From a bacterium (GTDB taxonomy: Bacteria; Elusimicrobiota; Elusimicrobia; Elusimicrobiales; UBA9959), in NCBI GenBank assembly GCA_021811315.1, contig JAJZPF010000013.1, forward strand, positions 1-64,000: DNA of 64,000 bases, written 5' to 3'. The position numbers and the translations under genes are program-made. This document shows, piece by piece, positions 1-64,000 of the stretch; within the stretch, counting starts at the first letter, position 1; the number at the start of each line of letters is the position of its first letter. The notes beneath the pieces were generated by a model. It was not told the origin of the DNA, searched no databases, and was given only the letters and a program-made list of their open reading frames with translations.

Positions 1-284
1 CAAAAAGAATCACCGACTTTGCCGTTTTTCCTCAATCCATATATTTGAGCCTGTTTTTTCACCGTTTTGGTGAAAGTCCAATATGCGCTTTCTCGACGCA
101 GGTTCAAAAATTACGTGAACTTCTGGGCCATTAAGGTATTACTATATCTAGCGCGGGAATTTTGAAATCGCGCTTGCCCTGCGTTATATTTATATTTTAT
201 GATTATATTATTCCGCTAAATTACGCCGCCCTGGCCGTAAGACCTCGCACCGGCAACTGACAGACACTGGAGCTCACATATCTT
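1..284. other. Intergenic leader upstream of sdhC
   Basis: No gene is seen here. Positions 44-53 (TTTGAGCCTG) can pair with 99-108 (CAGGTTCAAA), enclosing a smaller hairpin TTTCACC (57-63)/GGTGAAA (69-75). The same core recurs in the 266-bp element near 62400. An AT-rich stretch around 185-210 is the likely promoter area for sdhC, but no clear -35/-10 pair was found. A GGAG at 269-272 is the only Shine-Dalgarno candidate before the ATG at 285, and it is rather distant. Confidence 0.4.
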
Positions 285-968
285 ATGGAAATAACCTTCA
301 TCAAGCGCTTCATAACAACTTCGATAGGGAGGAAGGCCATAATGGCCGTTTCCGGCCTGCTGCTGGGCGGTTTCATGCTGGTGCACCTGGCCGAGAACCT
401 CCTTCTTTTCAAGGGCGAAGCCGCCTATAACGGCTGGGTGGACATGCTGCTCTCCAACCCCGTCACCCCCCTCCTCGAGCTGGGGCTGCTTTTTCTCTTC
501 CTCGCGCATATCATAACCGGCGCCTGGGTAAGGGTGGAGGACTTCCTTAACGCCCCCTCCGGCTACGAGGCGCGGAAATGGCAGGGCGGCCGCACCATCG
601 GCTCGGCCACCATGCTCTATACCGCGGCCGCCGTCCTGGCTTACCTGGGCTACCACATGCTTACTTTCCGCTTCACGGACCATTCCATGGGCTTTTACCA
701 GATGGTGACCTACGCTTTCCGCGACCCCGTGTTCGTGGCCTTCTACGTAGCCGGCTCCGCCGCGCTGGCCCTGCACCTCAGCCACGGGATGCAGAGCGCT
801 TTCCAGACGCTGGGGGTGAACCACCCCAAATATACGCCCATCATAAAAACAGCCGGCCTCCTGGTGGCCGTCGCGATGACGGGCTTCGCGCTCATCTCGG
901 TGTACTACCTGCTGGGCATCGACATCAAGGCCGCGCAGGCCGGCTACAACGTGGTAATAATCAGGTAA
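285..968 (+). CDS. sdhC: Succinate dehydrogenase/fumarate reductase cytochrome b subunit
   Basis: This is the membrane anchor of a type B succinate:quinone oxidoreductase of the b558 family; it binds heme b and passes electrons between the quinone pool and the catalytic subunits. The 227-residue protein has about five hydrophobic helices, the usual number for the single-anchor type. Histidines suited to heme ligation lie in the helices, for example MLVHLAEN (His34), LAHIITG, LGYHM and LALHLSHG. It is followed by the flavoprotein and iron-sulfur genes, so the order is C-A-B. The sequence does not tell whether the enzyme works as a dehydrogenase or a fumarate reductase. Confidence 0.9.
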
Positions 969-1000
969 AGAAAGAACCGCGCAAAATTTACGGAGGCAAA

Positions 1001-2914
1001 ATGAAACTCGACGCAAAAATCCCCGCTGGCCCGATAGAAAAGAAATGGGACTCTCATAAATTCAACCTTAAGCTGGTAAATCCCAGCAACCGCCGCAAGT
1101 ACGACGTGCTGGTGGTCGGCTCCGGCCTGGCCGGCGCTTCGGCCGCGGCTTCCCTGGGCGAGCTTGGCTTCAACGTGAAGGTCTTCACCCTCCACGACTC
1201 CACCCGCCGGGCCCATTCGATAGCGGCGCAGGGCGGCATCAACGCGGCCAAGAACTATCCGAACGACGGGGACTCCGTCTGGCGGCTCTTCCACGACACC
1301 GTCAAAGGCGGCGACTATCGCGCCCGCGAAGCGAACGTCTACCGCCTGGCGCAGATCTCGAACCAGATCATAGACCATTGCGCGGCCATAGGCGTCCCCT
1401 TCGGCAGGGAATACAGCGGCCTCCTGTCCAACCGCTCTTTCGGCGGCGCGCAGGTCTCCCGCACTTTCTACTCCCGCGGCCAGACCGGCCAGCAGCTCCT
1501 CCTGGGCGCCTACTCGGCCATGATGCGCCAGGTGGCGGCCGGCACCGTCACGATCCTCCCCCGCCGCGAAATGACGGACGTCGTCCTTAAGAACGGCCAG
1601 GCCCGCGGCATAACCGTCCGCAACCTCCTGACCGGCGAGCTCGAGTCCCACTCCGGCCACGCCGTCCTCCTGTGCACCGGCGGCTACGCCAATGTCTTCA
1701 ACCTTTCCACCAATGCCGGGTCCTGCAACGTCTCCGCCGCCTGGGCGGCCTATAAGCGCGGGGCGGGCTTCGCGAACCCCTGCTTCACGCAGATCCATCC
1801 CACCTGCATCCCCCGCTCCGGCGAGCACCAGTCGAAGCTCACCCTGATGAGCGAAAGCCTGCGCAACGATGGGCGGGTCTGGGTGCCCAAAGCCAAGGGC
1901 GACAAGCGCCCCCCCCAGGATATCCCCGAGGCCGAGCGCGATTACTACCTCGAGCGGCGCTACCCGGCTTTCGGGAACCTGGTCCCGCGCGATATAGCCT
2001 CGCGCGCCGCCAAGACCGTGGCGGACTCCGGCTACGGGGTCGGCCCTTCCTCCCAGGCCGTCTACCTCGACTTCCGCGATTCGATAAAACGCAAGGGCGA
2101 GAACAAGATAAAGGACGAATACGGCAACCTCTTCGACATGTACTACCAGATCACCGACGAGAACGCCTACAAGTCCCCCATGCGCATCTATCCCGCCCCG
2201 CACTATTCGATGGGCGGGCTGTGGGTGGACTACAACCTGATGACCACCGTCCCGGGCCTGTTCGCCCTGGGCGAGGCCAATTTCTCGGACCACGGCGCGA
2301 ACCGCCTCGGCGCGAGCGCGCTGATGCAGGGCCTGGCGGACGGCTTCTTCGTGGCCCCGTCCACCGTAAGCGGCTACCTCGGCGCGAACAAATTCGAAGC
2401 GGTCTCCACCGGCGACAAGGAATTCACTGATTCCTCGAAGCAGGTGCAGGACCGCGTCAACCGCCTGCTCGCCGTAAAAGGGAAGAAAACGCCCGCCGAA
2501 CTGCACCGCCAGCTGGGCAACGTGATGTGGAACGACGTAGGGATGGGCCGCAGCGAGGCCACCCTCAAAAAAGCCCTCAAGAAGATCCCCGAAATACGCG
2601 AGGAGTTCTGGAAGAACGTCGCCATCTCCGGCGCCGACCGGGACTTCAACCAGACCCTGGAAAAGGCGATGAAGGTCGCCGACTTCATGGAATTCTCTGA
2701 GCTCCTGGTGAAAGACGCGCTGGAGAGGAACGAATCCTGCGGCGGGCATTTCCGCGAGGAATCGTGCACGCCGGAAGGCGAGGCGAAGCGCGACGACGCG
2801 AATTTCTCCCACGCCGCGGTCTGGGAATACCAGGGCGAAGGCAAAGAAGCCGCGCTGCACAAAGAAGCGCTGACTTTCGAAAACATAAAGATGGCGGAAA
2901 GGAGCTATAAATAA
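1001..2914 (+). CDS. sdhA: Succinate dehydrogenase/fumarate reductase flavoprotein subunit
   Basis: This is the catalytic subunit interconverting succinate and fumarate, with covalently bound FAD. The start at 1001 is chosen because GGAGG (992-996) lies just upstream and the product then begins at the usual place; the reading frame is open further upstream but that part overlaps sdhC. The 637-residue protein has the dinucleotide fold GSGLAGAS at 40-47 and the AHSIAAQGG motif, with His72 as the expected FAD attachment site. Substrate-site segments [12 protein letters not shown] and [10 protein letters not shown] are intact. The length fits the long SdhA type that pairs with a single-protein cytochrome b. 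Confidence 0.95.
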
Positions 2915-2915
2915 C

Positions 2916-3683
2916 ATGAAAGGCTCGAAACATTTCTCAGTGACAGTGCGCGCGTGGCGGCAGGCCGGCCCTGCGGAACCGGGCAAGATGGTCTCCTACA
3001 AGGTGAAGGACGTCTCCCCCGACATGTCCTTCCTGGAGATGCTGGACATCCTTAACGACGACCTGCTTAAAAAGGGCGAGACCCCCATTACTTTCGAGAG
3101 CGACTGCCGCGAGGGCATCTGCGGCTCCTGCGGCCTGGTGGTGAACGGCGACGTGCACGGCCCCGACGAGCATTCGACGGTCTGCCAGCTGCATATGCGC
3201 AGGTTCAGCGACGGCGACGTAATAACGGTGGAGCCCTGGCGCGTAAAGGCCTTCCCTATCCTGAAGGACCTGGCGGTGGACCGTTCCGCTCTGGACCGCG
3301 TGATCGCGGCCGGCGGTTTCGTTTCTGTAAACACCGGCGCGGCGGCCGACGCGAACGCGACTCCCGTGGAGAAGGACAAGGCCGAGGAGGCGATGGACGC
3401 CGCGGCCTGCATCGGCTGCGGGGCCTGCGTGACTTCCTGTCCTAACGGGGCGGGGATGCTTTTCACGGGCGCGAAAATTTCCCAGCTTGCGCTGCTGCCG
3501 CAGGGCGGCCCGGAGCGGGCGAAGCGCGCGCTGAGCATGGTGGCGGCGATGGACAAGGAAGGGTTCGGCAACTGCACGAACGAATACGAGTGCGAAGCCG
3601 TCTGCCCGAAAGATATTAAAGTCGCGAATATAGCCCGCATGAACAGGGAGTTCCTGCTGGCAAATCTTTTTTCGAAGCGCTAG
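2916..3683 (+). CDS. sdhB: Succinate dehydrogenase/fumarate reductase iron-sulfur subunit
   Basis: This subunit carries the Fe-S clusters that wire the flavin to the membrane heme and quinone. The 255-residue protein has the plant-ferredoxin [2Fe-2S] site Cys64, Cys69, Cys72 and Cys90 (CREGICGSC then C), and a C-terminal ferredoxin part with CIGCGACVTSCP (Cys165, 168, 171, 175) and Cys220, Cys226 and Cys230 for the [4Fe-4S] and [3Fe-4S] clusters. It starts two bases after the sdhA stop codon, with AAAGGAG upstream, so the pair is likely translationally coupled. Confidence 0.95.
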   Translation: MKGSKHFSVTVRAWRQAGPAEPGKMVSYKVKDVSPDMSFLEMLDILNDDLLKKGETPITFESDCREGICGSCGLVVNGDVHGPDEHSTVCQLHMRRFSDGDVITVEPWRVKAFPILKDLAVDRSALDRVIAAGGFVSVNTGAAADANATPVEKDKAEEAMDAAACIGCGACVTSCPNGAGMLFTGAKISQLALLPQGGPERAKRALSMVAAMDKEGFGNCTNEYECEAVCPKDIKVANIARMNREFLLANLFSKR

Positions 3684-3695
3684 GGTTCGGACGCC

Positions 3696-3807
3696 ACAGG
3701 GGCCGGAACGCAAAACGCGGTCGGCCACACCGTGGCCTCCCTCCTCTCTCGGCCTCGGCGCGATGCAAGCCTCGGCCTCAAGAAGGTTTTGCTAACCCGG
3801 CCCCTGT
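3696..3807 (+). repeat. Structured palindromic repeat, copy A
   Basis: This non-coding element fills most of the sdhB-fumarase gap. Its ends form a perfect 11-bp inverted repeat, ACAGGGGCCGG (3696-3706) with CCGGCCCCTGT (3797-3807). Inside lie GCAAAAC (3710-3716) paired with GTTTTGC (3786-3792), and a hairpin GGCCAC (3723-3728)/GTGGCC (3732-3737). Two related copies sit at 55633-55748 and, inverted, at 56473-56610. Stem positions differ between copies in paired fashion, which suggests that the fold is what is conserved. Confidence 0.8.
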
Positions 3808-3845
3808 GTCATCCTCCAGGGTTACATAGAATGAAAGGACTATCC

Positions 3846-5465
3846 ATGCCTGAATTCAAATATAACGAGCTTTTCGAGCTGGCCAAGCGCGAGACCAAGT
3901 TCCGTCTGCTTTCACCGGACGGGGTGAAAGTTATCAGGGCCGGGGACAGGGATATTCTGGAAGTTGCGCCGGAGGCTCTCGTGACTCTGGCGCGCGAGGC
4001 GATCAAGGACGTTTCTTTTTTGCTGAGGCCGGCGCATAATTCGCAGGTGGCGGCCATTCTTGCGGATCCGGAAGCGTCGGAGAATGATAAATTCGTGGCT
4101 TTCTGCATGCTGGAGAACGCCGCTATCTCGGCTAATTTTGAGCTGCCTTTCTGCCAGGATACGGGGACGGCTACCGTGGTCGCGAAAAAGGGCGAGCAGG
4201 TCTGGACCCGCGGCAACGACGAAGAATTTATTTCCAAAGGCGTCTGGGAAACCTATACGGGCGAGAACCTGCGCTACTCCCAGACCCTCGCGGTGGATAT
4301 GTATAAGGAAAAGAATTCCGGCAATAACCTCCCGGCCCAGATAGACATCTACGCCAGGCCGGGCATGTCCTACGATTTTCTTTTCGTGACCAAGGGCGGC
4401 GGCTCGGCCAACAAGACGATGCTTTACCAGGAGACGAAGGCCACGCTGACCCCGGAAAAGCTGAAGCCTTTCCTGGTGGAGAAGATGAAGTCGCTCGGCA
4501 CGGCGGCCTGCCCGCCCTACCATGTGGCTTTCGTGATCGGCGGGACCTCGGCGGAGATGTGCCTTAAGACGGTGAAGCTGGCCTCCACCGGCTATCTGGA
4601 CGGGCTGCCGGACAATCCCGGCGAGACCGGCCGCGCCTTCCGCGACAAGAAAATGGAGGCCGAACTCCTGGAGGCCGCCCGCAAGCTCGGCCTCGGGGCG
4701 CAATTCGGCGGGAAGCATTTCGCGCACGACGTGCGCGTGGTGCGCCTGCCCCGGCACGGCGCTTCGGCGCCTATAGGCATGGGGGTCTCCTGCTCCGCCG
4801 ACCGCAATATTCTCGCCCGCATAGACAGGGACGGCCTCTGGCTGGAAGAGATGGACCGCGACCCGGGCCGCCTGATCCCCGGGGACGCGCGCGCCAAATT
4901 CACCTCCCGCTCCGGCTGCGTCAGCGTGGACCTGAACAAGCCGATGACCGAAATATTGGCCGGGCTCTCAAAGCACCCGATCGGGACGCGGCTCTCCCTG
5001 AACGGCCGCATAGTGGTGGCGCGCGACCTGGCCCACGCCAAATTCAAAGAGCTGCTCGACTCCGGCAAAGAGCTGCCGGAATACCTGAAGAAGCACCCGG
5101 TTTATTACGCCGGCCCCGCCAAGCAGCCGAAGGGAAAGCCCTCAGGCTCCTTCGGCCCCACCACGGCCGGCCGCATGGATTCCTACGTGGACCTGCTGCA
5201 GTCGCACGGCGCCTCGATGGTGATGATCGCGAAGGGCAACCGCTCGCCGGCGGTCACCGAAGCCTGCAAAAAATACGGCGGCTTCTACCTTGGCTCTCCG
5301 GGCGGCCCCGCCGCGCTGCTGGCCGAGAGGAATATAAGGAAAGTCGAAACGCTGGATTACCCCGAGCTCGGCATGGAAGCGGTCTGGGCCATCGACGTCG
5401 AGGATTTCCCGGCCTTCGTGCTGGTGGACGACAAGGGCGGGGATTTTTTTCAGCGGATAAAATAG
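3846..5465 (+). CDS. fum: Class I fumarate hydratase
   Basis: This enzyme reversibly hydrates fumarate to malate using an oxygen-sensitive [4Fe-4S] cluster. The 539-residue protein is the single-chain class I type with fused alpha and beta regions. The N-terminal part has the Cys103 motif CQDTGTAT. The middle has [17 protein letters not shown] and the CSADRN cysteine. The C-terminal part has [15 protein letters not shown]. The start at 3846 follows AAAGGA (3835-3840); the frame is open back to a GTG at 3732 but that stretch is the palindromic repeat. The position after sdhCAB fits a reductive or oxidative C4 branch with the succinate/fumarate enzyme. Confidence 0.93.
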
Positions 5466-5475
5466 CAGGAAGCTT

Positions 5476-6177
5476 ATGCGGCGCCCGAGATACTTATTGA
5501 TCCTGGCGGTCCTTGCGGCCGCGGCCTTTACCGCAAGCTGCGAGATCCCCATCGGCAGCCCGGAAGAGCGGATGTTCAAGTCCGCCAAGAACGACTACGA
5601 GCGGAACATGCGCAAGCTGCTGGACTCCGGCCTTAACCCGGATATCCGGGACTCGGCCGGCTGGACGCCGCTGATGTGGGCCGCCGCCAAGGACAATCTG
5701 GATTCCCTGAAACTCCTGGTTTCCCGCGGCGCCGACATCAATCTCAGGAATTACAAAGGCGAAACCGCCCTCCACATAGCCGCGCGCTGGAGCCGCCTCG
5801 ACACGGTGCACTACCTCATCTCCATCGGCGCGAAGCCGGAGTCCCTGGACCGGCTGGGCTGGCCGCCGCTGATGTGGGCCGCCATGCAGGGCAGGACCGA
5901 CGTGGTGAAAGCCCTGGCGGAAAGCGGGGCGAACATGGAATTCAAGGACAGCAACGGCAATACGGCTCTTATGATGGCCGCCAACCGCGGCAGGACGGCG
6001 ACGGTAAAATTCATGCTGAAGTTCGGCGTAAACCCGGGCAGGACCAACAAGGCGGGGCAGACCGCGGCCGACGCGGCGAGGCAAAGCAAGTACCTGGAGC
6101 TGGCCGCGCTCATCGACGAAGGCGCGGCGGGCGCTCCCCGGCAAGGTCCAGGAAAAAATAAAGGATATAAAAAATGA
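5476..6177 (+). CDS. Ankyrin-repeat lipoprotein
   Basis: The 233-residue protein has a basic, hydrophobic N-terminus ending in FTASC, a plausible lipobox with Cys22 as the lipidated residue. This would place it on a membrane facing the periplasm. From about residue 40 to 215 there are five ankyrin units, with motifs such as GWTPLMWAAAKDN, GETALHIAARW, GWPPLMWAAMQGR and GNTALMMAANRG. Ankyrin stacks bind other proteins; the partner is unknown. The stop overlaps the start of the next gene (ATGA), so it is co-translated with the pilin-like protein. Confidence 0.8.
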   Translation: MRRPRYLLILAVLAAAAFTASCEIPIGSPEERMFKSAKNDYERNMRKLLDSGLNPDIRDSAGWTPLMWAAAKDNLDSLKLLVSRGADINLRNYKGETALHIAARWSRLDTVHYLISIGAKPESLDRLGWPPLMWAAMQGRTDVVKALAESGANMEFKDSNGNTALMMAANRGRTATVKFMLKFGVNPGRTNKAGQTAADAARQSKYLELAALIDEGAAGAPRQGPGKNKGYKK

Positions 6178-6608
6178 AAAGCTCCGAAGGGTTCACGCTG
6201 ATAGAACTGATGACGGTAGTCGCCATAATCGCCATACTCGCGGTGATAGCCATGCCGCGCTTCGCCGGCCTGCTCAATAAAAGCAAAGAAGGCTCCACCC
6301 GCGAAGGTCTCGGCGCGATCCGCTCCACCCTGCACATTTATTACGGGGACAATATGATCTACCCCTACGACGACCTGTCTTCCCTGACGCAGAACGGGCG
6401 CTATATCAGCCAGATACCGTACGCAAAACTGCCCGGAACCCCTCATATGGACAACCGGAATATAAGCGTAGGGGCCAGCACCGGAACGGCGCTTACGGAC
6501 TCCGGGGGCTGGGCCTATGTTAACGACCCGGATTCCACGGCCTACGGAACCTTCATGGTAAACTGCACTCATCTCGACCTGAACGGCAATACCTGGAACG
6601 TGCAATAA
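6174..6608 (+). CDS. Type IV pilin-like / pseudopilin protein
   Basis: The N-terminus is a classic class III prepilin signal: a short leader MKSSEG, then FTLIELMTVVAIIAILAVIAM with Glu at mature position +5. A prepilin peptidase would cleave after Gly6. The 144-residue protein has a small globular part ending in a TDSGGWAY...DPDSTAYGTFMVNCTH motif. The same C-terminal module appears in the ORF at 55805-56452. No pilus assembly genes are nearby, so it may be a stand-alone pseudopilin using machinery encoded elsewhere. It overlaps the ankyrin lipoprotein gene by four bases. Confidence 0.88.
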   Translation: MKSSEGFTLIELMTVVAIIAILAVIAMPRFAGLLNKSKEGSTREGLGAIRSTLHIYYGDNMIYPYDDLSSLTQNGRYISQIPYAKLPGTPHMDNRNISVGASTGTALTDSGGWAYVNDPDSTAYGTFMVNCTHLDLNGNTWNVQ

Positions 6609-6623
6609 GGTCATGCCCCTTAA

Positions 6624-8075
6624 ATGTCCGTATCCTCACCTCACATAAGGCGCCTGGACGCCTACAGGCTGGAAATACTCCCTTCCTTCAAACAGGGGAT
6701 GAACGCTTCCTCCATAATTTACGCGGACGCCGGAATTGAAAAATTCATAGAGGCCGGCGCGCTGGACCAGGCCGCAAATACGGCCACCCTGCCGGGCCTG
6801 GCCGGCAACTCCCTCGCTATGCCGGACATCCACACCGGCTACGGCTTTCCTATAGGCGGGGTCGCCGCTTTTCACGCCGACAGCGGGATCATCTCTCCCG
6901 GCGGAGTCGGCTACGATATCAACTGCGGCGTCAGGCTGCTGGCCTCCTCCCTCGAAAAAAAAGACATAGAAAAAAAGCTGGAGGCCCTGGCGGCAGGGCT
7001 TTACGCGGGCATCCCGGCCGGCCTGGGAGCCGGCGGCGGAATGCGGCTGGGGAAGCGGGACTGGGAAGCGCCGCTCATCCAGGGCGCGGCCTGGGCGGTA
7101 AAAGCCGGGCTGGGCAGGCCGGAAGACCTGGCAGCGGCCGAGTCCGGCGGCGCGATGAGCGGGGCTGATCCCCACGCGGTAAGCAGGCGGGCGCTCGAGC
7201 GCGGCGGCGGCCAACTGGGAACGCTAGGCTCCGGGAACCATTTCCTGGAGGTACAGGAAGTCGCGGAAATTTTCGACGAGGGAACGGCGCGCGCCTTCGG
7301 CATTTTCAAAGGCCAGGTAACGGTGATGCTGCACACCGGCTCGCGCGGCCTGGGGCACCAGGTCTGCACCGATTTTATCGAGGTGATGCGAAGCGCCGCC
7401 AGGCGCTACGGGATCGCCCTGGCCGACCCGCAGCTGGCGGCGGCGCCTTTCCGCAGCACGGAGGGCCAGGATTATTTCGGGGCCATGCAGGCCGCGGCCA
7501 ACTACGCCTGGGCCAACCGGCAGGCCCTGACCGGGCTGACGCGCGACATCTTTTCCTCGGTGCTGGGCGCCGGCGAAAAAGCCCTCGCGATGAACCTCGT
7601 TTACGACGTAGCGCATAATATCGCCAAGCTCGAGGAGCATACCGTGGGCGGGAAGAAAATGATGGTGGTGGTGCACCGCAAGGGCGCGACGCGCGCTTTC
7701 GGCCCCGGCCATCCGGAGCTGCCGCCGGCCTACGCGCTGACGGGCCAGCCGGTCATAATCCCCGGCGATATGGGCAGGGCCTCCTACCTGCTGGCCGGAG
7801 AGCGCAAAGCCATGGCCGAGACTTTCGGCTCGACCTGCCACGGGGCCGGCAGGCTTATGTCCCGCGGAGAGGCCATCCGGCGGGCCCGCGGGAGGAACAT
7901 AGAAGAAGAGCTGGCCGCAAAAGGGGTCTGGGTACGCTCTTCGGGGCGCGAAACTCTGGGCGAGGAAATGCCGGAAGCCTATAAAGATGTGGAAGCCGTG
8001 GTCAATGTGGTCTCCGGGGCGGGCCTGGCCCGCAAAGTAGCCCGGTTCAAACCGCTGATAGTTATAAAGGGGTAA
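6624..8075 (+). CDS. rtcB: RtcB family RNA ligase
   Basis: RtcB joins RNA 2',3'-cyclic phosphate or 3'-phosphate ends to 5'-hydroxyl ends using GTP and Mn2+; in bacteria it acts in RNA repair. The 483-residue protein has the N-terminal SLAMPDIHTGYGFPIGG and the metal-site motif DINCGVR (Asp98, Cys101). It also has GSGNHFLEV, HTGSRGLGHQ and, near residue 410, CHGAGRLMSR with the histidine that is guanylylated in this family. All key motifs are intact. No archease or RtcA gene is adjacent. It lies 15 bp after the pilin-like gene. Confidence 0.95.
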   Translation: MSVSSPHIRRLDAYRLEILPSFKQGMNASSIIYADAGIEKFIEAGALDQAANTATLPGLAGNSLAMPDIHTGYGFPIGGVAAFHADSGIISPGGVGYDINCGVRLLASSLEKKDIEKKLEALAAGLYAGIPAGLGAGGGMRLGKRDWEAPLIQGAAWAVKAGLGRPEDLAAAESGGAMSGADPHAVSRRALERGGGQLGTLGSGNHFLEVQEVAEIFDEGTARAFGIFKGQVTVMLHTGSRGLGHQVCTDFIEVMRSAARRYGIALADPQLAAAPFRSTEGQDYFGAMQAAANYAWANRQALTGLTRDIFSSVLGAGEKALAMNLVYDVAHNIAKLEEHTVGGKKMMVVVHRKGATRAFGPGHPELPPAYALTGQPVIIPGDMGRASYLLAGERKAMAETFGSTCHGAGRLMSRGEAIRRARGRNIEEELAAKGVWVRSSGRETLGEEMPEAYKDVEAVVNVVSGAGLARKVARFKPLIVIKG

Positions 8076-8082
8076 TGCTCTG

Positions 8083-10362
8083 ATGAACTTCGCCGCGCGG
8101 CGCCTGGCGCCGGCAGTCTTTACGCTTGCGCTGTTCTCCAGCGCCGCGCTCATCTTCGTGCTGCAGCCGCTTTTCACGCGCCTGACCACTCCGCTGCTTG
8201 GCGGTTCGCCGGCTGTCTGGAACGCCTCCATGGCTTTCTTCCAGGCCGCGCTGCTCCTGGGCTATTTTTACGCGCACCTGCTGGCGCGCCTGAAAGACCT
8301 GCGGCTCCAGGCCGCGCTGCACGCGGCCGTTCTCGCGCTCGCCGCCCTGGCGCTGCCGCTGCGCGTCAGCGGCGTCTTCGGGCCGCCGAACTACGCACAC
8401 CCGGCTCTCTGGCTGCTCGGCGTCCTTACCGTCTCGGTCGGCGCGCCTTTCGCCGCCGCCTCGGCGACCGCCCCCCTCCTGCAGGCCTGGTACGCGCGCT
8501 CGGGCCGCGCCGACGCCCATGACCCGTACTATCTTTACGCCGCCAGCAATTTCGGAAGCCTCCTGGGCCTGCTGGCTTATCCCGCGCTGGTAGAGCCGCT
8601 GCTCGGCACAAAGGGGCAAAGCGCGGCCTGGCAGTCGGGCTATGTGTTCGTGCTCGCGGCCGTCCTGCTGGCGGCCGGCACCGCGCTCCTGGCCAACGGG
8701 CCGCTGGGGGGCTTCACGGAGGAGAGCGCGGCTTCCCCGTCGCCCGGCAGGAAAAAGCGCCTTTACTGGCTGGCCGCCGCGGCCGTGCCGGCGGCGCTGG
8801 TCCCGGGCGTGACGCTGCACATTTCGGCGAATATCGGCTCTACCCCGCTCTTCTGGGTGGTTCCGCTGGCGCTTTACCTCGCCACTTTCATCATCGCTTT
8901 CTCGCGGGGCGCGGAAAAGATCGCCCCCGCCGCCCGCTTTGTCTACCCGTTCGCGCTCTTTTTCCTGATAGTGTCCTACCTGCTGCAGGGACGCTGGGTA
9001 CCCGTGGTCCTCGCCAACCTTTTCGGTTTCTTTATCAGCGCGCTGCTCTGCAGCCTGGCGCTCGCCCGCGAGCGCCCGAAAGCCGACCGGCTTACGGAAT
9101 TCTATTTTTTCATTTCTCTCGGCGGCGTGCTCGGCGGTTCCGCCGCAGCCCTGCTGGCGCCCCTGGTCTTCAATAATGTCTACGAGTACCCGCTCGCGCT
9201 TGCGGCCGCGGCCCTGTTCCTGCCGCGCGGAAAACCGGGCCTGCCGAAACTGGCCGGCTATTCGGCCGCCGCCGCCGCGGCGATGGCGCTGCTGATGATC
9301 CTGCTCAGGAACCTCGATCCCGGCGGCGCCGTCGTCGCCGCCGGCGCCCGGCTGGGACAGGACAGGCTGGTGCACGCAGGCCTGGGAGTCTGCCTGGCCG
9401 CCATCTTTCTCAACCGCGCCAGGCCCGCGGCCTTGGCGGCCCTGATACTGGCGTCTTTCGCGATCTTTTTCCTTAAGGAGGACAGGGCGGGCCGGATCAT
9501 TACGCAGGAGCGCAGTTTCTTCGGCATCCTGCGCACGCGCGAGATCTGCGATCCCGCGGACCGGCGGGTAGCGATACTCCGCATCCTGTCGCATTTCAAC
9601 GTCGTGCACGGCGCGCAGCTGACGCGCCCGGGACTTACCCGCCAGCCGCTGACCTATTACAATCCGCGGACGGCGCTGGGCGAGGCCGTGCTCGTCGGCC
9701 TCAGCACCGGGGACCCCGGCCGCGTGGCGCTCATCGGGCTGGGCACCGGCGCCACCGCCTGCCTGCTGCGCCCTGAAGATAAACTTACGATCTTTGAAAT
9801 AGACCCCGCGGTGGTCCGGCTGGCCGCCAGGCCCGGCGGGGATTTCACCTATGTGCAGGAATGCCAGCCCGGCGCGCGCGTGGTCCTGGGCGACGCGCGG
9901 CTGAAGATCGCCGACGAGCCGGACGGGGCTTTCGACGTGATAGTGGTGGACGCGTTCTCCTCGGACGCCATACCGGCGCATCTCCTGACCCGCGAAGCTT
10001 TGGAACTTTATTTGCGCAAGGCCAGCAGCCGCGGGATAGTAGTGCTGCACCTTTCCAACAGCAGCCTGGCCCTGGTCTCGGAAGCGGCGCGCGTCGCCCG
10101 CGATCTCGGCGCCCCGGCGCTTTTCCGGGAGAGCAAAGCTTTCAACCATCCCTACGCTTCCTATTTCGGCGCTTTAGCCACGGGCGCGATGATCGTCGCA
10201 AGGTCCCCGCAGGCCCTCGAGCAGCTGCCGCTCGCGGCCATGACGGGATGGTCCTTTATAGAAGCGCCGGCCGGGCGCGCCTGGTCCGACGATTACATCA
10301 ATATCCCGCGCGCCCTCTGGACCAATTTAACCGGGGAAAATTACAGCCTGAAAAAAATATAA
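8083..10362 (+). CDS. Membrane-fused spermidine synthase-like protein
   Basis: The 759-residue protein has an N-terminal membrane part of a dozen or more hydrophobic segments (about residues 10-490) and a soluble C-terminal Rossmann domain. The latter has GLGTGATACLL, an acidic FEIDPAVV strand end, and VVDAFSSDAIPAHLLT, matching the polyamine synthase fold. Such fused MFS/spermidine-synthase proteins are common, but their substrate is mostly unknown and no decarboxylase gene is nearby. The gene starts 7 bp after rtcB. Confidence 0.8.
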   Translation: MNFAARRLAPAVFTLALFSSAALIFVLQPLFTRLTTPLLGGSPAVWNASMAFFQAALLLGYFYAHLLARLKDLRLQAALHAAVLALAALALPLRVSGVFGPPNYAHPALWLLGVLTVSVGAPFAAASATAPLLQAWYARSGRADAHDPYYLYAASNFGSLLGLLAYPALVEPLLGTKGQSAAWQSGYVFVLAAVLLAAGTALLANGPLGGFTEESAASPSPGRKKRLYWLAAAAVPAALVPGVTLHISANIGSTPLFWVVPLALYLATFIIAFSRGAEKIAPAARFVYPFALFFLIVSYLLQGRWVPVVLANLFGFFISALLCSLALARERPKADRLTEFYFFISLGGVLGGSAAALLAPLVFNNVYEYPLALAAAALFLPRGKPGLPKLAGYSAAAAAAMALLMILLRNLDPGGAVVAAGARLGQDRLVHAGLGVCLAAIFLNRARPAALAALILASFAIFFLKEDRAGRIITQERSFFGILRTREICDPADRRVAILRILSHFNVVHGAQLTRPGLTRQPLTYYNPRTALGEAVLVGLSTGDPGRVALIGLGTGATACLLRPEDKLTIFEIDPAVVRLAARPGGDFTYVQECQPGARVVLGDARLKIADEPDGAFDVIVVDAFSSDAIPAHLLTREALELYLRKASSRGIVVLHLSNSSLALVSEAARVARDLGAPALFRESKAFNHPYASYFGALATGAMIVARSPQALEQLPLAAMTGWSFIEAPAGRAWSDDYINIPRALWTNLTGENYSLKKI

Positions 10363-10414
10363 GGCGAACGTTTTTTTGATATCATTAGCCGAGCCTGAGG
10401 TTGGCGGGGAACCT

Positions 10415-10960
10415 ATGAAAGAAACCTGGAGCGCTACCGCGCTGCTCTTAGCCGTTCTTCTTATCCTGTCGTTCTTTGTCTACAGGGACGTCGCGCCGAG
10501 GGGAACGCCGGCCGATGCCCCGCCGACAAAATTCGATTATATCCTGCGGACCGCGCCTGGCGCCGCGGCAGGCGGCCCCGGCTACAGCCTGGCCGGCTCG
10601 ACGGGCCCGGTTCCCGCGGCGCGAACGGAGCGCGAGAGGCAGGTCGCCGCCGCCGTCGCCAAATACGGCTCCCGGCCCGTGGTCCTTGAATTCATGGAGG
10701 ACCTGAAGAAAGACCCGTGCACGGCGAAAGTAATAGAGGATGAAAAGATCACGGATATGATCGGCGCCCTGGCGGCGGCCAGAAGGGCCGGCTGCCTCGG
10801 CAAGTTGAAGGTAAAATACGCTTTTCGCCCGCAATTTATAAAACTTATGGCGGAGGTAATGACCGACCCCGAGGTCAGGCCGCTCCTGGAAAACGCCCCG
10901 GAAGAGCAGCCCGCGGCCGCCCCTGACGAGCCCGGACCCGCCGGGCCGCCCGGTCCGTAG
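10415..10960 (+). CDS. Membrane-anchored hypothetical protein
   Basis: Not recognised. From the ATG at 10415, preceded by GGCGGGGA, the product is 181 residues; a TTG at 10376 would add 13 poorly supported residues. Residues 8-25 form one hydrophobic helix, followed by a Gly/Ala/Pro-rich linker, an alpha-helical charged region (about 70-160) with two cysteines, and a Pro-rich end. This looks like a periplasmic domain on a single N-terminal anchor. It follows the spermidine-synthase-like gene by about 50 bp and may share its transcript. Confidence 0.65.
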   Translation: MKETWSATALLLAVLLILSFFVYRDVAPRGTPADAPPTKFDYILRTAPGAAAGGPGYSLAGSTGPVPAARTERERQVAAAVAKYGSRPVVLEFMEDLKKDPCTAKVIEDEKITDMIGALAAARRAGCLGKLKVKYAFRPQFIKLMAEVMTDPEVRPLLENAPEEQPAAAPDEPGPAGPPGP

Positions 10961-11011
10961 ATCAAAAGCGGGAAGAGGAAACCGCCTTGCGCCGCGGCGG
11001 AAGCAATAGCG

Positions 11012-11240
11012 TTAAACAGGTTTCAGCGGCAGCAGGAAGGCGCCGGCCAGGAACCCTTTAGCTATCACTTTTTCATGCCAGAACAGTTTAGGATCGCTCC
11101 GCGGCCATTCGGAGTACGGGCAAGGTCAGGCCGCGCTTTCCCCGGTCGGTTATTTCCGGCGGGAGCGAGTTCCGGAAGGCTTCCCGCAATAAATATTTCT
11201 GCGCCAGCCCGTAGGAGCGCCTCTCGCCCGCCGCGCCTCG
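11012..11240 (-). pseudogene. Decayed C-terminal fragment resembling asparagine synthase
   Basis: On the minus strand, one frame reads YGLAQKYLLREAFRN followed by SLPPEITDRGKRGLTLP, a pattern typical of the C-terminal part of asparagine synthase-like proteins. Near 11135 the reading continues sensibly only in another frame (PYSEWPRSDPKLFWHEK, then a short hydrophobic tail and a TAA at 11012-11014), so one base has been gained or lost. There is no start codon. The first frame is contiguous with the TGA of the zinc-ribbon gene. The family assignment is an inference from this short pattern. Confidence 0.5.
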
Positions 11241-11612
11241 TCAGCGGGAAGCCTGCCCGTAAGGCCCGGCCGCATCGCCGCCCAGCATAGTTTGGACCTC
11301 CCCGGCCAAGCTGCCGCCGTCCTTGCTCACGGCCCCGGCGTCCCGGCCTGCCTGGAAAGAGCCGGGCAGAGGCTCGAACCAGCCGTCCTTTTTAAGATAA
11401 TCCAGCGCCAGCGCCAGGGAGACGCATAAAAGCAGGATGCCGGCCAGCCTGGCTGAAGGGTGGAAGGCCGCCGCCGACCCTACCCAGCGGCTGCGGCAAT
11501 TCCGGCAGTAGCGGCGCCGGGTGCCCAGCGCGAGGCGCGCGAGGTGCAGGAGGTATATTTTTCCGGTGCGGACTCTCCGGCTGCCGCACTTTGGACAAGA
11601 ACCCAGTCTCAT
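11241..11612 (-). CDS. Zinc-ribbon membrane protein
   Basis: Not a named family. The 123-residue product starts with a four-cysteine zinc ribbon (CPKCG at residues 6-10 and CRNCRS near 36-41), followed by one hydrophobic helix around residues 57-72 and a short polar tail. It would be an inner-membrane protein with a cytoplasmic zinc knuckle. The stop is followed in the same frame by the asparagine-synthase-like remnant, so the present C-terminus may be newly made by that event. Confidence 0.5.
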   Translation of the reverse strand: MRLGSCPKCGSRRVRTGKIYLLHLARLALGTRRRYCRNCRSRWVGSAAAFHPSARLAGILLLCVSLALALDYLKKDGWFEPLPGSFQAGRDAGAVSKDGGSLAGEVQTMLGGDAAGPYGQASR

Positions 11613-11741
11613 TGTATCGATCCCGTTGAACGGTTAAGCCGATTTTCCGGCCCGGCGGCCGGCGGAAATAAAAATGCTGTCCCGGAAATCGGCCTATGCT
11701 GTCTAACCCGGGAATATTATACAGCAAATATGGGAAAACGG

Positions 11742-12623
11742 CTAGGCCTCCTGCCTCCTCACCAGGAGCGTGACCCAGTAGGCTCCCGCGAGGGCCAGCC
11801 CCAGCCCTATCAGCTGGTAGGGCTGTATTTTTTCTATACCGAAGAGATGGGAGAACAGCGCCGTCAGCACCGGGTAGGAAAGCACTATGGCCGTAGCTTT
11901 CGAAAGGTCCATGTTAAGGATGGCTTTGTACCAGAGGATATTGTTCAGCGCCGTCAGCACCAGTCCCCAGGCCAGGACTATCCCGAGCAGTTCCAGGCTG
12001 GGAGTAAAAGAAGCCACCGGCATTACAAAGCCCAGGAGAAAGACCGGGAGTATGCCGAGCGTGGCGAACAGCGTTCGCGCCGAGGCCACGAAGACGTGCG
12101 ATAATTCCTTGGGCAGCTTCTTGCTGAACAAATGCGACACCTGGTAGAAAAGCGGCACGGCCAGCACGATAAGGTCGCCGGTCCACCTGAGCGTGAACCT
12201 TTCCTTGAAAGCTATAAGCAGGGTTCCGGCGAGCACCAGGCCCGTGCCGAATAGCTGGCTTAAAGAAATTTTCTCCCTCAGGAAAAGCCGGGAGAGTATG
12301 ACCGTGTACACCGCCTCCACCTGGCCGAGGATGGCGGCGTTGGCCGGCGTAGTATACCTGAGCGCCGTGACCAGCGCCGCTATCGGCAGCGCGCTCCCGA
12401 AAAAACCCACCGCGAAAAGCCGCGGCCACAGGTCCCGCCTGAAATAAAGAGCGAAGGCCTTGTTCTTAAGCGCCCACGGCACGAAACAGGCGAAGCCCAG
12501 CGCCGAGCCGGCCAGGGCGAAAAGGGGCGCCGAGATCCTGCCGGCCGCGAAATAGCCCAGGATCGGCATGAAAGAGTTTATGCAGACGTTCAGCCAGATA
12601 GCGCCCAGCGGGGTAATGTTCAT
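11742..12623 (-). CDS. DMT/EamA family transporter
   Basis: The 293-residue protein has about ten hydrophobic helices arranged as two similar halves, as in the drug/metabolite transporter superfamily. The motif TTPANAAILGQVEAVYTVILSR, followed by GLVLAGTLLIA, closes the first half. The substrate cannot be told. It is divergent from the phosphoesterase gene with 18 bp between start codons. A TATAAT on the minus strand ends 7 bases before the ATG, which suggests a leaderless transcript. Confidence 0.85.
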   Translation of the reverse strand: MNITPLGAIWLNVCINSFMPILGYFAAGRISAPLFALAGSALGFACFVPWALKNKAFALYFRRDLWPRLFAVGFFGSALPIAALVTALRYTTPANAAILGQVEAVYTVILSRLFLREKISLSQLFGTGLVLAGTLLIAFKERFTLRWTGDLIVLAVPLFYQVSHLFSKKLPKELSHVFVASARTLFATLGILPVFLLGFVMPVASFTPSLELLGIVLAWGLVLTALNNILWYKAILNMDLSKATAIVLSYPVLTALFSHLFGIEKIQPYQLIGLGLALAGAYWVTLLVRRQEA

Positions 12624-12630
12624 CCGCTAA

Positions 12631-12640
12631 ATTATATAAT
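12631..12640. promoter_or_regulatory. Palindromic -10 region shared by divergent genes
   Basis: ATTATATAAT is a perfect palindrome giving a TATAAT hexamer on both strands in the 18-bp gap between the transporter and phosphoesterase start codons. On the minus strand it would place the transcript start at the transporter ATG. On the plus strand it fits the ATG at 12657 better than the one at 12642. No clear -35 is seen. Confidence 0.45.
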
Positions 12641-12641
12641 T

Positions 12642-13772
12642 ATGGCGGCATTGAACATGAAAACCTATCACTTCTTCCCCGTTTTCCTGGTCCTGATATT
12701 TTCCTATATCGGCCTGCACTTTTACGCCGCGCGGTGGCTGGCGAGAAGCTTCGCCCTGGGCCAGCCCGCCGCGCACTGGCTGCGCCTGGCCCTGCTGGCC
12801 GCCGCTTTCCTTTCCCCTTTCACAATGTTCCTGAAGCGCTATCACCACGGCCCGGCCCTGGAGCTTGTCTACGCGACCGGCTACGCCTGGATGGGCGTAA
12901 TAATGCTGGCCGCTTTTATCTTCGCCTGCTCCGACCTGGCCGCTACCGGGCTGCGGCGCCTCCCCGGGTTCCAGCCGCAGCTGCTCGCCAACACCACGCT
13001 CGCGCTGCTGGCGCTCATAACCGCGTGGGGGGTATACGGCGGCCAGAAAGTTCCGTGCATAAAACAAATAACGATACCGGTAAAAGACCTGCCCGGGGAA
13101 CTGGAAGGCTTTAAAATAGCCCAGATCTCAGACATGCATTTGGACTCGGACTGGAAGCTGCGCCAGTACTCGGCCATCGTGGATGAAATTAACGCCGTCA
13201 ACCCCGACCTGGTCCTGGTCACCGGCGACCTGCTCGACCCCGGCATAGACTGCGCGGCGGGCCTCGCCGGGCTCACCGGCAAAATTAAAAGCCGGCTCGG
13301 CCTGTTCGGTTCGCTGGGCAACCACGAATACTACTACGGCCTGGAGCGCTCGATCGCCTGCTATAAGACCCTGGGGATAAAGCTGCTCAGGAACGAAGCC
13401 CGGGTCATGGGCAAGCTCCGCCTGATCGGCCTCGGGGACATCCATACCGAGCATCTCACGGAGGCCGACGTAACGGAACAGCTGAAAAAGAACAGCAACG
13501 GCGAATTCACCATCGTGATGTCGCACCAGCCGGTGTTTTACCCGGCTATAGCCGCCGCCGGCAGGTACCTGGTCCTTTCCGGGCACACGCATAAAGGCCA
13601 GATCTTCCCTTTCCACATCTTCACGAAATTATTCTACGGATATTTATACGGCCTATACCGCATCGGCGACAGCGTTTTTTACGTGACCTCCGGCGCCGGG
13701 ACCTGGGGCCCTTCCCTGCGCTGGCTCGCGCCCGCCGAGATCCCCGTAATTACCCTGTTTAAGAATCAATAG
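12642..13772 (+). CDS. Membrane-bound calcineurin-like metallophosphoesterase
   Basis: The 376-residue protein has four hydrophobic helices in the first 135 residues and a phosphoesterase domain after them. Metal-site motifs are in order: ISDMHLD, TGDLLD, GNHEYYYG, VMSHQP and LSGHTHKGQ. This matches the YkuE/YaeI-like group, some members of which act on lipid phosphates such as lipid A precursors; the substrate here is not known. A second ATG at 12657 is also possible, since neither start has a Shine-Dalgarno sequence. Confidence 0.87.
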   Translation: MAALNMKTYHFFPVFLVLIFSYIGLHFYAARWLARSFALGQPAAHWLRLALLAAAFLSPFTMFLKRYHHGPALELVYATGYAWMGVIMLAAFIFACSDLAATGLRRLPGFQPQLLANTTLALLALITAWGVYGGQKVPCIKQITIPVKDLPGELEGFKIAQISDMHLDSDWKLRQYSAIVDEINAVNPDLVLVTGDLLDPGIDCAAGLAGLTGKIKSRLGLFGSLGNHEYYYGLERSIACYKTLGIKLLRNEARVMGKLRLIGLGDIHTEHLTEADVTEQLKKNSNGEFTIVMSHQPVFYPAIAAAGRYLVLSGHTHKGQIFPFHIFTKLFYGYLYGLYRIGDSVFYVTSGAGTWGPSLRWLAPAEIPVITLFKNQ

Positions 13773-13825
13773 TTGCGCCGTCTTCCTGCCGCCGGCGGGC
13801 CCGGGGAGGCCGGGGCCTTCGAGGG

Positions 13826-13854
13826 TTGCGCTTACGGATTTTGTCTGCTATACA
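13826..13854 (+). promoter_or_regulatory. Predicted sigma70-type promoter
   Basis: TTGCGC (13826-13831) and TATACA (13849-13854) are separated by 17 bases, about 50 bp before the ATG of the secreted protein at 13906, which has its own Shine-Dalgarno CCGGAG. Confidence 0.55.
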
Positions 13855-13905
13855 ATATACAGAAGATCCTGACGCCGCAAATTCTTTTGATTAACCGGAG
13901 CCACT

Positions 13906-14838
13906 ATGAAATTCACCAATAGAATACTTGCTTTAGCCGCTTTTTCGGTCTTTTCCTGCGGCCTCCTGGCCGCAGCCGGGCTTGAAAACGAAGCGGCGGG
14001 CTCATCCTCCCTCGCTTCGGTCAAAGCCGACGGCGCTCCGGTACCCGCCCCTTCCCCGGCCGCCGACGCGAACGCCGCCCAGGCCGCAAAAATGGACAAG
14101 TTCTTTAACTATCTCGGCAGCATTATAGGCGCCCCCAGGTACCAGCCGCTCCGCGGTTACGGCGACAAGTCCGCCACCGCTGTTCCCCAGGGGCGCCTCG
14201 GGCCCGTCGCATATTCCTTCAAGCTGAACTCGCTCCTCAACGCCCACAAAGACTCCGGCCTGTCTTTCCGCACTCCGCACGGCACCGAAGTTAAATTCAG
14301 CGCCTACACCGCCGCGAACTGTCCCGACGGGGGCCAGTCCTGCGCGGACAAAGAAAGATTCTTCCTGCTCCTTTATGTGGGCGCCAAAGAGACTTACTTT
14401 ATCAGGGCCAACGATATCGTCAACGCGATGTTCATGAGCGGCTCCAGGGCGGTATCCATAGGCGGCGACGAACTTACCGTCAAGCTTCACGCCGTTCTCT
14501 CGGACATTCCGTCCAGCAAGGTGGAGATCACCTGCGGCGGCGCCAAGGTGTTCGTCGTCACGCTGAAGCGGCTCGGCGACGCTATCGCCGCCAAGGGCGC
14601 CGACCTCAAGCTGGGAAAGACCTACAAAATGGCTTACGGCAACGAGCTGCTCCAGGGGAAGAGCGGGGCCAGGTTCTCCGACAAGCTGGTAATAATACTT
14701 TCCCCCGTGGGCGTGCCCGGGTTCTTCTTCCTCAACCACGCGGACATAACCGCGGCCGGGGTGGCCTATCCCGAGATCGAACCTGATTTCGGCTTCAGGA
14801 TAACGGGGAACACGCTGGATATCTTAAAGCTTGAATAG
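13906..14838 (+). CDS. Secreted protein of unknown function
   Basis: Not recognised. The 310-residue product has a signal peptide (basic start, hydrophobic core LALAAFSVFSCGLLAAAG, likely cleaved near residue 25). An Ala/Pro/Ser-rich linker to about residue 65 precedes a globular domain with a beta-strand-like pattern. Two Cys pairs are visible, in ANCPDGGQSCADKE and ITCGGAKVF. It stands alone with its own promoter and a strong terminator and is probably periplasmic or surface exposed. Confidence 0.7.
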   Translation: MKFTNRILALAAFSVFSCGLLAAAGLENEAAGSSSLASVKADGAPVPAPSPAADANAAQAAKMDKFFNYLGSIIGAPRYQPLRGYGDKSATAVPQGRLGPVAYSFKLNSLLNAHKDSGLSFRTPHGTEVKFSAYTAANCPDGGQSCADKERFFLLLYVGAKETYFIRANDIVNAMFMSGSRAVSIGGDELTVKLHAVLSDIPSSKVEITCGGAKVFVVTLKRLGDAIAAKGADLKLGKTYKMAYGNELLQGKSGARFSDKLVIILSPVGVPGFFFLNHADITAAGVAYPEIEPDFGFRITGNTLDILKLE

Positions 14839-14851
14839 CCGCTGTCGGGAT

Positions 14852-14885
14852 AAAAAGCCCCCCGCGGCAGCCGGGCGGCTTTTTT
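14852..14885 (+). terminator. Intrinsic terminator after the 13906-14838 gene
   Basis: A GC-rich stem (AAAAAGCC...CCGGGCGGC) is followed by a run of Ts at 14880-14885. It lies about 15 bp after the stop codon. Confidence 0.8.
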
Positions 14886-14901
14886 ATTTCCTGGAAATGG
14901 C

Positions 14902-14927
14902 AAAGGGCGGGGAACTTCCCGCCCTTT
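14902..14927 (-). terminator. Hairpin terminator for the 14954-15616 gene
   Basis: AAAGGGCGGG (14902-14911) pairs perfectly with CCCGCCCTTT (14918-14927) around a 6-nt loop. It lies about 27 bp downstream of the minus-strand gene. The following T tract is short, so its strength is uncertain. Confidence 0.55.
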
Positions 14928-14953
14928 GTCGCGCAACCTTTTTATTTGGCTGA

Positions 14954-15616
14954 CTATTTCCTGCAGCGGCCGCTGTTCACGACCTGGCTTTCCCTGTTGC
15001 AGGCCTGGATAGAGCAGTAACCCTGCTGGCCCTGCGTGGACTGCATGCAGCGCAGCGTAGCGCTGTCGCGGGCGGCGCCTTCATCCTGGCGCAGGTCGCC
15101 GGGGAAAGTTGAAGACGGGGCCTGGGGCTGGCCGGGCTGGACGGCCGGGGTGAACTGCGCGGTGCAGCGGAACTGGTCCATGGAACAGCTGTAGCGGCAG
15201 TTGCCGTGTATCGCTATGCATTCCTGGCACGCGCGGATCTCGCTGGGCCCGCCGCCGTGCCCTCCCCAATGCTCTTCCCAACCCATGTCGGAAGCGACGC
15301 AGTTGGCGCGGCCATAGCCGCCGTAACCGCCGTTATTCCAACCGTTGTTCCCGTTGTTATTCCCGTTATTGCCGCCGCCGCCGAAGATAGCGTCGACCCA
15401 GGGGTTTCCTTTGTCGGCTTCGAAGTAGATGGTCCTTACGGGCTGGCCTTTCTCGGTGATCACGACCGCCACTTCACCCTCTTTGGGTTCGGGCGCTATT
15501 GCGGCCTCCTGTTTGGGGGCCTGGAGAGCCAGCTGGTCCACGGCCCTGGGGGCCGCGGCGAAGATGCTGCCGGCTGAAAGCAGCAGTAGTGCTGATATTA
15601 TCGCTGATTTTTTCAT
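14954..15616 (-). CDS. Secreted Cys-rich protein with Gly/Asn-rich linker
   Basis: Not recognised. The 220-residue product has a signal peptide (KKSAIISALLLLSAGSIFAAA) and a short beta-like part with VRTIYFEADKGNPWVDAIF. A low-complexity Gly/Asn linker lies around residues 80-100. The C-terminal half has ten cysteines (for example RACQECIAIHGNCRYSCSMDQFRC) that would form disulfides outside the cytoplasm. A Shine-Dalgarno AGAGGAAAA precedes the ATG. The upstream gap holds a cluster of GGNCC-type sequences. Confidence 0.7.
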   Translation of the reverse strand: MKKSAIISALLLLSAGSIFAAAPRAVDQLALQAPKQEAAIAPEPKEGEVAVVITEKGQPVRTIYFEADKGNPWVDAIFGGGGNNGNNNGNNGWNNGGYGGYGRANCVASDMGWEEHWGGHGGGPSEIRACQECIAIHGNCRYSCSMDQFRCTAQFTPAVQPGQPQAPSSTFPGDLRQDEGAARDSATLRCMQSTQGQQGYCSIQACNRESQVVNSGRCRK

Positions 15617-15866
15617 TTATATTTTCCTCTTTAATTCGATTTCCTGACTCTAAGAGTTATTTTATAAATTCGGCGTAAAGCGTCACGAGTGGCCAAAGTC
15701 CTCCGCTTATCAATACAAAGGACCTATCCCAAAATAGGACTAAAGGGTCAGGGCTAAAAGGCCCATTTTTCGCTGGGCCATTAAGCAGGAAATAAAAGGT
15801 CTTCGGCCTGTTCTGGTCGGCGGGCGAACATAGCTACAATAAGACTGTGGCAATATTGGAGGAAGC
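15617..15866. promoter_or_regulatory. Divergent intergenic region with GGNCC-type sequences
   Basis: This 250-bp gap separates two divergent secreted-protein genes. It contains AAAGGACCTAT (15717-15727), a small hairpin CCTAT...ATAGG (15723-15738), AAAGGCCCAT (about 15757-15766) and GGGCCATTAAG (15775-15785). Similar words occur at 22234-22300, and GGGCCATTAAG also occurs near position 128. A TACAAT at 15835-15840 is a possible -10 for the plus-strand gene, which also has a clear TGGAGGAAGC ribosome binding site. Confidence 0.4.
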
Positions 15867-17132
15867 ATGATAAATAAAACGGCAAAGGTTTTAATTACAC
15901 TTGCAGCGTCTTTCGCCGCGGGCAATCTTTCCGCTGCTGATTTCAGGAAAGACATGGGAAATATTGAAAACCGGCTTCTAACCGGCAATTTCGGGCTAAA
16001 GGAACCCGCCGTTCCCGGGCCTGTATCTGTGGAAGCGGCGCCTCCAGCGGGGAACGACCGTTGGTGGAGCGTTAATTTTTTCGGCTCGGGGCATAAAGCC
16101 GAAATGAGGGCCGCGCTCGCTTTTATGGATAAAACCGAGCTGCCGGACATGAACCGCGCCCAGGATATACTTTTACCCGGCGCAAATGACGAGAGCGGAC
16201 ATTTTGACCCCAAGGACAACGGCGGTAAAACCGACGAGCTCTGGTACGGAAAAACCGCGTTCAGCAAAGGCGGCGTGCTCTGGAACTACCAGCACTTCAA
16301 GTTCCCGGAAGCGTACGCCAGGCTTGCCACTATCTGCCATCTCACCCAGGACCAGGCCGTCCCGACCCACGCAGCTAATGTTCCCCACTATACGAACGAC
16401 GGTTTTGAGGGCTATGCCGCCGACGGAAACAAGGTAAAAATTACGGCTTCCCGCGACGGCGGGGAGATGGAACCTTACGAATATTACCAGGACCTGCAGG
16501 ACGACACTCGCAGACACCTCGCCGCCTGGGTGAGCCCCAGAACGGGAAAGCCGTACTGGGTCCCGGCCAAAGACGCGCCGCCGCTCGGCAAGGACGCCAC
16601 TTTCGGCCCCAAGGGCGGCTATGGCCCCGACGGGGATACTTACAGCTTTCGCGATCCCGTCAATTCCGACGGCGGAAGCAATAACACGCAGGTCACCGAC
16701 AGCCCGGAAATACGGACGCGCCAGCTGGCCATGGCCGGGGCCGCGACGGTAGGCGTTCTGAAGTCCGCATCCAAAAGACTTCCGCCCCTGGTCTCCGGGC
16801 TGACCGCGGCGTCTTCGGGCAGGAACGCCTCGGTGAGATTCACCGTCCTGGACAACCGCTCCCGCTACGCGGTCTATTCAATAACCCTCTACCAGGACGG
16901 AAAAGAGCGCGGCGCCCCCCAAGCCGGTAAAGCCGACCTTATGGAGCCCGCGTCCGGTGAGCTGATGCTTAAAGGCGAAGTCAATACGACCGTGGACCTT
17001 TCCGACCTGGCTCCCGGCGGCTTTACTCTCCAGGTGCGCGTCACCGACACCGACGGGAACACCGTCCCCGAAGAAGTCAACGCGGACGACATCCCGGCGA
17101 ACGACACCAAGGCCGCCCTGACGATGAACTGA
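15867..17132 (+). CDS. Secreted zinc-dependent phospholipase C / P1-nuclease-like protein
   Basis: The 421-residue product has a signal peptide (to about residue 23). Its N-terminal domain has the pattern YARLATICHLTQDQAVPTHAANVPH near residues 145-175. That His/Asp/His spacing resembles the zinc-binding core of bacterial phospholipase C and S1/P1 nucleases. After about residue 310, an Ig-like beta domain follows (ASSGRNASVRFTVLD onward). The function is inferred from the motif only, and the remaining zinc ligands are not confirmed. The gene has its own ribosome binding site and a strong downstream terminator. Confidence 0.55.
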   Translation: MINKTAKVLITLAASFAAGNLSAADFRKDMGNIENRLLTGNFGLKEPAVPGPVSVEAAPPAGNDRWWSVNFFGSGHKAEMRAALAFMDKTELPDMNRAQDILLPGANDESGHFDPKDNGGKTDELWYGKTAFSKGGVLWNYQHFKFPEAYARLATICHLTQDQAVPTHAANVPHYTNDGFEGYAADGNKVKITASRDGGEMEPYEYYQDLQDDTRRHLAAWVSPRTGKPYWVPAKDAPPLGKDATFGPKGGYGPDGDTYSFRDPVNSDGGSNNTQVTDSPEIRTRQLAMAGAATVGVLKSASKRLPPLVSGLTAASSGRNASVRFTVLDNRSRYAVYSITLYQDGKERGAPQAGKADLMEPASGELMLKGEVNTTVDLSDLAPGGFTLQVRVTDTDGNTVPEEVNADDIPANDTKAALTMN

Positions 17133-17151
17133 ACTTGATCCGTACAATAAA

Positions 17152-17184
17152 AAAACAGCCGGCTTTTTATAGCCGGCTGTTTTA
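17152..17184. terminator. Bidirectional intrinsic terminator between convergent genes
   Basis: AACAGCCGGCT pairs perfectly with AGCCGGCTGTT around TTTTAT. A T-rich tail follows on the plus strand (TTATTTT), and a run of Ts follows on the minus strand. It serves both the 15867-17132 and 17200-17889 genes. Confidence 0.88.
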
Positions 17185-17199
17185 TTTTAACGGGCGCTC

Positions 17200-17889
17200 T
17201 TACTTAAGTATCGTTATGAGCGGGCCCGGGTTGGGGATGGAGAAAGCGCAGGGAGTGGAAATGGGGCCGACCCAGGGGTTGGGGGCCGGGATGTACGGGA
17301 AAGGGTTAGGCCTGGAAACATAACTGCCGTCCTTACACTTGTAAACGCAGGTATTTCCGTCCATCACCAGATTGCAGACATCCGCCGGGGCGGCGCTTTT
17401 CACGGCCGCGGGAGGCGTCAGCTCGAAAGTGCTTAGGACCTGGCGGACAGCGTATTTATAGGCCGGGGAAACCTGCTTAAGGCTCAGGAAAGAACCCCAG
17501 AGGCAGACTTCGAAAACTTCTTTCTGCTCCGGCTTAAGTTCGCGGGGAGCCGTGATGACGACTTTCACGTTCTCATTGTAATAGCGGGTGCTGGGGAAGC
17601 AGATCTGGCCCACCGGGTAGCCCATGTTCTGGCAGTCCTGGGTGGTCTCCCTGCTGGTCAGCGCGACCTCGGGGGAGGTGAGCGGGTCGGCGGCGCCGAA
17701 AGTTATCTTCTTGCAGTCGCGGGTAAGGCCGATAAGCTGGCCGAACTTGGCTTCCGGGAGCTTCACATCGGAAGAAACCGCTTCTTTAACGGCGCTCTTA
17801 ACATCCACGCCCTGGTCGAAATTGACCGCGGCATTCGCCCCGGCGGCGAAACCGAAGCAGGCTAACGCTATTATAAGTTTCTTGTTCAT
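17200..17889 (-). CDS. Secreted protein of unknown function
   Basis: Not recognised. The 229-residue product has a signal peptide (KKLIIALACFGFAAGANA, cleaved near residue 20). Its globular region has Cys residues at RDCKK, TTQDCQNMGYPVGQICFPS and EVCLWG. A C-terminal segment with CNLVMDGNTCVYKCKDGSYV is followed by a Pro-rich tail. The even Cys content and leader point to a periplasmic or surface protein with disulfides. A perfect 18-bp palindrome lies about 85 bp upstream. Confidence 0.7.
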   Translation of the reverse strand: MNKKLIIALACFGFAAGANAAVNFDQGVDVKSAVKEAVSSDVKLPEAKFGQLIGLTRDCKKITFGAADPLTSPEVALTSRETTQDCQNMGYPVGQICFPSTRYYNENVKVVITAPRELKPEQKEVFEVCLWGSFLSLKQVSPAYKYAVRQVLSTFELTPPAAVKSAAPADVCNLVMDGNTCVYKCKDGSYVSRPNPFPYIPAPNPWVGPISTPCAFSIPNPGPLITILK

Positions 17890-17972
17890 TTATTATCTCC
17901 GTTGATACGCCGCTGCAAGGTTAAATTTACCTTTTGAATTACGGATATTCTATTAAATCGGGCCGCCCCGCG

Positions 17973-17990
17973 CTTTGACCCGGGTCAAAG
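17973..17990. promoter_or_regulatory. Perfect 18-bp palindrome, possible operator
   Basis: CTTTGACCCGGGTCAAAG reads the same on both strands. It lies between the divergent 17200-17889 gene and the TPP riboswitch. It is nested in a larger stem formed by GCCGCCC (17963-17969) with a GGGCGGC just before a T-rich stretch near 18005, so it could be a protein site or part of a terminator-like hairpin. Confidence 0.45.
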
Positions 17991-18034
17991 GAGCTTCCGG
18001 GCGGCGGTTTTTATTTTATGTTAGAATATTAATA

Positions 18035-18124
18035 TCGGGGAGCTTGGTAGTCACCAGGCTGAGAATTCCGGTGTTGCCGGAAGACCCTTATAACTTGAAC
18101 TGGGTAATGCCAGCGGAGGGAAAA
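18035..18124 (+). ncRNA. TPP riboswitch (THI box)
   Basis: The conserved blocks are all present in order: CGGGGAGC at the 5' side, GGCTGAGA, the ACCCTTATAACTTGAAC core, and TGGGTAATGCCAGCGGAGGGAA at the 3' side, the last interrupted only by its normal variable bases. It precedes thiC and would shut the operon off when thiamine diphosphate is plentiful. A terminator hairpin follows 24 bases later. Confidence 0.95.
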
Positions 18125-18147
18125 TGAAAGGGTCCACATATATATTT

Positions 18148-18175
18148 CCGACTGCAGCCATGCAGCCGGTTTTTT
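18148..18175 (+). terminator. Riboswitch-controlled terminator before thiC
   Basis: CCGACTGCA (18148-18156) pairs with TGCAGCCGG (18161-18169) with one mismatch, followed by six Ts. It lies between the TPP aptamer and thiC, so ligand binding probably leads to early termination. Confidence 0.85.
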
Positions 18176-18178
18176 ATT

Positions 18179-18210
18179 GTCATTTTTCCCCTGATAAAGG
18201 AAAAAATGAC
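18179..18210 (+). promoter_or_regulatory. thiC: Hairpin covering the thiC ribosome binding site and start
   Basis: GTCATTTTTCC (18179-18189) can pair with GGAAAAAATGAC (18199-18210) with a single bulged base. The 3' arm contains the end of the AAAGGA Shine-Dalgarno and the ATG at 18206. Transcripts that pass the terminator may therefore meet a second, translational block. This is a prediction from base pairing only. Confidence 0.5.
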
Positions 18211-19498
18211 ACAGCTCGAATCAGCCCGCAAGGGCAGTTTAACTCCTGAAATAGTAAAAGCCGCCGTCCGCGAAGGCGCGGAATCAGGCCTGCTGCTGAA
18301 AGAAACGGCGGCCGGGCGCGCCGTCGTGCCCGCCAATATAAACCACAGGAACCTTTTCCCGGCGGCGATAGGCAAAGCCTTCAACTGCAAAATAAACGTG
18401 AACCTTGGAACCTCCGGCCTGGGCTCCGGCCTTAAGAAAGAAATACAAAAACTGGAACTCTCTATTAAGCTGGGCGCGGATACCGTGATGGACCTCTCCA
18501 CCGGCGGCGGCCTGGCCAAGATACGCCGGGAAATGATCAGCCGCAGCTCCCTGCCCGTCGGGACCGTTCCGCTTTACGAAGTCCTGAAGAGGGCCGGCGG
18601 CGCCGGGAATATCAGCCGTTCCCTTATACTTGAAGTAATAGAGGAACAGGCGGAAGCCGGCGTGGATTTCATGACCGTCCACGCCGGCCTGCTGCGCGCC
18701 CACCTGCCGCTCGTAAAGGACCGCGTCACCGGCATCGTCTCGCGCGGCGGCGCCGCCATAGCGAAGTGGATGGAGCTGAACGGGAAAGAGAACCCTTTCT
18801 ATACCTCCTTCGACGAGATCTGCGCTATCTTTAAAAAACACGATGTTACGTTCAGCCTCGGCGACGGCCTGAGACCGGGCTCGCTGGCCGACGCCTGCGA
18901 CGCGGCCCAGTTCGCCGAGCTTAAAACCCTGGGCGGCCTTGTGAAACGCTCCCGGGCGGCCGGAGTGCAGGTGATGGTGGAAGGCCCGGGGCATGTGCCG
19001 ATGGACAAGATCTTCCTGAACGTAGAGAAAGCGGACAAGATCTGCGGCGGCGCGCCTTTCTACGTGCTCGGCCCGCTGGTGACGGACATCGCTCCCGGCT
19101 ACGACCATATCACCGCCGCGATAGGCGGGGCCATCGCGGCGTGGGCCGGCGCCTCCTTCCTCTGCTATGTAACGCCCAAAGAGCATTTGGGCCTGCCGGG
19201 GCTCGAAGACGTCAGGCAGGGCATCATCGCCTCCAAGCTCGCCGCGCACGCGGCCGACCTGGCCCGCGGCCGGACCGGGGCCGCCGGACGAGACCTGGCG
19301 CTTTCGAAAGCCCGCTACTCCTTCGACTGGGAGCGGCAGTTCAGGCTTTCTCTTGACCCCGAACGGGCCCGGAGCAGGCATGAAGAAGGCGCGGCAAAAA
19401 AGACCGGGGCGGATAAAAAGTTCTGCACGATGTGCGGCCCGGACTTTTGCTCGATGCGGGTCTCGCGCACCCTGGGGAAGAAAAAGGCGCTGGTATGA
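18206..19498 (+). CDS. thiC: Phosphomethylpyrimidine synthase
   Basis: ThiC is the radical SAM enzyme that rearranges aminoimidazole ribotide to hydroxymethylpyrimidine phosphate, the pyrimidine half of thiamine. The 430-residue protein has the family segments [61 protein letters not shown] and the barrel-end [11 protein letters not shown]. The C-terminal cluster motif [11 protein letters not shown] is intact. The length fits the short bacterial form. It heads the operon behind a TPP riboswitch and overlaps thiD by four bases. Confidence 0.97.
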
Positions 19499-20292
19499 CG
19501 CCCCGCGCTCTTACCATCGCCGGCTCGGACCCCGGCGGAGGCGCCGGGATACAAGCCGACCTTAAAACTTTCACCGCTTTCCGGGTGTTCGGGATGTCGG
19601 CCATTACGGCCGTGACCGTGCAGAATACTCTTGGCGTGCGGGGAGTAGCGGCCATGGCTCCGCTGCTTGTGTCGGAACAGATAGACGCCGTCCTGGAGGA
19701 TCTAGGCGCCGACTCGGTGAAGTTGGGGATGCTCTCTTCGGCGCCGATAATAAAGGCCGTCGCGGGCAGGCTTAAAGCGCATAAGGTCAGGAACCTCGTA
19801 GTTGACCCGGTGATGTACGCCAAAAGCGGCCACCCGCTGCTCGCCGGGAACGCCGAAGCCGCGCTTATCAGGGAACTGCTTCCGCTCGCGCTTATGATTA
19901 CGCCGAACGCGCCCGAGGCGGGGCGGCTGTGCGGGGTTGAGGTCAAGGACAGGGAAAGCGCGGAGAAAGCCGCGCGCGCGATACACGCTCTCGGCCCGGC
20001 CTGGGTGCTGATAAAAGGCGGCCACCTGGGCGGAAAGACCTGCACCGACCTTCTTTTCGACGGAAGAGAGTTCACGGAATTCAGCTATCCGCGCGTTCAA
20101 ACGCGTAATACGCACGGCACGGGCTGCACTCTTTCAGCCGCGATCGCGGCCTGCCTCGCGCTGGGCATGGGCCCGCGGGAGGCGGTGAAAGAGGCCGGCG
20201 CCTACGTGGCCGGCGCGATACTCAACTCCTTCAGCCTGGGCTCCGGCCACGGTCCTCTGAACCATTTCTGGAGGGACCATGCTGAGAATTAA
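19495..20292 (+). CDS. thiD: Hydroxymethylpyrimidine/phosphomethylpyrimidine kinase
   Basis: ThiD phosphorylates hydroxymethylpyrimidine (phosphate) to the diphosphate used by ThiE. The 265-residue protein begins [22 protein letters not shown] and has [15 protein letters not shown], a [11 protein letters not shown] segment and the anion hole and catalytic motif [17 protein letters not shown], all typical of ribokinase-fold ThiD. The start at 19495 is chosen for its ATGA overlap with thiC; an upstream ATG at 19432 lies within thiC. Confidence 0.96.
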
Positions 20293-20911
20293 AGGGGGCC
20301 TCTACGTCATCACCGACGAAAAGCTGATAGCGCGAAAGGGCTTCCTTAAAAAGATCGCCGCGGCCGCCTCGGCCGGCGCCGGCATTATACAGCTGCGGGA
20401 AAAAGCCAGCCGGCTGCGCGACAGGCTGGAGCTGGCGAAAAAAGCCGTGATCACCGCCCACGCGCACGGGGCGAGGATTATCATAAACGACGACCCCTGG
20501 CTGGCCGCGGCCATAGGAGCGGACGGGGTCCACATAGGCCGCGACGACGCGACGGTGGAAGCCTCCCGCGCCGCGCTGGGCGCGGACGCTATCATAGGCG
20601 TCTCGTGCTACGGCGACGTCGCCCTCGCGCTCAGGATGCAGCGCGCCGGGGCTGACTATGTGTCCTTCGGCGCCTGCTTCCGCTCCCCCACCAAGCCTGA
20701 CGAGCCTATAGTCCCGCTCTCGGTATTCGGCGAAGCGAAACGGAAACTGAAGGTTCCACTGGTGGCCATCGGCGGCATAAACGCGGAGAACGCGGGGCTG
20801 GTGATGGCGGCGGGAGCCGACATGATCTCGGTAGTATCCTCGGTCTTCGCCAGCCGCGAAACGGCGCGGGCGGTGACCGACCTGCGGAAAATAACAGGAG
20901 ATAAAAAATGA
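20279..20911 (+). CDS. thiE: Thiamine phosphate synthase
   Basis: ThiE couples the pyrimidine diphosphate and thiazole phosphate to thiamine phosphate. The 210-residue TIM-barrel protein has GIIQLREKASRL, IINDDPWLAAAIGADGVHIGRDD, IIGVSCYGD, the phosphate-binding stretch DYVSFGACFRSPTKP and VAIGGINAENA, as in the family. It overlaps thiD by 14 bases, with GAGGGA just before the ATG. A thiazole branch (ThiG/S/F/H) is not encoded here, so the thiazole must be made elsewhere or salvaged. Confidence 0.95.
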   Translation: MLRIKGGLYVITDEKLIARKGFLKKIAAAASAGAGIIQLREKASRLRDRLELAKKAVITAHAHGARIIINDDPWLAAAIGADGVHIGRDDATVEASRAALGADAIIGVSCYGDVALALRMQRAGADYVSFGACFRSPTKPDEPIVPLSVFGEAKRKLKVPLVAIGGINAENAGLVMAAGADMISVVSSVFASRETARAVTDLRKITGDKK

Positions 20912-21987
20912 CCAGAACAGCTGAACTCCCCCCCGCCGGGAAAATTAACCCGGCGATTTTCGACGGCCTTATTTACCCTCGCCTGGGAGCGCCTTCAAAG
21001 GATATCCTCGAGGGACCGATGCACGGAGTCGACTGCGGCGTGGTGCGCGTGGCCCCGGGCAGGGTCATGGCAATGACGGCCGACCCTTTCTTCATCGTGC
21101 CGGACTACGGCTGGGAGCGGGCGGCTTGGTTCGCTTTCCACATCCTTGCCTCGGACATAACTACCACGGGCCTTCGCCCTTCCCACCTTGCCGTGGACCT
21201 GAACCTGCCGCTCTCGATGAAGCGGGAGGAGCTGGAGCGGATGTGGGAGACCGTGCACCGCGAATGCGTGAAGTACGGGGTAAGCGTGGTAACAGGGCAC
21301 ACGGCGAAGTACGCCGGCTGCAATTACCCGATGGTGGGCGGGGCAGTGATGACCGCCCTGGGGGACGAGGACAAATACGTCACCACCCGGATGGCGCGGC
21401 CGGGCGACCGGATAATAATCACAAAAGGCGCGGCCATAGAGACCTGCGGCCTCTTCGCCGCGACCTTCCCCGGGCTTATAGAAGAGAAGTTCGGGCCGGA
21501 ATTCCTGAAGGAGGCCGACGGCTTCTTCGAAAAGATGTCCACCGTCGAGGACGCCCTGACCGCGGCCGGCGGCGACGCCAGGAAGGCCGGGGTTACCTCG
21601 ATGCACGACGCCACGGAATGCGGGATCTGGGGCGGGCTTTTCGAAATAGCCCGGGCTTCCGGCACCGGCATGAGGATAAACAAGGAGGACATAATCCTGA
21701 AGAACGCGCCGGAGATGCTCTGCAAACATTTCGGCATAGACCCCTATTCCACGATCAGCGAAGGCACGCTGATAATAACCGCGCGGGAAGAAGCCGCGCC
21801 GGGGCTGCTGGCCGGGCTGGCGGCCAAAGGCATAGACGCCTCCCTTGTAGGGGAAGTCACCGGCCCCAAGCACGGGGTGAAGGTAAAGGAAGACGGCCGC
21901 GAAAGAACGCTCGAACACCCGGTGACGGACCCGTTCTGGGCCGCCTTCGCCGCCGCTATGGAATTAAAAGCGAAAATGGCCCGGTAA
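20908..21987 (+). CDS. AIRS/HypE-like ATP-binding protein in the thiamine operon
   Basis: The 359-residue protein belongs to the PurM/HypE/SelD/ThiL superfamily. It has an N-terminal half with MTADPFFIVPDYGWERAAWFAFHILASDITTTG and VVTGHTAKYAGC, and a C-terminal half with GVTSMHDATECGIWGGLFEIA. Overall it looks closer to HypE-type proteins than to classical ThiL. It overlaps thiE by four bases (ATGA), and no hydrogenase genes are seen in the window. It could supply the last kinase step (thiamine phosphate to diphosphate) or another thiamine-linked reaction; this is inference from position. A terminator-like hairpin follows. Confidence 0.75.
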   Translation: MTRTAELPPAGKINPAIFDGLIYPRLGAPSKDILEGPMHGVDCGVVRVAPGRVMAMTADPFFIVPDYGWERAAWFAFHILASDITTTGLRPSHLAVDLNLPLSMKREELERMWETVHRECVKYGVSVVTGHTAKYAGCNYPMVGGAVMTALGDEDKYVTTRMARPGDRIIITKGAAIETCGLFAATFPGLIEEKFGPEFLKEADGFFEKMSTVEDALTAAGGDARKAGVTSMHDATECGIWGGLFEIARASGTGMRINKEDIILKNAPEMLCKHFGIDPYSTISEGTLIITAREEAAPGLLAGLAAKGIDASLVGEVTGPKHGVKVKEDGRERTLEHPVTDPFWAAFAAAMELKAKMAR

Positions 21988-22019
21988 AAAGAACGCCCCG
22001 CTATAAAAGCGGGGCGTTC
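21986..22019. terminator. Terminator between the thi operon and the 37-residue ORF
   Basis: GAACGCCCCGCT (21991-22002) pairs perfectly with AGCGGGGCGTTC (22008-22019). On the minus strand it is followed by TTTTT, so it best fits termination of the small minus-strand gene. It may also stop the thi transcript. Confidence 0.75.
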
Positions 22020-22063
22020 AAGTCACAATTCCGCCGTATTATGTAATTAAGTTGCGTGTCACC

Positions 22064-22177
22064 TTATTTCAGCCAGCCGTAGGTAAGGTCGGTGAAGCAG
22101 ACCAGGAACATGGCGAAACAGGAGAAGAAGATGGCGTTAAAAATTTTTAGTTCGTAGGTGTAGGTTCTCTGTAGCAT
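22064..22177 (-). CDS. Small membrane protein, 37 residues
   Basis: Too short for routine ORF calling but well supported. An AAAGGAAA ribosome binding site lies about 6 bases before the ATG, and a strong hairpin with a T run follows the stop codon. The product is MLQRTYTYELKIFNAIFF followed by SCFAMFLVCFTDLTYGWLK, with one hydrophobic helix at about residues 12-28 and two cysteines within it. It would be a single-pass inner membrane peptide. Function is unknown. Its upstream region carries the GGNCC-type sequences also seen near 15750. Confidence 0.6.
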   Translation of the reverse strand: MLQRTYTYELKIFNAIFFSCFAMFLVCFTDLTYGWLK

Positions 22178-22233
22178 AAAATTTTCCTTTAGGCTGTCTT
22201 GTACTTATAGTTTAGCCTTAAATTCGGCCGCGC

Positions 22234-22300
22234 AATAGGGCCATAAGGACCTGTAAAAAAAATAAAAGGGCCCACCCGGAAGGACAAAGGGCCTATCTTA
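22234..22300. promoter_or_regulatory. GGNCC-type sequence cluster
   Basis: The gap between the 37-residue gene and the end of the polysaccharide block contains AATAGGGCCATAAGGACC (22235-22252), AAAGGGCCCA (22265-22274) and AAAGGGCCTAT (22286-22296). These resemble sequences at 15717-15785. They could be binding sites controlling the small gene, but no regulator is identified. Confidence 0.35.
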
Positions 22301-22336
22301 AGGAGGGAGCGGGGACAAAAGCGCGAAAGGGCGGAT

Positions 22337-23083
22337 CTAAAGTTTTTCCTCTTCGTCTACCGACGCCTTCTCCCCGGAACTGAAAAGAAGGCGGCCGTAA
22401 TTGCGCAGGGTCTTGATCGAGGACGACAGGGAGCCGGCCCTCGGATATAAAGGGGTATCGTCGTCTATCTTTTCGATGACGCCGATGCCGTTGCCTATCC
22501 CCTCGAGCAGGATCGGGTCGATGGAGCCCTCGTAAGCGGACTGCCAGGAGCGCACATATTCCCGCTCCATGTGCTCGCGGTTGGCGTCGTCCAGTATAAT
22601 ATAGCCGCCCGGGGCTAAAGCGTTGAACACGTCGTAAAACACGGCCTCGCGGCCGTAATCTTCGTGCGGCGCGTCTATGAGCGCCAGGTCGAAAGGGCCG
22701 AGAGCCTCGAGCAGGCCTTTCGGCAGGCTGTAGGAAAGCAGCAGGCGCGGGCCGTATAGCCTTGGCCGCAGGGGCGCCACGCGGAAATCCACCTTCGCCT
22801 GGCAGCCGGAGGTCTCATAAGCCTCTTTGGCCATCGCCGAATACTTGGGCGAAGAATCTATTGAAAGCAGGTAATTCCCTTCGATAGGGGCTATCTCCCT
22901 CGCCATCATCAGCGTGGAGAAGCCGGAGCCGAACTCTATTATTTTTTTCGCCCCGAGCGCGCGCACGAAGCCGGCGAGGAAGCGGCAGGAGGCGGGGTCC
23001 ATGGCCCAGGAGCCGGGATGCTCGTACCTTGAGAGCGGGACTTTGTCCATTGCGGCGACGGCTTCAGCTATGTAAGGGTTCAT
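22337..23083 (-). CDS. Class I SAM-dependent methyltransferase
   Basis: The 248-residue protein has the SAM-binding motif IIEFGSGFSTLMMARE at about residues 47-62, an acidic LLSIDSSPKY strand end, DLALIDAPHEDYGRE and GGYIILDDANR, matching the Methyltransf_24/CmcI-like group. Its substrate is probably a sugar or other component of the surface polysaccharide. It is the last gene of the large minus-strand block, and its start overlaps the WbqC gene stop (ATGA). Confidence 0.8.
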   Translation of the reverse strand: MNPYIAEAVAAMDKVPLSRYEHPGSWAMDPASCRFLAGFVRALGAKKIIEFGSGFSTLMMAREIAPIEGNYLLSIDSSPKYSAMAKEAYETSGCQAKVDFRVAPLRPRLYGPRLLLSYSLPKGLLEALGPFDLALIDAPHEDYGREAVFYDVFNALAPGGYIILDDANREHMEREYVRSWQSAYEGSIDPILLEGIGNGIGVIEKIDDDTPLYPRAGSLSSSIKTLRNYGRLLFSSGEKASVDEEEKL

Positions 23084-23754
23084 AAGTAATCCAGTGAGGC
23101 AGGGCCGCAGTTCAGAAGAAGGTCCAGCGCCGACATATCCGGCTCGAAGCCGGGGAAAGCCTGTTTATACTCGCGCGGCCTGAAGTCCTGCCAGGAAAGC
23201 TTTACGCCGGCGAAGCTGAAAACGCCCGGGTCCAGGTAGGCCCTGGCTCCGGCGCCGGAGAGATACTCGTCCGCTCCCGCGGCGGCGCAAAGCCGGGCCA
23301 GGCGCGCGCTTGAAGTTTCCGCTATATTGTACTCCGAGGAAAATTTAACCGGCGTCCCGATCGCGAAAGCGTCTTTCAGGAACTCCATGGTCGCTATAGC
23401 CAGGTCCGCGAGCAGCCGGTAGTCCCGGGAATAAAGCTCCTCCAGACCCGGCAGGTGCTCTTTAAAGAACGGGGCGCGCGCGTAATTGGTCTTTATGGCC
23501 CGCAGGTGTTCAGCGCTCCACGCGGCCGTATTATCCATCTCCACTTCGTTTATCTTCTGCGAAAACCGGCCTTTGGAGATCACCGGCGCCGTCAAATACT
23601 GCCAGCCGCGCGCGGTGCGGATGCGGTTCCGGTTCTGGAACTCCCGCTTTTCGAACTGCACGTCGTCGAGGTAGATAAAAAGTTCCGCCGCGCGCATCTT
23701 CGCGAAAAAGCGCAGGCCCGGCCAGTACTGGAGTTGGTGTATAGCGGCTTTCAT
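23080..23754 (-). CDS. WbqC family protein
   Basis: The 224-residue protein matches the WbqC-like family found in O-antigen and capsule clusters. It has the N-terminal AIHQLQYWPGLRFFAKM, YLDDVQFEKREFQNRNRIR, the WQYLTAPV segment, a YNIAETSSARLARLCAAAGADEYLSG block and FPGFEPDMSALDLLLNCG near the end. The family is thought to act in sugar modification, but its reaction is not established. It overlaps both neighbours by four bases. Confidence 0.8.
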   Translation of the reverse strand: MKAAIHQLQYWPGLRFFAKMRAAELFIYLDDVQFEKREFQNRNRIRTARGWQYLTAPVISKGRFSQKINEVEMDNTAAWSAEHLRAIKTNYARAPFFKEHLPGLEELYSRDYRLLADLAIATMEFLKDAFAIGTPVKFSSEYNIAETSSARLARLCAAAGADEYLSGAGARAYLDPGVFSFAGVKLSWQDFRPREYKQAFPGFEPDMSALDLLLNCGPASLDYL

Positions 23755-24575
23755 TTTCTAGCGGTGACTATCAGAGCGGAACCGGCGTATACGCGGCCGA
23801 AAGTTATGAACCAGAGCGCCTGCGCCAGCCAATAGTATAGAACTTTAAGGGCGCCGGTAAGAAATCCCCCCAGCGCGCCTCCGGTCCGGTAGGGGTCGCC
23901 CGCGGTGGGCCTGGAGTTGCGTATTTTAATATCCCTGAAGCCGGAGCGCTGCAGCATAAGGCGCAGGGTCCGGGCCCTGAAATTCATGTTATGGAACACC
24001 CACGGCCTTACCCCCGGCAAGCCGAAAAGGCCCGTTTCCCCCAGGCGATAAAGCGTTAGATGAAAACCGGCGTTAAAATCTCTCGCATACATAACGCCGC
24101 CGGGTTTAAGAAGCCGCAGCAGTTCGGCGGCGGCGGCGGCAGGCCTCTCCATCTGGGAGAAAACCTCGAACACGGTGACGGCGGAATAAGCGCCCCCGGC
24201 AAGGGCAGCTTCCTCCACCGGCCGCGTGTGCACTTCAAGCCCGAGGGCCAGCGCCTTAGCCGCCAGCGCGGGGTCCAGCTCGACGCCTTCGGCCAGCCAG
24301 CCGCGCGCTGCCGCGGCCCTGAGCAGTTCGCCGCCGGCGCAGCCTATGTCCAGCAGTCTCCCCCTGTCGGGAAAAGTCCGGTCGAGGAAATCCAGCGCTT
24401 CCCGGAACAGGGCCTTCTTCGCGCTGCCATAAATGCCTTCTTCAAGGCCCGGCTCGTAGGCCGGCGGGCAGAAACGCTTTTCAGTTTCAAACGCCAGTCC
24501 GCAGCCGCGGCACTCGATCAGGCGCGGGGACGCCGCGGAGGCGCCGCCGCAAACCGGGCAGACCGGGTTTTTCAC
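23751..24575 (-). CDS. SAM-dependent methyltransferase with N-terminal zinc ribbon
   Basis: The 274-residue protein starts with CPVCGG and, about 15 residues on, CRGCGLAF, a zinc ribbon often seen on sugar C- or O-methyltransferases. The catalytic domain has LLDIGCAGGELLRAAAARGW (about residues 95-114), GVELDPALA and LLRLLKPGGVMYARDFN. A hydrophobic stretch near the C-terminus (FLTGALKVLYYWLAQALWFIT) suggests membrane contact. It is likely to modify a sugar in the polysaccharide pathway, and its start overlaps the AsnB-GT4 gene. Confidence 0.8.
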   Translation of the reverse strand: MKNPVCPVCGGASAASPRLIECRGCGLAFETEKRFCPPAYEPGLEEGIYGSAKKALFREALDFLDRTFPDRGRLLDIGCAGGELLRAAAARGWLAEGVELDPALAAKALALGLEVHTRPVEEAALAGGAYSAVTVFEVFSQMERPAAAAAELLRLLKPGGVMYARDFNAGFHLTLYRLGETGLFGLPGVRPWVFHNMNFRARTLRLMLQRSGFRDIKIRNSRPTAGDPYRTGGALGGFLTGALKVLYYWLAQALWFITFGRVYAGSALIVTARK

Positions 24576-27500
24576 AGGCGTCTCCCGGAGGAAACGGCCT
24601 CGAACAGGGCCTGCTCGACTCCCTCGGCGTATTTAGCCCAGGAATAATTTTCTTCCACAAATTTGCGCGAGGCGCTGCGTATGGCCTCCCGGTTTTCCAG
24701 ATACCGCGGAATGAACCCGAGTATACCGGCGGCTATGCCTCCAGGGGAGCAATCTTCCAGCAGCATCCTGGAATCAAGACGCCCGATTATTTCCGGATTA
24801 GCGGCCACAGGGGTGGCCAGCACCGGAGTTCCGCAGGCGAGGGCCTCCAGCGTTACGAGCCCGAACCCTTCCAGCAATCTCGTAGGCAGGATAAAGAGGT
24901 CGGCGCACTGGTAATAAGCCTGGAGATCAGCCTCAGGGATATACCCGGCCAGGCGCACGCTGCCGGCGAGCCCGGCCGACTTTATCATAGTCTCCAGTTT
25001 TCCGCGCAGGTACCCGCTTCCCCCTATAACGAAAAACACTTCAGGCCTTTCTTTAACCACCGCCGCGGCAGCCTCCACAAGATTTTCAAGTCCCATCCGG
25101 CTAGCGAGGTTGCGGACGGTAAAGACCATAAAACCACCGGCCGGGAGCCCGAGCCTCGCGCGCAGCGCCGCCGCGCCGGCCGCGGGCCGGAATTTATCCA
25201 AGTCCACCCCGAGCGGCAGGATACGCGACTCAAGCGCGTGGGCCGATCTTAATTTGGAAGCCATGAAAAGGCTGGCGTTCAGGATGATCCCCGACGCCCT
25301 GAGCACTTTGCGCTCCAAAAGTTTCCGCAAACCGGCGAAGAGGAACCTGCGGAGGGGGTTTATCCCCAGGTCGCCGGCCCGAATCACATATTCCTCCTCC
25401 CAGGGAGAATGGAAATTATAGACCGCAGGGACGCCCTTCAGCGCGGCCATCGCCAGGAGGCCAGTATACGGGTGGTGCAGTTCGAGCACGTCGATGCGCC
25501 CGTACCTGGCGAGTATAGCATTCACGGCTGAACGAAGTTTGAACGGGTTTCCGCGGTAGCGGTAAACCTCTATCCCTTCAAGAATTTCAAAATCTTTTTT
25601 ACCGGACCCGCCCTTTGTGAGGACCACCAGCCGGTGACCGATAGCCGTCAGGCGCTTGGCCGTTTCCCAGGCCACGCGGCCCGAGCCTCCGGCGTCGTCC
25701 TCCTGTATGATATCCGTGCAGACAAGGATATTAAGCGGCCCGGCGGCCGGCCTTACCCCGAAACTGACTCCGCCGGCCGCCAGTTTCCTGTTCCTGGCCA
25801 GCCACAGCTCGAACATCATGGCCGAGTGGATCTGGTCGCTCAGGTTCCTCCGGCCGCTTTCGTGCTGCTTAAGCATGCCTGCGACGGCCCCGGGCGAAAG
25901 CCAGCCGTTCTTTTCAAGCGAACCGGCGTCCAGGACCTCGCGCACAAAACCTTTCAGCTCTTCCCCGTACCACCTGGCCAGCGGGACCTGGAAGCCGCGC
26001 TTAGGGCCGGCGAGCGTTTGCGGTGGCAGGCGCCCGGTCATGATCTTCTTTAACATCGCCTTCAGGGTAAACCCGCGCGTTTTCAGCGCCAGCGGGGCGG
26101 ACGCGAGAAGCTCCGCCAGCCTCACGTCGAGGAACGGGACCCTTAGTTCCAGGGAATTGGACATCGAAACCCTGTCCGCCAGGCACAGCAGGTCGTCTGA
26201 GAGGTAATTCCGGAGTTCATAAGCAAAAATATCGTCGGGAGAGCCCAACCGGCCGGGCAGCTTCGGGGCGGAGCCGGCCGCGCCTCTGTGCGCGGGGCAG
26301 TATAAGCCGGCCCGTTCCTCCGGGCTGAAGTAAGAGATCCAGGAATCGTAAGCGTCGCGGAAATCGCCGCGGCCCCCCCTGAAAAACCTTTTCATCCGCC
26401 CGGGGATATTTTTCGCCGAGCGGGATTCGGGGAGCAGCCTGGCCGCCGACCAGAAGCCTTCCCGGAGCGCCCGCGGCAGTTTCAGGTAAACCGGCATAAG
26501 CCTGGCGCCCAGGTGCCTGGGATAGCCGCCGAAGAACTCGTCCCCGCCTACGCCCGTAAGGGCAACTGTGACTTTTTTGCGGGCCTCGGCCGTCACAAGG
26601 AAGTTCGGTATAGCCGAGGCGTCGGCAAAAGGCTCGTCGAAAGAGGCGGCCAGTTTCTCTATTATCGTGCGCGGGTCAGGCTGCAGAATGTGCTCGGAAT
26701 GGTCCGAACGGAAATGCCCCGCGACAAAGCGCGCCTGGGCGGTCTCGTTAAAGCTGGAATCCTTTCTGCCATAACCAACAGTAAAAGTTTTAACCGGGGC
26801 AGCCCCGGAACTGTTCATATAATACAGCAGCGCGGCGGAATCGATCCCACCGGAGAGCAGCAGCCCGAGCGGCACATCCGAGACGAGCTGTTCCTCGACG
26901 CTCGCGGCAAGCAGGCCGTCAGCCGCCTCCAGGTATTCCTCCCAGGTCTTAACAGGGGAAGCTCCGAATTCAGGAACCCGCCAGTAAGTTTTTATTTCCG
27001 CCTTTCCGCCCCGGAAGAGCAGGGTCTGCGCCGGCTCAAGCTTGCGTATGGCTTTGTAAACGGTAAGCGGCGCCGGTATGTAGAGGTTGGTAAAATAGGC
27101 GTCCACGGCCTCCGTATCCAGCCCAGTGCCTATATCGGCGGCGAGCAGGAGGGCTTTCATTTCAGAGGCGAAATAAAGCTTGTCCCCGGCGATGGAGTAA
27201 AAAAGAGGCTTTATACCGAAATGGTCCCGACCCAGAAGAAGCGCCGCCTTCCTTGAATCCCAGATCGCGAAAGCGAACATCCCGCGCAGCTTCGGAGCTA
27301 GGTCCGCTCCGTGCTCCTCGTAAAGGTGGACCAGGACCTCCGTGTCGGTCCTGGTGCGGAAGCGGTGGCCCTTCGCCTCCAGCCCTGCGCGCAGTTCTTT
27401 GAAATTATAGATCTCGCCGTTGAAGACCACCGTCACGGTGCCGTCTTCGTTTGAAATAGGCTGGCTTCCCGTGGCCAGGTCTATGATCTTCAGCCGCCGC

Positions 27501-27631
27501 ATCCCGAGCGAGACCTTTTCCCCGTCGGTAAAAAAACCATCCTCGTCCGGCCCGCGGTGCGCCAGCCTGGAGGCCATGCCCTTCAGCAGGTCCCCGTTCC
27601 TGTAATTAGCGAAACCGCAGATCCCGCACAT
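24572..27631 (-). CDS. Fusion of asparagine synthase (AsnB-like) and GT4 glycosyltransferase
   Basis: The 1019-residue protein combines two enzymes. Residues 1 to about 625 form a glutamine-dependent asparagine synthase-like amidotransferase: MCGICGF with Cys2 as the glutaminase nucleophile, RLAHRGPDEDG, VVFNGEIYNF, the PP-loop LLSGGIDSA near 265, and LELRVPFLDVRLAEL. From about residue 638 a GT-B glycosyltransferase follows, with NILVCTDIIQEDDAGGSGRVAWE, a VFTVRNLASRMG motif and PTRLLEGFGLVTLEALACGTPVLATP. AsnB-like proteins in glycan clusters may amidate uronic acids; the fusion would couple transfer and amidation. The start codon directly abuts the upstream gene's stop. Confidence 0.9.
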   Translation of the reverse strand: MCGICGFANYRNGDLLKGMASRLAHRGPDEDGFFTDGEKVSLGMRRLKIIDLATGSQPISNEDGTVTVVFNGEIYNFKELRAGLEAKGHRFRTRTDTEVLVHLYEEHGADLAPKLRGMFAFAIWDSRKAALLLGRDHFGIKPLFYSIAGDKLYFASEMKALLLAADIGTGLDTEAVDAYFTNLYIPAPLTVYKAIRKLEPAQTLLFRGGKAEIKTYWRVPEFGASPVKTWEEYLEAADGLLAASVEEQLVSDVPLGLLLSGGIDSAALLYYMNSSGAAPVKTFTVGYGRKDSSFNETAQARFVAGHFRSDHSEHILQPDPRTIIEKLAASFDEPFADASAIPNFLVTAEARKKVTVALTGVGGDEFFGGYPRHLGARLMPVYLKLPRALREGFWSAARLLPESRSAKNIPGRMKRFFRGGRGDFRDAYDSWISYFSPEERAGLYCPAHRGAAGSAPKLPGRLGSPDDIFAYELRNYLSDDLLCLADRVSMSNSLELRVPFLDVRLAELLASAPLALKTRGFTLKAMLKKIMTGRLPPQTLAGPKRGFQVPLARWYGEELKGFVREVLDAGSLEKNGWLSPGAVAGMLKQHESGRRNLSDQIHSAMMFELWLARNRKLAAGGVSFGVRPAAGPLNILVCTDIIQEDDAGGSGRVAWETAKRLTAIGHRLVVLTKGGSGKKDFEILEGIEVYRYRGNPFKLRSAVNAILARYGRIDVLELHHPYTGLLAMAALKGVPAVYNFHSPWEEEYVIRAGDLGINPLRRFLFAGLRKLLERKVLRASGIILNASLFMASKLRSAHALESRILPLGVDLDKFRPAAGAAALRARLGLPAGGFMVFTVRNLASRMGLENLVEAAAAVVKERPEVFFVIGGSGYLRGKLETMIKSAGLAGSVRLAGYIPEADLQAYYQCADLFILPTRLLEGFGLVTLEALACGTPVLATPVAANPEIIGRLDSRMLLEDCSPGGIAAGILGFIPRYLENREAIRSASRKFVEENYSWAKYAEGVEQALFEAVSSGRRL

Positions 27632-28777
27632 TTATACAGTTCCCTTGATCCCGGTCGTTTCCTGATAAACTTCGATATGCCTGTCTATGTAATCTGAAAG
27701 GCTGAAGAGAGCCGCTTTTTTTCTTGCGTTATTCCCCAATTCTTTCGCGCGCGGCGCGTCATGGAGCAATCCCAGCACTGCCCCGGCCAGCCGAGCCGGA
27801 TCGCCGGGAGGAACTAGCGTCGCTTCCTTCCCGTTCTCTGCCGTTTCGCTTATACCAGGGATGTCGGAAGCCACAATAGCCTTACCCATGGCCATAGCCT
27901 CCAGCAAGGCTAGCGGCTGGCCCTCAAGCAGGGACGGCATAAGGAAAATATCAAGCGCGCCGAGGAAATCCCTTGCCGGCGACAACGCTCCGCAAAAAAT
28001 AACGTTACAGGCAAGACCCGCCGCTTCAGCCTGCTTCTTAAGGTCAGGCTCAAGCCGTCCGGCGCCCGCCACCAGGCATACGAGTTTTTTCCTGAGCCCG
28101 GGCTCTTTTTCAAGCATAAGGGCCAGCGCTTCTATAAGGCAGGGATAGCCCTTCTGCCACTCGAGCCTGCCCAGGGCGCCAAGCACCCTGCGCCCGCGCA
28201 GGGAAAATTTTTCTATCACCGGCCCGGAGTCGAAATTACCCGGGTCGAACTCGGCCAGGTCCACCGGATTCTGGATCAGGCTGACCCTGGCGGCCGGTAT
28301 GCCATGCCCGGTAACCAGGGCCGTTTCCAGCCGTTTTGAAACGGTGATGAACCGCGCTATTTTTTTCTCCGCCAGCGAGTTCAGCAGCGCGTATATCTTT
28401 TTTCGCAAAAAACCGATATCGAAACCTTCTACCGGCATAGCCACGGTAGAAACGGCCTTTACCCCGGCCCCGGCCGCCGCGAAAGCGCAGTAGAAATCCG
28501 CCCTGGCCCCCTGGCTGTGAGCCAGGTCTATGCCGTGCTCGAGCATCAGCCGCTTCAGCTTCCCGATATTGCGGAAGTCGAACCTGTTCGTCAGGTCCAG
28601 CGGCAGGAAGCGGCAGAGCTCCTTCACTTCCTCGTAAAACCTGCCGCGCGGCAGCGAGGCGCAGAAGAGCTCGAACCTGCCGGCGGGCAGCCCGCGTAGC
28701 AGCATGGAAAAAACTTTTTCCCCCCCGCCGTAAACGGAGTTGTCTATAACGAAAAGCAGGCGTATTTTGCGGTCCAT
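27632..28777 (-). CDS. Glycosyltransferase family 4
   Basis: The 381-residue GT-B enzyme begins IRLLFVIDNSVYGGGEKVF, has LGALGRLEWQKGYPCLIEAL, and the donor-site motif MPSLLEGQPLALLEAMAMGKAIVASDIPG near residue 290. It would add a sugar to the lipid-linked glycan on the cytoplasmic side. The sugar specificity cannot be read. It lies 38 bp from the flippase gene and directly abuts the AsnB-GT4 gene. Confidence 0.9.
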   Translation of the reverse strand: MDRKIRLLFVIDNSVYGGGEKVFSMLLRGLPAGRFELFCASLPRGRFYEEVKELCRFLPLDLTNRFDFRNIGKLKRLMLEHGIDLAHSQGARADFYCAFAAAGAGVKAVSTVAMPVEGFDIGFLRKKIYALLNSLAEKKIARFITVSKRLETALVTGHGIPAARVSLIQNPVDLAEFDPGNFDSGPVIEKFSLRGRRVLGALGRLEWQKGYPCLIEALALMLEKEPGLRKKLVCLVAGAGRLEPDLKKQAEAAGLACNVIFCGALSPARDFLGALDIFLMPSLLEGQPLALLEAMAMGKAIVASDIPGISETAENGKEATLVPPGDPARLAGAVLGLLHDAPRAKELGNNARKKAALFSLSDYIDRHIEVYQETTGIKGTV

Positions 28778-28815
28778 TCTTCCACCTAATTATAGCTCTT
28801 ACCGTCCCGTGCCGG

Positions 28816-30306
28816 TCAGCGGGCTCCGCCGCCGAGGATTTTTGACGCCACCCCGCGCAGCAGCTCCTTCTCCCCGGCGGAAAGCGAGAGATACTGCGCG
28901 GCCGAGAGCGCCAGCACCAGGGCCGAAGCGCCGGCGGCGAAAAGAACGCCGCCGGTCAGGGAGATCAGCGCGTAAGCTGAAACCCCGGAGAGGAGGAGGG
29001 CTAGTTGATAAGTCCCGAAGCGCATCTCCCCGGGGTCGATGCCCAGGCGCTTTATCACGTAAACGCCGCTCAGGAAATAGTTGAACACGGCGGAGATGAG
29101 CACGGCAGCGCCCAGCCCGTTGAGCCCGTATCTGTTTATCAGCAGATAGGCGCTCAGGGCGTTCACCCCGGCCTGCAGCACGCTCAGGCCCAGTATCGGC
29201 ACCCCGCGCCCGGCGCCCATCAGGACCTGGCCGGCGATATAGGCCGGCGCCAGGACGGCGGCGGAAAAGATCATCAGGAACACCACGGTGAGGCTGCCCG
29301 AATACGTCTCACCGTAAAGCAACGCTACGGCGGGCCCGGAAGCCAGGCCCAGGGCCGCGGCCGCCGGCAGGGCGAGCGCCCCGGTGAGTTTTATCACCCT
29401 GGCGGCGTTCCTCGGCAGGTTTTCCGGTTCGGCCTGGTGCATACCGGTTATTATAGGCAGGAAAGGCAGCGCTATGGCCTGCGGGATGAAGTAGGCCATC
29501 TGGAAGAAATTATCGGAGATGGAAAAAAAGCCGGCGCGTTCGAAGCCGCACTTCAGCGCCAGATGCGACCTGATGAACAGGTCCGCGCCGAACATGACCA
29601 GCGAGGCCGCGAACAGCGGGGCCGCGAAAGCCAGCACCCTGTAGAGGACCGGCGCATTGAACCGGGGAATAAGGCTCAGCCCGGACGAGGAGAAGAACTT
29701 ATAAAGCGAATAAAGCAGGGCTCCCAGCGTTAAGGCCGCCACCGCCGCGTCCCGCAGCACCACGCCTATAAGGGTGAACCTTACTACCAGCAACAGGGTC
29801 AACAGCGCGCTGGCTATGCCTATTACCACATTCAGCCTTGCCAGCAGAACTATCTTCTGAAAGCCCTGGAGCAGCGCCTTGAAAATATTGCTCAGCAGCG
29901 CGATGAAGATGATAACCGAACCGATACGTATGAGCGGGGCCAGGCGCGGCTCGCCGTAGACCTTCAGCGCCAGCGGCCCGGAAAAAGCCAGCAGCGCCAG
30001 CGAAACGAGCGCCGCGGCCGCCAGGCTGAAGATAAGCAGGCTCGAAAGTATTTCCTGCAGGGCGGGCTTGTCTTTCTTTTCATATTCCGCCACGAAACGG
30101 CTGACCGCCAGCGGCAGGCCGAAAAGCCCGAAAGCGAGGACGAAGTTCTGTATCTGGGAGAACACCGAATAGATGCCCAGGTTCTCCGGCCCCAGCCACC
30201 TGGCTATGATCACGGAATTCAGCAGCAGCAGGACCTTGAGCAGGACCATGGAAGCGTAGCTGTAGACCGCGCCTTTCGCCAGGCTGAAGCTTATCCGCTC
30301 CTTCAT
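28816..30306 (-). CDS. Wzx-type polysaccharide flippase (MOP superfamily)
   Basis: The 496-residue protein has about 12-14 hydrophobic helices and the N-terminal pattern YSYASMVLLKVLLLLNSVIIARWLG plus a SRFVAEYEKKDK loop typical of oligosaccharide exporters. It would move lipid-linked repeat units across the inner membrane for polymerisation by a Wzy-type enzyme; the O-antigen ligase-family protein at 41898-43277 is the candidate partner. Its start overlaps the stop of the methyltransferase gene by four bases. Confidence 0.88.
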   Translation of the reverse strand: MKERISFSLAKGAVYSYASMVLLKVLLLLNSVIIARWLGPENLGIYSVFSQIQNFVLAFGLFGLPLAVSRFVAEYEKKDKPALQEILSSLLIFSLAAAALVSLALLAFSGPLALKVYGEPRLAPLIRIGSVIIFIALLSNIFKALLQGFQKIVLLARLNVVIGIASALLTLLLVVRFTLIGVVLRDAAVAALTLGALLYSLYKFFSSSGLSLIPRFNAPVLYRVLAFAAPLFAASLVMFGADLFIRSHLALKCGFERAGFFSISDNFFQMAYFIPQAIALPFLPIITGMHQAEPENLPRNAARVIKLTGALALPAAAALGLASGPAVALLYGETYSGSLTVVFLMIFSAAVLAPAYIAGQVLMGAGRGVPILGLSVLQAGVNALSAYLLINRYGLNGLGAAVLISAVFNYFLSGVYVIKRLGIDPGEMRFGTYQLALLLSGVSAYALISLTGGVLFAAGASALVLALSAAQYLSLSAGEKELLRGVASKILGGGAR

Positions 30307-31178
30307 TTCACCTCTTTCACCGCTACTATCATTAAACCGCCGCCCCCCCCGCCTTCTACCGCCTTCCAGAGGCGCGGAGCGCGCATAACGATCCCAGCCC
30401 AGGCTTTAAGCGCCAGCCTGAAGGGCCCATCAAGCGGCCACGGCAGCCCGCCGGCCCATTCCTCCGCCTCTAAAAAACGTATCCATAGCCGCTCGGCGTC
30501 GGCGTTCAGGTAGTAGACGGTCTTGCCCAGGTTCAGGCCTGCCCGGTGAAGCAGGTCTTTCCACTCGCCGGGGGAGCGGTAATGGTGATGCTCCAGCCTT
30601 TTATCGATGCGGGCCGCGTAGGCACGGGCCTCGTCCTCCAGCCCCTTTTGGCGCAGTTTCCCGTAAGCGGGCAGGCTGGCGATGAAGTTTTCGCTGGGAA
30701 CGGTGAAGATGAAAGTCCCCCCCGGTCCCAGGACCCTGGCCGCTTCTTTAAGGGCGGCCACATCGTCCGGAATATGCTCCAGGACGCAGTTGCTGAACAC
30801 AGCGGCGAAAGAACCGTCCTTGTAAGGCAGCTTCAGTATATCCGCCGTAACCGCCTCGCAGTACAGCCCCAGCGCCCCGGCCTTTTCGACTTTCACGGCG
30901 GAAAGGTCGCAGCCGGCCGCCGGTTTTATCCCCAGCCGGCCGAACAATACCGAGGCGAAACATCCGTCCCCGCAGCCCAGATCCAGCAGCGGGGAAGCGA
31001 ATTTCTCCGACAGCAGCGCTTCGGCCTCTATAGCCCGCCAGAAGGCCTGGCTGGGATTGCCGGGATACAGCTCCAGGAATTGGTCGAGGAAAGTCATTTC
31101 GCTCCTTTTTTCGCCACCGCGAAGATGGAAATACTCCTTGTCATAAAGCCCGGCGGGCACGGCTTTTTTATCCGGCAT
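30303..31178 (-). CDS. SAM-dependent methyltransferase
   Basis: The 291-residue protein has LLDLGCGDGCFASVLFGRL near residue 63, GCDLSAVKVEKA, FSNCVLEHIPDD and LGPGGTFIFTVPSE, matching Methyltransf_11. A YDKEYFHLRGGEKRSEMTF segment near the start and the C-terminal helical region are typical of glycan-cluster methyltransferases. The start at 31178 is preferred because GGAGGAGG lies 5 bases upstream; the longer frame to 31223 runs into the radical SAM gene. Confidence 0.82.
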   Translation of the reverse strand: MPDKKAVPAGLYDKEYFHLRGGEKRSEMTFLDQFLELYPGNPSQAFWRAIEAEALLSEKFASPLLDLGCGDGCFASVLFGRLGIKPAAGCDLSAVKVEKAGALGLYCEAVTADILKLPYKDGSFAAVFSNCVLEHIPDDVAALKEAARVLGPGGTFIFTVPSENFIASLPAYGKLRQKGLEDEARAYAARIDKRLEHHHYRSPGEWKDLLHRAGLNLGKTVYYLNADAERLWIRFLEAEEWAGGLPWPLDGPFRLALKAWAGIVMRAPRLWKAVEGGGGGGLMIVAVKEVK

Positions 31179-32577
31179 GTCGGCCTCCTCCGGAGAACAG
31201 CCTGCCGGCCCTTCGGAGCGCACCCCTGTATTTCCCGGCCAGCAGGGCCCCGCATTTACGCAGCAAAGAAAGCGCGGCTATGCCGGCGCAGCCGTAAGCC
31301 AGACCCTGCCGGGCCAGGAGCGCGGCCTCGCTCCAGTCGAGATTGTACTGGTCCGTTTGCACCACCGCCCTGAAATAGGCCTTTTTCCTGTCCTCGAAGC
31401 TGAAGTCCGGGGTGGAAACCAGGGGTTCCCTTATGCTCAGGCTGTGGGCGTCGTAGGAAGTGTAGTCCAGATCGTCCCGTATCTCGGCACCATTGGCTTC
31501 GAACCATTCGCGTATCCTGGTCCCCCTCAGCGGGTGAGCCATGTTCCAGTAGATATGCACCGGCTTAAGCTCTTTAGCCAGTTTGATGGAAGCCTCCGTC
31601 TTTTTAAGACTGTCGCCGGGCAACCCTATCACGAAACAGAGCCGGAGTTCCAGCCCGTTCCTTTTTATCATCGCCGCGGCTTTCCTTATGGTTTCCAGGG
31701 ATTCGCCTTTGTTTATCATGCCGAAAACTTCCGGGTCGCCGTGCTCCACCGCCACGCAAAGGGTGCCGTTGCCGGCCTCTTTGGCCAGCCGGGCGAACTC
31801 GTCGTCTATCCTGTCGGCCCTGGTATTGTCTATGGTCATCGGCAGCCCTATCTTCCTGCCGGCATAGTCCCTCAGGAAAGCCTTGAACCGGGGCAGGTCC
31901 AGCGTGGGGCAGTCATCGGAGATCTTTATCAGCTCCAGCCCCTTAAGATAACCAGCGGCTTTCTCCAGCTCGTCGGCGCAGGCCTTTGCGTCCCTCCCCC
32001 GCCACGCGGCGGTGGAGACCTGCCTGACCACGCAGAAGCTGCATTGGAAGGGGCAGCCGCGGCTGGTGACCAGCGGATAAATTTTTATTTTTTCCTTATT
32101 GAGGAAAGTGGAAAAATCCGGGAAGGGCAGGGCGTTGACGTCGGGGGGCCGCGGCTCGACCACCACCGGGCCGGGGGGGCGCGCCATTTTTTCCACCACG
32201 CCGGTTATGGTAAGTTCCGCCTCGCCCCTGAAGATATAGCTTATCTTGGGGTTCCTCGCCAGTTCCTGGTAGTAGATGGAGGCGTGCGGCCCGCCCACCA
32301 TCACTGGCTTGTCGGTGACGGCGCTTATCTCGTCTATCACCCTGAGGCATTCGCCGGCCGTGGCGGTATACATGGACAAGCCTATGATATCCGGCGAGAA
32401 ATCCTTTATAAGCCCGGCGGCCGCGGGCGGCGGCGAGTCCTGGAAAAGCATATGGTCCGCCACCAGCACCTCGTGCCCTCCGGCCTTGAGCACGGCCGAA
32501 AGCATGCCGAGGCCCAGATGCGGCATCAGATGCGTATCTGTCTTCTTTTTCGGACGTATGAAAAGCACCCTGCTCAT
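31168..32577 (-). CDS. B12-binding radical SAM protein
   Basis: The 469-residue protein has an N-terminal cobalamin-binding region (HLGLGMLSAVLKAGGHEV, IIGLSMYTATA, MVGGPHASIYYQE). The radical SAM core has CPFQCSFC (the CxxxCxxC cluster motif) near residue 165. Later blocks LELRLCFVIGLPGDSL and VHIYWNMAHPLRGT fit the barrel. Such enzymes can methylate unreactive carbons or rearrange substrates; here the context suggests a modification of a polysaccharide building block, which is inference. The start at 32577 overlaps the GT4 stop (ATGA). Confidence 0.85.
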   Translation of the reverse strand: MSRVLFIRPKKKTDTHLMPHLGLGMLSAVLKAGGHEVLVADHMLFQDSPPPAAAGLIKDFSPDIIGLSMYTATAGECLRVIDEISAVTDKPVMVGGPHASIYYQELARNPKISYIFRGEAELTITGVVEKMARPPGPVVVEPRPPDVNALPFPDFSTFLNKEKIKIYPLVTSRGCPFQCSFCVVRQVSTAAWRGRDAKACADELEKAAGYLKGLELIKISDDCPTLDLPRFKAFLRDYAGRKIGLPMTIDNTRADRIDDEFARLAKEAGNGTLCVAVEHGDPEVFGMINKGESLETIRKAAAMIKRNGLELRLCFVIGLPGDSLKKTEASIKLAKELKPVHIYWNMAHPLRGTRIREWFEANGAEIRDDLDYTSYDAHSLSIREPLVSTPDFSFEDRKKAYFRAVVQTDQYNLDWSEAALLARQGLAYGCAGIAALSLLRKCGALLAGKYRGALRRAGRLFSGGGRHAG

Positions 32578-33758
32578 ACGGCCCCCGCCCTGCCGAGCGC
32601 GGCGTAGAGGCCGGCCTTGAAGGCCGCCGGGGAAAAGAACGCGCTCCTGGCCAGGGCGTTCCCGGCCAGGACACCGAGCCGCTCCGGGGAGCCGCATAAT
32701 TCCGCCGTCCTCGCGGCCAGTTCCTCCCGGCCGTTCACCAGGAAGCCGTTCACACCGTTCTCAACTATCTCCTTCAGCCCGCCGCCGTTAAAAAGCACCG
32801 GCACAAGCCCGCGCGCCATGGCCTCTACCGGGGTTATGCCGAAATGCTCCATTTCATAGGGTTCGGCCTTCGCGTCCACGTCGAGGCCGGCCATATGCCA
32901 GTATATTTTTGAGGAGCCGTAAAGGGCTGAAAGTTCCGCGAAACCGGGGTTCAGCTCGAGGCGCACCGGCAGTCCGGCGGCTTTTTTACGTATTTCATCC
33001 AGGTACACGGACCCTTCGGCGCCTACGGAGCCGGCTATGATGAAAGTCCAGCCTTCAAGGCCTCTTTCCACGAGCCCGCCGAAAACCTCCAGCATCTCCA
33101 GTATCTTTTTTTTCGGCGTTATCCTGGAAACCGTCAGGATGGCTTTCCCGGCCCCGCCGACGGGAGCCGCCTGTACGGCAGGGTAAACGACTTCGGCCGG
33201 CAAGCCCCACAGCTCTTTTATCCAGCCCCTGGCGAATTCGCTGCAGGTGAGCACGGCGTTATAACGCGCGGCGTGATTTTCCGGGGTGAACAGGCCGGCC
33301 AGAGCCCTGTAAGGCAGGGCATAGGTGTATTTCAGCACCGGGCCGTACGCCTCCCATTCCCTGCGGAGGTCGCCGCGCGGCGGGAAATGGCAGACCAGCG
33401 CGCTTTTCGGTGAAAGAGGTTCTATCATGGCGCGGGTGGATTCGCAATTTATGAAAAGGTCGTATTTCGCCGTAAGCGGCGAGATTTCCGCCGCTTCGGC
33501 GGCCAAGTTCCGCTGCTGGAGGAGGATGTTATAAAGCCCCAGGGGGACGCTCTGGAACCGGGGCCTGAATTTAAGATTTATAAAATTAACCCGGCCCAGG
33601 TCCAGGCCATAAGCCCCTTCCAGAAAAGACCTCTCTACGGGCTTCCTGCAAAGCAGGGTCACGTCGTTTTCCTTCCCCAGAGCCGAGGCCATATCGCAGC
33701 AATATTTCTGGCCTCCACCCAGAAAATCCAGCGCCCAGTCGTAAAGCAGTATCTTCAT
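32574..33758 (-). CDS. Glycosyltransferase family 4
   Basis: The 394-residue protein begins ILLYDWALDFLGGGQKYCCDMASALG, has ILTVSRITPKKKILEMLEVF and an EMEHFGITPVEAMARGLVPVLFNGGGLKE donor site, with the usual Glu replacing the common ExFG pattern. It is a GT-B sugar transferase of the polysaccharide block. It abuts the CDP-alcohol phosphotransferase gene. Confidence 0.88.
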   Translation of the reverse strand: MKILLYDWALDFLGGGQKYCCDMASALGKENDVTLLCRKPVERSFLEGAYGLDLGRVNFINLKFRPRFQSVPLGLYNILLQQRNLAAEAAEISPLTAKYDLFINCESTRAMIEPLSPKSALVCHFPPRGDLRREWEAYGPVLKYTYALPYRALAGLFTPENHAARYNAVLTCSEFARGWIKELWGLPAEVVYPAVQAAPVGGAGKAILTVSRITPKKKILEMLEVFGGLVERGLEGWTFIIAGSVGAEGSVYLDEIRKKAAGLPVRLELNPGFAELSALYGSSKIYWHMAGLDVDAKAEPYEMEHFGITPVEAMARGLVPVLFNGGGLKEIVENGVNGFLVNGREELAARTAELCGSPERLGVLAGNALARSAFFSPAAFKAGLYAALGRAGAV

Positions 33759-34466
33759 TTATTTATTGAGCTTCGCGCTCCTGGCCAGGTAGAGCGCCGT
33801 CACGAAGACCAGGTCGGCCGCCGACACCAGCGCCGAAGCGCCGAGGAACCAGGCGCCGGAACCATATAGGACCGCGAAGGGCAGGATGAAGATATGCGCC
33901 TGCGGGTCCGTAAGATTGTAATAGACCTTGTAATGCAGCGTCCCGGTATGCGCGACGTAACCCGAATCTTTTTTACCGGCCTCCCAGCTCCCGCCCAGGA
34001 CGGCCCAGAAATCAGTCTTCACCCTGCAGGCCAGCAGCTTGGCTACGGTCACGAAAGCCCCGATCACCGGCCAGGTCTCGCCGCCCAGGCCTATCCCGAG
34101 GGCGAAATAAGAGAGGATATAAAAATTCCCCACCAGCCCGTCCCAGTATTTCCCGGCGCGGGAAGCGGTCTGCGGCCAGGCCCGGGCCAGGTTCCCGTCC
34201 ACGCAGTCGAAGATAGTATAAAGCAGCAGGAACAGCCCGCCCCAGAACATAGCCAGGGGCCCGCCGGAAGCCAGCGCGGGCAGGGAGGCCAGCCCCAGTA
34301 CGGCGGTCAGACCCGTTACGCCGTCGGGCGTGGCGCCGAAGCGCCGCAGGAACAGGGTAAGCGGGAAGGAAACGGGGCGCGCCACGTAGAAGATCCAGGG
34401 ATAGTTGGCGTCCCAGGCTTTTTTTTCGCTATAGCCCTTCAGCAGCTCTGTTTTCTCATCGCTCAT
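33759..34466 (-). CDS. CDP-alcohol phosphatidyltransferase family protein
   Basis: This integral membrane protein of about 235 residues would transfer a phospho-alcohol from a CDP-linked donor. It shows the family signature DCVDGNLAR followed by GKYWDGLVG. The first three aspartates are intact, but the fourth (usually DxxxD) is Gly. In a polysaccharide cluster it may decorate the glycan or prepare a lipid carrier. The start at 34466 follows GAAGGTAG; an upstream ATG at 34484 overlaps the ATPase gene. Confidence 0.78.
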   Translation of the reverse strand: MSDEKTELLKGYSEKKAWDANYPWIFYVARPVSFPLTLFLRRFGATPDGVTGLTAVLGLASLPALASGGPLAMFWGGLFLLLYTIFDCVDGNLARAWPQTASRAGKYWDGLVGNFYILSYFALGIGLGGETWPVIGAFVTVAKLLACRVKTDFWAVLGGSWEAGKKDSGYVAHTGTLHYKVYYNLTDPQAHIFILPFAVLYGSGAWFLGASALVSAADLVFVTALYLARSAKLNK

Positions 34467-34476
34467 ATCGCTACCT

Positions 34477-35652
34477 TCAGACAAGGCCGGAAAGGAACTT
34501 CCCGGCGCTTATCACGCGCACTCCGTCCTGCACAAAATCCGTGCCCGGCGCCCGCACCAACTGGTATACGAACGGCACCGAGAGCTTTGAGGCAAAATAC
34601 CTCAGCGGCCTGGAAACGCTCTTAACGGAAGATTTTGCCTCCACGGCGAACCAGGGCTTGTTATCAAGCGTAACCAGGAAATCCGCCTCCCGCTGCTCCC
34701 TGTCGCGCAGAAAATGCAGGCCCGCCTTATACCCCTCCGCGTCAAAAAGGTAATCCACGAACTTCAGCAGGTGGGAAGCTATAATATTCTCGAACCGGGC
34801 GCCGTCATCGGGCGTCTCCGACCAGTCCCAAAGGTAAAGCTTGGACTCTTTTTTTAGGGCCTTTATGGCGGAATTCTGATATGGATACACGCGGAAATGA
34901 TAATAGAACCGCTCAAGCACGTCCACCCATAAAGCGGCCGTTCTGTGATTCACCGAGAGTTCTTCCCTTATCGAATTTATGGACAGGACGGACCCGACCT
35001 TTTCCGGCAAAAGCGCCACAAGCGCCTGCAAAGCGGAAAGGTCCCTGATATTCTCGATGTCCCGTATATCCTCTTTGACGAGCAGATCGGCCCTTTCATT
35101 GTGCCAGCGGCGCAGGTGTTTGGCGCTGCCCTTCAGATAGATCGCGGGAAAGCCGCCTAATGCCAGCAGGGATTCCAGAATTTCCGGTTTTACTCCGGCG
35201 CCGTGGAAATTGAGCGCTTCATAAGGTTTGCCGGCGAACCTAAATCCGGAAATTTCCGCCACCGAAAGAGGGTGCAGCCGGTAATGATGATAGCGGCCCA
35301 GAAGCGAATCTCCGCCTTTCCTGTAAACGTTAAGTCTCGCGCTTCCCGTCACGAGTATCTTTACGCTATCCTTGTTCTTATCGTAGACGCCTTTAAGATA
35401 GTTCTTCCATTTTTTATATTTATGGATCTCGTCGAAAATGAGCAGCTCTTTTTCCGGCTCAAAACGACCGGCAAGAATGCCGCGCCTGTCTTCGCCGCTG
35501 TCCCAGTTCAGATACTGTGTTTTGTGCGGATAAAATTTTCTGCCGAGGCCCCCCGCCAGCGTGGTCTTCCCCACCTGCCTGGGCCCGGATATAAAGACCA
35601 TCTTTTCCTTCAGGTCCGATAATATATCCTGCTCCAGGTAGCGGCCAAGCAT
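34477..35652 (-). CDS. ATPase with AAA and DUF4143 domains
   Basis: The 391-residue protein has a Walker A motif GPRQVGKTTLAG near residue 24, a Walker B LLIFDEIHKYKKW and the sensor-like ILVTGSARLNVY. A C-terminal DUF4143 region with LLALGGFPAIYLKG and a nuclease-like FLVTLDNKPWFAVEAKSS follows. Such proteins are widespread accessory genes of unclear role. It has its own 135-bp upstream gap and AT-richer codons, so it appears inserted in the polysaccharide block. Confidence 0.82.
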   Translation of the reverse strand: MLGRYLEQDILSDLKEKMVFISGPRQVGKTTLAGGLGRKFYPHKTQYLNWDSGEDRRGILAGRFEPEKELLIFDEIHKYKKWKNYLKGVYDKNKDSVKILVTGSARLNVYRKGGDSLLGRYHHYRLHPLSVAEISGFRFAGKPYEALNFHGAGVKPEILESLLALGGFPAIYLKGSAKHLRRWHNERADLLVKEDIRDIENIRDLSALQALVALLPEKVGSVLSINSIREELSVNHRTAALWVDVLERFYYHFRVYPYQNSAIKALKKESKLYLWDWSETPDDGARFENIIASHLLKFVDYLFDAEGYKAGLHFLRDREQREADFLVTLDNKPWFAVEAKSSVKSVSRPLRYFASKLSVPFVYQLVRAPGTDFVQDGVRVISAGKFLSGLV

Positions 35653-35787
35653 AAAATCCTCCCTTTTATATCATTATACAAATCTGACTACACATTTTAA
35701 CACTTAGATACAATTTTGTGGAGCATTAAGCATGCATCTTAGTGCAGTATGTTGCAATAAAACCGCGCTTCCGGGCATACTATTGCC

Positions 35788-37437
35788 TTAAGCGGCGCCG
35801 TTTCCCGCCGGCTTCAGCGCCAGACCCAGCCTGTCCCCGCGCTTCAACGTAAGCGCGCCGGCGTCTTCCGTGAACTCGCCGAAAGCCTCGTTAAAGCCTA
35901 TGTCGTCGGAAACCAGGCAGCCGCCGCCGGAGAGAAAAGGCCAGGCCGCTCCGTACTCGAAACGCATATTGGCGCAGGTATGCGCGCTGTCGTGCAGGAA
36001 CAGGTCTATTTTCCCGGTCCGCTCCAGCGCCGGGAGTAGCAGTTCCCGGGAAGAGCCGATCTCCAGCTTCCAGCGCCCGCGCAGGTTTTCCGGGACCAGC
36101 CAGCCTATCTCCCTGCTGCCCGGCACAAAGCCCTCGCCCTTCTCCGCGCCGATGTCAATGGAGGTAAGGGCGCCGCGGCCGTTGCGCTCCATGGCGCGCA
36201 GGATAAAACAGGAGGAGGCCCCGTTGGCCACGCCGGTTTCCAGGACCCGCTCCGGCCTGAGCAGGCGCGTTAATACATATATTACCTTCCCGCAGGAGAA
36301 TTCGAGCACGCCCCCGCCCCGGAAGATCTCTCCCGCACCAGCCAGTTGCCTGCGGAGCTCAGCGGCGCACTCTTCCGCCTCGACAGCGGCGGCGCGCGTT
36401 TCCTCTGGGGTCTTCCCCAGAAAAGCGGCCAGCCTGGCTTCGAAGACGCGCTCGTAGAACGGCCCGTAATAATACCAGCCCAGCAGTTTAGACTTTATGA
36501 AAGCCGCAAGGACGCCGGCGGCTTTTGAAACGTACCAAGCCGCCTCCACCCCCTCCAGCCCCGCTCCGCGGAACGGGATGAGCGGCAGGCGCAGCAGCCA
36601 GGAAGAGAATACAGCGAGGAAATCCAGGAACAGGATGGACCATTTCCTGGCGCTCGTGAAATGCTTACTGTAGAGCCTGAACGTGGCCTCCAGCATCCGC
36701 CTGCGCCCGCGCGCCCGCTCCCATTGCAGCGCCGAGGATCTGCCGCCGAAATGCGTCACCAGCGCGTCGGGACAATACCACAGCTCCAGACCCGCGGCCA
36801 GGGCCCGCCAGCACCAGTCATGCACCTCGCCGTAGAAAAAAAAGTCCTCGTCCAGCGCGCCTATCTTCTCCACGGCTTCGCGGCGGAGCATTACGCAGGC
36901 CCCGGAAACCCGGTTCAAAGGCCCGGGGACCTCGTAATCATAAAAAGAACCTGAGAAAAAGCGGGCGTTAAAACTTTTCGGCAGGAAATAATAAGCCCTG
37001 AAAAGCCGCAGCAGGGACAGGAGCGGTCCCGGGGCCGGGTAAAGCGACTGCTGCGTGGAACCGTCGTCTTTGATAAGTCGAGGGGCAGCCAGCGCGGCGG
37101 CAGGGTGCGAGTCCATAAGGTCCGCCAGTATCCCCGCCGCGTCGTTCCTAAGGACCGTGTCGTTATTCAGCAGCAGCAGGTACTTCCCCGAGGCCAGCGC
37201 CATCCCCTGGTTGTTCGCCGCGGCGAAGCCGGCGTTGTATTTGTTCAGTACCAGGCGCGCCGCCGGGAATGCGTCCCGCACCATCCCGGCGCTGCCGTCG
37301 GAGGAGCCATTGTCCACCACAATGGTTTCCACGGTCCTGCGGCCCCGGAATTGAGCAAGGGAGGTAAGGCAGCCGCGCAGGTATTCCCTGGCGTTTCTGT
37401 TGACTATTATGACGGATATTTCCGGTTTTTCAGACAT
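35788..37437 (-). CDS. GT2 glycosyltransferase fused to a SAM-dependent methyltransferase-like domain
   Basis: Residues 1 to about 240 form a family 2 glycosyltransferase: SVIIVNRNAREYLRGCL, VVDNGSSDGSA, LLLNNDTVLR and EVHDWCWRALAAG. A membrane-associated helical linker lies near 260-320. From about residue 385 to 540 a class I methyltransferase-like fold follows, with VLETGVANGASSCFILRAM, SIDIGAEKGEG, DLFLHDSAHTCANM and GGCLVSDDIG. One polypeptide may thus add a sugar and methylate it. The stop lies in front of the inserted ATPase gene's promoter, and the start overlaps the next GT2 gene by 8 bases. Confidence 0.88.
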   Translation of the reverse strand: MSEKPEISVIIVNRNAREYLRGCLTSLAQFRGRRTVETIVVDNGSSDGSAGMVRDAFPAARLVLNKYNAGFAAANNQGMALASGKYLLLLNNDTVLRNDAAGILADLMDSHPAAALAAPRLIKDDGSTQQSLYPAPGPLLSLLRLFRAYYFLPKSFNARFFSGSFYDYEVPGPLNRVSGACVMLRREAVEKIGALDEDFFFYGEVHDWCWRALAAGLELWYCPDALVTHFGGRSSALQWERARGRRRMLEATFRLYSKHFTSARKWSILFLDFLAVFSSWLLRLPLIPFRGAGLEGVEAAWYVSKAAGVLAAFIKSKLLGWYYYGPFYERVFEARLAAFLGKTPEETRAAAVEAEECAAELRRQLAGAGEIFRGGGVLEFSCGKVIYVLTRLLRPERVLETGVANGASSCFILRAMERNGRGALTSIDIGAEKGEGFVPGSREIGWLVPENLRGRWKLEIGSSRELLLPALERTGKIDLFLHDSAHTCANMRFEYGAAWPFLSGGGCLVSDDIGFNEAFGEFTEDAGALTLKRGDRLGLALKPAGNGAA

Positions 37438-38317
37438 GGCAAAGCAGATATTTCACCAAGGCTTTAGAATAAGTGAGAAATCCGGCGCCACCCCCAATAC
37501 GCAGGAAGGCGGAAAATTGCTCACGGGCTTCCGGTTTCCGCCCAGAGCCGAGGAGAACGGAGCCGTAGAGGTAGCGCGAGCCGGCCTCGAATTTATCTAT
37601 CGCCCGGCGCTCCCCAGGCCAGAGCTTTCTGAATTTATCGGCCAGGTAAAAACTGTCCTTGTACATGGGCTCGCTCTGCCCGGCCGTGCCCGGCCTGAAG
37701 CGCTGCAGGGTGAGGAGTTCGGGGATGAACCCGAAGGAAGTCTCCGCCGCCAGGCGCAGCAGCAGGTCGAAGTCGTCCTTGCCGAAAAGTTTCTCGTCGA
37801 AACCGCCCGTACTTTCAAGAAGAGAGCGCCGCATCATGGTGCTGATAATGGGCACGGCCACGCCGCGCTCAAGGAAGGTCCTGAACAGTTTCCCTTCCCT
37901 CGGCTCCGTGAAGATCCTCTCGCCCAGGCTGTTCCCGTCCGCGTCTATCCTTCCCACCCCTGTATAGGCAGCGCCTATACCAGGGTTCGCCGCGAGGAAT
38001 TCGACTTGGGCCGCCACGTGCCCCGGCAGCCACAGGTCGTCCTGGTCCAATACGCAGACCAGTTCCCCCAAAGCCAGGGAGAGCCCTTTGTTGCGGGCGG
38101 CGGCGACCCCCTTGTTTTCCTGTTCCACTATCTTCAGGCGATTATCGGCGGCGTAGCGCGAAATAACTCCGGCCGAGCTGTCGGAGGAGCCGTCGTTGAC
38201 CACTATAACTTCGATGTTCCTGTATGTCTGGCCGAGCGCGCTTTCCAGAGCGCCGGAGATCCAGCTTTCCCCGTTATAGCAGGTAACTATCGCGCTCACC
38301 ATCGGGCCGCCGCTCAT
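37430..38317 (-). CDS. Glycosyltransferase family 2
   Basis: The 295-residue GT-A protein begins with VSAIVTCYNGESWISGALES and has VVNDGSSDSSAG, VCVLDQDDLWLPG (the metal-binding DxD-type site) and a FGKDDFDLLLRLAAE segment. It would use a nucleotide-sugar donor on the cytoplasmic face. The start at 38317 is chosen for its ATGA overlap with the preceding GT4 gene; the frame extends further upstream but inside that gene. Confidence 0.9.
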   Translation of the reverse strand: MSGGPMVSAIVTCYNGESWISGALESALGQTYRNIEVIVVNDGSSDSSAGVISRYAADNRLKIVEQENKGVAAARNKGLSLALGELVCVLDQDDLWLPGHVAAQVEFLAANPGIGAAYTGVGRIDADGNSLGERIFTEPREGKLFRTFLERGVAVPIISTMMRRSLLESTGGFDEKLFGKDDFDLLLRLAAETSFGFIPELLTLQRFRPGTAGQSEPMYKDSFYLADKFRKLWPGERRAIDKFEAGSRYLYGSVLLGSGRKPEAREQFSAFLRIGGGAGFLTYSKALVKYLLCHV

Positions 38318-39549
38318 GAAGCCCCCTTGAAGCCGCCGATGACCTCCGCCGTGATGCGGAGATATTCCCGGACCATTTTTTCCACTGAAAATTCGGAAAG
38401 GGCCCGCGCCCGCGCGCTGGCGGACATAGCCGCCAGTAAAACCCTGTCGGAGAACAGGCGCAGGCATTTTTCGGTCATGGCCTCCACGTCGCCCGGTTTG
38501 AAGAAAAAACCGCTCTCGCCGTCCACAATGGTGGAAGCGGTGCCGCCTATTGCGGCCGTCACCACGGGCTTGCCGCAGGAAAGCGCTTCCAGCGCCACCA
38601 GGGGATGGCCTTCCACCCGCAGCGTGGGATTAAGAAAAATATCGCAGGCATTATAGTATTCCGGCTGCCCGCTCTGCGGCACATGCCCGCAGAAAGCCGC
38701 GCTCCCGGAGAGACCCAGCGAAACGGACAGGCTTTCAAGGGAGGCGCGCTCCGGGCCGCCCCCGGCTATCAGCAGCCGGGCGCCGCTCATTTTTTCCTTT
38801 ATCCGCCTGAACGCCTCCAGCCCCAGATGGAAACCCTTCTGCTTATGCAGTACGCCGGCCATTAGTATGACAGGCCAGGCTCCCGAAAAACCGTGCCTCG
38901 CCAGCGTCTTCGCCCCGGCGGCCGGGTCCGGCTTGAAAAGGGCGGTGTCTATCCCGTTGCAGACGGCGTATATTTTGGCGGCGGCGAAGGAAAACTCCGC
39001 TTTTATGGAGCCCGCGCTTTCCGGGCTGACGGCGATAAGCGCGTCGGACCCCTTGATAGTATTATAAAACCAGGGCAGGTAGAACAACAGGTTCTGCGGA
39101 AGGGTCTTCAAAGCGAAGGCGGCAAGTTCTCCGGCCGTGGAAACCCTGTTGAACTCGCTTCTGAGGCCGTCCCTCACCCCGGGGCCGTTCATGATGGTCA
39201 CCAGCGGCAAAGCCAGCCCGGAACGGGCAGCGGAACAGTGCCAGCCCGAGAGGTTCTCAGCCCATACAATGTCGAAAGGGGCGGACGCGTGCATCTCCTT
39301 CAGTTTCTCCAGGCTCTTCAGCCGCCAGCGGGCGGCCCAGCGCACCGACATGGAATGGTCCGTTCCGTCCAGGTACAAGGTCCTTACCCCATTCTTCTCT
39401 TCAGAAGCCTTTCCCTCCGGATGGCGGGTGGTAAGGAGCGTAACCCTGTGGCCGGCGGCCGCCGCGCCCTCGCTCATCAGCCGGCAATGGGTTTCGCTGC
39501 CGCCAGCGAGATGGGCCTCGGTAGTAGTTGACAGTATGCAGATGTTCAT
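38314..39549 (-). CDS. Glycosyltransferase family 4
   Basis: The 411-residue GT-B protein begins NICILSTTTEAHLAGGSETHC, contains VILMAGVLHKQKGFHLGLEAF and the donor motif LNPTLRVEGHPLVALEALSCGKPVVTA. It is one of four GT4 domains in the block. Its start overlaps the next GT2 gene (ATGA), so its translation is probably coupled to that gene. Confidence 0.9.
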   Translation of the reverse strand: MNICILSTTTEAHLAGGSETHCRLMSEGAAAAGHRVTLLTTRHPEGKASEEKNGVRTLYLDGTDHSMSVRWAARWRLKSLEKLKEMHASAPFDIVWAENLSGWHCSAARSGLALPLVTIMNGPGVRDGLRSEFNRVSTAGELAAFALKTLPQNLLFYLPWFYNTIKGSDALIAVSPESAGSIKAEFSFAAAKIYAVCNGIDTALFKPDPAAGAKTLARHGFSGAWPVILMAGVLHKQKGFHLGLEAFRRIKEKMSGARLLIAGGGPERASLESLSVSLGLSGSAAFCGHVPQSGQPEYYNACDIFLNPTLRVEGHPLVALEALSCGKPVVTAAIGGTASTIVDGESGFFFKPGDVEAMTEKCLRLFSDRVLLAAMSASARARALSEFSVEKMVREYLRITAEVIGGFKGAS

Positions 39550-40448
39550 AGCGGGCCTTTCCCCTCGCGCCCCAACAGGCCGTCCAGCACGGCCCGCAGT
39601 ATCAGCGCAAGTTCCTCGCGGAGCTTCCCGGCCCTCAGGGACTCCAGCAGGTATTTGGGCAGCCCGAACAGCAGCGTTCCCAGGGAAGCGGCCGCCATCC
39701 TCAAGGTCCCGAAGTTGCGCCTGAAGACCAGGAACTTGTTCCTGTAGAGATAATAAAGCCTGTCCCGTTTGGTGCGGCCCGGGACGATATCGTGCAGCAC
39801 CGTGATCCCCGGCAGATAGACCACTCTCCAGCCGTGTTTTTTCAGCCTGAGGCAGAGATCCACTTCTTCATGCGCAGTATAGAAACCGGGGTAGAAACCG
39901 CCGGCCTGGGCCAGCGCCGAGGCCCTGACCATAAGGCAGGTCGAGTTGAGCCAGTCGCAGTCGAGAGGTTTCGCCGAATCCTCCTCGGTGTAGCGGCCGG
40001 CCCAGGACACGAAATTCGCCTTATGCGCCGCGGCCGCGGGGTCTGCCATTACGGCTATTCTCGGGCCGGCCGCCCCGGCTCCCGGGTTTTCCCACAGGAA
40101 AGCGGCGAGCCCGGAGAGGGCGTTGGCCGGCAATTCCGCGTCGTCGTCCACAAAACAGACGAACTCCGCCTCCGGCGGAACCTTTTTCTCCAGAAGGCTC
40201 CTGCCGGCGGCTATCTGCGTATTTTCAGCGTTGAGGAAAAGCCGCGCGCCGCGCCAGCCGGCCGCGGAAAGGCCGGCAAGGGATTCCCGCAGGCGCGCCG
40301 GAGAGCCGTCCGTGCCGGCGTCGTCCAATACCGCTATTTCGAGCGAAGCGGTGGGGTAGTCCTGGCGGGACAGGCTCGCCAGGCAGCGGGCGGCCGCCTC
40401 CCCCCTGTTCCTCGTGCACATCAAAACGCTTATAAAGCCGCTGGTCAT
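39546..40448 (-). CDS. Glycosyltransferase family 2
   Basis: The 300-residue protein has FISVLMCTRNRGEAAARCL, AVLDDAGTDGSPA, VCFVDDDAELPANAL (DDD metal site) and GFYTAHEEVDLCLRLKKHGW, the usual GT2 rhamnosyl-type layout. The C-terminal part has a membrane-associating helical stretch (RMAAASLGTLLFGLPKYLL). It lies directly after the GT-C gene with a four-base overlap. Confidence 0.9.
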   Translation of the reverse strand: MTSGFISVLMCTRNRGEAAARCLASLSRQDYPTASLEIAVLDDAGTDGSPARLRESLAGLSAAGWRGARLFLNAENTQIAAGRSLLEKKVPPEAEFVCFVDDDAELPANALSGLAAFLWENPGAGAAGPRIAVMADPAAAAHKANFVSWAGRYTEEDSAKPLDCDWLNSTCLMVRASALAQAGGFYPGFYTAHEEVDLCLRLKKHGWRVVYLPGITVLHDIVPGRTKRDRLYYLYRNKFLVFRRNFGTLRMAAASLGTLLFGLPKYLLESLRAGKLREELALILRAVLDGLLGREGKGPL

Positions 40449-41914
40449 TTGAAGCAGTAGATCCTGGCCGCGCCTATAACGTCGAACTGCTCCGCGGCTT
40501 CTTTTTTCAGACGAAGCCCGGCAGGGGATAGTCTATCATTATTATCTCCGGGGTTTCCTATCCGGATCTCCGCCACCGCGCAGGAGCCGGGAACTGGCCC
40601 GGCCAGACCTGCGTCCCAGAGCGGCCTGATGAAACCTTTCCCGGCCGCCGTCCCGCGGTAATACGGCTCTTTATGCTTATCCCGCAGATAGTAGCCGAGG
40701 GAATTCCTCCAACTTCCGTCGGCGTAGATTACCGTAGCAGGGTGGCCCCCGAGATAACCGGCGGCCAGCCTGTGCGGAGCCGCTTCCGCCGCCCTGTACG
40801 CGCACATCTTCCAAGAAGCGCCGGCCGAGGTTGAAAGCAGGAAGGCGGCTGCCAAAGCCCTTGAACGGACCGATCTAAATCCGGAAACGAACCAGGCCGA
40901 GGTGAGAATGACGGGGAAGAACGCCATTGAAAGAAAGCGCAGCTCCTTATGCACGGGCCGGTACGGGGAAAGCGAGGACGGGCCGAACTCAAGATACGCC
41001 GTGACTATGGTGAACCAGGCCAATGGCAGCCACAGCCGCCCGGCTTCTTTTTTATAGAACGAGACCGCCGCGGCGGCCGCAAAGAAATATAAATAAAAGC
41101 CGTATAAAGCCAGCCCGTAAAGATCGAGCCCGAGCAGCCCGCGCAAGTAGATGAAGTGTCCCCTCGGGGCGATATGATAATCCGCGGAAAGTTTAGCCAA
41201 CTGCGACCGCAGGCTGAAGAAGGGGTCCCCCGCCAGCGCGGCGCCGACCGCCCAGTCGGGGAGAAGTGCCGCCAGGAACCCGCCGGCCAGGGCCAGGTGC
41301 GCGGGGCGGAAGCCATTGCGCAGCGCCCAGACGGCATAGACCAGCAGCATCACGGCGGAGTTAAGCCTGGTGTGCCAGCCAAGGCCGGCGCACAGACCGG
41401 ACAGCGCGAACAAGCCCGCTCCGCCCCATCCGCCCGGCAGCTTCGCCCCCTTAAGGAAGAACAGGGCGGAAAGGCCGGTCCAGAAAACCGGGATTTCATC
41501 GGGGTAGAGCATCGTGCCGTAGATCACGCTGATGGGCAGGAAAGCCTGGAAAAAAGCGGCGAGGACGGCGGCCCCGCGGCTGAAAAGTTCCCTGCCGAGA
41601 AGGTAGGCCAGGACCGTATTCCCGAGCGAGCATAAAAGCGGCCAGGCGGCCGTGGAGTACGGGGTCTGTCCGAACAGCTTATGGAACAGCGCGGCCGGGA
41701 AAGTGACCAGGTACCGGAAGCCGTAATAGCCGGAAACATCCGGAAACCTGAACGCCCCGTCAGCTATATCCCCCGCTATCCGCGCGTAAGCGAACTCATC
41801 GTAGCCGGTCAGCGCGCTGAAGAAGACCGCGCGCAGCGCCAGGGCGAGGAAAACGGCCGCAGCCACCAGGGCCGCGTTCCCGCCGCGCCCAGAGAGCTCA
41901 GGAAGTTCTTTCAC
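40445..41914 (-). CDS. GT-C (family 39-like) membrane glycosyltransferase
   Basis: The 489-residue protein has about ten hydrophobic helices and the first-loop acidic motif GYDEFAYARIAGDI near residue 37, followed by GYYGFRYLVTFPAALFHKLFG, typical of glycosyltransferases using polyprenyl-phosphate sugars on the periplasmic side. A soluble C-terminal portion follows. It starts with GTG, preceded by GAGGGAGAAG, and overlaps the O-antigen ligase gene by 17 bases. Confidence 0.82.
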   Translation of the reverse strand: MKELPELSGRGGNAALVAAAVFLALALRAVFFSALTGYDEFAYARIAGDIADGAFRFPDVSGYYGFRYLVTFPAALFHKLFGQTPYSTAAWPLLCSLGNTVLAYLLGRELFSRGAAVLAAFFQAFLPISVIYGTMLYPDEIPVFWTGLSALFFLKGAKLPGGWGGAGLFALSGLCAGLGWHTRLNSAVMLLVYAVWALRNGFRPAHLALAGGFLAALLPDWAVGAALAGDPFFSLRSQLAKLSADYHIAPRGHFIYLRGLLGLDLYGLALYGFYLYFFAAAAAVSFYKKEAGRLWLPLAWFTIVTAYLEFGPSSLSPYRPVHKELRFLSMAFFPVILTSAWFVSGFRSVRSRALAAAFLLSTSAGASWKMCAYRAAEAAPHRLAAGYLGGHPATVIYADGSWRNSLGYYLRDKHKEPYYRGTAAGKGFIRPLWDAGLAGPVPGSCAVAEIRIGNPGDNNDRLSPAGLRLKKEAAEQFDVIGAARIYCFK

Positions 41915-43277
41915 CTTCTCCCTCTATCTGGGACAGTTTCATTATGATAGCGGTAAGGAACCAAAAAGGCTCCATGACACGAACAATGATAAAAGTGTTA
42001 ACACCCGTGGACTGCCAGAGCAGACCCACAAGCCCGATTATATAGCCGAGAGAAAGGGAGCGCACGAAAGGATCGGCGCTGGCGCGATAAAGCCGCCAGG
42101 AAACCTTGAAGCATACGGCGATCATCCAGAGCCAGAGGACCGTGCCTATGACGCCCGTTTCCGCTATTACCAGCGGGAGCTGCGCGTCAGAAAGGCCGAC
42201 GCCGGTAACCCCGTTCCCGATCAGCACATTTTTTGGCAGCCAGAAATAAACGCTTCTTTGCCAGGATTTGACCCGCAGCGCGGCCGATTCTTCCAGCCTG
42301 ATCTCGCCCAAAGGCGTATTAAAAACCGTCGTGGCCTGGCTGCCGGTGTATGTTTCCGCCACGCGGCCCTTGGCCCGCTCCATGAGGAAAGGCGAAAGCG
42401 AAACCGCCAATACCCCCCCCGCGGCTACAATTATCAAAAAAAGCCGCCTTTGTCGGGAAAGGAAAATTATAGCCGCGCCTGAAAAGACCAGGCCAAGATA
42501 TGAGGACCTTGAAAGGGTGAGGATGAAAGCCGGGAGCATGGCCGCCATGGCCGCAAATGACCAGGCGAAATTATTGAAAGGCATTTCGGAAATCATGCCG
42601 AAGAGAAGGCCGAATATTATCAGGTAATATCCTCCGAGCGAAGCAGGCTCCGATTCCTCTGGATTGCCCAGCGGGGCCTCGAACGGGGTGGAAGCCCTGG
42701 CGCCTGGACCGGCGTTAAAGTAATACCAGACCGCGTAAACCGTTACAAGGGCGGCCACCACAGCCCCCGCCTTGAGGTAGCGGCGAACTTCCTCCTTGCT
42801 TTCTATGATATTGAAAACCATGAAGTACAGAAAGAAGTATTCGACATATTTCAGGATATAGAAGATCGCTATCTCCCAGTTTATACGCCCACCCATCACG
42901 CCGAAAGCCGTGGAGAGAACGCAGACGAAGGTGTATAGCAATATCGGGTTCTGTACCGGAGAACGGAAGACCAGGGGCTTGTCCTTGACTATAGCGGTCT
43001 TGCCCAGCCAGGAAAAAAAGATTATCAGCAGCAATACATCGTCATAACGCAGCACTATATTGCGGCCGCTGCCCGCCAGGCCGGCGAGATTAATTTCCGG
43101 GGACAGCAGCATTGAGAATATAAGGAGAACGAGGCTCAGCCTTGGGGAAAAGAAAGCGAACAGGCCCACCATGACGGTGCCCAGAAGCAATATCAGGGAG
43201 TATTGCGCCCCAGTGGCGGCCATGAAGCCCAGCCAGCCCGCGGCGGCAAGGGCTAAGAGGACGATTATAATAGGCAT
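41898..43277 (-). CDS. O-antigen ligase/polymerase (WaaL/Wzy family)
   Basis: The 459-residue protein has about twelve helices and the long periplasmic loop with LEESAALRVKSWQRSVYFWLPKNVLIGNGVTGVGLSDAQ, where Arg and a GxGxxG-like stretch match the O-antigen ligase signature. It would polymerise repeats or attach the chain to its acceptor. It sits between the tyrosine kinase gene and the glycosyltransferases, so a Wzy-like role with the flippase is most likely; ligase and polymerase cannot be told apart by sequence. Confidence 0.82.
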   Translation of the reverse strand: MPIIIVLLALAAAGWLGFMAATGAQYSLILLLGTVMVGLFAFFSPRLSLVLLIFSMLLSPEINLAGLAGSGRNIVLRYDDVLLLIIFFSWLGKTAIVKDKPLVFRSPVQNPILLYTFVCVLSTAFGVMGGRINWEIAIFYILKYVEYFFLYFMVFNIIESKEEVRRYLKAGAVVAALVTVYAVWYYFNAGPGARASTPFEAPLGNPEESEPASLGGYYLIIFGLLFGMISEMPFNNFAWSFAAMAAMLPAFILTLSRSSYLGLVFSGAAIIFLSRQRRLFLIIVAAGGVLAVSLSPFLMERAKGRVAETYTGSQATTVFNTPLGEIRLEESAALRVKSWQRSVYFWLPKNVLIGNGVTGVGLSDAQLPLVIAETGVIGTVLWLWMIAVCFKVSWRLYRASADPFVRSLSLGYIIGLVGLLWQSTGVNTFIIVRVMEPFWFLTAIIMKLSQIEGEGERTS

Positions 43278-43283
43278 GGGAAC

Positions 43284-45140
43284 TTACCGCTTGGCGTAGT
43301 TCTTGTAATCTTTGTAATAGTAGCCGTACTGCGGGCCCATCTCGGAGGCGCGCACGCCGTTGAGGACCACGCCGAGCATGCGGGCGTTCGCATTGGTTAT
43401 CTGGTCGCCGGCGCGCTTTAGGGCGCCGCGCGCGATCTTACCGGCCTTATAGACCAGCACCACGCCGTCGGAGGCGTGCTTGGCTATCATCACCGCGTCG
43501 ACGAAGAGCAGCAGCGGCGGCGCGTCAAAAACTATAAGGTCGAATTCGCTCTTCAGGTCTTCCATCAGGTCCGTCCAGTTGGCCGAATCCAGGACGTCCA
43601 CTACGTTCTCGGGCTGGGTTCCGCAGTTAAGCACCTTGAGGTTCTCGATCCCGGAGAAGCGCATCAGCTGGTCGAAATCCAGGCCGCCCATTATGAAATC
43701 GGCGCTTTCGAGCGCGGCTTCGCGCCAGTCGGCCTTGCCGGTCAGCACGTCGCTGAGGCCGGGCGACTTCTTGGTGCCGAAGATCTCGTTTATGGCGGGG
43801 CGCCGCAGGTCGGCGTCCACCAGCAGCGTCTTAAGGCCGGAATGCGCGCTGGCCAGGGCGAAATTCACCGCCGTCAGGGTCTTGCCTTCGGCCGCGCCGG
43901 CGGAGCTGATCACCAGGGAGACGCTGTCCTTGGTCTTCAGGTTGGACATGATATTGGTGCGCATGGTGTGGTAGGACTCTATCACTCCGGAGGCGTAGCG
44001 CTTGTTCACGATCAGCACGCTGCGGAAAGCGTCCACGGTATAGCGCTCTTTCTTGAAAACATTGGTCAGCCAGTTATCAAGGTGCTTCTCGCTCATGATA
44101 TTGGGGATGATCCCGAGCACCGGCAGCTTCATGAAGCCTTCGATATCCTCGATCGTGGAGATGGAGACGTCCAGGTTCTCCAGCAGGAAAACCACGACCA
44201 CGGCTATGAACAGGCCCAGCACGATGCCGACCATCAAATTAAGCCTGCGGTTCGGGGAGATGGGCGTTCTTTCCGGCGCGGGCCGCTGCACCACGGTAAC
44301 GAAAGAGACCATCGAGGAAACGCCCAGCTTGGCTTCCTCGTGCTGCCTGTTGAGGGTGGTATAAAGGTCCTCCTGCAGGCGCAGCTCGCGGCTTATCCGG
44401 GCCAGCGTCACCTCCTGCGCGGGGATCTCCTCCAGCCTGCCCTCCACCATGTCTATGCGCTGCTGCAGGCTCTGCACCTCGGGGTGGTTGGGGGTGTATT
44501 TTTCCAGCAGCTCCTTTCTCTTTATCTCCAGGTCCGCCAGCTGGTTCGCCAGGGCCGCGCCCAGGCCGGTCTTGGGGTTCTTCTCTATGAAAGCCTGCTT
44601 CTGCCTCTCGAGGGCGCGCAGGCTGTCTTCCACCTCGTCCTTGCGCGCGGAGATGTCCGCCAGGGTTTTCCTGGCCTGCAGGCTCTTCTGCTCCAGGTCG
44701 AAATCATGGTAGGACTCTATCACCGCCATCACGATATCGGCGGCTTTTACCGGGTCCGAATTAAAAGCGGAAATAGCTATCAGGTTCGAGTCGGTCAGGC
44801 GCTCCACTTTATAGGAGCCGGCTATCTCGGCCGTGGATCTCGACCCGGACGGCATCCCCAGCTTGGCCGCGGCGCGCTCGGAGATCTCCGAAGAAGTTAT
44901 GACCATCAGCTCGGTGGCCACGGCGCTCCACGGATCGAATTCCTCGGCGACCGAGCCGGTGATCCTGGAGTAGGAAGTAGGAGGCTTTATTTTTATCTTG
45001 CCCTGGCTGCGGTACACGGTGGGCTGCAGGCGGGTATAGAACAGCGTCGAGAAAACGGTTACCGCGAAGATCAGCAGGGCTATCCATTTGCGCCTGTTGA
45101 CTATGCGCCAGTAATCGTAAAGGGTAAGTTCGGCGTTCAT
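43284..45140 (-). CDS. wzc: Wzc-type polysaccharide co-polymerase and tyrosine autokinase
   Basis: The 618-residue protein has a first transmembrane helix near residues 19-35, a periplasmic coiled-coil region with a Wzz/GumC fold (for example RKELLEKYTPNHPEVQSLQQRID) and a second helix near 315. A C-terminal BY-kinase domain has SSAGAAEGKTLTAVNFA (Walker A), LLVDADLRRPAI (Walker A') and FDAPPLL. The tail YGYYYKDYKNYAKR has six tyrosines for autophosphorylation, which controls chain length and export. It is 4 bp from the Wza-like gene. Confidence 0.95.
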   Translation of the reverse strand: MNAELTLYDYWRIVNRRKWIALLIFAVTVFSTLFYTRLQPTVYRSQGKIKIKPPTSYSRITGSVAEEFDPWSAVATELMVITSSEISERAAAKLGMPSGSRSTAEIAGSYKVERLTDSNLIAISAFNSDPVKAADIVMAVIESYHDFDLEQKSLQARKTLADISARKDEVEDSLRALERQKQAFIEKNPKTGLGAALANQLADLEIKRKELLEKYTPNHPEVQSLQQRIDMVEGRLEEIPAQEVTLARISRELRLQEDLYTTLNRQHEEAKLGVSSMVSFVTVVQRPAPERTPISPNRRLNLMVGIVLGLFIAVVVVFLLENLDVSISTIEDIEGFMKLPVLGIIPNIMSEKHLDNWLTNVFKKERYTVDAFRSVLIVNKRYASGVIESYHTMRTNIMSNLKTKDSVSLVISSAGAAEGKTLTAVNFALASAHSGLKTLLVDADLRRPAINEIFGTKKSPGLSDVLTGKADWREAALESADFIMGGLDFDQLMRFSGIENLKVLNCGTQPENVVDVLDSANWTDLMEDLKSEFDLIVFDAPPLLLFVDAVMIAKHASDGVVLVYKAGKIARGALKRAGDQITNANARMLGVVLNGVRASEMGPQYGYYYKDYKNYAKR

Positions 45141-45144
45141 TGTA

Positions 45145-45837
45145 TTAATTCTTCCTGGACACGAGGCTGGCCGTGATCGCGAAGGTGAATAAAGTCGCCC
45201 AGGGGACGAAATTGTCGGTTATCCACTTCGCCGCCGTGGAGTAGGACTTGCGCGGGATATAAACGATGTCGCCGGTGGCGAGCGCGATATTCTTGTCCAT
45301 ATTCCCGGCGAACACGGCCTCCAGGTCGGCCTTTATGACCTCTTCCGAGACTTTATCGTCCGCGCCTTTGACGCGCCTGAAAATACGGATCCTGTCCCTG
45401 CGGGCGTAATCGGCGGTGCCGCCGGCCTGGGCGACCAGGTCCAGCAGGCGCATCCCTTCCCGGTATTCGAAATAGCCGGACTGTTTTATCTCGCCGATCA
45501 CCGCCACGCGGCTCGAGGAGAACTTGCGCACGCTGATCGTGATGGAGGGATTGGAAACGTACTTTGAAAATTTAGCCGTCAGGATCTTCTGCAGGTCGTC
45601 CGGCTTTATGCCCTGCGCCTTCATGGACCCCAGCATCGGGATCTCGATGGTCCCGTCGGGCTGCACGGTGACTTCCTTCGAGAATTCTTCCGCGGGCTGC
45701 ACGTTGACGCTTATGACGTCCCCGGCTTCGATGAAATATTCTTTATTCAGCGCGGCCATAGCGGCGGGATCCAGGCTGAAAGCCGGGATAGTGCTGAAAA
45801 AGGTGAGGATCGAAAGCGCGACGGAGAGGGTCTTCAT
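45145..45837 (-). CDS. Wza-like polysaccharide export protein
   Basis: This outer-membrane export component is about 230 residues from the ATG at 45837. It has a signal peptide MKTLSVALSILTFFSTIPAFS, the PES segment YFIEAGDVISVNVQPAEEF, and SLBB-like repeats with VAVIGEIKQSGYFEYREGMRLLDLVAQAGG. A C-terminal helix (WATLFTFAITASLV) fits the membrane-spanning end of Wza. No lipobox Cys is present, unlike E. coli Wza. A TATAAT lies 6 bases before the ATG, suggesting a leaderless start; an upstream ATG at 45888 would add 17 residues. Confidence 0.85.
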   Translation of the reverse strand: MKTLSVALSILTFFSTIPAFSLDPAAMAALNKEYFIEAGDVISVNVQPAEEFSKEVTVQPDGTIEIPMLGSMKAQGIKPDDLQKILTAKFSKYVSNPSITISVRKFSSSRVAVIGEIKQSGYFEYREGMRLLDLVAQAGGTADYARRDRIRIFRRVKGADDKVSEEVIKADLEAVFAGNMDKNIALATGDIVYIPRKSYSTAAKWITDNFVPWATLFTFAITASLVSRKN

Positions 45838-45906
45838 AATTTTATTATATATATTAGGGGCGGCGGCCTCAACAGGATTCTTGGCCATGCTCCCGGGGGC
45901 CGCGGC

Positions 45907-46542
45907 CTATTCCATCCCCGCCCCTTTCGCAAGCGTTTTGACCAGCACGCGCAGCTCCTCCACCCTGTTCGCCAGCTCGATATCCCTGGCCGGGCTTCCG
46001 GCCGGGGTCGCTATGCCTTCCGAAGCCGCTTTCGCGCTCAGCATCTCCACTTTCCTGGAAAGAGCGTCCACGCGCTCGGCCAGGGCGGCGGCCTCCGAGG
46101 CATGGCCCCGCCGGCTTAAGGAGAACCTGAAAAGCGCCAGCAGCAGCGCAAGCGAAAAAAGCGAGAAGAACAGGGACCCGATGAGCACCAGGTACTCGAT
46201 CCCGGCCAGTACCCCGCCGAGAGCGGTGATAAGGGAAGCAAGCATCCCGAAAAGTATGATCTCCTTGTTCTCTCCCCAGGCCGTGTTTTGCGGCCCGGCC
46301 GGGGACGCCCGCTCCGGGAGCGCGTAGGCCCTGGGAGCCCTGTCCTGCGCCGGCGCGGCCCGCTGGGAGACCCGGTCCTGGCCGGCGGGGGAGAACGCGC
46401 GCGAATACCTGGCGACCAGTTCGGGAGTCCGCTCTCCCCGTTTGAGGGACGGCGGCGGTGCTTCAGGCTGCTTTTCCGGCAGCGGGCCTACCTCGCTATT
46501 CAGCCTGTCGAGCAGGTTCTTGAGATCTTCGGAGCCTCTCAT
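45907..46542 (-). CDS. Membrane protein with coiled-coil tail
   Basis: Not recognised. The 211-residue product has a Pro-rich, charged N-terminal half, two adjacent hydrophobic helices (about residues 97-140, GMLASLITALGGVLAGIEYLVLI and following), and a C-terminal coiled-coil stretch with EAAALAERVDALSRKVEML. It would be an inner-membrane protein with both ends in the cytoplasm. It overlaps the coiled-coil gene upstream by four bases and precedes the Wza-like gene, so it may tie the coiled-coil proteins to the envelope. Confidence 0.7.
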   Translation of the reverse strand: MRGSEDLKNLLDRLNSEVGPLPEKQPEAPPPSLKRGERTPELVARYSRAFSPAGQDRVSQRAAPAQDRAPRAYALPERASPAGPQNTAWGENKEIILFGMLASLITALGGVLAGIEYLVLIGSLFFSLFSLALLLALFRFSLSRRGHASEAAALAERVDALSRKVEMLSAKAASEGIATPAGSPARDIELANRVEELRVLVKTLAKGAGME

Positions 46543-47366
46543 GGCTTTTCTCCCCTCTCCCTGGCGTCCAGGGAGCTCTCCCTTGCGTCAAGCTCGGCCC
46601 TGATCCTGTCGAAAGTCCTTTTAAGGTCGGCTTTCCTGGCGTTAAAATCCTCCTCCAGCGCTTCTTCGCGCAGCTCGAGCTGCCCGAATTTGTCGGCGTA
46701 TTCCCGCTCCAGCGACTGCTCCCTGCCGCTGATATCCAGCCTTATCTTTTCGAAAGCCTTTATAAGCTCCGCCTTCCTGGCGTTATATTCCTCTTCCAGG
46801 GCTTTACTCTTCAGGCGCAGCTGCTCGCCCGCCGCGGCCTGCTGCCGCCCGAGCTCGAGCTCTTTCGCCTCCAGGGCTTTATTTTTTTCTTCCCACTGGG
46901 CCAGCATGTCCAGCTCTTTTTTATTGACCTTGTCGTAAAGCTCCTGCATCCTGGCGACGAACCTGGCGTTGAGCGCCCCCTCGTCTTCCGTGGCTTTTAT
47001 CTTTAGCTCGGCGATCAGCGCCTCGCGGGAATTAAAGGCCGCTTTGACCTCCTCGTATTTCCTGAGGGTCTCGGTCCGGGCGGTTTCGGCCGCGGCCAGG
47101 CGCGATCTAAGGTCCTCAAGCTCCTTTTTGATCCGGCTTTCCTTCTGTTCGTACTTGCTCTGATTGGCGGCCACCCGGCCGGAATACTCGCTCTCGTATT
47201 CCTTGATGGTATTGCTCAGGGATTTCACGTCCGGCTCGAACTCCTCCAGGATGGCGTTGAGATGGACGGAGGCCGGGTTCCTGTCCTCCCAGAGCTTTGA
47301 CGAGAGGGCTTTAAGCTTCCCGAGCAGCTCGACCGGCACACATTGAATGGCGCGTTCTTTTTCCAT
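46539..47366 (-). CDS. Coiled-coil protein
   Basis: Not recognised. The 275-residue protein is almost wholly alpha-helical and charged after about residue 35, with related segments such as EEEYNARKAELIKAFEKIR and EEDFNARKADLKRTFDRIR that suggest internal duplication. There is no signal peptide or membrane helix, so it is cytoplasmic. It lies 2 bp after the 1049-residue coiled-coil gene and overlaps the membrane protein gene. A structural or scaffolding role is inferred. Confidence 0.75.
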   Translation of the reverse strand: MEKERAIQCVPVELLGKLKALSSKLWEDRNPASVHLNAILEEFEPDVKSLSNTIKEYESEYSGRVAANQSKYEQKESRIKKELEDLRSRLAAAETARTETLRKYEEVKAAFNSREALIAELKIKATEDEGALNARFVARMQELYDKVNKKELDMLAQWEEKNKALEAKELELGRQQAAAGEQLRLKSKALEEEYNARKAELIKAFEKIRLDISGREQSLEREYADKFGQLELREEALEEDFNARKADLKRTFDRIRAELDARESSLDARERGEKP

Positions 47367-47368
47367 AA

Positions 47369-50300
47369 TTATCTCTTCCTGTAGTCGATGATGGCCCGGG
47401 AAAGTTCCGCCTTCATCTGCTCCAGCTCCGAGTTCTTGATGGCGTAATCTTTTTCAAGCTTAAGCCGGTATTCGTTGAGCTCTTTCTCTTTTTCGCTGAG
47501 CTCCTGCTTCTGCGAGAAGATCTCCTGGTTGAACCCGTTCACGCGCATGTTCAGGGCGGCGTGCAGGTTGTCCAGCTCCAGCTGCTTCTGGCGGTAGAAC
47601 TTGTCTCCTTCGGCCAGCAGTTTCTCCTTGGCGGACAGCAGGCTCTCGAGCTGCTTGATCCGGGCGTCGCCGCGCGCTTTTTCCTCCGCCGCCAGCTCGC
47701 GGAAGCGGGTGTCCTGGTCGGAGATATTCTTCATCAGCTCGCCGGAGGCCGTCTGGCGGTATTTGATCATCGCGCGCTCCAGCTCCTGCACTTTCATGTC
47801 AGCGTTCTCGATATAGCGGTCCCGGCGGCCGATCTCCTCGAGCAGCTGGTCCTTCTCCGCGTCGAAGCCTTCCTCCAGCAGTTTCACCTCTTCCCTGTTG
47901 ACCTTTTTGGATTTCTCAAGCTCTTCCTGGGCGTGGCGCAGCCTGTCCTCGGCCATCTCCACGGCCGTGGAGACCGCGTCGGCCACCGTCTGCTCCAGTT
48001 CCGAGATCTGGGCTTTCTGCAGCTCTATCTTCTCGTTGTGGAAGGCTTTTTCCGCCGCGAGCAGCTTCTCGCTCTCCTCCTTGGCCCTGGCGTTGGCGTT
48101 CGCCGCGTCCGCGCTCTGCCTCTCTATATCTTTTCTGAGGGTGGCGTTCTCGCCGGCGAGGCGCTCGCACTTGATCGTGAACTCGCTGTTCATCACTTCG
48201 AGCCGCGCCTGGCAGTCCTCTTCGAAAGCGGCCTGCTTGCGGGCGTAAGTCCTCTCCAGCTCGGCCCGGCGGGCGGCTACCGCCTCGGCGACGGAAGCGC
48301 TGGCGCGCGCTTCGCACTCGCGTTTCTCTTCCACGGCGGCGTAATTCAAGGCCTTGATGGCGTCCGCTTTGGCGTCCAGCTCGGCTGAAAGCTCGGCCTG
48401 CCTGGCCGTGGCGGCTTCAAGAGCCTCGAGCAGGTCCGCCGTCCGCGCCGCTACGGATTCCTTAACGCGGACGGACAGCTCTTTCTCGTAATTTGCCCTG
48501 GCCTCGATCAGCCCCCTGTTAAAGCGCTCCTCCAGCCCGGCATTGGCCATTCCGGCCTGGCGCAGGGCGGCGTCGTACGTCTCTATTTTTTTCTGGGCTT
48601 CCGCATAATTCCCGGAAGCCTCCGCGAGCATGTTCTCGAACCTGGAGCGCTCGGCGTGCCAGTTCTTCCTTTCCGCTTCGATCTTATCGGCCGCTTCGGC
48701 GTGTACCGCCTCTATAGTATCCGCGGACTCGGCCTGCACCGACTCGATCTTCCCGATCGCTTCGGTTCTTACCGCATTGATCTGTTCGGCGGTTTCCGCT
48801 TTTACCGCCTTAACCTCTTCTGCGGCCCCGGCTTTCACCGCCTTGATCTCTTCGGCGGATTCTGTTTTAACGGCATTGACCGCTTCGGCTGCCTCGGCTT
48901 TAACCGCCGCCAGGCGGGCGGAATAATCCGCCTCGAGGCTCGCGACCCGGGCGGAGTAGCCGGCTTCAAGGGCGGAGGCTTTTGCTTCGAAGTCCTCTGT
49001 TATCTTTCTCTTCTCCTCTATATTGGAGGCTTCCTTCTGCCGGAGCTCGTCGGTAAGCTTGTTTATCGCCTGGTTATAGGCCTGTTTTTCGGATTCAAAG
49101 CCGGCCAGCTTTTCCCGGAAGGAGGCTTCCCCGGAGCGGATGCGCTCCATCAGGTCTTTATGGTGCTCCTCGCGAGTGGCCGTGATCGCGCTCTCAAGTT
49201 CTTTAAGCCTGGAGGAATTAACGGCAAGAGCCTCTTCGCGCGCGCGCTTTTCCTCTTCCAGGACGGCTTTCTCGGCGTCCATCGCCTGCCGCTCGGCCTG
49301 GAGCCGGGCGTTGAATTCTTTTTCGTACTCCGCGCGTCCGGCGGCCAGATCGTTTTCGAGGTCTTTCTTCTTTTCCTCGTAGGCCTTCTCCAGCGCGGAA
49401 GCGCTTTCCTTCAGGCCAGCCTCCACCGCGCCAACCCTCACGTCATATTCGGCCTGCAGCCTCGCGCGGTCGGCGTCCCAGGCGGCGGCTTTTTTCTCAA
49501 GCCTGGCCTGCAGTTCCCTTACCGTCGCTTCTTTGGCGCTCTTTTCGGCTTCGAGCGCCGCCAGCTGGGCCCTGAAAGCGGTTTCTTTCTCGGAAATTAT
49601 CTTGAGCAGCTCGGTATGGTGGGTCTCCTGCTGCACCGCCAGGGCGTTCTCTATATCTTTTATGCGGTCCTGGGCGGAGGCGTACTGGGCCTCGCGCACA
49701 TGCTGCTCCTCCAGGAGCCTGGCGCGCTCTATCTGCCAGGAGGTCTCGAAGGAGCGCACCTGCTCCGCGTGGTCGGAATCGGCGGCGCGGATCTTTTCCT
49801 CGAGGCCGGCTTCCAGCATGTTACGCAGCTTGCGGAAGTTCTCTTCCGCTTCGCGCTTCTTTATGAGATATTCCCCCTCCAGTTCGCGCCGGCGGGTCTC
49901 CACTTTCTCCTCGGAGAGGTGGACGCATTTCTCAAGGCCCCCGATCCGCTCGTTAAGGTCTTTTTCGCGGGCCTTAAAAGAGGTTTCAAGCCTGTTCAGG
50001 CGCCCCTGGTGTTCGCCCTCCAGCTCCGCGCGCAGCCCGTCGTATTTCTTCTGGGCCTCGGCCAGGCGGCCGGCGTACTGGCTCTCCACTTCCAGGAGGC
50101 GGCTGTTCCAGCGCTCTATCACGGAGCGCTGGTTGCGGTCCAGCTCTTCGAATTTATCGGAATACTCCTGCTCCAGGCTATGCCGGAGGGAATCCAGCTT
50201 GGCCTCTTTTTTCAGCAGCTGCTGGATGTCCAGCTTGCCCTCGCCCAGCAGGGACATGGTGGCTTCCAGCTTGGTGTAAAAATCTTCTTTCTCCTCCAGG

Positions 50301-50518
50301 GTCTTGTTGCGGGAGGAATAGGCGTCGGTGAGGGAGGCCTCTTTGACCTGCAGCCGCTTGGCGGTCTCTTCGGCCAGCGTCAGGTTCTTCTTGAGGTCGG
50401 CCTTCTCTTTCTCAATGGAGTTCAGCCTTTCCAGCGCCCAGCGCAGGGTCATGCGGGCGGTGTCCAGGCTTGTCACGTCATTGACCAGCTGTTCGATCTC
50501 ACCGTATTCGTTTGCCAT
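47369..50518 (-). CDS. Large coiled-coil protein, 1049 residues
   Basis: Not recognised. The protein is alpha-helical and heptad- or hendecad-like nearly throughout, with no enzyme motif, signal peptide or membrane helix. Short segments recur (YSARVASLEADYSARLA, EEIKAVKAGAAEEVKAVK). Nine 11-residue units lie around residues 515-615. It is the first gene of the polysaccharide block, behind a likely promoter, and its start has AAAAGGCAAAAACT upstream. Long coiled-coil proteins can form filaments or scaffolds; whether this one organises the export machine is unknown. Confidence 0.78.
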   Translation of the reverse strand: MANEYGEIEQLVNDVTSLDTARMTLRWALERLNSIEKEKADLKKNLTLAEETAKRLQVKEASLTDAYSSRNKTLEEKEDFYTKLEATMSLLGEGKLDIQQLLKKEAKLDSLRHSLEQEYSDKFEELDRNQRSVIERWNSRLLEVESQYAGRLAEAQKKYDGLRAELEGEHQGRLNRLETSFKAREKDLNERIGGLEKCVHLSEEKVETRRRELEGEYLIKKREAEENFRKLRNMLEAGLEEKIRAADSDHAEQVRSFETSWQIERARLLEEQHVREAQYASAQDRIKDIENALAVQQETHHTELLKIISEKETAFRAQLAALEAEKSAKEATVRELQARLEKKAAAWDADRARLQAEYDVRVGAVEAGLKESASALEKAYEEKKKDLENDLAAGRAEYEKEFNARLQAERQAMDAEKAVLEEEKRAREEALAVNSSRLKELESAITATREEHHKDLMERIRSGEASFREKLAGFESEKQAYNQAINKLTDELRQKEASNIEEKRKITEDFEAKASALEAGYSARVASLEADYSARLAAVKAEAAEAVNAVKTESAEEIKAVKAGAAEEVKAVKAETAEQINAVRTEAIGKIESVQAESADTIEAVHAEAADKIEAERKNWHAERSRFENMLAEASGNYAEAQKKIETYDAALRQAGMANAGLEERFNRGLIEARANYEKELSVRVKESVAARTADLLEALEAATARQAELSAELDAKADAIKALNYAAVEEKRECEARASASVAEAVAARRAELERTYARKQAAFEEDCQARLEVMNSEFTIKCERLAGENATLRKDIERQSADAANANARAKEESEKLLAAEKAFHNEKIELQKAQISELEQTVADAVSTAVEMAEDRLRHAQEELEKSKKVNREEVKLLEEGFDAEKDQLLEEIGRRDRYIENADMKVQELERAMIKYRQTASGELMKNISDQDTRFRELAAEEKARGDARIKQLESLLSAKEKLLAEGDKFYRQKQLELDNLHAALNMRVNGFNQEIFSQKQELSEKEKELNEYRLKLEKDYAIKNSELEQMKAELSRAIIDYRKR
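48672..48970 (-). repeat. 33-bp tandem repeat coding for hendecad coiled coil
   Basis: Within the large coiled-coil gene about nine consecutive 11-residue units occur, for example TESAEEIKAVK, AGAAEEVKAVK, AETAEQINAVR, TEAIGKIESVQ, AESADTIEAVH and AEAADKIEAER. The DNA period is 33 bp. An 11-residue period is typical of slightly right-handed coiled coils. Confidence 0.85.
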
Positions 50519-50548
50519 AGTTTTTGCCTTTTAAATGCTCTATATCAA

Positions 50549-50576
50549 GTTTAATACACACCCCCCCTTAAGTCAA
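50549..50576 (-). promoter_or_regulatory. Likely promoter of the polysaccharide block, with G7 tract in the spacer
   Basis: On the minus strand TTGACT (50576-50571) and TAAACT (50554-50549) are separated by 16 bases. The spacer contains seven consecutive Gs (C7 at 50561-50567 on the plus strand). The start codon lies 31 bases downstream. Tract length changes would shift the spacing. Confidence 0.5.
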
Positions 50577-50731
50577 TAAAAGGAATGTTGAATGATTATT
50601 AACAGATTGTGTCATAAAGTACCGCTTATGGCGTCGTAAGGAGGGAGGCGCGGCGCCTGGCAAAATTTGAAGCGCCCCTGAACTCTGCCGCTATAAATAT
50701 AAATATCCGTTTTTTTAGTAAAATTAAGATA

Positions 50732-51157
50732 ATGATCAAGAGATTTATCTGGCTGGTCCTGCTGGCCGCGGCCGCCTTCCTTGCCTGGCGCCTCGGCTAC
50801 CCTTACGCGCTTAAATACTTCTTCAGGATCTCCGGCACTGTCAGCGTGGCGCAGGAACTGCTGCCGAACCTGCCGGGAGCCAACAGCATGCTGTTTATCG
50901 TGGCGAGGAACGAAAGCGGGGTCCCGGTGGCCGTTAAAAAGGTGATCAGCCCGGTTTTTCCCGTTAAATTCGAGATGACCTCCTCCAATTTGATCATGCC
51001 GGACCTGCTGACCCGGATGGTCTACCTTGACGCGCTCGTCAACACCCACGGCCAGCTTGGAGTCTTGCGCAGGGGCGACCTGAAAGGAACGCGCCAGGAC
51101 CGCGTCAGGTTCATCAGCAAGAACATCGAAATAACCCTGGACTCAGCCCAAAAATAA
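50732..51157 (+). CDS. CcmI/CycH C-terminal-like anchored protein
   Basis: The 141-residue product has an N-terminal helix (FIWLVLLAAAAFLAWRLGY) and a periplasmic-type domain. The segment LFIVARNESGVPVAVKKVISPVFPVKF...IMPD...GVLRRGDLKG resembles the C-terminal domain of cytochrome c biogenesis protein CcmI. No other cytochrome c maturation gene is nearby, and the TPR part of CcmI is absent. There is no Shine-Dalgarno; TAAAAT lies 7 bases upstream of the ATG, suggesting a leaderless start. The function is inferred from the domain pattern only. Confidence 0.6.
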   Translation: MIKRFIWLVLLAAAAFLAWRLGYPYALKYFFRISGTVSVAQELLPNLPGANSMLFIVARNESGVPVAVKKVISPVFPVKFEMTSSNLIMPDLLTRMVYLDALVNTHGQLGVLRRGDLKGTRQDRVRFISKNIEITLDSAQK

Positions 51158-51189
51158 AACCCGGGACCGCCTTGCGGCGGATCCCGGGT
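51153..51189 (-). terminator. Terminator for the 56-residue ORF
   Basis: CCCGGGACCGCC (51160-51171) pairs with GGCGGATCCCGGG (51176-51188) with one bulge. On the minus strand it is followed by TTTTATTTT. It lies between two converging genes. Confidence 0.8.
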
Positions 51190-51207
51190 AATCTGCTGAA
51201 CTTCCGG

Positions 51208-51378
51208 TTATCTTTTGAACTGCGGCTTTTTACCGTTCGAAAGCGAGAAAAGCCAGATCAACTTATCCGTGGATTTCATCAGGTTGTCCCAGTTTTTCTC
51301 CAGTTTCGGCAGCTTTTTCCCTGGTTTTTCAACCTTTGTGTCTTTTTCGTACTCTTTAGTGATCTCTTCCCAAGTCAT
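51208..51378 (-). CDS. Small basic protein, 56 residues
   Basis: Not in a known family. The 56-residue product MTWEEITKEYEKDTKVEK...PKLEKNWDNLMKSTDKLIWL...KPQFKR is charged, with one amphipathic or hydrophobic stretch (KLIWLFSLSNG). Nine Gs (C9 at 51382-51390 on the plus strand) immediately precede the ATG and serve as the ribosome binding site, and a strong terminator follows. The surroundings support a real gene, but no function can be given. Confidence 0.6.
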   Translation of the reverse strand: MTWEEITKEYEKDTKVEKPGKKLPKLEKNWDNLMKSTDKLIWLFSLSNGKKPQFKR

Positions 51379-51451
51379 ATTCCCCCCCCCGTTTATTTAA
51401 CCCCTCGCGATATTGTACAACATGGCCGCGAAAAGCCAAGTGCCGAAGGAC

Positions 51452-51682
51452 CTACCAGCCGAGGGTCCTTGAGACACCCATGTAAACCAGCACCCCGCCT
51501 ACAAGCAGCAGCAGGAAGCCCCAGTTCTTCCGGTGCAGCGCCACGTAGGAATCGTTCAGGAAAGTTTCTTTGATCAGGCGGTTGACCCGCTCTATGATCC
51601 CGGGCTTGTAAATATAGCCCAGGCCGAGCAGGATAAAGAGCAGGCCGAAAAATATTTTAAGGTACGGGCTTATTTCATTCAT
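51452..51682 (-). CDS. Small membrane protein, 76 residues
   Basis: Not recognised. Two hydrophobic helices (residues 8-25 KIFFGLLFILLGLGYIY and about 54-70 GFLLLLVGGVLVYMGV) flank a basic loop (KPGIIERVNRLIKETFLNDSYVALHRKN). It would be an inner-membrane hairpin. Its start overlaps the end of pth by 8 bases, so the two are likely co-transcribed. Confidence 0.65.
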   Translation of the reverse strand: MNEISPYLKIFFGLLFILLGLGYIYKPGIIERVNRLIKETFLNDSYVALHRKNWGFLLLLVGGVLVYMGVSRTLGW

Positions 51683-52253
51683 GATTGTAGCGGTTCATCG
51701 CGGTCTCCACGCCGTCCTCGAAAGCCGCTTTCAGCGCTTCGCAGGCCCGGTCCAGGAAATCGGGAAGCCGCCCCCCCTCTTCTTTATTGAATCCCGACAG
51801 CACGAAATTTTTACCGGGGATATTCTCGGGCCGCGGCCCTATGCCCAGCCGCAGGCGCGGCACGGCGGGCCCGAGAGCCGAAACTACCGAATCCATCCCG
51901 TTATGCGAACCTGCCGAGCCTTCCTTGCGTATGCGCAGTTTCCCGAAAGGCAGGGCCAGGTCGTCATAAGCCGTAAGCACGGCCGCCGGCGGGATCTTGT
52001 AGAAAGCCGAGAAACTCTGCACGGCGTTCCCGGAAAGGTTCATGTAAGTCTGGGGCTTCAGCAGGAAGGCTTTACGCCCGGCCGCTTCGAATTCGAGATA
52101 AAGGCCCAGGCCTTTCCAGTCCCGCCAGTTCCCCCCGGAGGCAAAGCGAGAAGCGGCGAGATCGGCCAGCATAAAGCCTATATTATGCCTGGTCTTCTCG
52201 TATTCCCTGCCGGGGTTCCCCAGCAGGGCCGCCATCTGTATCTGGTCTTTCAA
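51675..52253 (-). CDS. pth: Peptidyl-tRNA hydrolase
   Basis: Pth releases peptides from peptidyl-tRNA that drops off the ribosome. The 192-residue protein has the family motifs ALLGNPGREYEKTRHNIGFM, with the catalytic His of RHNIGF near residue 23, FLLKPQTYMNLSGNAVQ, AYDDLALPFGKLRIRKEGSAGSHNG and NFVLSGFNKEE. It follows rplY in the same direction, a common order in bacteria. Confidence 0.95.
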   Translation of the reverse strand: MKDQIQMAALLGNPGREYEKTRHNIGFMLADLAASRFASGGNWRDWKGLGLYLEFEAAGRKAFLLKPQTYMNLSGNAVQSFSAFYKIPPAAVLTAYDDLALPFGKLRIRKEGSAGSHNGMDSVVSALGPAVPRLRLGIGPRPENIPGKNFVLSGFNKEEGGRLPDFLDRACEALKAAFEDGVETAMNRYNHE

Positions 52254-52277
52254 TTAGATCCCCCGGGATAAAACAAA

Positions 52278-52315
52278 GGGCAGAAGCCGAACATGTTAAA
52301 GTCCAACTTCTGCCC
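52278..52315 (-). terminator. Hairpin between rplY and pth
   Basis: GGGCAGAAG (52278-52286) pairs with CTTCTGCCC (52307-52315). On the minus strand the stem is followed by TTTGTTTTAT. It probably ends most rplY transcripts, with some read-through into pth. Confidence 0.6.
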
Positions 52316-52335
52316 CTGTTCGCGCCAGGCCCCTT

Positions 52336-53076
52336 TTACTTCTTGGGGGCGGGCTTCTTTTCGTCGGCCTTGCCGGCCGCTCCGGCGGCGGGCTTGGCGC
52401 CGGCGGCGGGCTTGGCGCCATCCTTGGCGGCGCCCTCTTCACCCTCTTCCTTCTTGCCCTTGGCTATAACTTCGGGCTGAGCGCCTTCGGCGGCGGCCCC
52501 GGCTACGGGCTCTTCAACCTTCTCTTCCTTCGGCGCGGTCACGCTGACCACGATCTGTTCGGGAGAGTCGAGGAGTTCGGCCTTGCCGGCCTTGATATCC
52601 TTGATGCGCAGGGAATGGTTCATGTGCAGGTCCGTGATGTCCAGCTCGATCTCGTGGGGGATCTCGGTGGGCAGGCAGGAGACGTTCAGCACGCGCATGG
52701 TGTGCTCGACCAGGCCGCCCTGGACTTTAGCGCCGTAGCACTCGCCGACGAGCTTCACGGCGACCTTCACCTTGATCTTCTCTTTCAGCGAGATGCGCTG
52801 GAAGTCGAAATGGGTGTATTTGTCGGTGAGCGGGTGGCGCTGGATGGCCTTTATGATGACCGTGTCCTCGCCGTTCTCGGACTTCATCGTTATGATGGCG
52901 TTAGGGTCGTTCCGGATTATGGCGCACATGGCTTTGTAGTCCACGACGATGGTCATGGGCTTCTTGTCCTGGCCGTAGATCACGGCGGGGATCTGGTCGG
53001 CCGCCCTGTGGGCGGTAAGAGTTCCCCGGACGCCGGCTTTAATGCGCGGCGCTGCTGAAATTAATGTCTGTTTCAT
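52336..53076 (-). CDS. rplY: 50S ribosomal protein L25 (Ctc/TL5 type)
   Basis: This protein binds 5S rRNA. The 246-residue protein has the L25 domain (PAVIYGQDKKPMTIVVDYK, HFDFQRISLKEKIKV) and the C-terminal TL5 domain with LPTEIPHEIELDITDLHMNHSLRIKDIKA. A low-complexity tail of about 50 Ala/Lys/Glu/Pro/Gly residues makes it longer than usual. A strong Shine-Dalgarno GGAGGAATCGAG precedes the ATG. Confidence 0.95.
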   Translation of the reverse strand: MKQTLISAAPRIKAGVRGTLTAHRAADQIPAVIYGQDKKPMTIVVDYKAMCAIIRNDPNAIITMKSENGEDTVIIKAIQRHPLTDKYTHFDFQRISLKEKIKVKVAVKLVGECYGAKVQGGLVEHTMRVLNVSCLPTEIPHEIELDITDLHMNHSLRIKDIKAGKAELLDSPEQIVVSVTAPKEEKVEEPVAGAAAEGAQPEVIAKGKKEEGEEGAAKDGAKPAAGAKPAAGAAGKADEKKPAPKK

Positions 53077-53148
53077 CTCGATTCCTCCTGCTTAATTACC
53101 AAACTAATAAGTGCCGCATCGGAGCCCGGCTCGTCAAACGGCGGCTAA

Positions 53149-54102
53149 TCACTTAAAGAGTTCGCTTATGGACTCACCCATGTGATTGCGCTTTATGGCC
53201 TCCGCAAGGAGCGCGGCCACGGATACTACCTTTATTTTAGCACTTTTTGAGGCGTTTACGGGAATAGTATCTGTCAAAATGAGCTCTTCTATAGGGGATT
53301 TGTCTATTTTCTCGATGGCGTCCCGCGAGAGAACGCCGTGCGTGGCGGCCGCTATTATCCTGGCCGCGCCCTGGTCCTTTATGGACTGGGCCACCATGCA
53401 GAGCGTGCCGGCCGTGTCCACCAGGTCGTCGAAGATGAAGCAGGTCTTGCCCTTCACGTCGCCGATGATGTTGTACACCACGGCCTCGTTGGGGCGGGGG
53501 CGGCGCTTATCGATGATGACCAGGCCCAGGTCCAGGCGTTTGGCGAAGGAGCGCGCGCGCTCCACGCTGCCCACGTCAGGGGAAACAACGACCATGTTAT
53601 CGAATTTCCGGCCCTTGATATAATCCAGAACTACCGGCCGGCCGTAGAGGTGGTCCAGCGGGATGTCGAAGAAGCCCTGGATCTGGGCGGCGTGCAGGTC
53701 GATGGTGATGACGCGGTTGGCGCCGGCTTCGGTTATCAGGTTGGCCACCAGCTTGGCGGTGATGGCCACGCGGGGGGCGGGTTTGCGGTCGGCGCGGGCA
53801 TAGCCGTAATAAGGCATGACGGCCGTGATGCGGCCGGCGGAGGCGCGGCGCAGCGCGTCCATGAGGATGAGGAGCTCCATCAAATTGTCGTTGACCGGCG
53901 GGCAGGTGGGCTGCACCACGTAGCAGTCCTCGCCGCGCACGTTCTCGAGGATATGGGCGTCGATCTCGCCGTCGGCGAACTTCTGGACCTTGGTCTCTGA
54001 AAGCGGCACCCCGAGGATGTCGCAGATCTTCTTGGCCAACTCCGGGTTGGCATTGCCGCTGAACACCTTGAACGCGCCCCTTTTCCTCAGGTCGGGAGTC
54101 AT
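53149..54102 (-). CDS. prs: Ribose-phosphate pyrophosphokinase
   Basis: Prs makes phosphoribosyl diphosphate from ribose 5-phosphate and ATP for nucleotide, His and Trp synthesis. The 317-residue protein has the conserved FSGNANPELAKKICDILG, FADGEIDAHILENVRGEDCYVVQPT, MPYYGYARADRKPAPRVAI, the substrate-loop VVSPDVGSVERARSFAKRL and the PRPP-binding FIFDDLVDTAGTLC. It overlaps glmU by four bases; this glmU-prs pair is common in bacteria. Confidence 0.97.
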   Translation of the reverse strand: MTPDLRKRGAFKVFSGNANPELAKKICDILGVPLSETKVQKFADGEIDAHILENVRGEDCYVVQPTCPPVNDNLMELLILMDALRRASAGRITAVMPYYGYARADRKPAPRVAITAKLVANLITEAGANRVITIDLHAAQIQGFFDIPLDHLYGRPVVLDYIKGRKFDNMVVVSPDVGSVERARSFAKRLDLGLVIIDKRRPRPNEAVVYNIIGDVKGKTCFIFDDLVDTAGTLCMVAQSIKDQGAARIIAAATHGVLSRDAIEKIDKSPIEELILTDTIPVNASKSAKIKVVSVAALLAEAIKRNHMGESISELFK

Positions 54103-55493
54103 TTTGTCCTTTTTTTAAGCTGCTTTACCACCTGCCGTGCGCGCGCTATGGCAAGCGCGCCGCCCGGGACGTCCTCCGTTATGGTAGATCCGGCGGCCGT
54201 ATAAGCGCCGGCCCCGATAGTTACCGGGGCCACCAGATTGGTGTTGGAGCCGATGAAAGCGCCGGCCCCGATGACGGTCCTGTTCTTGTTGACCCCGTCG
54301 TAATTGCAGGTGATGGTGCCCGCGCCGATATTGACTTTCTCGCCCATCTCGGTGTCGCCGATATAGCTGTGGTGGTGCATCTTGGAGCCGGCGCCCAGGA
54401 CGGACTTTTTTACCTCGGCGAAATTCCCTACTTCGGCGCGGGGGCCGATGTCGGAAAGGGGGCGGAGGCGGGCGAAGGGGCCGACGATAGCGCCGGCGCG
54501 CACGCGGCTGGATTCCAGCGCGCAGGAGTATTTTATGACGGCGCCGTCGTCGATGCGGCAGTCCTCGATGACGCCGGCGGGGCCTATTTTGCAGCCGCGG
54601 CCGATGGAGGAGACGCCTTTTATGAAGACGCCGGGATAGATGACGGTGTCGCGGCCGATGACGGTGTTCTCTTCTATATAGGTATTGGAGGGGTCGACGA
54701 CGGTGACGCCGGAAGCCATCAGTTCGGCGGCCTTGCGCCGGTTGAGCATGGTGTAGGCGGCGGCGAGGTCGCCGCGGGAATTTATGCCGGTCATCTCGGT
54801 GGGGTCGGTGAGGCGGAAGGCGAGGGCCCTGCCGCCGGCGGTTATGATGTTTTCTACGGCGTCGGTGAGGTAGAATTCGCCTTTGGAGCCTTTTTTCTTG
54901 AGGTTCTTGACGGCTTTTTCGAGGCTTTTTACGTTGAAGAAGTAGGTTCCTGAATTGACTTCGCGGATGGCGAGCTCCCAGGAGTCGGCGTCGGCGGCCT
55001 CTACGATGGCGGCTACGTCGCCGGCGTGGTTGCGTTTTACGCGGCCGTAGGAGCCGGGCTCGGAGAGGTCGGCGGTCATGACGAGGCAGTCGGGGGAATG
55101 CTTTAAATAGTAGCCGAGCATTTTCTTTACGGTCTCGACCCGGAACAGGGGGGCGTCGCCGCAGAGGACCATTACGTTGGCGTGCTTGCGTATCTGCGGC
55201 ATGGCTTCCTGCACGGCGCGGCCGCTGCCTTTAAGGAGCTTCTGGCGGACGAAAACTATTTTCCCGAAGATGGCGGCTCCCAGTCTCTTGGAGAGTTCGG
55301 CTTCGACGAGGTCGGCGCCGTGGCCGGTGATGATTATTATTTTTTCGGGCCCGAGGACGGCTATTTTACGGACGGCCCGTTCGATGAGGGACATGTCGCC
55401 GAGGTAATGGAGGACTTTGGGGAGGTCGGACTGCATGCGCGTGCCAAGGCCGGCCGCCAGTACCACCGCCGCGAAACTTTTGTTTTTAGGCAT
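54099..55493 (-). CDS. glmU: Bifunctional GlmU: GlcNAc-1-phosphate uridylyltransferase and GlcN-1-P acetyltransferase
   Basis: GlmU makes UDP-N-acetylglucosamine for peptidoglycan and LPS. The 464-residue protein has the uridylyltransferase start VVLAAGLGTRMQSDLPKVLHYLG, GDAPLF and VNSGTYFF, then the left-handed beta-helix with YSCALESSRVRAGAIVGPFARLRP, SYIGDTEMGEKVNIGAGTITCNYDG and TNLVAPVTIGAGAYTAAGSTITEDVP. Both catalytic parts are intact. The UDP-GlcNAc may also feed the polysaccharide system. Confidence 0.97.
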   Translation of the reverse strand: MPKNKSFAAVVLAAGLGTRMQSDLPKVLHYLGDMSLIERAVRKIAVLGPEKIIIITGHGADLVEAELSKRLGAAIFGKIVFVRQKLLKGSGRAVQEAMPQIRKHANVMVLCGDAPLFRVETVKKMLGYYLKHSPDCLVMTADLSEPGSYGRVKRNHAGDVAAIVEAADADSWELAIREVNSGTYFFNVKSLEKAVKNLKKKGSKGEFYLTDAVENIITAGGRALAFRLTDPTEMTGINSRGDLAAAYTMLNRRKAAELMASGVTVVDPSNTYIEENTVIGRDTVIYPGVFIKGVSSIGRGCKIGPAGVIEDCRIDDGAVIKYSCALESSRVRAGAIVGPFARLRPLSDIGPRAEVGNFAEVKKSVLGAGSKMHHHSYIGDTEMGEKVNIGAGTITCNYDGVNKNRTVIGAGAFIGSNTNLVAPVTIGAGAYTAAGSTITEDVPGGALAIARARQVVKQLKKRTK

Positions 55494-55632
55494 AGTATTT
55501 AGAAAGAAAACTGAGAAAATCTAAGAAACGGATAGGACTACCCCTAAATTCTACAAAAATAGCCGCCTTCGGCGCTACGTAATGCTTATATCGAGGCTCA
55601 ACCTCAATAAGAAAGGGTTCGCGGGGCCTGTC

Positions 55633-55748
55633 GGGGGACCGGAACGCAAAACCGGCGTCGCGCACACCGTGCGCGCGCCTGCCGCTCTCGGCCTCGGCGC
55701 TTACGCAAGCCTCGGCCTCCGAGGGGCTTTTGCTTATCCGGCTCCCCC
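55633..55748 (+). repeat. Structured palindromic repeat, copy B
   Basis: This copy lies between glmU and the GIY-YIG/pilin-domain ORF. The ends GGGGGACCGG (55633-55642) and CCGGCTCCCCC (55738-55748) pair with one bulge. GCAAAA (55646-55651) pairs with TTTTGC (55728-55733). The inner hairpin is CGCGCAC (55659-55665)/GTGCGCG (55669-55675) with loop ACC, where copy A has GGCCAC/GTGGCC with the same loop. It is nearly identical in its core to copy C, which lies inverted on the other side of the ORF. The rest of the 55494-55804 gap shows no gene. Confidence 0.8.
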
Positions 55749-55804
55749 GCCACCCGCTCCTAAAGGAATGCGGAGCTGATTTTTTTAAGACAGGCTCCTG
55801 ACTA

Positions 55805-56452
55805 TTAGGTTTTGCAAAGGTCCTGCGATTTGAATTTATGAGAACAGTTTAGAACTACTGTTCCGTACAGTTTAGAGTCTGGGTTAGAGAAATATAACCA
55901 ACCACCGGTATCCGTTACGAATTGTTCGATGTTTTTGTTTTGGACGTCAATAACTTCAAAGATAGAAGCTGTTTTGGAATGGCCGGGCAGATCAATGGTT
56001 GGAATCTGATTTAGATATTTAGGCAACAAATCGCGGAGTCTGGCCGGGAATTTGCCATTAGTATCGGTTTTATAAACCTCCAAAGCACTTCTGATTGCAT
56101 GAAGGCAGGCTATAGCGCCTCGGCAGCGCTCGACGTCAGTATGTGGCACTCTCATGATTCCTCCTGATTTCGCCTGTGACAACTCTTGCCGGTTAATTAA
56201 AGCGTCTTTCTCTTTGCGGGAAAGCTTCTTGATAGCGGCTTCAAGGATTGAAGCCGCGGACCTGTCTTTTTTTCTCTTCTTCCAGACCAACTCCACCGGC
56301 CCGAAAGCGGCTGTATATTTGGCGCCTTTGCCGGAATTATGGTCGGCAATCCGCCCGGCTAGGTTATTAGTTATCCCGGTATATAAGGAACCATTGGTGC
56401 AACGGACAATGTAAACTGTCCATAATTTAGTTTTTGAAGAAGCGGCAGGCAT
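55805..56452 (-). CDS. GIY-YIG domain joined to a pilin-like globular domain
   Basis: Residues 1 to about 99 form a complete small GIY-YIG protein of the UPF0213/YhbQ type (WTVYIVRCTNGSLYTGITNNLAGRIADHN, GKGAKYTAAFGPVELVW, EAAIKKLSRKEKDALI). Residues 100-215 lack any pilin signal helix but match the globular end of the pilin-like protein at 6174-6608: AIRSALEVYKTDTNGKFPARL, IPTIDLPG and TDTGGWLYFSNPDSKLYGTVVLNCSH. An in-frame ATG at 56155 has a perfect AGGAGG 4 bases upstream, so the second half could also be made alone. The ORF is AT-richer than its neighbours and lies between inverted copies of the structured repeat. Confidence 0.75.
   Translation of the reverse strand: MPAASSKTKLWTVYIVRCTNGSLYTGITNNLAGRIADHNSGKGAKYTAAFGPVELVWKKRKKDRSAASILEAAIKKLSRKEKDALINRQELSQAKSGGIMRVPHTDVERCRGAIACLHAIRSALEVYKTDTNGKFPARLRDLLPKYLNQIPTIDLPGHSKTASIFEVIDVQNKNIEQFVTDTGGWLYFSNPDSKLYGTVVLNCSHKFKSQDLCKT
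56153..56165 (-). promoter_or_regulatory. Internal ribosome binding site and start within the GIY-YIG/pilin-domain ORF
   Basis: AGGAGG (56165-56160) lies 4 bases before an in-frame ATG (56155-56153) at the junction of the two domains. It would give a separate 116-residue pilin-domain product (55805-56155) starting MRVPHTDVERCRGAIAC. By contrast the first ATG of the ORF at 56452 has no clear ribosome binding site. Confidence 0.6.
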
Positions 56453-56472
56453 AGTAGTTGGAGCGGGCGGCG

Positions 56473-56610
56473 ATGGGACCGGGTTAGCAAAAGCCCCTCG
56501 GAGGCTGAGGCTTGCGTAAGCGCCGAAGCCGGGTGGCCGCCCCGGCCACTGCAGTGAGCGGCAGGCGCGCGCACGGTGTGCGCGACGCCGGTTTTGCGTT
56601 CCGGTCCCAT
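56473..56610 (-). repeat. Structured palindromic repeat, copy C
   Basis: The ends form a perfect 10-bp inverted repeat, ATGGGACCGG (56473-56482) with CCGGTCCCAT (56601-56610). GCAAAA (56487-56492) pairs with TTTTGC (56592-56597), and the inner hairpin is CGCGCAC (56568-56574)/GTGCGCG (56578-56584). Relative to copy B it is inverted and has an extra segment near 56530-56555 that carries its own small palindrome CACTGCAGTG. It lies upstream of the GIY-YIG ORF and about 110 bp from tRNA-Gln. Confidence 0.8.
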
Positions 56611-56720
56611 TGACGCCCGCGAACTTGCAGGCCTGCCGTTACCTTAATTATTAAGCTCTGGCAGATTTCGCTTCGCGAAGCAGCCACAGTGTCCGTAGTT
56701 ACGCAGGATAGCAAAGTCCA

Positions 56721-56791
56721 CTCCCGGGCATGGATTCGAACCATGACTGACCGCGTCAAAGGCGGTTGTGCTACCGTTACACCACCCGGGA
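56721..56791 (-). tRNA. tRNA-Gln (anticodon TTG)
   Basis: A 71-nt cloverleaf is read on the minus strand. The acceptor stem is TCCCGGG/CCCGGGA with discriminator G, the anticodon stem CCGC/GCGG encloses the loop CTTTGAC with anticodon TTG, and the T arm is ATGG-TTCGAAT-CCAT. CCA is not encoded. The structured repeat and the GIY-YIG ORF lie just downstream, on its 3' side. Confidence 0.92.
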
Positions 56792-56814
56792 ATAAAACTT
56801 AAAAACTATACAGC

Positions 56815-56847
56815 ACGAAAACCCTTCCCGCGTCCCGCGGGAAGGGT
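56815..56847 (-). terminator. Terminator of spoVG
   Basis: CCCTTCCCGC (56822-56831) pairs with GCGGGAAGGG (56837-56846) around a short loop, followed on the minus strand by TTTT. It lies about 22 bp after the spoVG stop codon, before tRNA-Gln. Confidence 0.8.
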
Positions 56848-56868
56848 GTGAACCTTGCCGCAATCGGG

Positions 56869-57177
56869 TTAGACGCCTTCGGCGAAGCCCTCGGTTTGGG
56901 TCGGGACCGGCAAGGGGCCGGCCTTCGCCATCTCTTTCTCGTACTCCTTGAGAATGAGCTGCTCGAGCACCCCGCGGAACTCGTTGTTTATAGGATGGGC
57001 TATATCCTTATAAGTTCCGTCCTTGATCTTCCTGGACGGCATGCACACGATAAGCCCGTTATTTCCGCTAACTACCTTCATGTTGTGAACCACAAAGGCA
57101 TTATCAAAGGTAACAGTGGCGAAAGCCTTAAGGCGTGCCTCGTTCCTGAGATGTATTCTAACTTCGGTGATTTCCAT
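56869..57177 (-). CDS. spoVG: SpoVG family RNA/DNA-binding regulator
   Basis: The 102-residue protein matches SpoVG along its length: MEITEVRIHLRNEARLKAFATVTFDNAFVVHNMKVV, then GLIVCMPSRKIKDGTYKDIAHPINNEFR. It is a small nucleic-acid-binding regulator kept in many non-sporulating bacteria; targets here are unknown. GGGGGAACAGT precedes the ATG. The 100-bp leader has a perfect ATCCGGC...GCCGGAT hairpin (about 57208-57226). It follows ispE, an order also seen in Gram-positive bacteria. Confidence 0.95.
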   Translation of the reverse strand: MEITEVRIHLRNEARLKAFATVTFDNAFVVHNMKVVSGNNGLIVCMPSRKIKDGTYKDIAHPINNEFRGVLEQLILKEYEKEMAKAGPLPVPTQTEGFAEGV

Positions 57178-57277
57178 ACTGTTCCCCCTATTACCGCCCC
57201 CCGACAGAATCCGGCACCCAGCCGGATATAGAACCCACTCTCAAGGTAGCGTTACACTGTTTCCACTAATTGGAATT

Positions 57278-58150
57278 CTAGCAAAATTTTGTTAAAAAAA
57301 CCCTGTAACCGCGGATACACTTCATTTCGGCGGCGAGCCGCGCGGCTTTAGCCCTGCTGCGGCAAAGGGCGAAGACGGAGGCCCCGGAACCGGACATAAG
57401 TACCGCGTCCGCGCCCGAGCCGGCCAACTTTTCCTTAGCCAGCCTCACAGCCTTGTGCTTCAGGAGGACAGGGTCCTCGAGGCGGTTGAACAACAGTTCG
57501 GAATTAAACACGCCTTTTTTCAATGACCCGGTCAGCCGCCGGAAATCCGCGAGGCGCCTTTTTATTTCAGAAGGCGCGCCCAGCTTAAGGCTGCCATAAA
57601 CTTCTTTCGTATAAACTGGAACCCCCGGATAAACCAGCACGATATAAGGAAGAGGCCCGGAGGGTTTAAGGACCTTGAGTTTCTCCCCCCTCCCGGAACC
57701 CTCGGCCATGGCGGTATCGAGCATAAAGAAAGGAACATCTGAGCCCAGCTCCGCCGCTATCGCCATCACCCGGCCCGAAGCGCTTTGCGGCAGTTTATAA
57801 AGACGAGCAAGGCCAAGCAGCGCGGCCGCCGCGTCAGAAGAACCGCCGCCAAGGCCCGCGCCGACCGGGATGTTCTTTTCCAGCTTTATCTCCACCGCCG
57901 GGTCTATAGAGAAAACTTCAAAGAACTTAACAGCCGCCTTGAAGACGATATTATCCGCCGGCCTGCCGAGGTCGCGTGGTCCGCCTTTCACGACAAGACT
58001 TATGCCGGGCGCAGGGATTTTCTTGAAAGAGAGGCCGTCGCATACGCCTATCCGCGCGAACAGCGTCGCCAGGTCATGATAGCCGTCCGGCCGGCGGCGC
58101 GTGACCTCCAGAAAAAGATTGAGCTTGGCGAAAGCTTTAATTTTAATCAT
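57278..58150 (-). CDS. ispE: 4-diphosphocytidyl-2-C-methyl-D-erythritol kinase
   Basis: IspE phosphorylates the 2-hydroxyl of CDP-methylerythritol in the MEP isoprenoid pathway. The 290-residue GHMP kinase has AFAKLNLFLEVTRRRPDGYHDLATLF, the ATP-binding KNIPVGAGLGGGSSDAAAALLGL, AAELGSDVPFF and the C-terminal VLMSGSGASVFAL. All signature residues are present. It supplies precursors for the undecaprenyl carrier used by the polysaccharide system as well as other isoprenoids. Confidence 0.96.
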   Translation of the reverse strand: MIKIKAFAKLNLFLEVTRRRPDGYHDLATLFARIGVCDGLSFKKIPAPGISLVVKGGPRDLGRPADNIVFKAAVKFFEVFSIDPAVEIKLEKNIPVGAGLGGGSSDAAAALLGLARLYKLPQSASGRVMAIAAELGSDVPFFMLDTAMAEGSGRGEKLKVLKPSGPLPYIVLVYPGVPVYTKEVYGSLKLGAPSEIKRRLADFRRLTGSLKKGVFNSELLFNRLEDPVLLKHKAVRLAKEKLAGSGADAVLMSGSGASVFALCRSRAKAARLAAEMKCIRGYRVFLTKFC

Positions 58151-58174
58151 ATGGACGATGTGTACAGAGTGGAT

Positions 58175-58594
58175 CTACAACGCTGATATGAACATAACGC
58201 CCACTTTACCGGAGCCGGAGTCAGTTTTCATTGCGCCTTTGATCTGAAGCAGCATCTCAACGGTGTCAACGCGTTTATACTTTGGGGAGAGAGGCATTTG
58301 CTGGTGATTAAAGACGGTTATGGGACGACTTAAATCGCCTCGGTAATATACTTCACTTTTTGAGATATTCACCACGCTCCAAATAACATACTTCTCAAGA
58401 AACTTATCGGGTTCATTGACTACTTGATCATAATTTAAATCCAATTTATTTGCTTCTAAGATCATTGTCTTAAACGGGCCCGTTTTTTCATTATAGCTCA
58501 GAATAACTGCGGTCACTATCAGGCCGGAAAAAAACACCAGGAGGCCAATTACCAGGGTATTAGACCATCGGGAAAAATTCTCAAGATATTTCAT
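58175..58594 (-). CDS. Anchored hypothetical protein
   Basis: Not recognised. The 139-residue product has one hydrophobic helix (TLVIGLLVFFSGLIVTAVILSY, about residues 13-34) and an extracytoplasmic domain of about 100 residues with a beta-rich pattern (KYVIWSVVNISKSEVYYRGDLSRPITVF). Base composition is AT-richer than that of the core genes around it, as for the next two genes. It lies 32 bp downstream of the CPBP protease gene. Confidence 0.6.
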   Translation of the reverse strand: MKYLENFSRWSNTLVIGLLVFFSGLIVTAVILSYNEKTGPFKTMILEANKLDLNYDQVVNEPDKFLEKYVIWSVVNISKSEVYYRGDLSRPITVFNHQQMPLSPKYKRVDTVEMLLQIKGAMKTDSGSGKVGVMFISAL

Positions 58595-58626
58595 AAAGCT
58601 TTTCTCCTGAACAGATCAAGAACGGA

Positions 58627-59367
58627 TCAAACTTTTATAGCGAACCAGGCTATGATCAAATTGTTTGCCGAATGTGCCGCCACACTGGTCCAAATAGAGC
58701 CCTCCCATTTGCGCAATAAGCCATAAATAATCCCCCTAAAGAATATCTCTGGATAAAAAGAAAATATACTATTGCCATGGATTGCTGAAAAAGCGGTTGA
58801 ACTTAATAGAACGGCCCAAATCCACCCGATCTTTCTATCTATAAGGGTGAAGAGAAATCCACGGTAAAACAACTCCTCAAAAAGAGGGAGCGCGAACGGA
58901 ACTATGAATAAAAAATAATAACTCATAGGATTATGAAGCTTATCCCAAATAGCGCCTTGCGCAATAGTTGGAAATATAACTTGTCCGGCAGTTCCAAGCG
59001 ACACTTCGCTAAACAATCGGTACAGAGCTATACCTATCACCCCCGCCATGACTTTCCAGAGATTATTAGCGCTATGCCATCCGATATCCTGCGCCGAAAG
59101 GTTATATATCTTAAGCCCTGTCAATATAAGTAAAATTTGCCAGTTAATGATCAGGACATTCTTAACCACTGTAATGACAAGATCTACCGAGTATTTATTG
59201 TACCCCCCCCCGGCAAAATAATTATAAACATGTAAGTGCAATTTACCGGAAAACAAGTAAAAGGCTTGATTTAATATCGGGAATAAGAGCAATATAAAAA
59301 AATACGTCTTGGGGGAGGCACACACGCCTCCCCCAATTCTTTTTAGTATTTTCGCATCTAATTTCAT
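58627..59367 (-). CDS. CPBP family intramembrane metalloprotease
   Basis: The product of about 246 residues (start at 59367; a longer frame to 59409 overlaps the next gene) has about six to eight hydrophobic helices. The CPBP motifs are PLFEELFYRGFLF (EExxxR), FSAIHGNSIF (FxxxH) and AAHSANNLIIAWF (HxxxN/B). Family members include CAAX-type proteases and bacteriocin-immunity proteins. The substrate is unknown. Nine Gs in a row occur inside the coding region (59203-59211), a possible slippage site. It has no clear ribosome binding site. Confidence 0.78.
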   Translation of the reverse strand: MKLDAKILKRIGGGVCASPKTYFFILLLFPILNQAFYLFSGKLHLHVYNYFAGGGYNKYSVDLVITVVKNVLIINWQILLILTGLKIYNLSAQDIGWHSANNLWKVMAGVIGIALYRLFSEVSLGTAGQVIFPTIAQGAIWDKLHNPMSYYFLFIVPFALPLFEELFYRGFLFTLIDRKIGWIWAVLLSSTAFSAIHGNSIFSFYPEIFFRGIIYGLLRKWEGSIWTSVAAHSANNLIIAWFAIKV

Positions 59368-59378
59368 AGGGTCAGAAA

Positions 59379-59960
59379 TCAGGGCAATCCGCAGGAATTC
59401 CCGGTACATTCAACAGTGCTGCCGCTGTTCCCGACATCATAATTCGGGTTGGCTGGAGGAGGGTTGCTATTGGTTTCTGACGTGAAAGGGCTTAGAATGA
59501 AATTAACAACCGTGGCAAGATCTTCGGAGTAACTTTTTTTCCGGCCAGTTATTACCAATGCGACAACACCGGCAGCTAATGCCCCCCCGCCAGCCGGCAA
59601 GCCTTTTTCTTCAGAACCGGTTTTGCCGGAACTGGGATCCAACGGGGGGACTTTGCCGGCGAGGGTAATTTTTGACGGTTTCGCGTTGCATATTTCTTTT
59701 TCGGTCAGGTTATGTGTTCCTTGTGATTTTCTCTGTTCTGTGTAGACTACTACAGGGTCAGATTCTCCTTTTGCTTTTGAGCCGCTATAAAAAGCGCCAA
59801 GGGCGCTTCCAGCTTCGCCTAGGTTCTTGTTCATATCAATTGAAGATATTTTATCACTTGTTTCTGCGAGATTTCCCATTGTGCCGCTTTCCGCCCTGGC
59901 CACAGCGGCTGCCGCCATTATCGCCGTGAACAGAACAATCGTTATTTCTATTTTTCTCAT
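59379..59960 (-). CDS. Secreted protein of unknown function
   Basis: Not recognised. The 193-residue product has a signal peptide (KIEITIVLFTAIMAAAAVARA), a polar region, a possible second helix (GGGALAAGVVALVITG) near residue 130, and a C-terminal tail with ECTGNSCG. The lower GC content fits the neighbouring group and may mark acquired DNA. It resembles the other small secreted proteins in the window only in general layout. Confidence 0.6.
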   Translation of the reverse strand: MRKIEITIVLFTAIMAAAAVARAESGTMGNLAETSDKISSIDMNKNLGEAGSALGAFYSGSKAKGESDPVVVYTEQRKSQGTHNLTEKEICNAKPSKITLAGKVPPLDPSSGKTGSEEKGLPAGGGALAAGVVALVITGRKKSYSEDLATVVNFILSPFTSETNSNPPPANPNYDVGNSGSTVECTGNSCGLP

Positions 59961-59994
59961 ATTCTTTACCCCCTTTTACTTCCCCATTAAAAAA

Positions 59995-60022
59995 GGGAAA
60001 GCAAATATTATTTTGCTTTCCC
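59995..60022 (-). terminator. Terminator after the TPR gene
   Basis: GGGAAAGCAAA (59995-60005) pairs with TTTGCTTTCCC (60012-60022). On the minus strand six Ts follow. It lies about 170 bp downstream of the TPR protein's stop and directly in front of the 59379-59960 gene. Confidence 0.85.
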
Positions 60023-60035
60023 TGGATACACCGGA

Positions 60036-60188
60036 TTACGGTCCGGTCGTGGATACTCCTGGGCCAATCCCCAGAATTACAAGGCTGCTTCTTCTACAGT
60101 CATAGCATACCCTGTAAGACTTGACGGAACAAGGGCAGTAAGGGAAGCCACTGTATGGACCAAAGGACCTAAACCAGTCCGTTGATGC
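60036..60188 (-). other. Open in-frame extension after the TPR stop codon
   Basis: Following the TAG at 60189-60191 the same frame stays open for 50 codons (ASTDWFRSFGPYSGFPYCPC... ending VSTTGP). It has four cysteines in CPC and CYDC but no start codon. It could be the remains of a longer C-terminus or a chance open stretch. The rest of the 59961-60188 gap holds only a terminator. Confidence 0.25.
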
Positions 60189-62345
60189 CTACTCCGGCAG
60201 CCTCAGCGTATTCGCGCCGGTGAAATTCATCTGGTTCTTATCCAGGGTGATCTTCACCGAGACGAAAGGGAGCTTGAAATCCAGGGTCCCGGGAAAAAGG
60301 TAGAGATTCTTCATGAAATAGTTCCCCGGCCTGAATTTCAGCTTGCTCTCGGATTTATTGGTTATCTCCTCGGGCCAGGAGAGCCCTGGGTCCAGGCAGA
60401 CCTCCCTGTCGCCGCCCGTAAAGCAGGGCTCGCGCCAGGTTCCGCCCTTCGCGCCGGCCAGGTAGTCGCCGGCGAACCAGCCGCTCATCTCCCCCGCGAT
60501 CAGGGAAGCCCAGTAGCTGAACGTTCCCGAATCTATATCTTTTATCGAGATCGCGTCCATGTCCATGACGCCGGCGGAAACCCTGGCTTTCCAGAGCGGG
60601 ACCATCAGCGGCCCCATCACCGTCAGGCTGAAATCCGAAGGCGGCGAGAAATGCAGGATAGCGTCGAACTTCACGGTCTTGCCGCGCAGTTTGGCCTCCA
60701 CTTTGGCGAAGGAGGCGAAGTCCATGCCGGCGGGGCTGAAATTCCGTAGATAGGCCAGCTCGAGGTTGGCCAGCTCGGCCGGCGGTATCTTTTTGCGCAG
60801 CTCTTTCAGGTTGGCGGAGGCCTTGGCGCGCTTGGCGGGTTTTTCAAGCAGCCAGGAATTCCTCCAGGCCAGCCAGGCGATGTTATTATTCCCGGCCGCC
60901 GCGTAGATCTCCGCGGCGTGCGACCAGATAACGGCGTCGTCGGAGACGGCTTTTACGGCTTTCTTTATTCCCTCCTGCGCCCCGGCTATATTGCCTCGCT
61001 TGAACCTGACCCAGGCCAGCGAGTCTAGGTAGGCGCCGTTCTCCGGCTCCAGGGAGATCGCGCCCATGATCAGCAGCTCGGCCTCGTCGAGTTTCAGGCC
61101 CCTGTCGGCCAGGGAATAGCCCAGGTAATTCATCACGTTCGCGTTCTTCTGGTTCTTGGACAGCAGGTAGCGGAAATTCTCCTCCGCCGTAGCCATGTCG
61201 TTCTCCCGCTCGCTTATGACCGCGTACTGCATGCGGGCCTCGGCGTTATCGGGCTCTCTTGTCACTATGGCCTTGAGCATCGCGCGGGACTTGTCCGTCT
61301 TGCCCGTATCGTCGTAGCCCAGCGCGAGGAAATAGGCTATTTCCATATTGTCGGGCCACTTCTTCAAGGCGAGCTCCAGCAGGGAGATGGCCCTTTCATA
61401 GCGGCCGCTCTGGGTATAGTAATAGGCCAGGCGCAGCACCAGGCCGGCGTCGTCCTTAAGCCCGCCGGAGTTCTCGAGATAAGCGGCGGCGGCGCCGAAA
61501 TCCCGCTTCTGCTCGTTTATCACCGACAGCCAGAAGCAGGCCGTCGGATCTTTTTTATCGAGGTCCCAGGCCTTGAGGAAATATTTTTCCGCCTCTTCCA
61601 GGTTGTTCAGCATAGGCCCGGCGTAAAGCTCGCCCACGCGGTCGAAAAGCTCGATATTTTTCGGCTCTATCGCTATCAGCTCCAGGTATTCCGAAAGCGC
61701 GGCGGCGCTGTCGCTGGTCATCTCGTAAAGATTGGCCAGCATATAGCGCGGCTGGACATAATAGGAATCCGCCTCTTTGGATTTTTTAAGGTTTTCCCGT
61801 ACTCCGGCGGCGTCTCCCTTGGCGTTCTTCAGCACCGCTATCTGGTAATAGACTTCAGCGGCGTCCTCCGACCGGACCTCCATGTATTTTTCAAGATAGT
61901 CTATGGCTTTGTCCGGGTTCTTCGAGCTCCACAGGCTGGCGAGCTGGTAAAGCGCTTCGTAGGAGGAAGGGTCCAGCTCCAAGCCTTTTTCGTAGGCCGC
62001 GCGCGCGCCTTCGAGATCGCCCTTGGCCCACTTGACGTTCCCGTAAAGCACCCAGTTGTCGGCGGTAGCGGAATCGGACTGCACCACGAACTCGGCCCAC
62101 TGCGCGGCTTCGTCCACCTTGCCGATATGCAGCGCCAGGTTAAGCGCCTGCTTGTAAACGAAAACGGACTGGGGGTCGAGCAGCATCGTGCGGCGGTATT
62201 CCTGCAGGGCGGAATCGTAGTTCCCTTTGCGCTCCTGCACCATGCCGGTCATAAAGTGGAGATAAGCTTCTTTGTCCGCCGCGGCGGCGGAAACAGTCAC
62301 GAAACAGGAAAAAACCAGAACGGCGTGGATAATTCTTTTGATCAT
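60189..62345 (-). CDS. Large TPR protein with a LolA/LolB-like C-terminal domain
   Basis: The 718-residue product starts at 62345 (AAAGGA 6 bases upstream) with a signal peptide MIKRIIHAVLVFSCFVTVSAAAA. From about residue 25 to 540, roughly fourteen tetratricopeptide units follow, such as AAYEKGLELDPSSYEALYQLASLW and NVMNYLGYSLADRGLKLDEAE. The last 170 residues have a beta-rich pattern (VKFDAILHFSPPSDFSLTVMGPLMVPLWKA) like the LolA/LolB fold. It may act in outer-membrane lipoprotein or surface assembly; this is an inference. It is separated from rimI by a 266-bp inverted-repeat element. Confidence 0.8.
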   Translation of the reverse strand: MIKRIIHAVLVFSCFVTVSAAAADKEAYLHFMTGMVQERKGNYDSALQEYRRTMLLDPQSVFVYKQALNLALHIGKVDEAAQWAEFVVQSDSATADNWVLYGNVKWAKGDLEGARAAYEKGLELDPSSYEALYQLASLWSSKNPDKAIDYLEKYMEVRSEDAAEVYYQIAVLKNAKGDAAGVRENLKKSKEADSYYVQPRYMLANLYEMTSDSAAALSEYLELIAIEPKNIELFDRVGELYAGPMLNNLEEAEKYFLKAWDLDKKDPTACFWLSVINEQKRDFGAAAAYLENSGGLKDDAGLVLRLAYYYTQSGRYERAISLLELALKKWPDNMEIAYFLALGYDDTGKTDKSRAMLKAIVTREPDNAEARMQYAVISERENDMATAEENFRYLLSKNQKNANVMNYLGYSLADRGLKLDEAELLIMGAISLEPENGAYLDSLAWVRFKRGNIAGAQEGIKKAVKAVSDDAVIWSHAAEIYAAAGNNNIAWLAWRNSWLLEKPAKRAKASANLKELRKKIPPAELANLELAYLRNFSPAGMDFASFAKVEAKLRGKTVKFDAILHFSPPSDFSLTVMGPLMVPLWKARVSAGVMDMDAISIKDIDSGTFSYWASLIAGEMSGWFAGDYLAGAKGGTWREPCFTGGDREVCLDPGLSWPEEITNKSESKLKFRPGNYFMKNLYLFPGTLDFKLPFVSVKITLDKNQMNFTGANTLRLPE

Positions 62346-62354
62346 ATGTCCTTT

Positions 62355-62620
62355 AGGGCTTGAAACAAAATAATATGGCCATTTGGAGGCCCATATTTGA
62401 GCCGGATGCGAGGCGCGACGAACGAGCATACCGGCAGTCTGTGAGTGAGGAGCAACGAAGTAGCCGGTTCAAAGATGGGCCTCCCGTAGGGCTGGCCGCT
62501 TTTGGGCTACGCCTTCGCGGCGTTCCGCTAACGTACATATAGTACGCGCCGCTTCACGCCGCTTCGGCTCGCTCCAAAATCGTCTCAGCCAAATGGTCAT
62601 AGTATTTTGTTTCAAGCCCT
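62355..62620. repeat. 266-bp element with 32-nt terminal inverted repeats
   Basis: The left end (62355-62386, AGGGCTTGAAACAAAATA then ATGGCCATTTGG) is repeated inverted at 62589-62620 with 30 of 32 positions identical. Inside, GGAGGCCCAT (62385-62394) pairs with ATGGGCCTCC (62475-62484) and TTTGAGCCGG (62396-62405) with CCGGTTCAAA (62464-62473). A further hairpin CGTAC...GTACG lies near 62533-62547. There is no protein in it and no clear target-site duplication. It is MITE-like or a structured RNA. Its right end supplies the last two codons and the stop of rimI. Confidence 0.82.
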
Positions 62621-63055
62621 CGGCAGAACCTTGCGGAGAAGCAGAGCCGCGTCAGTATTATTGTAAAATTTCGGCCTTTTGCCAACCTGCTCGAAACCCC
62701 GGGCGCGGTACAGCGCTATGGCCGCGGCATTGCGCTCGTTGACCTCCAGGTCTATTTCCCGGCAGGCGCTCTTGGCCGCGTATTCGAGCAGCTTGCCCAG
62801 GAGGGCCGAAGCCGCCCCGCGCCTGAGGAAAGCCCGGCCCACGGCGAGGGTGTTAAGCTGCACCTGCGGCCTGAGTATCCAGAAATTTATGAAGCCGGCG
62901 GCCCGCCCGTCCAGCTCGGCGGCGAGCGTGACGGAATTGGGGTTCTTTTCCTCCGCCGCGAACCCTTTCTCCCCCCAGGCCGGGTAGCCCGGATGTTCCG
63001 CCTCGATAGCGGCGAAAGCGGGATAATCTTCTTTTTTCGCCCTTCGTATCAGCAT
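62612..63055 (-). CDS. rimI: Ribosomal-protein-alanine N-acetyltransferase-like GNAT protein
   Basis: The 147-residue GNAT-fold protein begins MLIRRAKKEDYPAFAAIEAEH and has LNTLAVGRAFLRRGAASALLGKLLEYA (acetyl-CoA binding) and a C-terminal EIDLEVNERNAAAIALYRARGFEQVGKRPKFY, the RimI signature. The start at 63055 follows CAGGGA and comes just after the tsaB stop. The tsaE-tsaB-rimI order is common in bacteria. The last codons lie inside the 266-bp element, so its C-terminus may have been altered by the insertion. Confidence 0.9.
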   Translation of the reverse strand: MLIRRAKKEDYPAFAAIEAEHPGYPAWGEKGFAAEEKNPNSVTLAAELDGRAAGFINFWILRPQVQLNTLAVGRAFLRRGAASALLGKLLEYAAKSACREIDLEVNERNAAAIALYRARGFEQVGKRPKFYNNTDAALLLRKVLPRA

Positions 63056-63056
63056 A

Positions 63057-63767
63057 TTAATCCCTGGCCGGCGCGGGCCTGACATTGTTCTCCAGCTCGT
63101 ACTTGGCCGGCTTCAGGTATAGCGGTTTTAATGTTTTGTTCCTGCCGGCCAGCGCGGCCTTTATGATGTAAGCCGGGATTATCTTTGAGACCGCCGCCGG
63201 GGCCTTTACCGCTTGCGCCGGCAGCAGGCCGTAGATGCCGGGGTCCTCTTCGGCGTCGGCTATGGCGTAGAAAGGCGGCTTCTCGCCAGCCAGCCTGGTC
63301 CTCAGCTCCTCCGCCTTCAGCCAGACCGGCTCTCCGTCCGGGACAGGCAGTTTACCAGTAACAACGAAAAGCTGGCAGAAATATTCATCTTTAAAAGCGT
63401 GAACCAGCGCGGCCACACGGCGGCAGCCGCTTTTTTTGAAATGGGGGTTTTCCGAGGCCTGCAGCGCCAGGATCTCGAACAGCGTCGCCGTATAGACGCC
63501 CGCGCCGGACAGCGCCTTCAGCGCGCCCGCCAGGGTCAGCGAAATGCGTATGCCGGTGAAGCGCCCGGGGCCCCGCGCCGCGCAAACGGCGGTTACGCCG
63601 CGCAGGTCCGCGCCGGCCTTTTTCAATTCCCGCTTGACCAAAGCGAAAAGAACGCGCTCCTGGTTGAATACCTTTTTTTGCGCCTGGAAAAACCGGCCGC
63701 CGGCGAGGACCGAGATCTTCAGCCTGGCGCCGGAGGTGCAGAGGCCCAATATTATTTTTTCAGCCAT
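63057..63767 (-). CDS. tsaB: tRNA threonylcarbamoyladenosine biosynthesis protein TsaB
   Basis: TsaB is the ASKHA-fold partner of TsaD in making the t6A37 modification. The 236-residue protein begins IILGLCTSGARLKISVL (a divergent form of the usual D-T-S start) and has CAARGPGRFTGIRISLTLAGALKALSG near residue 60, the most conserved family stretch, and a divergent C-terminal half. It overlaps the tsaE end by 16 bases. Confidence 0.92.
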   Translation of the reverse strand: MAEKIILGLCTSGARLKISVLAGGRFFQAQKKVFNQERVLFALVKRELKKAGADLRGVTAVCAARGPGRFTGIRISLTLAGALKALSGAGVYTATLFEILALQASENPHFKKSGCRRVAALVHAFKDEYFCQLFVVTGKLPVPDGEPVWLKAEELRTRLAGEKPPFYAIADAEEDPGIYGLLPAQAVKAPAAVSKIIPAYIIKAALAGRNKTLKPLYLKPAKYELENNVRPAPARD

Positions 63768-64000
63768 TTAGCCTCTATCTTCTCTACGGCCGGCCGGTCG
63801 GCCGCACCCGAAGTTATTTTTATGACCCGGCGGTCGCCCCCCGCCAGTTCGAATTCCAGCCTTATCGGCTCGGCGCCGGACTCGCCGGCGGCGGCCGGCC
63901 ACTCCACGGCGGTTATCCCGTCCGCGCGGCCCAGGTATTCGTCCAGGCCGATATTTTCCATATCGGCCTCTCCCGCGCGGAAGAGGTCGAAGTGATAAAG
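63752..64000 (-). CDS. tsaE: TsaE ATPase, C-terminal part (cut by window edge)
   Basis: TsaE is the small P-loop ATPase of t6A synthesis. Only the last 82 residues lie in the window. LYHFDLFRAGEADMENIGLDEYL is the characteristic TsaE segment, followed by AVEWPAAAG (the usual VEWP). The Walker A region and start codon lie beyond position 64000. It overlaps tsaB by 16 bases, supporting a tsaE-tsaB-rimI operon. Confidence 0.9.
   Translation of the reverse strand, partial: LYHFDLFRAGEADMENIGLDEYLGRADGITAVEWPAAAGESGAEPIRLEFELAGGDRRVIKITSGAADRPAVEKIEAKWLKK

Follow-up and report, generated by a model that had tools for sequence, protein, structure and literature searches.

Among the described repeats closest to the elements reported here are the GTAG-tagged REPs that are accompanied by a RAYT, and the REPINs that they form. 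Both groups consist of dispersed palindromes that occur in inverted dimers with a spacer, both carry a tag 5′ of the hairpin and conserved mismatches in the stem, and for both, as a proposal in our case, recognition is of folded single-stranded DNA. PMC8266576 describes TnpA-REP as reading the bulges of its hairpin, which the retained mismatches of the present units resemble. With bacterial MITEs, these units share a non-autonomous character, a high copy number, and dimers of a few hundred base pairs with terminal inverted repeats. We consider it likely that the palindromes described below form a non-autonomous, REPIN- or MITE-like family of mobile DNA repeats, moved in trans by a putative enzyme.

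The window, by which we mean the whole stretch of 64,000 nt that was analysed, holds three such palindromes. They and their arms lie exactly where a preliminary description had put them, with the third copy inverted. Copy 1 (3696..3807, + strand) occupies the gap between an sdhB-like gene and a fumarase gene, with outer arms at 3696-3706 and 3797-3807. Copy 2 (55615..55760, +), whose core had been given as 55633-55748, continues to pair beyond those ends through shell arms at 55615-55632 and 55749-55760; these arms are common to the orthologue in genome G006 and similar to those of copies in other genera. Copy 3 (56473..56610, −) lies between a GIY-YIG gene and a tRNA-Gln gene. A covariance model, R1, built from 26 copies, matches the three at 3686-3819 (133.7 bits), 55623-55760 (130.8 bits), and 56460-56621 (92.9 bits), respectively.

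When aligned and folded as DNA, the three copies display a common plan: an outer stem, an internal loop, a GCAAAA/TTTTGC helix, and two inner hairpins, P2 and P3. The internal loop reads AAC on the left and TAAC on the right, except in copy 2, where the right side is TTAT. P2 has the loop ACC in the window copies and reads GGCCAC-ACC-GTGGCC in copy 1 (3723..3737, +) and GCGCAC-ACC-GTGCGC in copy 2 (55660..55674, +). P3, which had gone unmentioned, spans 3751..3777 (+) in copy 1, with GATGCAA in the loop region, and 55690..55717 (+) in copy 2, where the loop region contains CTTACGCAAG and the stem is interrupted by a tandem TC/TC mismatch; the loop TTACGCAA is found in copies 2 and 3. Also new are the extended shell of copy 2, a bulge within its outer stem, and an additional 24-nt hairpin of copy 3 (56532..56555, −; ACTGCAGTG...CACC), which replaces one T of the P3 stem. 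The unit is a branched palindrome of 110–140 nt whose outer stem varies between copies. In DNA folding, each window copy beats 200 of 200 of its own dinucleotide shuffles, and the z-scores of copies 1, 2, and 3 are −3.24, −5.93, and −5.32.

A covariance-model search of the genome and its relatives, as suggested in the preliminary description, recovered further copies in both. In the host genome, blastn with copy 2 as the query returned 50 matches at E up to 1, itself included, the weakest two being 18-nt pieces, and R1 gave 90 matches at E up to 0.001 and 99 at E up to 0.1, four of these last being opposite-strand echoes. Copies dispersed in such numbers (50 by blastn, 90 by the model) exclude chance. 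The host assembly comprises 2.67 Mb and is 63% complete, and some copies sit at contig ends, as expected of repeats that break assemblies. Across the genus, 32 of 32 genomes are positive, with 7–98 matches each among the 102 candidates scored per genome. The phylum was sampled evenly with 198 genomes and stricter filters: 12 are positive, all of them in family f1 and in 4 of 64 genera, while six other listed genomes of that family have no unit; by blastn outside the genus, the repeat was found in one of five other-genus members of the family and in none of 24 members of another family. A DNA-pattern scan of named genomes yielded at least 113 stretches, and among the 80 matches listed, 70 are titled Elusimicrobia or similar and 10 “bacterium” alone. 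The palindromes are members of a dispersed repeat family, which we observed in a single family of Elusimicrobiota. In the literature on palindromic, intergenic, miniature inverted, or REP repeats of Elusimicrobia, we found no recognisable description of them, and one candidate paper turned out to concern CRISPR.

Orthologous sites may carry a unit or lack it. The sdhB–fumarase gap holds one in 21 of 30 loci of the genus, oriented one way in 12, the other way in 6, and both ways in 3 (L143, L147, with one copy partly masked, and L150). Nine loci are without a model match; two of these stop at a contig edge (L137, L142), three hold another gene (L158-L160), and one resembles a decayed copy (L162). 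In the glmU/GIY-YIG/tRNA-Gln region, a unit is present in 13 of 29 loci, and a host composite of about 317 nt compares with 18 nt at the orthologous site in L297. The neighbours of 142 hits at 113 loci were surveyed with crude ORF calling. Once 57 hits are left out for sharing more than 40 nt with a naive ORF, 85 remain, of which 41 lie between tandem ORFs, 18 between convergent, and 11 between divergent ones. Between tandem ORFs, 19 units run with transcription and 22 against it. Inspection of 11 stretches by eye revealed no evident target-site duplication; the genomes compared are species representatives, so no recent transposition is caught. The REP-like character suggested earlier is borne out by the dispersal, the often intergenic location, the frequent inverted pairs, and the presence or absence at orthologous sites.

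The preliminary description had observed that both arms of the stems change together. This was followed in an alignment, A3, of 120 rows from 99 chosen loci, from which 12 identical rows were removed to leave 108 distinct copies; since it was fitted to the covariance model, it is biased toward the structure of that model. The further copies are also paired, with two-sided changes at 34 of 38 pairs. The cells with two-sided changes number 561, as against a shuffled mean of 148, with 0 of 500 shuffles as high, and against at most 130 for slid structures. With helix 4, the outer P3 helix (columns 171-175 / 258-262), set aside, pairing is almost purely Watson–Crick: 3477 cells contain 10 G-T and 55 A-C combinations. 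Helix 4 itself is 72% paired and contains 56 of the 66 G-T cells that are counted when it is included (3999 cells). Stepwise change through wobble pairs would favour differences of the transition type; among two-sided differences from the commonest pair, 261 flips and 102 transversions (363) outnumber the 170 of that type. The unpaired bases, too, are conserved. The most constant are the TC before P2 (104 of 108 copies), the ACC loop, TA and AA in the P3 loop, and the TC after P3, and the AAC/TAAC internal loop is among the conserved elements. TC...TC brackets enclose the P3 mid stem in 90 of 108 copies, the P3 inner stem in 73, and P2 in 29.

Template switching is said, in one study, to homogenise the arms of inverted repeats. 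If the arms of these repeats were corrected in this way at replication, as quasipalindromes, then the repeats would be relics, with no selection or enzyme acting on the fold. Such correction accounts for arms that change together, for the scarcity of wobble or mismatched intermediates, and for the many flips; it also fits the outer P2 arms of host copies, four bp long, which change together while the inner hairpin that they enclose stays identical. However, it should erase conserved mismatches and internal loops, and the TC brackets of P3 are kept. That mismatches persist speaks against arm correction alone, which also leaves the dispersed copies, the tags, and the inverted dimers unexplained. 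We regard arm correction as a possible but somewhat unlikely account of the paired changes.

The differences between copies are in part differences of whole modules. When the window is compared with G006 at an orthologous site, the shell is common and P2 and P3 are different in each of their arms, and in G019 the orthologous site contains another interior inside the same outermost stem. Two loci of genome G014, L401 and L402, have unrelated flanks and a near-identical tag, shell, linker, and second half; they differ in P2 and P3, between GCAAAA and TTTTGC. Among 173 distinct extracted units, 25 pairs share identical 26-nt arms, a set outside which L401/L402 falls, as its arm pattern is delimited in another way. 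The interiors of the 25 pairs are identical in 2, at least 0.9 similar in 15, and below 0.9 in 8 (4 of them below 0.8); at least three of these eight involve a small inserted hairpin. One same-shell pair consists of L019, with a small hairpin insert in P2, and L372, which is without it. Among the 50 host copies, a four-combination test succeeded three times for shell and P2, once for shell and P3, and once for P2 and P3; shells, P2, and P3 reassort. Inner hairpins can thus differ within an identical shell, and part of what looked like compensation is the difference of a whole module. The changes are paired, as had been described, but the argument from them to selection for the fold is weakened.

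A hairpin of 22–25 nt, of the form ACTGCAGTG-hairpin-CACC or GCATTG-hairpin-CCAC, occurs in L017, L019, L030, and L254 and in the window at 56532-56555, where it replaces the T of TC[T]CG within P2 or P3. It may be a further mobile palindrome, smaller than the main one and nested within it.

As to how a mobile DNA family of this kind would work, we propose that recognition is of the unit folded in single-stranded DNA, which replication would probably expose, and that a putative enzyme supplied in trans reads its unpaired bases. Paralogous copies would swap interiors through recombination across the GCAAAA/TTTTGC helix that they share or, as an alternative route, by template switching. Any host function, for example in termination or mRNA stability, may be incidental. 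It is tempting to go further and to regard the units as self-nesting mobile hairpins, built by the repeated placement of TC...TC-bracketed hairpins inside others, with a putative enzyme acting on folded single-stranded DNA that would move units and exchange interiors as cassettes while the shell stays; this elaboration seems to us rather doubtful.

One shell class is preceded by a terminal tag near CCGCGAGATGNNNAGTC. In the most complete forms, which are inverted dimers of about 320–440 bp, the tag stands at both outer ends and CTCC faces the linker. Many copies are single units, or are tagged at one end, or are untagged, and the tag is absent from all three window copies. The host has 20 exact tags. 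A model match directly adjoins 16 of them, a partial match is found within 65 nt of another 3, and a different palindrome adjoins the remaining one. Eight inverted tag pairs, 318–441 nt apart and with 0–2 mismatches in the tags, are found in G014 and G019 together, and the pairs examined mostly enclose two hairpins and a linker. When up to two mismatches are allowed, tags are hardly more frequent than a backward-read control in the host (37 versus 30) and G006 (18 versus 18), with 53 versus 35 in G019 and 34 versus 15 in G014, so only exact or near-exact tags are informative. A separate list of 53 tag matches also permits two mismatches, and at least three of its entries (L037, L063, L206) look like chance in coding DNA. 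At L268 and L131, a tag with two mismatches has no hairpin behind it, which raised the idea that the tag is a free-standing target site. This is unlikely, since 19 of the 20 exact host tags lie at a model match. The L268 tag is at a site orthologous to a host composite and is possibly the scar of a hairpin loss, and that of L131 may be due to chance. Another, unrelated class of palindrome (GGGAACCGTTGCG / GGAAACCGACGCAAGG) has a similar outer tag at L207, L038, L071, L231, and L400-L402; in the dimers of L400-L402, one hairpin is of this class and is the partner of the unit.

What, then, would move these units? A parent transposon was sought with the tags listed in four genomes. The candidate for an autonomous parent that we inspected, an inverted pair of tags separated by 6.5 kb in G019, was rejected: by reading, it is two dimers around four ordinary-looking genes. 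Among 129 neighbour ORFs of intergenic hits, we found no transposase or recombinase beside the units and no recurring neighbour family beyond small clusters, the largest of which has six members and is ABC-ATPase-like by reading.

A RAYT-type transposase had been named as a possible partner. Y1_Tnp matches, 86 in total, do occur in 27 of 32 genus genomes, and REPINs have a similar inverted-dimer layout, so it has to be considered that their Y1 (RAYT-type) transposases move the units as a REP family. Against it, no unit was found at the 31 Y1_Tnp loci examined of the 86, up to about 1.5 kb away or as far as the contig reaches, and the suggested link is thus not borne out at these loci. Moreover, 24–53 units are present in each of five genomes in which Y1_Tnp gave no match at E up to 0.001, and the GTAG tag is absent. 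Many Y1_Tnp loci (L167-L193) have inverted repeats of their own, often of the GGGGACAG type, and in this respect resemble the TIR-flanked transposases described in PMC3733652. Movement by these Y1 enzymes is, in our opinion, improbable. Separately, L133 has a short element with GGGGACAG-like ends between its GIY-YIG and tRNA-Gln genes.

The preliminary description left a choice between a folded RNA and a DNA cruciform. A structured RNA, be it a small RNA, a riboswitch-like leader, or a transcription or mRNA-stability element kept by RNA folding, would agree with the covariation of 34 of 38 pairs, with the position of some copies between same-strand genes such as sdhB and fumarase, and with eight terminator-like matches in 55400-56900 (shuffle mean 2.7), although several of these are inside the GIY-YIG gene. 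However, the 10 G-U cells among 3477 outside helix 4 compare with 59 G-U cells among the 388 paired cells (15%) of TPP riboswitches from the genus, represented by 15 sequences, a control that is far more conserved, has G-U in 4 of 26 pairs, and is not matched to the units in divergence. In addition, the orientation is unbiased, with both orientations within one gene gap, and the units are missing from many orthologous gaps. Rfam at its gathering cut-offs gave no match to the palindromes in a search of the whole window, and at E up to 1, nothing within 55600-56660; this agrees with the preliminary description, in which they were not recognised as a known REP, ERIC, or attC type. Near-strict Watson–Crick pairing and the occurrence of both orientations between co-directional genes point to DNA hairpins and not RNA. 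Of the earlier claim, then, the part that stands is that the arms are kept paired; with G-U near absent outside one weak helix and no bias in orientation, an RNA is quite improbable.

Two riboswitches were identified in the window with Rfam: a 2dG-II purine riboswitch aptamer at 60017-60087 (−; 82 bits) and a TPP riboswitch at 18026-18138 (+). In the genus, a search for the latter at E up to 0.001 was positive in 16 of 32 genomes, and in 10 of them the match is over the cut-off.

It is scarcely credible that the GIY-YIG nuclease encoded at 55805-56452 (−; PF01541) is the mobility gene of the element: it sits between two inverted copies, 2 and 3, but a GIY-YIG gene stands next to the glmU-like one at 25 of 29 loci, of which 12 lack a unit, and is thus a conserved neighbour, and P0001 has no second GIY-YIG match in the host assembly, at 63% completeness. 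This ORF has an extra C-terminal part, of which residues 115-206 match pilin-like places at other positions of the genome, among them 6309-6575 of the window; about 420 bp are missing from this part in G019. The extra part looks like a lineage-specific insertion or fusion.

As this family warns, abundant compensatory changes need not mean RNA; a near absence of G-U pairs together with no strand preference is what tells DNA hairpins from RNA. The family is REP-like and more complex than the REPs to which we compare it, and it offers a natural record of module differences inside fixed shells, as well as a well-populated system in which to seek whatever moves those REPs for which no RAYT is known.

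How do these units stand with respect to known systems? Integron attC sites have a complementary R-box pair, RYYYAAC / GTTRRRY. In the present units, inspection shows AAC on one side and TAAC on the other when a single strand is read. A structured RNA family would match a described family, have wobble pairs, and keep to one strand; here Rfam has no match, wobble pairs are nearly absent outside helix 4, and both orientations occur. The eight inverted tag pairs of G014 and G019 provide the terminal inverted repeats of a MITE. A parent transposon was not found at the one 6.5-kb tag pair inspected, target duplication was not evident in the 11 stretches viewed by eye, and the body consists of two branched hairpins. 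REPINs and GTAG REPs have a single hairpin of 20–40 nt, while the present units reach 110–140 nt and have two inner hairpins; the tag is, by reading, CCGCGAGATGNNNAGTC instead of GTAG; the cognate RAYT of a GTAG REP is flanked by the repeat, whereas here no RAYT is linked to a unit at 31 loci; and interiors vary inside a constant shell, in contrast to REPINs. The CGTC-tagged REP superfamily is similar in that, according to PMC3733652, it has no dedicated transposase known, a GTC-like motif lies 5′ of the hairpins, and some dimers are found inside longer palindromes. The same paper gives it a stem of 8–9 bp that starts with AT pairs, a loop of 4–5 nt, and a CCA tail, which are unmatched here: the P2 stem is GC-rich with the 3-nt loop ACC, and the right end is CTCC. 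As for its CGTC, TGTC, or CCTC tag, the outer tag of the present units ends in AGTC, and it is TC that precedes P2. The nesting of hairpins is like that of the GTAG-15 and H. neapolitanus CGTC-1 dimers, which are inserted in palindromes (PMC3733652); in the present family, however, the nesting is several levels deep, often takes the form TC-hairpin-TC, and comes with an interior that is variable within one shell.
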